Origin: an uncultured bacterium
Lineage (GTDB): Bacteria > Patescibacteriota > Gracilibacteria > Absconditabacterales > Absconditicoccaceae
DNA: 40,703 bases
NCBI GenBank assembly: GCA_903918675.1
Contig: CAIXFE010000033.1
Location: 1-40,703, forward strand
Direction: 5' to 3'
Made by a program: the position numbers and the translations under genes. A model generated the notes under the pieces. It had not been told where the DNA came from. It made no database searches and saw only the letters and a list, made by a program, of their open reading frames with translations. The first letter of the stretch is position 1; each line of letters starts with the position of its first letter. This document shows positions 1-40,703 of this stretch, piece after piece.

Positions 1-168
1 AAACATCCCGATATCCGTCATCTAGAGAGAATGCATATGAGACCAGAAAGACAATTGTATCTCAGACATTGTGATAATTGTTGAATTGATATGTTGAGTG
101 TATATAAGGAAGAAAGCTGATATAAGGTGTATTGCGAGCAATGTTATAATAAAGAAGTGTATTGATAA
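1..168 (+). CDS. Cysteine-rich multi-CxxC protein, 3' end only (paralog 1)
   Basis: C-terminal 55 residues of a gene that begins before the window. Read with TGA as Gly it has no break and ends in TAA. It carries the zinc-ribbon-like C-terminus of this local family: CDNCG, then about 20 residues, then CEQCYNKEVYG. Three TGA codons are in frame (after CDNC, in the KEEAG stretch, and as the last residue). It matches the ends of the genes ending at 2198, 6858 and 10326, so it is the first visible member of a tandem paralogous set. The function of the family is not known to me. Paired CxxC knuckles suggest zinc binding, which is inference. Confidence 0.8.
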
Positions 169-171
169 AAG

Positions 172-290
172 TGGAAAGGTTGGAACGTGGAAGCGTTGAA
201 ACGTTACAATCGAGCGGAAAACATTCCCTAATTGACTGTCCTCCTTTCTAAAGGAGGGGGTATCCACGAAGTGGGTGGAGGATTTTAAAC
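172..290 (+). repeat. Composite intergenic repeat, copy A
   Basis: Two parts: a GTTGAAACG/CGTGGAAGCG microrepeat ending near ACAATC, then a palindromic block with CTGTCCTCCTTT, AAAGGAGG and GGGTGGAGGATTT. The same two parts in the same order occur inverted at 11847-11991. It fills the gap between the first two cysteine-rich genes. Confidence 0.7.
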
Positions 291-344
291 GAAGCTTGTT
301 GTTTTCTCTCATAAGATTATCTTTAGTTTTGATGTTATCTTTCA

Positions 345-2198
345 ATGCAAAAATCCGTCTACGAATTTATTTCAATCAAAACCAACGATCCGATAATCCA
401 ACGGAGAATCTGCAAACGAACCGGCGAAGAGTTTCCGATTTTTCAGTCTGAGAAAGACTTACTCAGCCAAATTTCTCCTGTCATCAATGGAAAGAAATAT
501 GAGATTTCTCTGCCTTCATTGAGCCCAAGTGCGAGGCAAATCAATAGGATGCTTTTTAGAAATGATAGAGTTTTTTATAAATGAAAGAGTGATCATGATG
601 GTAAGTGAATCATCTCCATTTACTCTCCAGAATTTGCATGAAAGGTCTATGAAGTGAATGATCGATACAAAGATATTTGGGATCCGATGAGCTATGCGAA
701 AGATGCTAATACGAACAAACCTTTTGCAACCATCGGAGAAATGATGCTTCAGGTGCCACGTCTCAATGTCGACGGTGTAGGCAATACCAATAGCGATTAT
801 TGCAATTACTGTGGCTATGACAAAGATTGCTATATGGATATTGCAGGAGAAAATAATGAAGGATGTTATTATTGCCTCTTCACGAAGTATTCCAAAAGGT
901 GCGTAGATTGCACCTTTGTCTATGATTCTGAATACTGCTACGAGAGCATCAGTTCCTATAATTGCAATAAAATTGTGTACAGTCAGTATCTAGAAAATTG
1001 CCACAACTGTTATTTTTCTTTCGATCTCAAAAATTGCCACAACTGTTTACGATGTCGAAACCTGAGAAATCAGGACTATTGCATATTAAATAAGAAGGTG
1101 ACGCCTGAAGAATTTGAGCAAGAGCTAGAAAAAATTATGAATACCGGATACGAAGCATACTTACAAGGGATCCAGAAATTCAACGAGATCAAGAGCCAGT
1201 TTATTTTTCCTGCAACATTTAAAATACAGACAGAAAATTCCTTTGGCAGTGATCTCAAGGGAGTGAAGCATTCAAAATTTCTTTTCAATGTCTCTTCTGA
1301 AGTAGAAAACAGTCTGTATATGTACGACGTCCTGCACGCCAAAAATTGTTGCGATCTCAATTACTCGCTCTATCAGCCGGAATCCAGCTATCAGCTGATC
1401 AGCACTCTGGAGCTCAAAAAGTCGGTTTGCAATTTCGCTACGCATCATTCTCGCAATGTGTATTATTGCCAGTTGTGTAATAATTGCAGTGATTGTTTCG
1501 GTTGTAGCGGATTGAATAATAAATCCTACTGCATTTTCAACAAACAATATTCCAAAGATGAATACGAAGCTACTCTAGCTTTGTTGCTTGAGAACTTAAT
1601 TTCTGACTGAATACGGTGAACGTTTTTCCCTGCCGATCTCAGTCCGCATCCGTATAATGACACCGTTGCTATCGAATATTTCCCTATCGGGACAGTGACG
1701 AGTGACGAGTGAGTCGTTTCGAGTAATGGAGGAAATATACAAAATACCTGATGAAGAACTGTACACGTACTTGAGCCGGGAAAATTTATCTCTGATGCGT
1801 GGTTGGATCTTTGATGAGCGGAGAAAATAAAAATTAAATGGAGAACGAAGAATCAAGAAGTGAATATCCCGGAGAATCTCCAGAGAATACAGGCCTGAGA
1901 ATTGCCCGAGAATGGTGTTGATGAGAGTATATTAGATAAAGTTATTATTTGTGAAACTTCCGAAAGACCCTTTAGGATCCAAAAATGAGAGTTGGAATTC
2001 TACAGGAAAATGAAGCTTCCACTTCCGCATAAACATCAAGATATTAGGCATTTAAATAGAATACAACTCAGAGCGAAGAGAGAATTGTATCTTAGAAATT
2101 GTGATAAGTGTGGAATCGAGATGGTGTCAGTTTATGAGCAAGAAGCGGAATTTAAAGTATATTGTGAACAATGCTATAATAAGGAAATTTATTGATAA
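345..2198 (+). CDS. Cysteine-rich multi-CxxC protein (paralog 2), N-terminal ribbon lost
   Basis: 617 residues in one frame from ATG 345 to TAA, with 13 in-frame TGA codons. No signal peptide or membrane segment, so probably cytoplasmic. The middle has many Cys pairs (CNYCGYDKDC, CHNCYFS, CHNCLRC, CQLCNNCSDCFGC). There are two copies of the family motif Y-C-I-L/F-N-K-x-(Y/V)-(T/S)-x-(E/D)-(E/Y), near residues 244 and 390. The C-terminus is an intact CDKCG...CEQCYNKEIYG ribbon. Compared with paralogs 3 and 5, the N-terminal ribbon cysteines are gone (CKRT instead of CxxC, SPSA instead of CPDC). It is about 46 residues longer than they are because of an insertion near 1695-1840. Role unknown; metal or nucleic-acid binding is only a guess from the Cys pairs. 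Confidence 0.85.
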
Positions 2199-2202
2199 AG
2201 AT

Positions 2203-2328
2203 AAACCCACCTGTTGAGAGGCTAAGCAAACCCCCTAAATCCCCCTTAACAGGGGGACTTGAAGGAAGAAAAACGTTTTAAAAAAAATCCTTCAGCCCTC
2301 CCTGTGAATGGAGGGGACGGGTGGGTTT
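2203..2328. repeat. Palindromic intergenic element with terminal inverted repeats
   Basis: About 126 bp bounded by AAACCCACC and GGTGGGTTT, exact inverted repeats. Inside are smaller palindromes (CCCCCTTAACAGGGGG and CCCTCC...GGAGGGG). Non-coding. It resembles the 25580-25708 element in size and in having a CCCACC-type end, but the interior differs. Confidence 0.55.
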
Positions 2329-2417
2329 GCCCGCAGCCCGTCAAAGACAAAAAAACACCGACATGGTTCCCAGCTGAGCTGGACTTCGCATTATTCACTG
2401 TTCATTGTTCATTTTAG

Positions 2418-2451
2418 AAAAAACACTGGAATCGCTCCAGTGCCTTTTTTA
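2418..2451. terminator. Bidirectional rho-independent terminator
   Basis: Stem CACTGGA / TCCAGTG (2424-2430 and 2436-2442) with a 5-nt loop, an A-run on the left and a T-run on the right. It can end hppA transcription, which arrives from the right on the minus strand, and read-through from the + strand gene. The rest of the 2199-2494 gap holds the palindromic element and AT-rich microrepeats; I see no gene there. Confidence 0.75.
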
Positions 2452-2494
2452 TTTATGTCGCAATTGAAAATTGAAAATTAGAAATTGAAAATTC

Positions 2495-4903
2495 CTATTT
2501 CCTAATTCTCATGCCGTAAAATGAACGATATACGAAGAACAGTCCGATCAAGAAACATACTCCGCCGATGATCCATCAGTAATTAAACGTTCCATTCGTC
2601 TTAGCTGTCTGAGAAATACGGATAGCGATCTCTACCGCAAGCAATCCGAATAAGGTGGAGAATTTGATGATAGGATTGAGCGCTACCGATGAGGTATCCT
2701 TGTAGGGATCTCACACGGTGTCTCCGACGACGGTAGCATCGTGCAATGGAGTGCCTTTTTCGTTGAGGTCGACTTCTACGAGTTTCTTTGCATTGTCCCA
2801 AGCGCCTCCTGCATTGGCCATATAGATAGCTTGGAAAAGTCCGAAGACTGCAAGCGAAATCAGATACGACACGAAGAAGTTTGGATCGAAGAATGCGAAT
2901 GCCAACGTCAAGGTAAAGACAACCGCGAAGATATTCCGCATTCCTTTCTGTGCATACTGCGTACAGATCTTCACCACTTTTTTACTATCTTCTATATCTG
3001 CTTCTTTTTTCTTGAGGTCGAGATTTTTCTTGATGAATTCTACCGCACGATATGCTCAGGTCGTCACTGCTTGCATAGACGCACCAGCAAACCGATACAC
3101 TACTGCTCATCCGGTGATGAATCATAAGATGACAGGAGCATCGGTTAATTGTAATTCAAGCAATCCTGCCGCTTTTAGGATCAAGATGATCGCGAAGATC
3201 ATGGTCGTTGCCCCGATGACGGCAGTACCGATCAGCACTGGCTTTGCAGTGGCTTTGAAGGTATTGCCTGCGCTATCATTTTCTTCTAGTAAATGTTTTC
3301 CGTTTTTGAAATCAGGGACGAAGCCAAATTCTTTTTCGATACTCTGAGCAATATTTGGGATTTTTTCGATCTGAGATAATTCGAAGATGGATTGTGCGTT
3401 GTCCGTCACAGGGCCATAGCTATCTACTGCGATCGTCACTGGTCACATGCCCAGAAGCCCAAAGGCCACGAGTCCAAATGCAAAGATGGAAGGATAGATC
3501 ATGATAGCTCCAAGTCACAAAGTGCTGATATAAAATGCTCAGCCCATCAGTGCGACGATGACTATCCCTTTTCGGAAGGCAGAAAAATTACCTGCCACCA
3601 TTCACGATAAGATCGTCAATGACGCGCCACCTTCACGTGATGATGCGACTACTTCATGGACGTGACGAGATTTGCTAGAAGTAAATGCCTTGGTAAGCTC
3701 TGGGATAATGGCTGCTGCTAAGGTTCATAAACTGATGATGCTTGCTAATTTCCATCGGATTGTCGTATTGACTACTCCATCAGCCATAGCTAATTTTCCA
3801 AGCAAGAGATAACTGACGACGAACGTAACTATGATAGAGATGAGCGAAGTGAGCCGTACAAGTCTAGTAAGTGGCGCCTCGAAATTAAATTTAGTTTTGA
3901 ATCTATAGATAAACTTAGAATACCAAAGATTAAGCTGATAGGAAAATATAGACGTGAAGACCATCAGAATTCTCATTACAAATATCCAGGCAATTAATGT
4001 TGCTTGAAATTTAATCCCCATAGCTAATACGATAAATGAGATCAATGCGACACCTGTCACTCCATACGTTTCAAATCCATCTGCCGTAGGGCCGACGCTA
4101 TCTCCTGCATTATCTCAAGTACAATCTGCGATCACTCATGGATTCCTTGGATCATCTTCACCAATCTTGAAGACAATTTTCATGAGATCAGATCAGATAT
4201 CTGCGATCTTGGTGAAGATACCTCCTGCAATCCTCAACGCACTGGCACCCAATGATTCACCTATGGCGAAGCCGATGAAACAAGCACCTGCGCTTTCTCT
4301 TGGCATAAATAATAATATGATCAGCATCATGAGAAGTTCTACACAGATAAGCAGGACTCCGATACTCATCCCTGACTGCAGTGGGATACCTACGACCTTT
4401 CGAGGTTTAGATCTCAATGATGCAAATGCAGTGCGAGAATTTGCTAAAGTATTTATCCTGACTCCAAATCGTGCGACAGCATACGAACCCAAAATTCCTA
4501 TCACCGACCATCAGAGGATCAGCAAAGTTTTGGGTAAGGTAAGATGACTCAGTCCGAAGAAGTAATAGAAGATAGCTGAGCCGATGATAAGAAATAAGAT
4601 GATCAAAAATTTCCCTTGCTGCAAGAGATACGTCTTGCAGGTCGTGTAAATGATTTTGGAGACATCGCTCATCGCCTTATGCACAGGCAACTTCTTGATG
4701 CTTATGTATTGCCACAAGCCGAACAGCATACCCAAGATAATGATGATGATTCCATAAAACAGTAATGACCATCCACTGGCACCGAGACTTGTAAAAAAGC
4801 TAGTATGCAAGTCGGGGACTAATAAATCCGCCTCACTTGCGAAGGTGAGAAAAGGCAAGCCGATCAAGGCAAGCAAAAAAAATCAGGAGATCCACTTCTT
4901 CAT
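2495..4903 (-). CDS. hppA: Membrane-bound proton-translocating pyrophosphatase
   Basis: 802 residues, ATG at 4903, ending in TAG at 2495. Membrane PPases hydrolyse pyrophosphate to pump H+ or Na+ across the cytoplasmic membrane. The protein is almost all hydrophobic helices, with a signal-like first segment. The substrate-site region is recognisable: FTKIADIGSDLMK, EDDPRNP, then IADCTGDNAGDSVGP, matching the family pattern TKAADVGADLVGK...EDDPRNP...IADNVGDNVGD. GNTFKA places Lys550 at the position that in the family marks K+-independent enzymes, so an H+ pump is the likelier type (inference). Several conserved-loop glycines are TGA codons. Length fits the family (about 650-800). It lies opposite to, and among, the cysteine-rich genes, with its own promoter and terminator. 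Confidence 0.93.
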
Positions 4904-4950
4904 AAGAATACTGTAAAGAATAAAATATTAGTAATAACTGGGCACCACCC

Positions 4951-4979
4951 TAAATATTTTATTTTAAATTTCAAGTCAA
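4951..4979 (-). promoter_or_regulatory. Predicted sigma70-type promoter of hppA
   Basis: On the minus strand, TTGACT (4979-4974), a 17-bp spacer and TATTTA (4956-4951), with the gene start about 48 nt downstream. Consensus match by eye only. Confidence 0.45.
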
Positions 4980-5142
4980 TCGACCGCGAATCAACAAATA
5001 TTGATAACGATGAGCTGAAAAGTATATATAGATACAAATTTGAAGATTAAAAAACTAAAATAATAAAAAATTCTCGATCACATCCTCCAATCCCTGCCGG
5101 CCGCAGGCGGGTTCATAATCTTTTAATCTTTTAGTCGATGCT

Positions 5143-6858
5143 ATGTCCACTGAAAAAGCGATTGAAACAAAGCATTGCAAAAATTGTTGAGCATCCTTCG
5201 ATGTAACAGATAAGGACTTAGAATTTTACGATAAAATTTCTCCCGTCTTTAATTGAAAAAAATATGCAATACCGGCACCAACATTATGTCCTGATTGTAG
5301 GCAGCAGAGGAGATTAAGTTTTAGAAATGAGAGGAGTATCTATAAAAGGAAATGCAATCTCACAGGCAAAGAGGTTATTTCTATTTATTCCGAAGATAAA
5401 CCTCTTACCATATATAACCAGAAAGATCGACGGGAAGATAATCGGGATCCTTTAAGTTACGGGCGTGATGTGGACCTTACCAGACCACTATTCGAGCAGA
5501 TGAAAGAACTCTTTCTGGCAGTTCCTAAAATTTCCCTCCTTGCATTGGCAAATCAGAATGCTGAATTTGTAAATTTTTCTAGCCGGAATAAAGATTGCTA
5601 TCTTTTGTTCGAATCAGATAATAACCAGGATTGCTGGCATGGGGAACATACGTTCCGATGTAAGAACTCTCTGGACACCTCCTATGTGAGTCACTGTGAA
5701 TTGTGTTATGAATGCACCGATTGTCATACCTGTTATAATGTTAAATTCTCTCAGGATTGTCATCAATGCTCAGATTCATGGTTTCTCGACAATTGTGCCT
5801 CTTGCCAGCATTGCTACGCTTGTGCCAATCTGCATAATAAAAAGTTTTGTTTCTGGAATGAACAATATACCAAAGAAGAATATCAGCAGAAAATAGCCGA
5901 TTTAAATCTCGGCGGTTATCAAATCATCACTCAGCAGAAAGAAAAATTTGCTAATTTCTGTAAAACCGTTCCTCATAAATTTATGCATGGGGTCCATAAT
6001 GAGCAGGTAATAGGCGATTATCTCCAAGAATGCAAAAATGCTTTTTTCTGTTTCGATGGAAAGAGGTTGGAAGATTGTAAATATGTTTCTGACTGCGAAA
6101 AGACAAAGATGACTCATGATGTCGTCGTTTTCTGAGGAGATAATGGCATGGAATTGGCATATGAATGACAGTCTATCGGCAATGGGATCCATAACGTCCT
6201 CTTCTCCAATAATCTCTGGGAGAATGTATCTGATGCCCTCTACTGTGATTTTTGCAAAAACTCATCTCATCTCTTTGGATGTATCGGGTTACGTCATAAA
6301 GAATATTGTATCTTGAATAAACAATATACGCAGGCTGAATATGAGAAACTCGTTCCCCAGATTATAGAGAGAATGAAGGCGGAATGAGAATGGGGAGAGT
6401 TTTTCCCATCTCACGTTTCACCTTTCGGATACAATGAAACAGTTGCTATGGAGTATTTCCCTCTGACGAAAGCAGACGCATTGAAGCAATGATTTAATTG
6501 GTCCGACTACGAATCCCCCTTTCCAAAAGTAGAAAAAACACTGAAAGAAAACCAGCTCCCTGACGATATTCAGCAGATTTCTGACGAGATTTTATCCCAG
6601 GCAATTATTTGTGAAGTCTCTTGAAAACCATTTAGAATCATCAAATCAGAACTCGAGTTTTATCGCAAACATAACCTTCCATTACCTCATAAGCACCCAG
6701 ATCAGAGGCATAAAGAAAGAATGGCACTGAGAAATCCTAGGAAACTTCGAGATAGGAAATGTATGAAATGTTGAACCGATATAAAAACTTCCTTTGCTCC
6801 TGAAAGGAAGGAAATTGTTTATTGCGAACAATGTTATAATAGGGAAGTATATTGATAA
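5143..6858 (+). CDS. Cysteine-rich multi-CxxC protein (paralog 3), both ribbons intact
   Basis: 571 residues from ATG 5143 to TAA, with 9 in-frame TGA codons. The N-terminus is a four-Cys ribbon (CKNCGASF ... LCPDCRQQRR), then YKRKCNLTGKEV. The core has dense Cys pairs (CELCYECTDCHTC, CHQCSD, CASCQHCYAC). There are two copies of the N-(E/K)-Q-Y-T-x-(E/A)-E-Y motif. A linker and a C-terminal ribbon follow (CMKCGTDI ... CEQCYNREVYG). The same length and layout as the gene at 8611-10326 suggest these two are the full-length form of the family. No signal peptide. In CPR genomes such proteins are often left hypothetical or given unreliable names; I assign no function. Confidence 0.88.
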
Positions 6859-6859
6859 C

Positions 6860-6940
6860 ATCGTCATTCCCGCGAAGGCGGGAATCCATATTTTTCAATT
6901 ATGGATTCCGGCTGCAAATCCTTCACGCCGGAATGACGAT
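6860..6940. repeat. Short palindromic element with CGTCATTCC ends
   Basis: 81 bp between paralogs 3 and 4, bounded by ATCGTCATTCC and GGAATGACGAT (perfect 11-bp inverted repeats). Inner hairpins include CCCGCGAAGGCGGG and ATCCATA/TATGGAT. Similar CGTCATTCCCGCG-type palindromes are common dispersed repeats in other bacteria. Non-coding. Confidence 0.65.
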
Positions 6941-6969
6941 AATCCGACAATTTATTTCTTAAATATACC

Positions 6970-8595
6970 ATGAGACTACAATTAGACCTCAATCAAAAGC
7001 CCAATTATAGCAAGGACTATCGCGCCTTGCATGAATTATTTAATGTGCCACTAACCGGATTAACTTCTGAGCAGACACGTTTTTTTCATTATGCATTTCG
7101 CAATGAGATCAATGTTTTTCGACGTACTTGTGATTATTCAGGAGAGAAATTTTTGAGCCAATTCCCGCCAGATTCACCGTATAAAGTGTATAAACATGAG
7201 ATTCGATGGGGAGAAAATTTTGATGTCGCCTCGAGAGACTATGATCCCTCAAGATCATTCTTCCAACAATTCCATGAATTACAGCTCGAGATTCCTCGCA
7301 TGGGAACTGTAGTCGACAACACCGTAGAAAATAGTCCGTATATCAACTGCGTCACGAGATGTAGAGACTGTTATATGATCTTTGCTTCGGGAACTTGTGA
7401 AGATTGTCTCTACTCTATCAATCTTGAGCGCTCCAAAACCACTATGGAAGCTAGTATTGCTCATGAATGCACCTACTGCTATTATGTAGTAAGTTGTCGT
7501 AATTGTTACAATCTCGACTTTGGTATCAGCTGTGAAAGTTGCGCTGATAGTAGATTTCTCTATGATTGTCGTGGCTGTAAACATTGTTTCCTCTGTGTGG
7601 GACTGGACAATCAGGAGTATCATATTTTGAATAAGAAATACACGAAAGCGGAATATGAAGAGGAAATAAAAAAATACCTCCTCCTTGATCATGAGAGAAT
7701 CAATCAATGCTTCGAAGCACTGAAACAAATGAGACTCGATTATCCGCATAAATATGCCAATATTATCAATTGTGAGCACTGCACGGGAAATGATATCAGC
7801 TACTCACAAAACTGTCTAGAAAATTATATCACAGAATATTCTCAAGACTGCATCGATGGATCGAGTCTCCGCAAGTGTAAAAATTGTCTCGACTTTAATC
7901 TGCGAGGAGATCCCTGAGAAATGTGCTACAATTGCATGAGCTGTGGCTACGGCGTCTATCATCTGATGATGTGTTTTGACTGCCGGAATGACTGTAGTTA
8001 CCTGACCTATTGCGACAGTTGTCCTTCATCGCATCATTGCTTTGGCTGTGTGGGATTGAAGAATCAAGAGTATTGTGTTTTAAATAAACAATATTCTAAA
8101 GCCGAGTATGAAGTAGAGGTCTGAAGAATTATCAGAAGAATGAAAGAAGATGGGGAACGAGGAAATTTTTTCCCTCCCTACTGCTCTCCTCACGCCTTGA
8201 ATAATAGTATGACGAATGAATATTTCCAGATAGATGAGAAATTAGCTCTTGAACTCTGATTTACTCGGATGAATAAGGAGGCTGAAAACGTCTACGATCC
8301 AGCATTGGTTTACACGGGCAGCTTAGATACAGACGAAATCAGCTTCGATGACGTCAAAGGAAAGATTTTACTTTGCAGCGAAACAGGAAAACCCTATAAT
8401 ATCCAGAAGAGAGAATTTGAAATTCTGAAAAATAAAGGGCTCCCCTTGCCAGATAAGCACTGGAGGACTCGCTTGGAAGAACGCGATCGCGAATTCATTT
8501 TCCCTCGAACTTTGCATAAGAGAATTGCAAGCGATACATGAAATGAAATTATGTCGTCAGTGCCAGAAATATATAAAGTTCGTGAAAGGTTTTAA
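6970..8595 (+). CDS. Cysteine-rich multi-CxxC protein (paralog 4), both terminal ribbons lost
   Basis: 541 residues, ATG 6970 to TAA, with only 4 in-frame TGA codons. The core keeps the family features: CRDCYMIF, CEDCLYS, CTYCYYV, CRGCKHCFLC, and two N-K-(K/Q)-Y-(T/S)-K-A-E-Y motifs near residues 222 and 379. The N-terminus is different: an unrelated lead of about 30 residues, then FRRTCDYSGEKF aligned with YKRKCNLTGKEV of paralog 3. The C-terminus keeps CSETGKPYNIQKREFE but its last segment (ASDTGNEIMSSVPEIY) aligns with the CDKCG...CEQC ribbon of the others without any cysteine. It ends 15 nt before the next paralog. Function unknown. Confidence 0.85.
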
Positions 8596-8610
8596 TCGTT
8601 TGTTTGACTG

Positions 8611-10326
8611 ATGATTACGGAAAAAATAATTGAGACTAAAAAATGTAAACGCTGCCAGTTATCCTTCGCTATTACCGATAAGGACATTCATTTTTACGAT
8701 ATGATGTCTCCGACTTTTTCTTGAAAAAAATACCCTATCCCATCGCCAACATTGTGTCCTGATTGTAGATTTCAGAGAAGATATGCTCGGAGAAATGAGA
8801 GACATCTGTATAAAAGGAAATGCGATTTCTCTGGAGAGACCATCATCACTATGTATAGCCCTGATGCGATATTTCCTGTCTACCAGAATAAATATCGATG
8901 GAAAGATGGTCGGGATCCGTTCAAGTATGGAAGAGATTTTGGTTTTAGTAAGACATTCGGAGAGCAGTTTAAACAGTTGCAAAATCAAGTTCCTAGAGCG
9001 CATAGATTTTCTTATGTAGAAGAAAGGATGTTTAATGCGGAGTATAATAATTGCAGCTGAGATCTCAAAAATTGTTATCTGACCTTCGCCACGTGAGAGT
9101 CTGAAGATACGTATTACACTGACCATCTCATGCAGGGATATGAGTGCATGGATATCCTCCTCGGCCATCATTGTCATCAATGCTACGAATGTATCAATGT
9201 AGAAAATTGTTTTTCCGTATTCTATTCTCAGGATTGTTTCGATTGCCATGATAGCCGGCATCTCAATGATTGCGTCAATTGCGGGCATTGTATCGGCTGT
9301 GTAGGACTAAGGAATCAAAACTATTGTATCCTCAATAAGACGTATACTAAGGAAGAATTCGAGAAAGAGAAAAATAAAATTCTGGATGGGGATGGACGTT
9401 TTGCTCAGGACTTTCTGGATGGCTACCATCAGCTCTATCTCGAGATCCCCAAGAAATACATGCATGGGAATAATAATGAACATGCTATCGGCGATGCCAT
9501 CAGCAATAGCAAAAATGTGTATCATTCGTTCGAAGTATCTAATGCTGAGGAGATTAAATATTGTGCGCATTTCTTCGATGGGAAAAATTGTATGGATTTC
9601 TTCGCTCGAGGAGAGGCCGAACGATGCTATGAAATCGCTGGATGAGGACAAAACGCGCATAATTATCTTTTCTCAGCAATGATCTTTGGAGGGAGAGATA
9701 GTCTATATAATGACTTTTGTTTCTACTGCGAAAATTGCCTAGGTTGTGTATGATTACATAACCAGAAATATTGCATCTTCAATAAGCAATATACCAAGGA
9801 TGAATATGAGAAATTAGCTGGGAAAATTATCGAGCATATGCAAATTACGGGAGAACGAGGAGAATTTTTCCCTCTTGCTCTATCACCATTCGCTTACAAT
9901 GAAAGCTGTGCCATAGACTATTATCCCCTCTCTAGAAAAGAGGCGCTTGCACAGTGATATCAACGGCTGGATAAAGAATATCCGCTCAATGTTCCTGACA
10001 ATTTACCGAAGATCAAAGCCGATGAACTTCCTCCTATCCGTGCAGTTACCGAGGATATTTTAGAGAAACTTGTCCTTTGTGAAGTTTCCTGAAAACCATT
10101 TAAAATCATCAAGCCCGAACTTGAATTCTATCGTAAGCATATAATCCCGCTCCCTAAGCGCCATCCCGATCAGAGATATTTGGAGAGATTTCAAATGAGA
10201 AATCCCAGAAAATTGCGAGATAGAAAATGCATGAAATGTTGAACTGGTATAAAAACTTCTTATGCTCCTGAAAGAAAAGAATTAGTCTATTGTGAGGATT
10301 GTTACAATAAAGAAATTTATGGATAG
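8611..10326 (+). CDS. Cysteine-rich multi-CxxC protein (paralog 5), both ribbons intact
   Basis: 571 residues, ATG 8611 to TAG, exactly the length of paralog 3. It has an N-terminal ribbon (CKRCQLSF ... LCPDCRFQRR), then YKRKCDFSGETI. The core has multiple CxxC units (CHQCYEC, CFDCHD, CVNCGHCIGC, CENCLGC) and two N-K-x-Y-T-K-x-E motifs. The C-terminal ribbon is CMKCGTGI ... CEDCYNKEIYG. The final glycine is GGA here but TGA in paralogs 1, 2 and 3, which is direct internal support for UGA = Gly. Eight in-frame TGA codons lie elsewhere in the gene. It is probably co-transcribed with paralog 4 (15-nt gap). Function unknown. Confidence 0.88.
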
Positions 10327-10340
10327 GAATTTCAAAAATG

Positions 10341-10479
10341 AAGTCCCCCCTTTAAGGAAAGGGGGTGGCGAAGCCGGGGGATTTTCTTGATGAAATCCCT
10401 GCTTGCCGCAGGCAAGTCCCACCCGTAGTTTATCCCGCAAGGCGGGGGGGTCCCCCCTCTTTAAGTAAAGAGGGAACAC
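10341..10479. repeat. Bipartite palindromic repeat, copy 1
   Basis: Left half CCCCCCTTTAAGGAAAGGGGG followed by GGGGGATTTTCTT; right half CCCCCCTCTTTAAGTAAAGAGGG. Copies lie at 11239-11331 and 18850-18953 with the same order and a variable middle. Here the middle holds an extra GCTTGCCGCAGGCAAG palindrome. Non-coding. Confidence 0.7.
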
Positions 10480-10512
10480 AATCCGGTAATGATTCATTAT
10501 TAATTAAATACC

Positions 10513-11232
10513 ATGAAAAACAGATTCTCCCTCGATCCTAAGAAGCTCATTGCAGGCAAGTACTTTGGTCAGTTCCAAAGTATCTTTTCTGGGCTTGGAA
10601 CGGATGCGAGTGATATCAGGATGTATAGCCCTGGGGATTCGGCTAAGACGATCAATCGGAAAGCTTCCGCGAAACAACAACAACTCTATAGCAATGTCTA
10701 TCATCAAGAAAAGTCAATTTCGATCGATATTTTGCGAGACGTGAATTACAATCGAAACGGCAAGATGCAAAGCAAAAAAAATTATGAATACGTACGTGAG
10801 ATGATGTCAGATATTATTTTTTATGCAAAAACCTATGGTGCTACCTTGGATATCTTTTATACTGCGCGAACAGGACTTCTACGAAAGACAGCAACATGTA
10901 AACAGATCCAGATCGAGAAAAAATATGATGCGGCATTGACATCGATGAGGTATATTGAAGAACAGACAAAAAAATCTCCTCAGAGATATCACAGTAGTAT
11001 AGCTGGATTTCTCACGCGCATGGCTACGGATAAGAAGAGGCGTGCTATCGTCATTTTTTCTGATTTTCTCGGTATCGATGAGATGCAAGTGAAACAATTG
11101 CAACAATTAAAAAAAGAGCAGGTGCTTGTGCTCTTTCAGTTGCCAGTAAATAAGGAGCTGGGAGTGAATTATGATTGCTCTATGATAGAAAATATGAAAG
11201 CGACTGGATTAGAATTTATGAAGATCCAATAG
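10513..11232 (+). CDS. DUF58 family protein
   Basis: 239 residues, ATG 10513 to TAG, without any in-frame TGA. The family signature is visible in GKYFGQFQSIFSGLG, then DIRMYSPGDSAKTINRKASA. This matches the DUF58 pattern G-x-(R/Q)-S...GxGxEFxDIRxYxPGDxxRxIdWkasAR. A VWA-like core follows, with a hydrophobic strand near IVIFSDFLG. DUF58 proteins often accompany MoxR ATPases; none is adjacent here. The protein is on the short side and lacks obvious membrane helices, so it is probably cytoplasmic. Molecular function is not established. Confidence 0.85.
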   Translation: MKNRFSLDPKKLIAGKYFGQFQSIFSGLGTDASDIRMYSPGDSAKTINRKASAKQQQLYSNVYHQEKSISIDILRDVNYNRNGKMQSKKNYEYVREMMSDIIFYAKTYGATLDIFYTARTGLLRKTATCKQIQIEKKYDAALTSMRYIEEQTKKSPQRYHSSIAGFLTRMATDKKRRAIVIFSDFLGIDEMQVKQLQQLKKEQVLVLFQLPVNKELGVNYDCSMIENMKATGLEFMKIQ

Positions 11233-11238
11233 TCGTTT

Positions 11239-11331
11239 TCCCCCTTTAAGGAAAGGGGGTGGTGAAGCCGGGGGATTTTCTTAAATAAAATCTCCCACCC
11301 TTCGGGTCCCCCCTCTTTAGATAAAGAGGGT
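11239..11331. repeat. Bipartite palindromic repeat, copy 2
   Basis: CCCCCTTTAAGGAAAGGGGG, GGGGGATTTTCTT, then CCCCCCTCTTTAGATAAAGAGGG. It lies between the convergent DUF58 and ruvX genes, where the palindromes might also act as a terminator. Confidence 0.7.
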
Positions 11332-11342
11332 ACGTCCTTGGA

Positions 11343-11768
11343 TTATTTCTTCATTCCTCTTTCCAATATCAGCATTGCGCTTATCGTATCTTCCGCTGCA
11401 TTTTTTTTGAAATCTGATCAGAGGCCAAGTTCTTTCGCGGAGCTGGACATGATTTCACCGGATTGGACGCTGGTATAATCCTCTTCTACATATTCTACTT
11501 CAATATTTTCTTTATCGATATTTCGAGAAAGTCATTGCATGAATTTTTTGATCTTTTCCTGAACATCGACTTGTTTGCTTGGTCGGCCGATCATGATCTT
11601 GACGACATGGTATCTGACGATAAGATCAGCGATGTTGAAATAGATCATCTGATCATTGAGCAAGTAGCCAATCGGGAAAATGACCGCATTGTCGGTATGT
11701 TTATATGCGATCCCGATATATTTACTTCATCGGTCTATAGCTAGAATGGACTCGGTTTTCTTGGACAT
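11343..11768 (-). CDS. ruvX: RuvX/YqgF family Holliday-junction resolvase-like protein
   Basis: 141 residues (family about 135-150), ATG 11768 to TAA. The RNase H-like fold is suggested by LAIDRGSKYIGIAY near the N-terminus (family LGLDvGxKRIGvA). VKIMIGRPSK matches the family I-V-G-L/R-P strand. VEYVEEDYTSVQSGE matches VxxxDERlTTxxAe. The C-terminal DTISAMLILERGM matches DsxAAxlILqxyL. YqgF proteins act in 16S rRNA 5' maturation or on DNA junctions. The usual R/K after the first Asp motif is present, but the DERLTT segment is degenerate (EEDYTS). It lies downstream of the tsaB-like gene on the same strand, about 220 nt apart. Confidence 0.78.
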
Positions 11769-11846
11769 GAAATTGGATTAAAAGATTAAAATATTTTGAA
11801 GATTAAAAAACTTTTATGAAAGGGAGAAAAACTATAAGCTCCGTTC

Positions 11847-11991
11847 TAAATCCTCCACCCTGTTCGGGTCCACCTCCTTTGCCCCCGTAGTTCTACGGGG
11901 CTCGCTTCGCTCGAAAGGAGGACAGATAATACAAAAATGTTTTTCTCTTGATTGTAACGCTTCAACGTTTCCACGTTTCAACGCTTCAACG
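11847..11991 (-). repeat. Composite intergenic repeat, copy B (inverted relative to 172-290)
   Basis: Reverse complement shows the GTTGAAACGTGGAAACG microrepeat ending at ACAATC, then CTGTCCTCCTTT ... AAAGGAGGTGG ... GGGTGGAGGATTT. An extra CCCCGTAG/CTACGGGG hairpin and a GAGCGAAGCGAG stretch sit in the middle. Same modular order as copy A. Confidence 0.7.
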
Positions 11992-12669
11992 TTAATTCAA
12001 GACCGGTTCAATCATATACTTCGCTTGCACTTGCAACACTGGCTTTAGATCTAAGTCTTTGACTGTGATTTCATGTTTTTTATGTTTGTAATGAGCATAT
12101 ATTTTTCATTCTTTATGTACAAATTTAACCATATTCTCCACTCCCTGCGGTCGATATATTTCATCATGGACTTCGTCCAAAAAAGCGCCAGCGGGGATAG
12201 TGTCCTTATTTATCAATTCAAAATCATGGGGTTCAGGTTGCAGGTCGAAGGTTACAGGTTCTTTCAACTTTTTTATCCTGTAAGGGCAACTTTCAACTTT
12301 CAACTTTCAACTCGAGCGAGCAAAGCGAGCGAGCCAGACATTGTGCTTTTGGCCTAAATATATGATCCCCTGATCTGGAAGCAGACCGATCTTCACGAGA
12401 TGTGCAAACAAAGTGAGCTTATCCACTTCGAAAATCTGTATTTTCTTTTCCTGAAACATATTGAGCGTATTGAGCATCAAGGTCCCTACCCTCAGATTGG
12501 TAAATCAGCCCGGACCATTGATGAGGAAAATTTCCGTAAATGGAGAAGTTTTTTGCCGATCGATCAGCACGGGGCCTAAAATGTCTTCGATGCCATTACG
12601 AGCAAGGATTTCTTCTTTGGTCCCATCGGTGAGATGGATCTTATCGCTAGATATATTTATGAATAACAT
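11992..12669 (-). CDS. tsaB: TsaB-like protein (tRNA t6A biosynthesis)
   Basis: 225 residues, ATG 12669 to TAA. The TsaB/YeaZ-type motif is clear: FLINGPGGFTNLRVG followed by TLMLNTLNMFQ (family GPGSFTGLRIGxxxAxgLa). TsaB is the inactive kinase-fold partner of TsaD in making N6-threonylcarbamoyladenosine on tRNA. The N-terminal strand MLFINISSD replaces the usual ILAIDTS. The middle carries residues encoded by a CTTTCAA microrepeat and a GAGCGAGCAAAGCGAGCGAG stretch (about 12261-12336), which look like intergenic repeats absorbed into the gene. The start was chosen because the upstream in-frame extension is low-complexity DNA. An untypical member, so the name is probable rather than certain. 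Confidence 0.65.
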
Positions 12670-12941
12670 AGAGCAATGGAGTACAAAATATAAATTGTGT
12701 ATTTGTGTATTGGGGATTGGTGTATTGGGAAATGGCTCCCGGACCAATAACAAATAACCAATAACCAATTACTAATAACCAATTACGACGAAAACATACA
12801 ATACGCAACTCGATACCCATCTATATACATTTTCAACGAACATGCAAGACAATAAAGCCACCACGATACTGTTTATTTGGCAAATTCCGCAACCGGGGAT
12901 ATACTTGATGAGTATTAACATTTTATCAAGTCATAGGCCCT
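12670..12941. other. Intergenic region with direct microrepeats
   Basis: Between divergent tsaB and the first VirB6-like gene. It holds GTGTATTTGTGTATTGGGG-type and CCAATAACCAATTACTAATAACC-type repeats, partly complementary to each other. A short ORF at 12842-12982 overlaps the next gene and is not credible. Both divergent promoters must be here, but I see no clear consensus. Confidence 0.4.
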
Positions 12942-15449
12942 ATGTCACTACTAAAAAAGCTCTGTTTCCGAAAGCGATCTAGACTCAGTAAGCAAATACT
13001 TTGATGTTTGGTTATTTTTGCGGTTTCCGGAGCGGTTTTTCAGGGAAGTGTGGGATATGGAGAGAAAGCGTATGCCGATACCAGTACTCAAAGTGTGCAA
13101 GTGCAAACACAGTCATCCACTGATGCTATCTGAAGTATATGAGTGATAGATATCTTTGATCTGATCTTGAAAGTGCTCTATATCATCCTCTGGCCACTGA
13201 TCGTGGTAGCTGGATGGGCATTGGACAATACGCTAGTATACTGATCTTTCTTCCATCTGGATGCTCCCTTGTGGAAATTTTGGAATATGATGAAGAATTT
13301 CGCGAATTTCATCCTGGTCGGGGTGGTGCTTTGGTCCATCATCAAGAGTGTCATCGGTGGGAAAGCCGCGAGCGAAGCTATGGGGATCATCAAGAAGACC
13401 TTGATCGCCGCAGTATTGATCCAAGCGAGCTGGTTTCTGACAGCTGCATTGATCGATCTTTCTACGATCGCCACGTATGCTGTGGGAGCGTTGCCGCTTT
13501 CGGTCATGCAAAATACCAACTTGGGCGATAAGAAAATCCTGGACGTCCATAGCAAACTGGACTTGAGCCAATTCAGCAATATTACTACCCAAGGAGACTA
13601 CTATAAAGTACGATATGAGACCACAGATAAAAGCACGAAAAAACAGGTTTATCTTTCCGAATGTAAGGTACAGAGCGGATATATAATCTGAAGAACGGAC
13701 GGGGATCCCAAGTTTTTGAACACGGGAGTCTTTTCTTCGGCGCCTGGATCGACATTGAATGCATGTGTCCTCTATGGAAACCAGGTGGTTTTGTTTAATG
13801 AACTCAATGATCCTTCATGATTGGAAGATCTCTCTGATAGTGTAGACTATCAAGATTATATAGACTCTGTTATCGTGAATAACCCCTTCCGATCGGATTG
13901 GAAAACATTGGAAGCTTGTGGCTTTATTGTAAGAGTTCAATGAGTTTCAGCTAATTTATGACCGTGCAATCTTACTACACTCAATAGCACAGCAGCAGAT
14001 TATTACTCTGGGAACTCTCAATATGACAATGTCGATTACTTATCTACTCCTCCAGAAACCACGCTCTCTGCACTTGGGCTGAGTGGATGAACAATTCGAT
14101 TCCAAAATGATGCTGATGCCATTACGCTCTCCAGTCTCGTAGATAGGTCCAAAGGATTCGTTGGACCACTGGTCACGATATATTCTTCGTTACTTAATTT
14201 CGCGCAGATCACCGATACCCCTGTCCTCACCCTGTGAGCCGTCTCTGCTGAAATGATCATCAAAGTGGCTTTTGCCGTCATGCTTTTCTTCCCACTGCTC
14301 GCTTTCGCGGTGGTCCTGATCGTCAGGATAGGATATCTTTGGTTAGTCATCGCAGCGTCTCCTTTATTGGTACTTAAAGAAACTTTCAGTGACCTCTTGG
14401 GGAAAGTGTGATGAGAAAAGATCAATGTAAAAAGCATCATACCTTTGGTTTTCTCCCCGGTGATTACGGTCTTTGCTCTAAGCATCTGACTGATATTTAT
14501 CACTACGCTGATGCAGAATTATGACGGGGCAGAAAAGAATCTCAATATCCAACAAATCGCAACCACCAATGGTGGAGATCAGGCATTCGATATCTGATGA
14601 ACAAGTTTCGAATTTAGCAACCTGAGCCGAAGTGGAGCTAAGGACTGGATTTACTGGTTGATACTCAATTTCATGGCGATCGGATTTATGCGATCATTGC
14701 TCTTCGCAGCTATGAGGGCTAATACATTGACTAAATGAATTAGTGATGGTATCGAGAAATTTGGTAGTAATCTTATGGGAAGTTATCCTATCATTCCGTT
14801 GCCTGGATGATGAGGTAAAGTATGAGTTGCGAGTGCAGTATCGGAGGCCTTAGCAGCTCCTACTAGAGCTCTAGACACTAAGATGAGCGAACAGCATGAA
14901 ACAGCTATGACAGCATATTCCAAAATCGGAGAAAAATCTACAGGAACAACTCCTTGAACTGTGAGCTCGACCGATAATAAGGCCATCGCTAATGCATTAG
15001 TAAACTGATCGACAATCGATGTGGAGACATTAACCAAGGAAGAAAAAACACCTACAACCACTAAGGATTATTTCACAAGTTCGACAAATCTTGCAGAATT
15101 ATATACAGCGATTGAATGATTAGACACAGGAGTAAAAGCGACAGCATTAACCCATGCGACTACAGTCTTCGAATCTCAATTCAATACAAAGCTAAAGGCT
15201 GGTGGGTATAGTTCAGCTGATGAGATCGCAAGTATTCTCAACACAAATGCCATAACTCAAGCTCACGCTAAGACACTTAAAGACACAACGCTTACTTGGA
15301 CAGGAACGGATAAGGCAGAACATAAATATACTGTCGCTTTTGATGAAACAAAGACACCAAAAGTTACTGTAACAGAAACCACTACAGCAGTAGTTGCCTC
15401 TGATTGAAAAGAAAACAAAATTACTGTAACCCCGAAAACCGGATGATAA
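12942..15449 (+). CDS. VirB6/TrbL-like polytopic membrane protein (copy 1)
   Basis: 835 residues, ATG 12942 to TAA, with many in-frame TGA codons. An N-terminal hydrophobic signal (about residues 18-36) is followed by helices. WKFWNMMKNFANFILVGVVL and IIKKTLIAAVLIQASWFL (about 105-175) recur almost unchanged in the next gene. An extracytoplasmic segment of about 200 residues follows, then a cluster of helices around MLFFPLLAFAVVLIVRIGYL, VFALSIGLIFI and WLILNFMAIGFMRSLL. The C-terminal 250 residues are polar, Thr/Ala-rich and of low complexity. This layout resembles the VirB6/TrbL inner-membrane channel of type IV secretion systems as annotated in CPR genomes. The assignment is by architecture and neighbours, not by a strict motif. 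Confidence 0.65.
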
Positions 15450-15616
15450 AACTAAAGTGGTCTCAAATAAGTGAAATAATTAGATTGCCACGCCTACGGC
15501 TCGCAAAGACATAATAGAAAAAACCAAAAACTCAACACTTAGAACTTAAAACTCAATACATAATTTATCTTTCATCTTTAATCTTTCATCTTTAATCTTT
15601 TATCTCCATTCTATCA
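15450..15616. repeat. AT-rich microrepeat spacer
   Basis: Tandem ATCTTTCATCTTTAATCTTT units just before the second VirB6-like gene. The same unit type lies inside uvrA (20541-20622) and near 5112 and 11770. No gene. Confidence 0.55.
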
Positions 15617-17536
15617 ATGCAAGACCCTCAGACACAGAGAACAAGGGTACGATGGAACAGTCCAATCATCAAAGTGATGGCTGTCCTTTTGTGTATTTCT
15701 TGTTTCTTTGTCCATCCGGTCTTCGCAACAGAAACGACCACAACTCCTTTAGATTCTTTACGAAGTAATCTCAATAGCCTGCTCTCTGTCCTTTCTCGGT
15801 TGTGGATCGTCCTGGCTACGATAGCAGGGAAATTGATGACGAATTCCTGGGTGTTTGGAGCCCCTATCGGTCGAGATATTTATCTCTGGAAGATCTGGAA
15901 TATCACGAAGAACTTTGCGAATTTTGCTTTGGTTGGGATCGTCCTCTGGACGGTCATTAAAGGGTTGATCGGGAAAGATGGTGTCAAACCTATGGATATC
16001 ATCAAGAAGACTTTGATCGCTGCCGTATTGATTCAAGCGAGTCGGTTTATCATGGGAGCATTGGTCGATATCTCCAACGTGGCTGTCACTGCTATCGCGG
16101 CATTTCCTGCTTCATTTATCCAAAATAATCCAGAACGAGAAAATACGATTGCTGGAGATGTAAGAACTAAAATGATAGGAGCAAAAGTTATGGTAGATAT
16201 GACAGCACCTTCAAATAGTGTCCAAATCCAAAACAATACACAGAACATGACTACGACGACCAATGATCAGGCATTAGCTGCTATATTACCTGACGCTAAT
16301 TCTATCAGTGGGCCACTGGTCTATCTTGGCATGAGTGTGTTTAGGTTCCAAGAATATTTGGTCCAGACAACCACTCCTGCAGATATCAAGTGACAGACGA
16401 TAAATTTTTCGCTTAAAGTAGTCATCCTGGTTTTTTACACCGTAATGATGGCCCTGATTTGTGTGGCGAATCGGCTTAGGATCAATTTCCTCCAACTCTT
16501 CATCATCATTGGGCCATTTGTGGTCTTAGCAAATGTATTCTCTCTCTCAGTAGGTGGCGATGGCGATAAATGAATGGGTAAGTGGCTCAAGATGTCTACA
16601 TTTATGGATATGTTACTTAAGCCAGTGGTTTTTGTAGCTGCTCTTTCGATGATCTTGATCTTTATCGTCAGCATCCAAAATATCATGACATGAGGGAACC
16701 TTCCTGCCCTCAATGGCGTCAAGATAGATACACAAAGCTGATCTTCTAGCTTAGCTGTACAATGAGTCAGTACGGTAGAAGTAAATGGGAACATGTTTTC
16801 TGACCTCGGGAATACGAGCAAAAATGCTTTCGCCGACATCATCGTCTTTCTATTGGCAGCATTCTTGACATGGGAATTAGTAAAAATCTCTCTCACCTCT
16901 TGACCAGATTCACCGATCAAGTCCGTCATGTGAAAAGCCACCGAAGGACTGGAAAAATGGTTTTTGACAAGACCTCTGATATGATGACTTTCGGTATCAG
17001 CAGCCACCGGCGCAGCTAAGGGAACGGTGAGAAGAGTTGAAGAGACGGTGAGAATGAATGCAGAAGGAACGTTTTATAAGGCGGATGAAAATTATAGACA
17101 CAAACTTGAATCTCTAATGGGCATGCATCAATCTCGGGGATCAGATGATTATAAGATACTGAATGATACTGCTAGAGCTGGAGGAGACTTTTTTGCTAAG
17201 GCCAAGGAGCTATGAGCCGATAAAAGCGGAATCAGCTTTAGTGATTCAGAGATCAAATCAGCATTTAATTTACGATTGGATAAGAAACAAAAAGATGGTC
17301 CGTTGAGTAAAATTACATTCGGCGGACTACATCTTCAAGGGACATATGACCCCGCCAAGCCTGATGATCTTTTCAACGGGACTACCACTGCTGCGGAACA
17401 GAATCGTTGGATCATTCATAACTTGATGTGAGGAGATCTTCATGATAATCAAGTCAATGAGCGAAGCTCAACCAATCCTCCAGACTTTACCACACTTACA
17501 AGCAACATTTATTACAAACCAGAATTAAAAAGTTAG
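15617..17536 (+). CDS. VirB6/TrbL-like polytopic membrane protein (copy 2)
   Basis: 639 residues, ATG 15617 to TAG. A signal peptide ends near FVHPVFATE. The conserved block IWNITKNFANFALVGIVLW, then IIKKTLIAAVLIQASRFIMG, shows it is a diverged duplicate of the preceding gene. Further helices lie at LKVVILVFYTVMMALI, LQLFIIIGPFVVLANVF, VVFVAALSMILIFIV and IIVFLLAAFLTWELV. A soluble C-terminal tail of about 170 residues follows. Likely a second inner-membrane channel subunit of a type IV secretion or DNA-uptake machine. The next gene, a secreted possible muramidase, fits that context. Confidence 0.65.
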
Positions 17537-17626
17537 TTTCTGTGTAACAATAATTTTCTTTCATCTTGCAACGGTTCCAGATAACGATATATTAGCAGAT
17601 GGCTTTTAATCGTTAACTGTTTTTTG

Positions 17627-18445
17627 ATGAAAAAAAACTTTTCGTTCCTCTTCGCCATCTTAGCGATTTCATTATGATGAAGTGCTTTTGCGTATACACC
17701 GACCACGGCGGATACCCATCAAGCTCAACTTCTTCAAGCTCAACTGATCCAGATCACTAGTGGAAACAATCAAGACAAGTGGAATTATTATGCCCAGATC
17801 CAAGAATTGCAGGACAAATTTTATTATGATGGGAAACTAAATTATCTCTTACAAGCGATGGGCGATGCACTTATTACTCCGCTCAATGCCGATAAGGCCA
17901 AAGCCAAACAAGCGGCACTTCCTTTCAAACAAGCTTTCCTTTCTGGCTATCTTACGTGACTCAAGGATATCTCTGGTACGGAAAACTGCACGGGACGATA
18001 CAATACTCTCGATAGCATCAGCTTCGCAAATAATTTCCCTACAGCACTCACGGTCGCTACTCGATATAGGGAAGTAGGTTGTACCTATTATCTCCCCGCC
18101 AATGGCTATGGACCTTTTCAGATCGTTAGCAAAAATTATGGAAGCGGATTGATTACTCGAAACATCTTCCAGCAAAGCGTACAGGATTTCATAGATTTCT
18201 CCAAAGCTAAACGAGCGCAGTACAACTCCAAACTCTGAATCTCTCTCACGTACACCTGATGGGATCGGACTGGACTTGTCAATCACGCTTGATTGTATAA
18301 CGGCGGAGTCATTTCTGGAAATGTGGTCATCCCAAATAATCCTAGATACCTCTATGATGGATATGGAGATGCTTATTCTGGTGCAACTAGATATGGATTA
18401 TTGCCGAAATTTTTGAAATTGTTGCAGCGAGAGATATCGAATTAG
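17627..18445 (+). CDS. Secreted protein, possible lytic transglycosylase-like (VirB1-type)
   Basis: 272 residues, ATG 17627 to TAG. A signal peptide MKKNFSFLFAILAISLGGSA is followed by FAYTP (cleavage after AFA). A Gln-rich helical region comes next. Then a Glu in ATRYREVGC precedes NGYGPFQIV by about ten residues, and LVNHAGLYNGGV lies further on. These resemble the E...GLxQI...AAxYNxG pattern of soluble lytic transglycosylase/lysozyme folds. It follows two VirB6-like genes, where VirB1-type muramidases are expected. The enzyme call is inference from weak motifs; a secreted protein of unknown function is the safe reading. Confidence 0.5.
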
Positions 18446-18619
18446 ATTATGACAGCAAGAATAAGATGGCCAAACGGTGGACAAACAGTAGACGAAAATA
18501 GCTAAACAGTAGCTACAATTATGCAACTATTTGTCGCGGAAGCGTTTGGCAATCTTTCGTCGCGAAGCTTTTGGCAATTATCCCTTATCTGTAATTTTTA
18601 GTTCTTCATATGATCATCC

Positions 18620-18847
18620 ATGCAACTCTGAAAATATCGTCACTATAAATGATCGCTCTGCGAAGTCATCGACATCGCGAAACACAGTGAAACGCTGGAA
18701 GATATGGTTGTCTACAAACATTATGATGCCGTGAAATGACAGGAAGAAATGTCATTGCGAGTCAGACCGATGAACGTGTTCCAGGAAAAAGTGATGGTCG
18801 ATGGAAATGAAGTGGAAAGATTTACTTATTTGGAAGAATGACAATAA
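18620..18847 (+). CDS. DUF1653 family protein
   Basis: 75 residues, ATG 18620 to TAA, with three in-frame TGA codons, which is why it is invisible under the standard code. The sequence MQLGKYRHYKGSLCEVIDIA, followed by KHSETLEDMVVYKHYD and LRVRPMNVFQEKVMVDG, matches the DUF1653 pattern YRHYKGgxYxVlgvAxHSETxExxVVYxxLY...xxVRPxxmFxExV. Length is typical of the family. Function unknown. It stands alone between the type IV cluster and uvrA. Confidence 0.9.
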
Positions 18848-18849
18848 TG

Positions 18850-18953
18850 AAGTCCCTCCTTTACGGAAAGGAGGTGGCTGCGGAGCAGACGGAGGATTTT
18901 CTTAAATAAAATCTCCCACCGCACGCGGTCCCCCCTCTTTAGATAAAGAGGGA
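18850..18953. repeat. Bipartite palindromic repeat, copy 3
   Basis: CCTCCTTTACGGAAAGGAGG, GGAGGATTTTCTT, then CCCCCCTCTTTAGATAAAGAGGG. Same layout as the copies at 10341 and 11239. It lies between the DUF1653 gene and uvrA. Confidence 0.7.
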
Positions 18954-18992
18954 ACTCAATGGACTAATTTTTAAATTTTCAATTCCAAACAT

Positions 18993-21900
18993 ATGCCAAA
19001 GAAAGTAGTCAAACAAGCTGGAGAAAATCCTCTCATGAACATAGGCAATACGATCACCTTTCAATGAATCAGGACACATAATCTCAAAGATATTGATCTT
19101 CAACTGCCCAAAAATCAGATGATCACCATCACTGGGGTTTCCGGCAGTGGAAAGTCATCGCTTGCCTTTGACACGATCTACAAGGAAGGACAATTTAGAT
19201 ATATCGAATCACTCAGTAGCTATCTGAGGCAATTTTTCAACTTATGAGAAAGGCCTGAAATAGACTACTGCAGCGGCCTCTCCCCTGCTATCGCTATCGA
19301 ACAAAATAAAAGAATCTGAAACTCGAGAAGTTCGGTCGGTACCTTGACGGAGATCGATGACTATCTCAGGTTGTTGTTTGCGAAGCTTGGCGATAGCTAT
19401 TGTTACAATTGTGGAAAGATAATCAAACCGCAGACGATCGAGCAGATCATGACCGAAATCCAGACGAACTATATGGACCAGAAAATTTATCTTCTGCAAG
19501 AATCCGGCAAGCTAGAAAACAAAGAAGCATTGAATGATTTTGTGAAGAAGAATAGGAACAAAGTAGAAAAATGAAAATGATTTACACGCTACTTGCTTGT
19601 AGCTGACAAATCTGACAAGACATCTGAAGAATCTGACACAAACACAAAAAAACAATCCCTCAGATTTATCAGACAACTCTTCAGATTTTTCAGTCCTAGA
19701 CCCTATAGAATATTTCTACCTCGAGACTCCAAATGTCCCAAGCGAATATTATCCGCTTAACATCTATGGAATCTATGATCGTGTGACAGTAGAAGAACAA
19801 AAGATCTGAAGATTGAAAGAAGATATTATAAAAATTTTGGGCGAATCAAAAAAATTCGGAATCTATATAACTGAAATATCTGAAAAAGTCCTGAGAGATC
19901 TGAAGAAAAAATCAAAAAGCTGAGTATCAAAAATCTGAATATCAAAGAGCTGAAAAGGTCCTGAAATATCTGAGAAAATAACATCAAACAACTCTTCAGA
20001 TATGTCAGACAATCTTTCAGATTTATCAGCGATAAGACGATTCACCGATAAAATGTATTGCGCTGATTGTAATGTCACCTATCCTGAATTTACTCCTCAG
20101 CATTTTTCTCCCAATAGACAAGAAGGTGCTTGCGAAGCCTGTCATGGAATAGGAGAAATTTTGCAAGTAGATTTCGATAAAATCCTGGACCCCATGAGTC
20201 CCTACATGAAAGCGATTGTACCGCGAAGAGATTCTAATTTGTGACAATGATTATTATTGAAACTCGCGCAGAAATATAGCGTCGATCCTGACAAACTTTG
20301 GAAAGATTTACCAGAACGATTTCAGCATGTCGTATTATTTGGCGATGAAGAATTGATCAGAGTAAATTATGGCGGCAAATATGTAAGCATGTATTACAAA
20401 GGCATCGAAGAAATTATTAAGGACCAGTATGCTAAGGGGCTTCTTACCGTCGATTTTCAAGTGATGCTAGATATGAGAACTTGCCCGGAGTGTAATGGCG
20501 CGAAATTAAAGAAGGAGAGTCTGAATGTCTTTCTAACTCTTAGATGAAAGAAGAAAGATGAAAGAGGAAAGAAGGATTCAGATCTTTGATCTTTAATCTT
20601 TGATCCATGATCTAAGGTCAATATTGCCGATCTGCAAAAGATGCAACTCAATGAACTCATTAGCTTCGTAGAATTATATGAACAAGATACCACAAAAGAT
20701 AAAACACTTGTCGAAAGGATTTTACATCCGCTTATCGATAGAGCGAAGACTATTCAAGATCTAGGCCTGGGGTATCTCAGTCTCTATAGGGGCATGGATA
20801 CACTTTCTGGATGAGAAATTCAGAGACTGAGACTCGCGAAGCAATTAGGGAATAAGTTAACATGAATTATCTATGTCCTAGACGAACCGACAATTGGGCT
20901 TGATGAAAGAGAGATCAAGAGGGCGATTGTCGCAATTAAGAAATTGAAAGAGATGGGCAATACGATCATCGTCGTCGAGCATAATGAAGAATTTATCAAA
21001 GCTTCTGATCGAGTGGTCGAGATCGGCCCAGGTGCTTGAGATTTCGGTGGAAAGCTGATTTTCAATGGGCCCTATGATGAATTTCTTAAGTCGAATTGTT
21101 TAACAGCACAATATATTTTGTGAAAGAAAAAAGTGCAAATAGATTTTGAACACAGGCCGAGTAATAAATATGTCAGCATCAGAAAAGCTGGAAAATACAA
21201 TCTTCAAGATATCGATGTCAAAATCAGATTGGGAGCTTTTACTATCATTACCTGACCCTCGTGAGCTGGTAAAACTACGCTGATGTATACGACTCTCTTC
21301 AGATTTTTGCAGGAGAAAGAAAAATTTATACAGAGTTATATCAGGTTACAGCTGCTCAAGAAGGGTTGGGAGTGGCAAGACATTTTGGCGGCGCCCGTCA
21401 TGCATAAGGATGAATATTCGCATTATCAGAATCTTGCATTGCAGGAATTTTATAAAGACCTTGCTGTAGATACTATCGAAGGCCACGAAGAAATCAAAAA
21501 CGTCATCTATGTAGACCAGACGAGCATAGGCAAAACTCCCAGATCCTGTCCAGCCACATTTATCTGAACCTTCGATCAGATCAGAACTTTATTCGCATGA
21601 ACGACGGAGAGTAAATATCTCTGATTCTCTGCGAGTTATTTCAGTTTCAACTCTCCCAAAGGAGCCTGCCCTGCCTGCGATGGATATGGATATAAAAAAG
21701 TAGAGTTGCAATTCCTGCCTGACACCTATATTCCCTGCGATCTCTGTCATGGGCACAGATATAAATGAGAGATCTTGGGAATCAAACGAAGAGGGCACAG
21801 CATAGATGAAATCTTGAATATGTATGTCAAAGATGCATTGGAATTATTTCACGAAATCGATCATATCCGCGATGAATTGCAGCTGATGTGTGATATCGGA

Positions 21901-22182
21901 TTGGGATATCTGAGGATGGGGCAACCTGCGCACACGCTTTCCTGAGGTGAAAGTCAGAGATTGAAATTAGTGAAACATTTGCTGAAGTCCTATAAGTGAC
22001 ACTCCATGTATTTCCTTGATGAGCCCACTGTAGGACTGCATTTCGAAGACATAGAAAAATTGCTCAGAGTGCTCAAAGAATTTCTGAATAAGTGAGATAC
22101 GATCTTGATGATCGAACATGATAAAAACATCCTGCAATTTGCGGATGAGATTATTAGGTTAGAAGACTGAAGAATCGTGTAA
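18993..22182 (+). CDS. uvrA: UvrA excinuclease ABC subunit A, with an apparent frameshift
   Basis: About 1062 residues if one indel is corrected (family about 940). UvrA is the damage-recognition ATPase of nucleotide excision repair. Visible features are Walker [17 protein letters not shown], zinc-module pairs CYNCG, CADC/CEAC and CPEC, a first signature [17 protein letters not shown] with [11 protein letters not shown], a second Walker A TGPSGAGKTTL, CPAC/CDLC, and a second signature [12 protein letters not shown] with [13 protein letters not shown]. The second signature Gly is TGA in both halves. From ATG 18993 the frame runs to about 19645. The remainder, beginning around [17 protein letters not shown], is in the +1 frame. 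The switch most likely lies at an A7 run (19646-19652). Low-complexity insertions lie at about 19606-19700, 19870-20030 and 20541-20622. It could be a sequencing indel, slippage or a true mutation. Confidence 0.88.
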
Positions 22183-22200
22183 TTTTTCTTATGTAGGGGC

Positions 22201-22746
22201 TTAATTACATAGTCTTTTGTGTCCCTCAATATTTTCGACAGAAGCTATCGACTCTAATACTGCTTGAGCGCCGCCTCCGTTAACCTTCAATGATTCTATA
22301 TTCAAGAAGTCAGTTAAGTTCCTAATCTCATCGTCACAATTTTTATTGCTTTTTTCCATTTCTGCTAATTTTTTCACCTTATCTATGAAATCCCATTTCT
22401 TAGTCTTATCGGAGATATGACTTCTTATGGTCAGCTCTGACACACCGATAAGTAGATGGAAAGTCTCTATCAATCTCTCATATTTTACTGAGTTGATGAA
22501 TTCTATCCCTGACTTTACTGGACGATACAATTCCATTTTGGAGACAGTTTCGTGAAATGCATCAATAATATCCAAGAGATTCGATTGATTCTTTATGATG
22601 GCTTCTTCTTTCAATAGTGCAATATAGGGCTCTCTCTCCCGGGAGTTATTTAAAGAAGCTAATAGATCTTCTTTCTTCATGTCTAAAACAAAGCAGACAG
22701 TATCTGCGAATTTCTCGTTTTCAGCAAGGATGATTTTATCGACCAT
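22201..22746 (-). CDS. Hypothetical helical protein, short paralog of the upstream gene
   Basis: 181 residues, ATG 22746 to TAA, with no in-frame TGA. Not recognised. The N-terminus (KFADTVCFVLDMKKEDLLAS) aligns with KFAEAVSSKLNKPKQEILLS of the gene starting at 23922. The C-terminus (DDEIRNLTDFLN ... AQAVLESIASVE) aligns with DDQISNLLKILG ... AQPVLDAIAAIE of the same gene. It therefore appears to be the same protein without the central 170 or so residues. Soluble and mostly helical. It is convergent with uvrA, 18 nt from its stop. Confidence 0.75.
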   Translation of the reverse strand: MVDKIILAENEKFADTVCFVLDMKKEDLLASLNNSREREPYIALLKEEAIIKNQSNLLDIIDAFHETVSKMELYRPVKSGIEFINSVKYERLIETFHLLIGVSELTIRSHISDKTKKWDFIDKVKKLAEMEKSNKNCDDEIRNLTDFLNIESLKVNGGGAQAVLESIASVENIEGHKRLCN

Positions 22747-22785
22747 GTGTGGTATCTAATAAGTTAAAATAACTGCTTGTATTGC

Positions 22786-22816
22786 TCAATATTTCTTTTC
22801 TATAGAAAGATATTTT
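22786..22816 (-). terminator. Possible hairpin between two paralogous genes
   Basis: AATATTTCTTTTCTATAGAA AGATATT forms an imperfect stem just after the stop of the 364-residue gene. No T-run follows on the minus strand, so termination is uncertain. Confidence 0.25.
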
Positions 22817-22827
22817 GAGATAGGCGC

Positions 22828-23922
22828 TTAATCTAAATCAGGCAACTTTTCTTCCTTCTTTGCCATTTTTTCTATAGCAGCTATTGCATCTAATACAGGT
22901 TGCGCGAATTCTCAATGAAGGTCTTTCATATCCTTCCCTAATATCTTAAGCAGATTACTTATTTGGTCGTCATAGCTAGCATCATCTGACACTACCAGCT
23001 CTGCTAGCTCCTTCAATGTCCTAAGTAACCCAGCTTTTGAAACTGGATTTAAAAAAGACTCCTCTACTGAGAGCAAGTCTAGCTCTGCGATACTATTTCA
23101 GCCAATAAATGAATGGATCAACTGGATCAACTCTTTATCATTTACCTCTAAGGATGCATCTTTTATTAATGGTGCTATAAAATCACTGTTACATTGTAAT
23201 GGGCTACATGTCATATAATATTTAGGTCATCTTTCTAGGATATTAGTGTCGATTTCTCGAGAATTATGACCTTTGATATCTAAGTAAACATGAATCCCTT
23301 GTGTCCCATCTTCCGAAAAGACGATATCATACTGATGTGGTGAGTCTGTTTCATATCAGACAAGTTCCGTTTTGAATTTAAAAAGCCTTAGAAAGCTTTC
23401 TATTTTCCTTTTCTCATCTGCTCACGGGAACTTATATATAAGCTCTATAATGATGGCGGCTCATCTAGATTCTTCTCCTCAGGGGATCAGAAACGTATCT
23501 CAAAATTTCTTTGCTACTTCTAGAGCGGACTGGGGAGTTTGAAACAACATCATTTTGTTATCTTCGTTGAGGCGTCAGAGTTTTATTCCAAGCGGATAAA
23601 TAGCTCTTTCGCCATTTTTGCTCATTGGGCCAATATTCTTCTGCATCAGGGCCTTTTGTTTTAGATCGAGACTGCTTAGGATTTCTGTGTATACGGGATC
23701 AATCTTTTCTTTAAAATCTAGAATGATCGATAAAGCCTCTACCAATGCTTGTGATGTATCAGTTTCTTTCTTTTTTTCTACCTGCGCTGTCAGTTTACGC
23801 ACCGTTTCTTCTGGTCAGTATACTTGCAAACTAAGAAGAATTTCTTGTTTAGGTTTGTTCAATTTACTAGAAACGGCTTCTGCAAATTTGACGTATGAAT
23901 CTGGCAGAATTCTTTTGATCAT
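22828..23922 (-). CDS. Hypothetical protein, long member of a local three-gene family
   Basis: 364 residues, ATG 23922 to TAA, with about ten in-frame TGA codons. No family recognised. The N-terminal (about 1-80) and C-terminal (about 270-364) helical parts are shared with the 181-residue gene downstream. The central part (about 85-260) is unique, with mixed alpha/beta character: ERAIYPLGIKLG, TPQSALEVAKKFG, YDIVFSEDGTQGIHVYLDIKG, PKYYMTCSPLQC. No membrane segment or signal. The upstream 103-residue gene ends 44 nt before it in another frame; a TTG slightly upstream is an alternative start. Confidence 0.75.
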
Positions 23923-23966
23923 GCAAGCGTTGTTCAATAAAGTAAAAATTAATATTTTGTCCCTTT

Positions 23967-24278
23967 TTATTCTTTTCATCCGGAGAGAAGTGCATTACCT
24001 CTTTCTTTGTCAGCATCCAAAAGCGTTATCAGTAATTTTTTTCCAGCCAATTTCGTGGGAGTTGCAGGAGCTTTTTTGTTTTTATCAACACATTCAGGTT
24101 GGACTTTTGTCTCTTCGTTTTCCAACAGTCTCTGCAATAATTCTTCCGTACTAACTTTTAAAGCTTCCGCTATCACGTCTAAAGTTTTTAAGCCGCTTGA
24201 AATCGCGAGTGTCCTCATCATGGCAGAATTCTTTTCTTTTTCTTCTGTTGATAGAGGAATAATTGCTTTGTTTACCAT
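23967..24278 (-). CDS. Small hypothetical protein with a helix-turn-helix-like N-terminus
   Basis: 103 residues, ATG 24278 to TAA; one in-frame TGA near the end adds GKE. The segment LKTLDVIAEALKVSTEELLQ resembles a helix-turn-helix and also the KFA(D/E).V..L.....(E/Q)(D/E)LL.SL segment of the two downstream genes. This suggests a common N-terminal module. The C-terminus is Lys/Pro-rich, then KLLITLLDADKERG. First gene of the minus-strand trio, so possibly its regulator, which is inference. Confidence 0.65.
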
Positions 24279-24461
24279 AGTAATAAAAAAATAAGATAAA
24301 ATTTATCTACATTCCTTTTATACATTTCCCAACAAAAGTCAACCTCTTTTACCTACAAAATATTCTTTCAATATCCAAGCTTAACTGCAGACTTCTGATA
24401 ACTTGCAATAGAGCCAAAAAATGAATACAATTGAGTATTATTTTACCAGTTATCTGTGATT

Positions 24462-25577
24462 ATGAATACGCTGATCAATTCCAAAGACACCCTTCCCTAC
24501 AAGAAATTCTGATTTGACGGGGAAAAGTATTTGAGACTCCAAAAGGAGAAAATCCTGGACAGAATCAGTAATTTTTCTGGCTGAAGATTGTATCTGGAGA
24601 TCGGATGAAAGTTTATGTCTGATACTCACGCAGCGAGAGTTCTTCCTGGGTTTAACTTCGAGTCTAAGAAATTGATTTTCTCATCACTCAAAGATCAGGC
24701 TGAGGTCCTGTTTTGTGTGACTGCGAAAGATATCATCGAAAATAGGCAACTGAGTAATCAAGATGTCGATTTCAAAACTCATGTCTGGAATATGCTGAGA
24801 ACTATAGAACAGAATATCTGACTCAGACCGCATGTCGTGATCAACGCGATCGACGTAGAGGATATGTTTGACGTGGTGCTGGATTTCGAGAAAGAATTTC
24901 AGAGAAAAAATTATAGAGTACGAGAAAGATATAAGATCAACGGCTATCCACACAATGTAGATATGGTCCTGAGTGAGGATGGATTTGGACATGATGATCA
25001 TATCCCACTGACAAAAAATCTGATCCTCGTCACGTGAGCGGCTTCTAGCAGCGGGAAATTATCTACCTGTCTGGGACAGATTTACCTTGATCATGAGATC
25101 GAAATCAAATCTGGCTACGCGAAATATGAGACCTTCCCTATCCGAAACTTGCCATTGAATCATCCTGTAAACTTAGCATATGAAGCTGCTACTGCCGACA
25201 TCGGCGATTTCAATGAGATGGATGAATTACACAAGAAGGCGTATAAAATGGATGCGGTGAATTACAATAGAGACATCGAAGCATTTCCTATCGTGATGAG
25301 CATCGCGAAAAAGATTGTCACGCACAAAAATTATATGGTCAAATATCAATCCCCTACTGACATGGGCATCAATTGCGCAGGATTTGCAATTACGCATGAT
25401 GACATTGTTTGCATTGCTTCTCTTCAAGAGATCAGAAGAAGAAAATGACGATATCAGGAAATGATCAATAGAAATGAAGGTGATCAGAAACGAGTAGAGA
25501 GATGCGAAGAATTGGAAGCAAAGTGTATGGAATATTGTAATGCGAAGAAATATGATACCGAGATGGTGTTGTATTAA
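24462..25577 (+). CDS. UPF0371 / DUF1846 family protein
   Basis: 371 residues, ATG 24462 to TAA. The match is strong along the chain: KKFGFDGEKYLRLQKEKILD, LYLEIGGKFMSDTHAARVLPG, LKDQAEVLFCVTAKDI, GYPHNVDMVLSEDGFGHDDH, LVTGAASSSGKLSTCLGQIY, AKYETFPIRNLPLNHPVNLA YEAATADIGD, and NYNRDIEAFP. The family has an NTP-binding-like loop (ASSSGK here); its biochemical role is not settled. Family members are about 490-500 residues, so this one lacks the last 100 or more. A palindromic repeat begins 2 nt after the stop. Truncation linked to that element is possible but not shown. Confidence 0.92.
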
Positions 25578-25579
25578 AA

Positions 25580-25708
25580 AGTCCCACCAACAATAAAACA
25601 AAAACATACCCTGTAGAGACGCATTGCATGCGTCTCCTTTTTGATGAATGGAGCCACATGCATTTACCCCGCACCGGCGGGGAGGTGGCTCTACAGAATG
25701 GTGGGACT
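25580..25708. mobile_element. MITE-like palindromic element, copy 1
   Basis: 129 bp with perfect 10-bp ends AGTCCCACCA and TGGTGGGACT. Inside are GAGACGCATTGCATGCGTCTC and GGAGCCACATG...GGTGGCTC, each hairpin flanked by CTGTAGAG/CTCTACAG. A second copy lies inverted at 39224-39335. No ORF inside. It begins 2 nt after the DUF1846 stop and carries the TAG used by the convergent gene at 25691-26104. Confidence 0.7.
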
Positions 25709-26104
25709 TTTCGATGCCTCAGATACAGATCTTCGCAATTCTCTCGTCTCTGCGAAGTTGAAATCATCAAGTAATCAACTTGTGTCTCCTTGATCTACAG
25801 AGAATTCACAAAGGTTTCAAAAATCAGGCACATGATCATCTGCTGAAGTCTGATTTCATGTAGAGGGGAAAGCATCGAGATCTCCTGAGTCTCCGCTACC
25901 ATGTAGAAGCGGGATGTCCCATAAGACTTCCTCTACCACTAGAGACAAGGCCGTTTTGTCGATATGCGGTAGTGTGACCTGGAGCCAAATACAGAGCCCT
26001 GTGGCTTTATTCGCTTTTATTTCATCCATCTTTTCACTTAAAAATTGGAGGATATTTTGATCTCAGAGATCGTGGATGATGATATTGGAGATGGTGTTTT
26101 CCAT
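25691..26104 (-). CDS. Hypothetical protein
   Basis: 137 residues, ATG 26104 to TAG, with four in-frame TGA codons. Not recognised. The N-terminal half (NTISNIIIHDLGDQNILQFL, then LCIWLQVTLPHIDKTALSLV) looks globular. The C-terminal half is Asp/Gly/Ser-rich and probably flexible. The last five codons and the stop lie in the palindromic element, so the original C-terminus may have been different. No signal peptide or membrane helix. Confidence 0.6.
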
Positions 26105-26390
26105 GATGCTAGCTTGTAAAAAAAATTAAAAAATACTCCTTATCGCTGAGGATAAGAAGTGAGAGTAACCGTTGTATGTCAGGCAGTTCTAGCGACAATA
26201 CGAATAATCCTTCTTATCCTTGAATAAGAAGTAATAATATGATGTGTGTACTACGGTTAGGATTCTTGTCATATGCAAAAGCATGATAAATTACGTTTCC
26301 CCGTGTACTGATTACGTAGAAAAAATCAAGTGAGAAATATTTAAAAAAGTTTTTCATGGGACTTTTTCTTGAAAAATTAAAAATACCGGA
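26105..26390. other. Structured intergenic region with alternative hairpins
   Basis: No gene in about 285 nt. Hairpin 1 is CTTATC/GATAAG (26139-26156). Hairpin 2 is CTTCTTAT/ATAAGAAG (26210-26231). GATAAGAAG of the first (26151-26159) is also perfectly complementary to CTTCTTATC of the second (26210-26218), so mutually exclusive foldings exist. It lies between divergent genes and could be a leader or a small RNA. Confidence 0.35.
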
Positions 26391-26396
26391 TATAAT
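26369..26396 (+). promoter_or_regulatory. Strong sigma70-type promoter upstream of the PemK/MazF-like gene
   Basis: TTGAAA (26369-26374), 16-bp spacer, TATAAT (26391-26396), with the start codon 34 nt downstream and a GAGAG ribosome-binding-like stretch just before it. Confidence 0.65.
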
Positions 26397-26429
26397 TGCT
26401 CCGATATTTTATTCATTACACTGAGAGAC

Positions 26430-26855
26430 ATGAAGACACACGAGATGAAACAAGATTATATCAAAGACTTCGACTGATGGAATAAGGAGAAAAAAACATT
26501 GCACTCACCCACCTATCAAAAGATTTTCTACCCCAAAATAAGGCAAATCCGATACATCAAATTATGAGTGAATATCTGATTTGAGGCTGATGGGAAATGA
26601 GAATATACAAGACCGGTACTTATTGTAAAACAAATATGATCCTTATTTTGGTGTATCCCCATGACCACTAAACACAAGGACAATCACTATCATTTCAGAC
26701 TTCACAGTCCAGATTTCGGCAAAAATATCGATTCCTCACTGATGCTCTCACAAGCTAGGATTATTGATATCAAAAGATTCGAAGAAATGATAGGATACGT
26801 ATCTGACGAAGAATTTCAGATTATAAAAAAACTCCTGAAAGACATGTATCTTTAG
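26430..26855 (+). CDS. PemK/MazF-like toxin family protein
   Basis: 141 residues, ATG 26430 to TAG, with in-frame TGA codons. Family features are FDGWNKEKKTLH at the N-terminus, then YPKIRQIRYIKLGVNIGFE, DGKGEYTRPVLIV, FWCIPMTTK, and SLMLSQARIIDIKRFEEMIG. MazF/PemK enzymes are ribosome-dependent or independent mRNA endonucleases; the conserved RPVL Arg and the Thr after the IP strand are present. No antitoxin-like gene is adjacent: the divergent 137-residue protein has no recognisable antitoxin features. It may be a solitary, domesticated member or depend on a distant partner. Start chosen for distance to the promoter; ATG 26445 is an alternative. Confidence 0.85.
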
Positions 26856-27153
26856 GAATTTATTATTCCCCCCGCATGCTTGTCTGCCTATGGCAGGTGC
26901 GAGGAAGGCCCGTAGGCATTTGTGTTATTATAGTAAGGATTTTCTATAAAAATGCAAATGCTTTTTCTGATTATTTTTTGGATTATTCAATTTAGATTGC
27001 TTCGGAAGAGAATGAACAATTAACAATGCATAATGAAGGATTAATAATGAACAACCCTCCTTGGTGGAGGACAAGTGGTGGAGTCTTTTGGCATAAAAAA
27101 CACCGACGCTGTTACCTGTTATCTCTTCACTGTTAACCGTTATCTGTTAACTA
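26856..27153. other. Intergenic region with short repeats
   Basis: No gene seen. It contains a GGAGGACAAGTGGTGGAG fragment like other local repeats, AAAAAACACCGAC (also near 2350) and TGTTAACCGTTATCTGTTAAC-type repeats at the 3' end. GCATTTG and CAAATGC near 26918-26965 could pair and are followed by TTTTTC, a weak terminator candidate for the toxin gene. Confidence 0.35.
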
Positions 27154-27855
27154 TTAACTGATTTTCGATTCTGCTGCATGGATCAATGGATTGTAGCAAC
27201 GAAAGAGCAATGAGATGATATCTGAGGTGCCGACTCTTTCTACTCCGATGCCCATAGATCATAAGCCGTCTACGATCAGTCCGCATCTCGTCTCTAATGA
27301 TCTTTTCCCTTTGAGGAAGCTTCTGTATCTTGCGACAATTTTTTCTACACTATCTTTGGCTTGCAGGACATTTAATAATTTTTCTCGCCATGATTTTTTC
27401 ACTTCTTTATTATCATTTTCTGATGCGTAATAAGGGACAACGATATAAAATTCTTTGGTATAGATCAGGCCCTGCTGCATATCTATATTTTGCAGGAAGG
27501 CATAGTACGATTCGCCTTGCTTTTGGAGCGTAGGATTTTCTATCTGAGCAATGTTTGTCTTCACGTATCCGAGATAATCAGACAGGTCGAGATAGGTATT
27601 GCGGACGATGATCTGGAGGGGAAACTCCATCCCATTCAGAAACTTTTTATACTGTTCGAGTACGATCTGTTGTTCTTCAAAATTTTTGAGATCCAAATTG
27701 AGCCCCTCTACTCTGAGGATAGCCCTCAACCCGCCATCTTTGAGAATGAGCGTATCATTTTTGATTTCAGAAATCGCTAACATGGTCTCCGTGTTGAACA
27801 TATTTTGCTGTTTGGATTTCTGGATCTTTGTCTGTGAAGTAAAATCAAATGGCAT
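27154..27855 (-). CDS. TraC-N / VirB4 N-terminal-like protein of a type IV secretion cluster
   Basis: 233 residues, ATG 27855 to TAA; an internal TGA (27259-27261) separates it into two pieces under the standard code. The start of the domain has ISEIKNDTLILKDGGLRAIL, RVEGLNLDLKNFEEQQIVL and KFLNGMEFPLQIIV. It continues with GLIYTKEFYIVVPYY and ends near LFRCYNP. This matches the N-terminal domain that precedes VirB4/TraC ATPases, which in CPR genomes often occurs as a separate protein. There is no ATPase domain or Walker motif. It lies 25 nt after the second VirB2-like gene in the same direction, so it is probably in one operon with both. The C-terminus runs into TGTTAAC repeats that supply the stop. 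Confidence 0.7.
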
Positions 27856-27880
27856 GATAGGCTATAACGAGAACTAAAAT

Positions 27881-28393
27881 TTATTTTACCGTCGTAAAGA
27901 TATTGAAGAGGAAGCTGGTGATAAACCGAGATAATCACATGATAGCAAGTGCGATCGCGACTCCAACCAGAATTTTTTTTGCTTTGGTAAATCCTTCTTC
28001 TGCCTTTCAAAAGAAGATTAGGTAAAATGCGTAGATAATCAATATCAATGCTGCGAGACTCACTAATGCCAGGACGATGTTGATGACCCATTTGATATAA
28101 CTAATCGCTGGACTTCAGGTATTGTCTGGATTGTAACTCGTGCCAGAAATTCTAAAAAAATTCGTCAATCTACTGAGGATGCTATTTTGGGCAGTCGTAG
28201 GATTTACGGAATCCGTGTTGACGACTTGTCCGATATCAGTAGTTTCGTTACCTCAAGAATTAAGAACAACATCATAAGGAAATGCGTCTGTAGTATCTTG
28301 AGCCCAAGTCGTCGATCAGAAACTCATTGCGAGTGATCAGACGCACACGAAGCCGAGCATAGATAATAAGATTTTGAACAAATATTTTTTCAT
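27881..28393 (-). CDS. VirB2/TrbC-like small membrane protein (copy 2)
   Basis: 170 residues, ATG 28393 to TAA. A signal peptide ends near STTWAQ. A polar stretch of about 70 residues is followed by two helices, INIVLALVSLAALILIIYAF (continuing YLIFFGKAEEG) and KKILVGVAIALAIMGLSRFI. This two-helix hairpin with a short polar loop is the layout of VirB2/TrbC pilins and their CPR relatives. It starts 4 nt after the stop of the other VirB2-like gene, so the two are co-transcribed. Assignment by architecture and context. Confidence 0.65.
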
Positions 28394-28397
28394 GTAA

Positions 28398-28898
28398 TTA
28401 TGGGCCAATAATTAAAGTAAGCAATCGGAAGATCATGCTGACGATAAGCCAACTTGCTCCGATACCTGCAAGTGCGATCACGGCATATTTCAGTGATTGG
28501 ATCCCTTTTTTGTATTGGGCGTCATCGCCTGCGGCGGTCAAGATCAAGAATCCATGATAGATCAAGTAGATCAATGCGACGAGAGCCAAGAAGCTCAGGA
28601 CGTAATTGACGATACTTTTGATCATATTGATGGTCTGATTTTGCGCAGTTAGATGGTCCGAGATCGGAGCATTAGTCCCGACGATTCCGAGAAGCTCTCC
28701 CGTCCCTGAAGTATTGTTTACATCTGAATTTACTACTTTATATGCCCCGTCTCTGATGGGGTCATTGATACCCTGAGTATTTAAAACTTGCTGAGAATCT
28801 TGATTCAAGATATAATTTTCTGTATCAGGAATCTGCAACTGTGCGAAACAGATGCCACATCCAAAGAATAGTATACTGAAGATAAGAATCTTTCTCAT
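28398..28898 (-). CDS. VirB2/TrbC-like small membrane protein (copy 1)
   Basis: 166 residues from ATG 28898 to TAA; no in-frame TGA. Signal peptide MRKILIFSILFFGCGICFAQ. A polar region is followed by IVNYVLSFLALVALIYLIYH (continuing GFLILTA), the loop AGDDAQYKKGIQS, and YAVIALAGIGASWLIVSMIF. This is the typical pilin-like hairpin of CPR type IV clusters, including the AGDD/AGN-type loop. A GTG at 28925 in frame coincides with the predicted transcription start and would add nine residues; a leaderless GTG start cannot be excluded. Confidence 0.75.
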   Translation of the reverse strand: MRKILIFSILFFGCGICFAQLQIPDTENYILNQDSQQVLNTQGINDPIRDGAYKVVNSDVNNTSGTGELLGIVGTNAPISDHLTAQNQTINMIKSIVNYVLSFLALVALIYLIYHGFLILTAAGDDAQYKKGIQSLKYAVIALAGIGASWLIVSMIFRLLTLIIGP

Positions 28899-28931
28899 AT
28901 CGTGTTTTTGGCTAAAAGTCTTCACTCTCTA

Positions 28932-28959
28932 AGTGTAGTCTTTTCTTTAATTTTTGCAA
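28932..28959 (-). promoter_or_regulatory. Predicted promoter of the VirB2-like operon
   Basis: On the minus strand, TTGCAA (28959-28954), 16-bp spacer, TACACT (28937-28932). The expected transcription start is near 28925, where an in-frame GTG sits. Confidence 0.4.
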
Positions 28960-29013
28960 ATTTTAGACTTGAAAATCGTTTGCTCTTTCCTATAAATTTT
29001 GTGCTAATATACA

Positions 29014-29051
29014 AAAACAGTTGACATCTTTATTTTCTTTTACAATAAAAA
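29014..29051 (+). promoter_or_regulatory. Possible leaderless promoter
   Basis: TTGACA, then a short spacer (about 14 bp) and TACAAT, followed by five A residues directly before ATG 29052. The expected transcription start would be at or next to the start codon. Confidence 0.4.
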
Positions 29052-30170
29052 ATGAAGAAAAATCTTTTCTTACTCTTCTCATTGTATTTCTTTGTCGGGC
29101 AGCCTATTATCGTAGGATTTCTGCGACAAGAACCCATGATGTTTGTCTTGGCCGTGATCAACTTGATAGCTATCTTGCTCATCACGCTCTTGTATGGCAT
29201 CCGGTGACATCATGACGATCAAGCCGATCATGAAGACAAGGCGAAAGCGAAGAAAGTCATGCATGAAGTCAAATCAGATGCTAACGAACCTCATCATTAC
29301 GAAGCTCCTCATGCTAAAAAGAATAAAAAAGGATCGAGTGTCGGTCCTGCACTTATCAGTATAATCCTAGCCTTTGTCTTGTATCTCTTTACCGCTGGTG
29401 CAGAGATGGGTATCAGATTGCTGATGGCAGGGATCGTGTGAATTATCTTATTTATCATCTTCGCTCTGATCTTCTGATCAAATAAAAAATTCTCAATTTT
29501 CTACATCATCGTTTTGATCTTTGGCGTGTTGATCGCGGCATATCAATATACTTTCCAGACTGTAGCAGTACCATACGGACTGGGTCAGTATTTGGCTGTA
29601 AACATTCACGCGACCAAACTGTGGGGCGGACAGACTGCTGTCTTGGGACAAGATCAATATTATCTCACAGGTGAATGAACCGTCTTGGGATCTGGGCTGG
29701 AAAATACGCAAGTGACCGGTGATTTGGCTACTATCTTTAGTGGCATCCAAGGAAGTGATGTTGTATCAGGAAATACCGAAGTCGTAGTCAATACATGAAC
29801 GACACAACCACCTGTGACAACACCCAGCTGAAAATCTTTGACTATGCTCGATATGATCAAATCTCTTCTCGCAAAATACAATATCCCATTGGTCACAACA
29901 ACTAATGTTGGCTTCACGTACATGAGTAAAACCAGTCCTGATTATACTTATTTCAGGACAGCATATAGTCTAAAATTGATCGGGTCTACAACTAATCCCA
30001 CGAAATTAGGACTCTGCGATACCTATATCGTCATGAAATGAATTTTGGAAAAATGGAATATTACCTATACTCCAGCAACTGTTATGCAAAAATATCGAGC
30101 TTACGCGCAAGCGCAAGGCGTCTTGAATGGATGCGAAAAAGGGAAGGTGGTGAAAGAGAATAACTTGTAA
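29052..30170 (+). CDS. Membrane protein of unknown function with extracytoplasmic C-terminus
   Basis: 372 residues, ATG 29052 to TAA, with several in-frame TGA codons. Helices lie near residues 5-23, 28-48, 98-118, 120-140 and 148-165. Between helices 2 and 3 is a cytoplasmic His/Asp/Lys-rich loop (HHDDQADHED, KANEPHHYE-like). The last 200 residues are outside by prediction: a Thr/Val/Gly-rich linker, then a compact domain beginning MLDMIKSLLAKYNIPLV and ending with a Cys pair (GLCDTYIV ... NGCEKGK) that could form a disulfide. Divergent from the VirB2-like operon, so a link to that machine is possible. No family recognised. Confidence 0.75.
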
Positions 30171-30237
30171 GAGAATTCATAAGAATTCTAATTATCAAAA
30201 TAATTTTCTAATGTCTGAATTTTAACATACTTGTATT

Positions 30238-30507
30238 ATGAAATCGCCTCACAAAGCAATTCTCCTAATACTTCTGATCCTGATCATCTTTCTGGGTGCT
30301 TTTCTTGCATATAAAGGATTTCCTACGTATCATGCGCATGATACTTTCGATGGATATTGCAAGTGGAGAGGCTTGGTAGTAGAGAGTAAAGAAAGTGATT
30401 ATGGTATGTGTAAAAATATAATTACAGGGAAGAAATATAAGATCGTCCTCTATCAGGGGAGGTGGTTTCTCGATGGAGATTTGCCTTGTGGTTTCTTGTG
30501 TTTTTAA
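30238..30507 (+). CDS. Small membrane-anchored protein
   Basis: 89 residues, ATG 30238 to TAA, without in-frame TGA. One N-terminal helix (AILLILLILIIFLGAFLAYK) is followed by a domain of about 60 residues with four cysteines (DGYCKW, GMCKN, PCGFLCF) that would lie outside. Not recognised. It ends 27 nt before the Nudix-like gene and may be co-transcribed with it. Confidence 0.6.
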   Translation: MKSPHKAILLILLILIIFLGAFLAYKGFPTYHAHDTFDGYCKWRGLVVESKESDYGMCKNIITGKKYKIVLYQGRWFLDGDLPCGFLCF

Positions 30508-30534
30508 GTTAATTTTATACTTTCCAAAAGATAA

Positions 30535-30966
30535 ATGGATCGATTACAATTTGATAGATGAGTCTTCTTGGTCAATGCACTTGGTATCGTCTATGATGCT
30601 CAGCACAAGAAAATTCTCATCGGAAAAAGAGAAAATGATGAGCATATCGCTGAGCTCTCTCGGGGATTTCCTGGCGGGAGACCAGCATATCAGGAAGATA
30701 TAGAATATTATCTGAAATTAGAGATCAAGAAAAAGACTGGATTGGATGTCGATGTCCAGAAAATAATCTTTGCAAAAACTTATCCAGAAAAAAGAGAGTT
30801 TATGTCTCTCTATTATCTGTGTGAAGTAAGTGGTGGATCGTTACAAGCCTGAGAAAAATTCTCTGAAGTAAAATGGATAAATCCAAGTGAAGTAGCACAA
30901 TATTTCACCACATCCTTACATCCAGAACTATTGAAATATTTGAAAGAGTTAGATGCTGGAGTCTAG
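30535..30966 (+). CDS. Nudix-fold protein with a degenerate Nudix box
   Basis: 143 residues, ATG 30535 to TAG, with two in-frame TGA codons. The Nudix fold is supported by VNALGIVYDAQHKKILIGKR at the N-terminus, the GFPGG start of the box and the later EFMSLYYLCEV and KWINPSEV strands. The box should read Gx5Ex7REUxEExGU. Here Gly48, Glu54, Glu63 and Gly69 fit, but the Arg is Leu62 and the metal-binding Glu pair is Lys66-Lys67 (LEIKKKTG). Ordinary Nudix hydrolysis of nucleoside diphosphate derivatives is therefore doubtful. It may bind nucleotides or use other residues. Confidence 0.8.
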
Positions 30967-31003
30967 GATCTAGAGTCTATTTTTAAAAAACTATTCACGA
31001 GAC

Positions 31004-31870
31004 ATGAAATATAAATCATTACACGATGGATTCACTCTCCCCGTTCTTGGGCTCGGTACTCGATGAATCGGAGGTTTTAGAGAGGCTGATTTTTCTCGTG
31101 ATCAAGAATCAATACAAGCCATCAAGGTTGCAATTGCCCTAGGATATACATATATTGATACTGCAGAGATCTACGGAGCTGGGCATACTGAGGAATTAAT
31201 TGGGGAGGCCATTAAAGACCTAGAGAGATCCAAACTGATCATCACAAGTAACGTAGCTAAAACAAACCTAAGATATGATGAGGTTATCTCTGCATGCAAG
31301 AAGAGCTTACAAAGACTAAAAACGGATTATATCGACATATATCTCATCCATGGTCCTAATATCGGGATACCTCTTGAGGAGACTATGAGGGCCATGAATT
31401 ATCTGGTTGAACAAAAGTTAGTTAGATATATCGGGGTAGGTAATTTTTCTGCAGAACAGATGAAGGAAGCACAAAGGTTTTCAAAAAATAAAATAGTAAT
31501 TAACCAGACAGTATACAACCTTAATACGAGAAACCTTGATCCCATGAGTCAGAGAACCGATATGGAATCAGAAATTATTCCTTACTGCCAAGCTCATGAT
31601 ATTATGGTCATAGCATACAGACCTATTGAGAGAGGGTTTTTACTTCAACCTAATCCCCTGCTTGATAGTTTAGCTGAAAAATATCATGCTACCAAAGCGC
31701 AAATCGCAATCAGTCGATTAATCTCCAAAAAGAACATTATTACTATCTCTAAATCTACGAATGCTGAGCATCTCAAAGAAAATTTAGCTGCCGTGGATCT
31801 CGAGTTGAGCGATGAAGACATCCAGCTTTTGGATACGGCTCACTTTGCACAGCCGCAGAATAATTTCTAA
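31004..31870 (+). CDS. Aldo/keto reductase family protein
   Basis: 288 residues, ATG 31004 to TAA. The AKR TIM-barrel is clear: LPVLGLGTRGIGG, YIDTAEIYGAG (Asp52, Tyr57), DYIDIYLIHGP (His116), LVRYIGVGNFS, NQTVYNLN, and a C-terminal TISKSTNAEHLKENL NADPH-binding segment. The family reduces aldehydes and ketones with NADPH. The catalytic Lys, expected in ITSKV, is Asn83 (ITSNVAKTN), so classic catalysis is uncertain; Lys86 is three residues on. Only one in-frame TGA, far fewer than the neighbouring long genes, which would fit recent acquisition. Confidence 0.92.
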
Positions 31871-32013
31871 CCAGCCTACCGGCAGGCAGGTTTCCAATTT
31901 TAAATTTTCAAATAACTTCTAATTTCTGAATGTCTAATTTTCAACTTTTTTTTAAAATTAAAAATTAAGATTTAGAAATTCTTTAGAAATTAAAAATTGA
32001 GAATTGAAAATTT
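31871..32013. repeat. AT-rich microrepeat spacer
   Basis: Many variants of AAATTGAAAATT/AATTTTCAATTT in both orientations, between the convergent reductase and MacB-like genes. Related spacers lie at 2460-2493 and 39110-39145. No gene. Confidence 0.5.
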
Positions 32014-33228
32014 TTACTCATATCTCAATGCTTCGATAGGTTTGAGTTTTGCCGCTCTGTATGCGGGGAAAATACCGAATGACAAACCGATCAGGATGGA
32101 AAATCCGACAGCCATAAGGATAGACTGTAAGGTAATAATTCCTGCAATGACACTTTTCAATCCAAAGACGATCAGATAACTAAATGCGATACCGATGATT
32201 CCACCGATGAAACATAAGACTAAAGATTCACAAAGGAATTGCAGAATGATATCTTTGTTTTGTGCGCCGACTGCTTTGCGGATTCAGATTTCACGTGTTC
32301 TCTCTGCGACGGAGACGAGCATAATATTCATCACGCCGATTCCTCAGACGATCAATGCGATCCCTGCGATGGCGCCTAAGAAAAGCTTCAATGTCCCCGT
32401 AATAGAACTGACCGTCGAAACTAAGTCAGCTTGATTTTGGATGGTGAAATTCGCTTCGGTAGGATCAATGATATTGAAATGTTTGAGTAGCATATTTGTG
32501 ATCAGTGTCTCTGTCGGAGTGACTTCTTGAGAAGTACTGACAGATAAGGAAATATCGGAAAGATAGGTAGTACCAAAAAGTCTCTCTTGTGCGGTACTCA
32601 ATGGGACGAATACGACATCATTTGCATTGCCAAATCCCTGTGATCATTTGACAGTCATTACGCCGATAACGGTCAAGATAGTATTTCCGAAACGAATATC
32701 TTTCCCTATAGGATTCGCATTACCGAACAACACCGTAGCCGTATCTGATCAGATCACTGCGACCTTATCTACATTGTCTTCGTTTTTTTGTGTAATGAAA
32801 GATCCGTATGCTACCGTGGAATTGCGGACTTGAAGATAAGCGGGAGTGACTCCGTAAATAGTTTCCTGCGCATTATTATCTAAATAAATTACTTGGCCTC
32901 TGGATGAATATTCAGGTGACACCATCGATACATTGGGCAATCCTTTGATAAGATCAGATTCTGCAGTCGTGAGTACATTTTCAGATCATCTTCCTCCTGC
33001 CGCTCCTCTTACATTCGATTGCTGAGAACCCCCAGGGCTGATGACTAGAAGATTAGTTCACAGCGATTCAATGTTGGAAAGAATGGAAGCAGTGGCTCCT
33101 TGTCATAATGCCAACAAAACCACGACCGACAAAATACCGATAATGATACCCAGACTACTTAGTCCAGACCTCAGTTTATTGGCTATCAACGAATTGAATG
33201 CATTTTTCAAATATACTCGCACGGACAT
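32014..33228 (-). CDS. MacB/FtsX-type ABC transporter permease
   Basis: 404 residues, ATG 33228 to TAA. The first helix follows AFNSLIANKLRSGLSSLGII, the MacB-family start (LRsxLTxLGIxIG). A periplasmic domain of about 200 residues follows. Then come LFLGAIAGIALIVGGIGVMN, VAERTREIGIRKAVGA (the coupling motif), and two more helices ending SFGIFPAYRAAKLKPIEALR. The family exports peptides, antibiotics or lipoproteins with an ATPase and a periplasmic adaptor, both encoded directly upstream. It lacks a fused ATPase domain. Last gene of the exporter operon. Confidence 0.93.
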
Positions 33229-33264
33229 GATCTGCTATTATATGATAAATCTCAGAATTATTTT

Positions 33265-34020
33265 TTATTGTTTTGATTTTTTTTCTTCCTTGATATTTGC
33301 CGCTTGGCGTTTGGTCTCTCATGCTTCTTTGATCCCTTTGTCGGTATTGATGTGTATCCTTTCTACTAGGCCATCTCTCATGTGGACATTATGTCTCGCA
33401 AATTGAGCAATGTCCGGCTCATGAGTGACCATAACGATGGTTATCCCCTCTTTATTGAGTTGGGTAAAAATATTCATGATCTCGATACTTGTCTTGGTGT
33501 CTAAATTTCCTGTCGGTTCATCGGCCAAGATCAAGGTTGGATTGGTCACTATCGCACGTGCGATGGCAATCCTCTGCTGCTCTCATCAGGATAATTGATT
33601 TGGTTTGCTATTCACTTTGTGTGCGAGTCATACCTTTTCAAGCGCTGCGATTGCTCTCGCAGTTTCATCTCATTTGGGCACTCACTGATAAAACATAGGA
33701 AGCATTACCTGGTCGATGATTTTCATCCTGGGGATCAAGTTGAACGCCTGGAAAACAAATCAGATTTTTCTGGAACGTAACTGAGCTTTCTCATTCTCCG
33801 TCATCTCAGGAAGTTTCACTCCATCTAGAATATATTCTCCGCTCGTGGGAGTATCTAGAAGTCAGAGAATATTCATAAGCGTGGATTTGCCAGATCACGA
33901 AGGTCCCATGATCGCGAAGAAATCGCCGTCATGGATCGTCAAATCAATGCCAAACAATACTTTGGTCATCACTTCATTTCAGATCATATAATCTTTCTTG
34001 ATATTTTTGAGCTCTATCAT
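33265..34020 (-). CDS. MacB/LolD-type ABC transporter ATP-binding protein
   Basis: 251 residues, ATG 34020 to TAA. Walker A is GPSGSGKST (residues 39-47), Q-loop [12 protein letters not shown], signature [15 protein letters not shown], Walker [14 protein letters not shown]-switch MVTHEP. This is the LolD/MacB subgroup pattern (EPTGNLD). Glycines of Walker A and of the signature are TGA codons, so activity depends on UGA decoding. The C-terminal 20 residues after the standard domain are Lys-rich. It lies between the permease and the adaptor genes and powers the transporter. Confidence 0.95.
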
Positions 34021-34047
34021 GTGCTGAGATCTCGATACGGATAAAAA

Positions 34048-35934
34048 CTAATTCCCGGGTCTAGTAAATCCTCCGGCTCCTCCCGCTCATCCACCAGCTC
34101 CTCCATTCAATAGTCTGAATGAATTAGCCTGACTGCTTTGTCCTGATGAACGTCAAGTACCAGAAGAAGCTCCCTGTCAGAATGAACTTGTGGTTGTGCT
34201 ACTTGTCTGTACTTGATATTGTTGTGCATAAATAATTTCACCTGCTTGTAATCCGCTTAAGACTTCCGTATTTGTATCATCGGTAATCCCGACAGAAATA
34301 GGTGTTGTCCCTGATTGAGTCCATACAAAAGCTTGATTGCCCTTTGTCTGTACGGCGACTGTCGGTATGATCAAGATGTCTTCTTTATGATTGATGATAA
34401 CTTTTACATTTGCCGACATACTGTCATAGATTTTCTTGCCTTCCGTCTGCTGGAGATTGATGGTGGCTTGATAAGAAACCACGCCAGCACTCGTGACTGG
34501 TGTAGGATCTATACTACCGATGGTTCAGGTAATTACATATCCAGGATATGCGTCGAATGTAACTTCCACGGCTTGTCCTGGCTCTACTTTGACGATATCT
34601 ATCTGATCGATCAATGTATTTACTTGATATGCATCAGGATTGGAAACGGTGATACCATCAGCCGATGTCCCAGCGTTGGAAGAAACAGTATCCCCTATCT
34701 TGAATCCAACGGTATCCACCGTACCATCAAAGGGGGCAATGATTTGATAATTATTTAATTGCTGAGAGGTTTGCTCATAACTTAGTTGAGATTGTTTGAC
34801 AGAATTTAGCTGGAGTGTTGCATCATTTGAATTTGGTCAGTTTTCCATATTTTGGAGTGTTTGTTGGTCGATTTGTAATTGTGCTTGATCATTATTCACT
34901 TCACTCTGTTTTGCTTGGATATCAGTCGAAGTATTATTGAAATTCTGAGTATCGGTATTCACCGTGGAAAGATGAGAAAGTACTTTAGAACTTGCACCAT
35001 TTAGCGTGCTAAGCCACGAATTTATCTGGCTTTGTGACAGAGCTCCGTCACCCATCATAGCATTATTCACTGCATTGATACTGTTATCTATCATAGTGGA
35101 TAATGCGTTGAGCAATGTTTTCTCTTGATCCTGAAGCATTTGTATGGCCGTTCTCGTGGTAGTGATAGAAGAAGATACGCTGGAAAGTTGAGAATTTAAT
35201 GCATCAAGAGCGGTGGTCGCAGTATTGAAATACATCTGTGCATTATTGTAATATACTGATGTCGTAGCTTCGATTAATTTAATATTATAACTATTGGAAT
35301 ATGTATCATTCCTAAGAGTAAAACTGAATATCTGATCGACATTTTGCAACATACTCTGAGTGTCGTTCGCCAAACTCTTAGCATTTATGGTATTTGTCTG
35401 GACATAAGAGCTTGTATTCTGCAAGGTATTTCAGACATCCCCCTGTAAATCTTGTAAATCTTTTTTTGCTATATCCAATTTAGATTGATCTCCATTCACA
35501 TCATTCTGCGCCTTCAATTTGTCTGCATCTGTATATTGAGTCAGAAGTTTATTATAATTTATTTTCGCATTCTGGATACTCAATGCCTGCTGTGAAAGGC
35601 TGATAGAAAGTTGCTTCTTGTCCAATTCAGCTAGAAGCTGTCCGGCTTTTACTTTATCTCATTCTTTCACATAGACCTTTGCCACTTTACCTTCCGTGCC
35701 AAAAACGAGCGTCTGCATATTTGTAATCTTCGTGGTTCAGATCAGTTTAAGGGTGTTCTCTATAGATCCACTTGTGACCGTATACGTCACGGTACTAGCC
35801 GTCGTGGTTGTGGTAGTAGACGATGCACATCATCTGATTACCAAAAATAGAAGTACGAGAACGACAATGACGTACCATTTGTGACTTTTGAGGGCGTCCC
35901 AAACCTTATTCAAAAAATTTGATTCTGTATTCAT
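34048..35934 (-). CDS. MacA/HlyD-type membrane fusion (adaptor) protein
   Basis: 628 residues, ATG 35934 to TAG. One N-terminal helix (WYVIVVLVLLFLVIRGC). Then a biotinyl-lipoyl-like half (VFGTEGKVAKVYVKEGDKVK, AGQLLAELDK), a very long coiled-coil region rich in Gln, Asn, Ser and Thr (about 110-340), the second lipoyl half (YQIIAPFDGTVDTVGFKIGD) and beta-barrel segments (IGSIDPTPVTSAGVVSYQAT, ILIIPTVAVQTKG). The tail is Gly-rich (GGAGGGAGGAGG). The adaptor couples the ABC permease to outer structures. The hairpin is longer than in usual MacA (about 370-400 residues in total). In an organism without an obvious outer membrane partner here, it may span another layer. Confidence 0.9.
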
Positions 35935-35983
35935 AGTATGATATAATAAGTTAAAAGCTGCTTTTTACTCCTGATATAATGTA

Positions 35984-36235
35984 TTAGTTCCCTAAGTTCC
36001 TACTATATCCCCCGCGAGATCCTCATCATCATAAGCCACCAGGGAGCCTGATCACTGATGCTGTTCCGTTACGAGATCCATTGGATATATTTTGTCTGCC
36101 TCATCCTATATTAGGATGTCATCCACCCCCATGGATATTTTGGAATATTATGATGACCACAAGTAATCCTATGATCACAACAAGACAATTCCTGACCGTA
36201 AAAAAATCTTTTACTTGTTGAGAAAATTTTTCCAT
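35984..36235 (-). CDS. Small Gly-rich single-span membrane protein
   Basis: 83 residues, ATG 36235 to TAA. One helix (CLVVIIGLLVVIIIF) precedes an extracytoplasmic tail of Gly, Asn, Arg and Ser (HGGGGHPNIGGGRQN ... LPGGLGGGGSRGGY). Three consecutive TGA codons followed by GGA encode four glycines. The tail resembles in composition the Gly-rich end of the adaptor protein downstream. First gene of the exporter operon, so possibly an accessory subunit. No family recognised. Confidence 0.7.
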
Positions 36236-36298
36236 GATAGCTGATGCGACAAAATATAAAAAAATACGTATAATAACGAGGGTACTATATCTATTCAC

Positions 36299-36314
36299 CT
36301 TAAATTAATCTTAA
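36299..36314. promoter_or_regulatory. OmpR-type direct repeat, site 1
   Basis: CTTAA-N6-CTTAA, two pentamers at 36299 and 36310, spaced exactly 11 bp. It is upstream of the minus-strand exporter operon (first start codon 36235). An OmpR/PhoB-family regulator is encoded at 38456-39109. Confidence 0.6.
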
Positions 36315-36427
36315 AAGATCTCGAAGATGTTCTAATATGCAAATCGCTGACATTTTTCATGTCCAATACTTTAGATTTTAAATTCCCTTGCTCCCGATAC
36401 CTCGCCTCTGCCTAGGGATTTTTTTCA

Positions 36428-36443
36428 CTTAAGCTTATCTTAA
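36428..36443 (+). promoter_or_regulatory. OmpR-type direct repeat, site 2
   Basis: CTTAA-N6-CTTAA, pentamers at 36428 and 36439 with the same 11-bp spacing as site 1. The second pentamer overlaps the expected -35 region of the promoter with -10 TATACT at 36454-36459, the usual place for an activator of this family. Confidence 0.65.
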
Positions 36444-36453
36444 GGTAACTGAG

Positions 36454-36498
36454 TATACTGCTCGGCGTTCACGCAAGATTTTATTTTCTTACACCAGA
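36454..36498 (+). promoter_or_regulatory. -10 box and leader shared with the 39809 gene
   Basis: TATACT, then CGTTCACGCAAGATTTTATT. The minus-strand promoter at 39857 has TATACT, then CGTTCACGCAGATTTTTTAT. There is no good -35 hexamer, which fits activator dependence. Confidence 0.55.
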
Positions 36499-37146
36499 AT
36501 GACGATGAAAAAAAACGTAATTATTATCGCAGGCATTGCTTGATTGACCATTTTAGCTACTTCCATCACTTTTGCTAGTGCTAATACTGGCAACGCAATG
36601 CAATGGACCACAGGGCAAAAAACCAATGGTTTTATGCACAATAGATGAGGCCATGGGAACAAATGAATGATGTTTGGCTTTGGTCCAGGCATGGACTCAT
36701 GAGCTAAAATGTGAATAGGTTCAGGAATGGGATTGATTTTAAATCAAGAGAAACAAGGCATCCAGACAGCCATCAAAAACAATGATTACTCAGCATATTT
36801 AACTGCCTATGAAAATGCAAAACTCACTCAAGATCAATTTACAAAGATAGTGAAGACCTCCCAAAGTAAAACAGCGATAGAGACTGCGATCAAAAATAAC
36901 GACTATACCGCTTATGTCGCCGCCGTCAAAGGGACCTCATTGGAAGGCAAGGTAACACAAGCTCAATTTACGGACATGGTAGCAAAAAATATACAGAGAA
37001 CGGCACTGCGTGATGCAATTCTCAATAATGATTACACTGCCTACACGAATGCTGTCAAAGGCACTCCTATGGAAGGCAAGGTAACTCAGGCTCAATTTGC
37101 TACCATGGTACAACATAGCCAACAAAGTAATAAAAAAGGGGGATAA
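36499..37146 (+). CDS. Secreted or membrane-anchored protein with three tandem repeats
   Basis: 215 residues, ATG 36499 (ATG 36505 equally possible) to TAA. A signal sequence (KKNVIIIAGIAGLTILATSI) ends near TFASA. A Gly/Met/His-rich segment (MHNRGGHGNKGMMFGFGPGM) is followed by three repeats of about 40 residues. Each has a (A/T)AI.NNDY(S/T)AY element, and KVTQAQF ends repeats 2 and 3 (TQDQF in repeat 1). The His/Met-rich part could bind metal such as copper, which is speculation. The gene is preceded by an OmpR-type site and followed by a terminator and the two-component genes, so it is a likely target of that system. Not a family I recognise. Confidence 0.78.
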
Positions 37147-37185
37147 AAAATTTATTATTGATAGTTGGTTCGTGTTGTATATACT

Positions 37186-37209
37186 AAGCCCCGTAAGGGG
37201 CTTTTTATT
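37186..37209 (+). terminator. Rho-independent terminator
   Basis: AAGCCCC, a four-base loop, GGGGCTT and a T-rich run. It lies between the repeat protein and the histidine kinase gene; partial read-through would join the two-component genes to the same promoter. Confidence 0.85.
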
Positions 37210-37223
37210 CATGTGCTATCCAC

Positions 37224-38456
37224 ATGCTTCACCTCACCACATCCAAACGCATTAGTTTAAAATTTACGCTCTATACTATAGGGATTGTATTCTTTTTCTG
37301 ATTCCTCGTAAATATTTTGTTTTTCCAACAACGGTATGGTGCGGAAAATTGAAGATTGAAAAATGAAAAAATCCCACTCCCTAATCTTAGCTGAGCACAT
37401 GAACGTTTCCAAATGCCAGGCATAGAAGAGCTCCCCTACCAGGATTCTGCTTACACTGAGCTCAAACATAATAGTATCTTTTCAAATATCTCTGAGGTAG
37501 ATAATCAATATCTCATTTACTCTCATATTGGAGACACCATTAGAGTATCCAATGTTACACGTATGGTCCAGGCTCAGCAGAAAATGGCGCTGATCTTCCT
37601 GATCCTTTTGATTATTTTCTCTCTGTGAACATATGGTGTTTCACTTATTTTTGTCAGATCCTCACTCAGAAACATCAATCAATTGGTCGATTACGTCAAG
37701 AATATAAATATCCACACCCTGCATGAACCCGTCCCTTTATCCGGACCTCCCGATGACGAGATCCGCATCATTGGCGAGACTCTCCAGCAAACGCTGACGA
37801 TCGTCAAAGAACAGACAGACAGTCTGAGAGATTTCGTCACACACGCTTCTCATGAGCTCAAGACGCCCTTGATGTCACTCAGTGCCGTCATGGATGCTGG
37901 ACAAAAGACGGGGAATTATGAGAAGGCATTCGTCTCAGCCAAACAGACTTTACGCACGATCAATACGCTTTTTGAAACGTTGTTGTCTATTACCAAACGA
38001 GAATATCACAACATCCAGAAAGAAAATATCGATATCATTCCTATCATGAGTTCTATCAAGGATGAACTTGCTAAGACATATAAAGATAAAAATATTATCT
38101 GTTCCGTGGATCTTCCACCGACGTATATCCAGCATTCCAATAAGGATATCTTCCATATCATTTTCTTCAATCTTTTGCAGAACGCATATAAATATACTCC
38201 AGAAAAAGGATTGATCAATATTCAGCTCAAGAAAGATGTCTTGTCTGTCATCAATTCCTGACCGGGCATCGACGAAAAAAATAGCAAAAACATCCGAGAA
38301 AAATTCTGGAAAAATCATGCACAGGAACAGAGCAGAGACTGATTTGGACTGGGGTTGTACCTTGTCAAACTTCTCGTGACCAAACACCAACGAAAGATTT
38401 CCATGTCCAGTATTCCGGACAAGAAAACTACTTTTAGTATTTCATTTGGCAAATAA
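37224..38456 (+). CDS. Sensor histidine kinase
   Basis: 410 residues, ATG 37224 to TAA. Two helices (about 13-32 and 121-146) enclose an extracytoplasmic sensor region of about 85 residues. A linker is followed by the dimerisation/phosphoacceptor motif ASHELKTPL (His210), N-box NLLQNAYKYTP, G1 NSGPGID and G2 DGFGLGLYLVK. It autophosphorylates and passes phosphate to the regulator that overlaps its stop. The start of the sensor region is encoded by an ATTGAAGATTGAAAAATG microrepeat (near 37345) of the kind seen in spacers. The input signal is unknown. Confidence 0.93.
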
Positions 38457-39109
38457 TGATGCATATCCTTATCGTCGAAGACACTCATGATATCTGACAA
38501 GCAATGAAAGAATATCTCACTGCTAGTGGTTATAATGTTACCCGGGTGACTACATTGGCCGATTGTTATAAAGTGATCAGAAAGGAGCATTTCGACTGCG
38601 TCATCATGGATCGAATGCTTCCTGATGGTGATGGCGCGCAAGCGTGCAATGAGATCAAATCATATAAAAATATTCCCGTCATCATGGCGACAGCCAAGGG
38701 ACAACTTGAAGACAAAGTGCAATGATTTGAATATGGCGCAGATGATTATCTCACGAAGCCATTTGATTTGAAAGAGCTTGAGCTTCGCATCGTTGCAGTC
38801 ACCAAAAGAAATGATCCTAGCGAGATCATGTATTGGAAAGAGCTGAAGATAGATCTAGAGAAGAAAGAAATATACAGGAAGGATAAGCTCGTTCACCTCA
38901 CGAATAAAGAATTTCTTATCGTCGCCTTATTGCTTACCAATCATGGAAATACGATCTCAAGGACTACGTTGCTGGAAGAAGTCTGGGGCTCAGATGCCGC
39001 TTGGGAAAACGATAGTAAATTGGATGTCTATATTTCTACGATCAGAAGAAAGTTAGGGAAGGATTTTATCCAGACAGAGAAGGGCGTGGGATATAGGATA
39101 AGTATATAA
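38456..39109 (+). CDS. OmpR/PhoB-family response regulator
   Basis: 217 residues; ATG 38456 overlaps the kinase stop by one base (TAATG), so the two genes are translationally coupled. Receiver domain: acidic pair ED near residue 8, phosphoacceptor Asp52 in VIMDRMLPDGDG, and Lys101 in YLTKPFD. The C-terminal winged helix is LTNKEFLIVALLL, then LLEEVWG and VYISTIRRKLG, ending with the wing GVGYRI. Regulators of this type bind direct repeats with an 11-bp period, exactly what is seen at 36299 and 36428. Confidence 0.95.
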
Positions 39110-39223
39110 ATTTTCAATTTCTAATTTCTAATTCTCAATTGTCATTCTGGAGTTAAGGCGAACCTGCCCGTCGCAGGCGAAGCTGCAGCCGGGACCCATA
39201 ATTACATTAAGTTCATAAAAAAA
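39110..39223. other. Intergenic spacer with microrepeats
   Basis: TTTCAATTTCTAATTTCTAA-type repeats followed by a GCCCGTCGCAGGCGAAGC stretch. No gene. Confidence 0.4.
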
Positions 39224-39335
39224 ATCTCCCCAGCTCCCTGTAGAGCCACATTGCATGTGGCTCCATTTCGTAACAAAAAAGAGACGCATGCAATGCGTCT
39301 CTACAGTATCGTTTTTGTTTTATTGCTGGTGGGTG
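39224..39335. mobile_element. MITE-like palindromic element, copy 2 (inverted)
   Basis: Its reverse complement matches the 25580-25708 element along its length: CCCACCA, CAATAAAACAAAAAC, GAGACGCATTGCATGCGTCTC, then the GGAGCCACATG...GTGGCTC hairpin and CTACAGGG. Terminal repeats are less perfect than in copy 1. It lies just beyond the stop of the minus-strand gene at 39348. Confidence 0.7.
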
Positions 39336-39347
39336 TTTAATGAAAAC

Positions 39348-39809
39348 TTATTTTGTTAATGAAGTGACCCCCTTGGGTAAGTCGATTTTCAATTGAGCAA
39401 GTTCTGCCATCAATTGGTCTATTCTTTGTCCTGCATTTGCAGTATCGCCTCTCTGGATGAAATTGAGCATGCTTGTGTAGTTATCCTGCAATGCTGCGAT
39501 TTGTGTCATCTGAGTTCTGAGAGCTGCTTGATCTCCTGTAGCCACTTTTTCAAGATTCCTTTGTGGTAAATTGTTTCTCATCATACCACCTCTCTGAGTG
39601 ACGATAGCGTTGCCCTGCATTCCAAATCCACCATTCTCAAATCCTCTGACTCCTCTGTTGTGATGCATACCTATAGCCAATCCTATCACGATACCGACAA
39701 TCAAAATAATAACTTTGATGATGATCCATTTTCGACACATTCTTCTTTTGCCCATGCAACAACCGTTTTCTTGATTGTCCATGCAACATTTTTTTTCTTG
39801 TCCTTCCAT
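39348..39809 (-). CDS. Small membrane-anchored protein with Cys-rich N-terminus
   Basis: 153 residues, ATG 39809 to TAA, without in-frame TGA. The cytoplasmic N-terminus is Cys-rich (KKCCMDNQENGCCMGKRRMC). One helix (IIIKVIILIVGIVIGLAIGM) leads to HHNRGVRGFENGGFGM and a helical extracytoplasmic domain (QMTQIAALQDNY ... RIDQLMAELAQLK). The HNRG...GFGM segment recalls the HNRGGHG...GFGPGM segment of the 36499 gene, and the two genes share a promoter/leader. Likely part of the same regulon. The helical domain could be a periplasmic chaperone-like or metal-sensing module, which is a guess. Confidence 0.72.
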   Translation of the reverse strand: MEGQEKKCCMDNQENGCCMGKRRMCRKWIIIKVIILIVGIVIGLAIGMHHNRGVRGFENGGFGMQGNAIVTQRGGMMRNNLPQRNLEKVATGDQAALRTQMTQIAALQDNYTSMLNFIQRGDTANAGQRIDQLMAELAQLKIDLPKGVTSLTK

Positions 39810-39857
39810 TGATGAAAAAATTAAAAAAATAAAAAATCTGCGTGAACGGAAAGTATA
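39810..39857 (-). promoter_or_regulatory. -10 box and leader of the 39809 gene
   Basis: On the minus strand, TATACT (39857-39852), then CGTTCACGCAGATTTTTTAT, nearly the same as downstream of 36454. A degenerate CTTGA-N6-CTAGG lies upstream; this is a weak match to the OmpR-type site and I do not rely on it. Confidence 0.45.
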
Positions 39858-39926
39858 GCCCTTTCCTAGTTATGTTCAAGGTATTGTTTGCTCTAAAGGA
39901 TAAAGACAACAGAATAGCGCCGTCCC

Positions 39927-39954
39927 TTGACATTTTATGGCTAAACATTATAGA
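39927..39954 (+). promoter_or_regulatory. Sigma70-type promoter of the secreted protein gene
   Basis: TTGACA (39927-39932), 16-bp spacer, TATAGA (39949-39954). The -35 to -10 region overlaps an upstream in-frame ATG at 39937, which argues for the start at 39988. Confidence 0.6.
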
Positions 39955-39987
39955 TGGCAGTATAAAAAAACCAAAAAAACTAAACCC

Positions 39988-40539
39988 ATGAAAAAAAACA
40001 TTTTAATTGCCCTAGTACTTTCCCTTGTGCTTGGGACAAAGGTTGCGGCACAAGATTCCACCCTGATAAGGGCGGTTCACTCAACCGAGGAGTTGTTGGC
40101 CTTGAGATTTAAAACATCTTTTGATTCCATTTATCGTAGGATCACTAAAAAAGATGTGAAGGATATCCGGGTTAGCGACCTCCTGAATCTGGCTAGGTGG
40201 TCCCAAATAAAGACCAGCTCGCTGCTTATGGCTGGGATTGAGGTCACTTTTGATAAGAACAACCGATTTGGTTCGGTTGCCATCAAGTCAAAATATGAAA
40301 TTGACTTCGTAAAAGTTGGTGATTCCTTAGTTGGAATCGAAATTTGGAAAAGGAATTGGTCCATTCAATATTGGCAGGGAAAATTATCCTTAATAGGATA
40401 TAAAGACTGCCCTCTTCCCTTTCACTTCATCTTTTCGGATGGGGAAACTTCTTTTTTATACCCGTATAAAAAGAATCTTGAAAAAAAATTCATCCGCCGG
40501 CTCAGAAGAGCTATTCGGTGAATTAATGCTATTATATAG
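39988..40539 (+). CDS. Secreted protein of unknown function, probably transferred
   Basis: 183 residues with code 25, ATG 39988 to TAG; 177 residues if TGA at 40519-40521 is read as stop. Signal peptide MKKNILIALVLSLVLGTKVA followed by AQDS. A Gln at the mature start is typical of Bacteroidota secreted proteins. The body is soluble, with an alpha/beta look (IEVTFDKNNRFGSVAIKSKY, GIEIWKRNWSIQYWQGKLSL). There is no TGA inside, only one exactly where the protein seems to end, after the basic RRLRRAIR tail. Codon choice looks different from the neighbours (more GGG, GCC, TTG). I infer recent transfer from a standard-code donor, so the extra residues GINAII in code 25 would be an accidental extension. 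No family recognised. Confidence 0.7.
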
Positions 40540-40566
40540 AAGAGTAGGGTTCCCTGCTCTTTTATA
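40538..40566. terminator. Bidirectional terminator
   Basis: GAGTAGGG / CCCTGCTC stem with a 2-nt loop (one G-T pair), then TTTTAT on the right. It separates the transferred gene from the convergent partial gene. Confidence 0.6.
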
Positions 40567-40619
40567 GTATTCTAGAAAAAATATCTTTAGCCCTCATTCA
40601 ATCTTCTGGAATCCTTCTT

Positions 40620-40703
40620 TTATTCAAACATTCTTTTTAAGTCTTCATCCTTGATCATATTGTACGTTCGCATGGGATCGAAAGTAATCTCTATCTCGAC
40701 TGT
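40620..40703 (-). CDS. 3' end of an unidentified minus-strand gene
   Basis: Last 27 residues before TAA at 40620: TVEIEITFDPMRTYNMIKDE, then DLKRMFE. The gene continues beyond the window. Too short to identify. The 98 nt between it and the transferred gene hold the terminator and nothing else visible. Confidence 0.55.
   Translation of the reverse strand, partial: TVEIEITFDPMRTYNMIKDEDLKRMFE

Follow-up and report, generated by a model that had tools for sequence, protein, structure and literature searches.

Paired direct repeats at divergent promoters as putative operators of a two-component regulator in an uncultured Absconditicoccaceae bacterium

What controls transcription from the region between an exporter operon and the gene for a secreted repeat protein in an uncultured member of the Absconditicoccaceae? 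The window considered here is the whole stretch of 40,703 nt that was analysed, on contig 33 of a draft genome of 1.39 Mb (G000). In its genes TGA stands for Gly, as is already known for Gracilibacteria and Absconditabacteria. To our knowledge, hardly any work exists on how candidate-phyla bacteria control transcription, and none of the papers searched reported an operator or regulon for this group. The initial annotation had proposed that two copies of CTTAA-N6-CTTAA, 129 bp apart, are operators of an OmpR-family regulator encoded nearby together with its kinase. We locate the two copies at 36299-36314 and 36428-36443 (+), and both proteins are encoded close by when the genes are read with TGA as Gly. 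The features of the locus are the following:

32014-33228, minus strand: MacB-like permease (Pfam MacB_PCD, FtsX)
33265-34020, minus strand: ABC transporter ATPase (Pfam ABC_tran)
34048-35934, minus strand: membrane-fusion protein of the HlyD/MacA type (Pfam HlyD_D23, HlyD_3)
35984-36235, minus strand: small membrane protein of 83 aa whose C-terminus is rich in Gly and His; its gene opens the exporter operon
36284-36289, minus strand: TATAGT, the -10 box for the exporter operon, lying 9 bp beyond the second half-site
36299-36315, minus strand: putative operator 1, TTTAAG-ATTAA-TTTAAG in the minus-strand reading, directed toward the exporter operon and inside a perfect composite match (36284-36315)
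36428-36444, plus strand: putative operator 2, CTTAAG-CTTAT-CTTAAG, directed toward the secreted protein and occupying the -35 place
36454-36459, plus strand: TATACT, the -10 box for the secreted protein, lying 9 bp beyond the second half-site
36499-37146, plus strand: secreted repeat protein with NDYTAY repeats and a Met/Gly/His-rich segment
37224-38456, plus strand: sensor histidine kinase (Pfam HisKA, HATPase_c)
38456-39109, plus strand: OmpR-family response regulator (Pfam Response_reg, Trans_reg_C) with recognition helix KLDVYISTIRRKL

The two elements share a 6+5+6+9+6 layout. The first reads TTTAAG-ATTAA-TTTAAG-GTGAATAGA-TATAGT on the minus strand (36315 to 36284), and the second CTTAAG-CTTAT-CTTAAG-GTAACTGAG-TATACT on the plus strand (36428 to 36459). 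Read strand by strand, they diverge and face outwards: the first is directed at the exporter operon, the second at the secreted repeat protein. Since CTTAA and TTAAG are reverse complements, these divergent sites seem identical when only one strand is read; the pair seen earlier in the divergent promoter region is thus real but not tandem, site 1 acting on the minus strand. The places 17 bp upstream of the two -10 boxes are taken by AAGATT and AAGCTT, so that neither promoter has a usable -35, in line with the earlier remark that TATACT has no good one (no TTGACA-like hexamer is found 17 bp upstream of it). At both promoters the operator overlaps the -35 place, a position that fits a class II promoter. 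The ATG of the secreted protein follows 39 nt past TATACT, and the start codon of the 83-aa membrane protein lies 48 nt past TATAGT. The exporter operon expected downstream of site 1 is present, but it begins with this small protein. A homologous small ORF occupies the same position after the box in two relatives, G003 and G006 (L110, L101). The three one-helix proteins measure 79-87 aa, share FFTV(K/R)NSLIVIIC... and end in a Gly/His-rich tail, and a Pfam search with this protein gave no match.

In the window itself, CTTAA-N6-CTTAA is rare by chance (0.12 expected from shuffling; none of 100 shuffles had at least 3 matches). Genome-wide, where expectations came from a first-order model with the base composition of the window, the enrichment that had been anticipated did not appear: there are 6 matches, two of which are one overlapping palindromic site, against 4.9 expected and 4 for the reversed-pattern control. 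Because this count is close to expectation, we dropped CTTAA-N6-CTTAA as the motif; judged in that form alone, the finding would have been refuted. The enriched form is the 32-bp composite YTTAAG-N5-YTTAAG-N9-TATANT, which has four perfect and no one-mismatch matches in the 1.39-Mb genome where 0.0019 are expected, an excess of about 2000-fold. Two of the four are the window sites flanking the intergenic region; the third lies 32 nt before the start codon of a 77-aa lipoprotein-like protein (C89) and the fourth 38 nt before that of a 76-aa small protein containing His, Cys and Met (C121). If the spacer ahead of the -10 box is set to 10 bp, the composite pattern is off by one and misses both window sites.

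The element recurs among relatives. A scan of 49 family genomes with YTTAAK-N5-YTTAAGGT-N7-TATANT, allowing at most one mismatch, returned 94 sites, spread over 30 genomes; the reversed pattern, run as control, gave 4. With a slightly different form of the pattern, a class-wide scan of 242 genomes gave matches in 36 (control 3), nearly all from the family of the window and from families f14 and f22. When 2-15 bp were allowed between box and -10, the spacing seen in the window was retained at 39 of the 44 distinct sites. In G029 (C2, C3, C4, C5) the -10 box is 1 bp further away at all four boxes, a lineage-wide shift in promoter spacing. Half-sites about 11 bp apart (6+5+6) characterise both window sites and the family as a whole. 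G occupies position 6 of the first half-site in 81% of sites and of the second in 100%, the latter being demanded by the search pattern. Positions outside the pattern are also conserved (T8 and T9, 94%; T23, 84%), which yields the family consensus TTTAAGnTTnnTTTAAGGTnnATnAnTATAmT. In genomes without the element, counts of a loose TTAA-N7-TTAA are close to control, save in G016, G029 and G012.

The sites lie at promoters. Outside one genome with an unusual number of boxes (G065, below), an ATG-initiated ORF of at least 70 aa begins no more than 100 nt past the -10 box at 68 of 77 sites, compared with 12.5% of random positions, and 12 of 78 sites fall within ORFs against a coding background of 86%. 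Clustering of the proteins downstream of the boxes across the family defines the target classes: secreted repeat proteins like that of the window (21 sites), the kinase of the same two-component system (16 sites), HlyD-type membrane-fusion proteins of the exporter (6), another secreted family (6), VTC-domain proteins (5) and Cthe_2159-like proteins (3), with single cases of a ferric-reductase-like protein, a ferredoxin, cytochrome b5, DUF2202 and DUF347. The sites at the kinase answer the earlier suggestion to look for the motif beside orthologs. The VTC-domain genes (polyphosphate-polymerase-like) are recurrent targets in relatives (L097 3218, L122, L126, L139, L156); none was seen near a box in the window.

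The window regulator combines Response_reg with a winged-helix Trans_reg_C domain (99.6 and 71.7 bits, both above cut-off) and is the sole Trans_reg_C protein found in its genome. A homologue is encoded in 41 of the 49 family genomes. The element occurs in 30 of these 41 and in none of the other 8 (Fisher p=1.7e-4, from genomes that are related and hence non-independent, several of the 8 being 59-76% complete); in ten genomes carrying a homologue no clear element was seen. The window shares the gene order box, secreted protein, kinase, regulator with G005 and G026, the two relatives whose regulators are nearest to its own in sequence (69% identity); in both, the operator 2 box is preserved despite differing flanking DNA. 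Several other genus members instead have box, kinase, regulator, box and secreted protein, in that order. In G016 the recognition helix is altered to SLDVAITNIRKKL (DVYIS to DVAIT), and the two-component genes are flanked on both sides by YTTAAC boxes at the same spacing. With two sites to go by, box and helix changed together, as direct contact would predict.

Boxes of this type are known from other bacteria. In Streptococcus, CiaR of the CiaRH system binds NTTAAG-N5-TTTAAG with the -10 box at a distance of 10, using helix VVEVYVSKVRKKL (PMC3091779). Its homologue BAS0540 of Bacillus anthracis binds such boxes, including one preceding an efflux membrane-fusion gene (PMC4938410), and its targets include its own gene (PMC3091779, PMC4938410). 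As in the window, the CiaR repeat stands directly before a -10 box without a -35, and both window sites fit the CiaR-type pattern with G at position 6 of each half-site. The recognition helices are similar: KLDVYISTIRRKL and VVEVYVSKVRKKL are identical at 6 of 13 positions and conservatively exchanged at several others, the helix letters alone being compared. The systems differ in that the -10 box lies at 10 bp in CiaR and in the relative G029 but at 9 bp in the window and most relatives, and in that the lineage of the window has an extended ..TTAAGGT, other targets and a host with TGA as Gly, while CiaR-dependent small RNAs are hinted at in one relative only. PmrA/BasR of Salmonella and Klebsiella binds CTTAAG-N5-xTTAAT, likewise with head-to-tail half-sites 11 bp apart for an OmpR-family dimer (PMC3973317); cores and spacing agree with the window, whereas the second half-site ends in G in the window and in T in the PmrA box. 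Matches of the window regulator include the BasR chains 4s04 and 8jo2, at E about 2e-29, with KdpE chains scoring slightly better. The target genes of PmrA/BasR differ from those of the window system, and no lipid A modification genes were seen among the targets examined.

Regulators encoded near CzcCBA-type efflux genes in Bacteroidota (L178, L182, L184) are 37-40% identical to that of the window, L184 at 35%. The Bacteroidota homologues (Bernardetiaceae, Arachidicoccus) have YTTAAG-N5-TTTAAG just downstream of the kinase, and at the inspected loci L178 and L184 the repeat precedes an efflux operon of outer-membrane, fusion-protein and RND-pump genes. These loci differ from the window in having RND-type tripartite efflux instead of a MacAB-like exporter, and in the absence of TATANT at the fixed spacing. 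The repeat near efflux operons suggests an old association of regulator type, box and export. Near the Erysipelotrichia homologues (L175, L177, L179-L181) no such box was found. Given the CiaR and PmrA literature, the box type is known; what is new is its host lineage, its targets and its 9-bp version.

We consider it very probable, on the strength of these sequence comparisons, that both window sites are operators of the CiaR/PmrA box type from which the regulator encoded at 38456-39109 acts as a class II activator. The earlier assignment to the adjacent OmpR-family regulator stands as a prediction, by virtue of conservation, promoter placement, linkage to the regulator and likeness to CiaR and PmrA boxes; its consensus becomes YTTAAG-N5-YTTAAGGT plus a -10 box at 9 bp. 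The kinase (37224) would sense an envelope signal and phosphorylate the regulator, which would dimerise and occupy two YTTAAG half-sites, spaced by 11 bp, in head-to-tail arrangement. The bound regulator, 9 bp from the -10 box, would stand in for the missing -35 and recruit RNA polymerase as a class II activator, with one dimer per site driving two divergent transcripts. One transcript would encode the small membrane protein, membrane-fusion protein, ATPase and MacB-like permease; the other would encode the secreted repeat protein, with possible read-through into kinase and regulator and hence positive feedback. As to the signal, what the targets contain allows guesses at metal, redox or cationic stress; the Met/His/Gly-rich outputs and the redox- and metal-type targets lead us to guess at envelope metal or redox stress. 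Some observations count against this activator model: the ten genomes with a homologue show no clear element, a terminator-like hairpin separates the secreted-protein gene from the kinase gene in the window, the kinase there has no box of its own, and only 8 of the 16 boxes in G065 (L140-L154) are near a start codon.

The same regulator could bind as a repressor by blocking the -35 region. The sites overlap that position, and OmpR-family regulators can repress from it. We regard this as improbable: the invariant 9 bp to the -10 box and the near identity to CiaR-activated promoters favour activation, and with no usable -35 at either promoter there is little to repress. Less probable again is a role of the repeat in promoter recognition by an alternative sigma factor, rather than as an operator, which would account for the very constant distance to the -10 box. 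Against it stand the head-to-tail period of 11 bp, the match to CiaR and PmrA boxes, the tie to regulator presence, the joint change of box and helix in G016, and the Bacteroidota repeat YTTAAG-N5-TTTAAG, which is placed between the genes for kinase and efflux but lacks this -10 box. Binding by another, non-OmpR regulator of the same genome has a slight chance, given that the genome count covered Trans_reg_C proteins only; boxes stand at the two-component system's own genes in many genomes and are missing where the regulator is missing. Chance repeats in AT-rich DNA would explain the expected genome frequency of CTTAA-N6-CTTAA alone, and are refuted for the composite by its roughly 2000-fold excess, the 94 family sites against 4 controls and the class-wide scan.

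Beyond the window, the activator model may extend, tentatively and with the odds somewhat against it, to a lineage-wide envelope regulon under a single regulator in Gracilibacteria with TGA as Gly. In such a regulon a rigid composite promoter would put lineage-specific secreted repeat proteins, exporters, and VTC-domain and redox membrane proteins under one CiaR/PmrA-type system. The box would co-evolve with the regulator (YTTAAC in G016), and in one species (G065) the regulon would have expanded to include short CiaR-style RNAs. A terminator-like hairpin lies 50-105 nt after the box at 5 of the 16 G065 sites, compared with 11 of 150 random stretches (p about 0.01), which hints that these boxes with downstream hairpins precede CiaR-style small RNAs. 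Since the flanks of the G065 sites differ, we rejected the idea that a mobile repeat had spread them.

With one consensus, a single candidate regulator, likely targets over 30 genomes and a natural box variant on offer, regulation in an unculturable lineage becomes testable with purified parts. The secreted and exporter targets may work at the surface of the organism, which we presume to be an episymbiont.

Two further genes lie downstream of the regulator. One, on the minus strand (39348-39809), encodes a Cys/Met-rich small membrane protein for which no Pfam match and no box were found; G005 carries a similar gene at the corresponding position (L093 10216-10686, minus strand). A secreted-looking protein (39982-40518, plus strand) has, unlike its neighbours, no in-frame TGA until its end.
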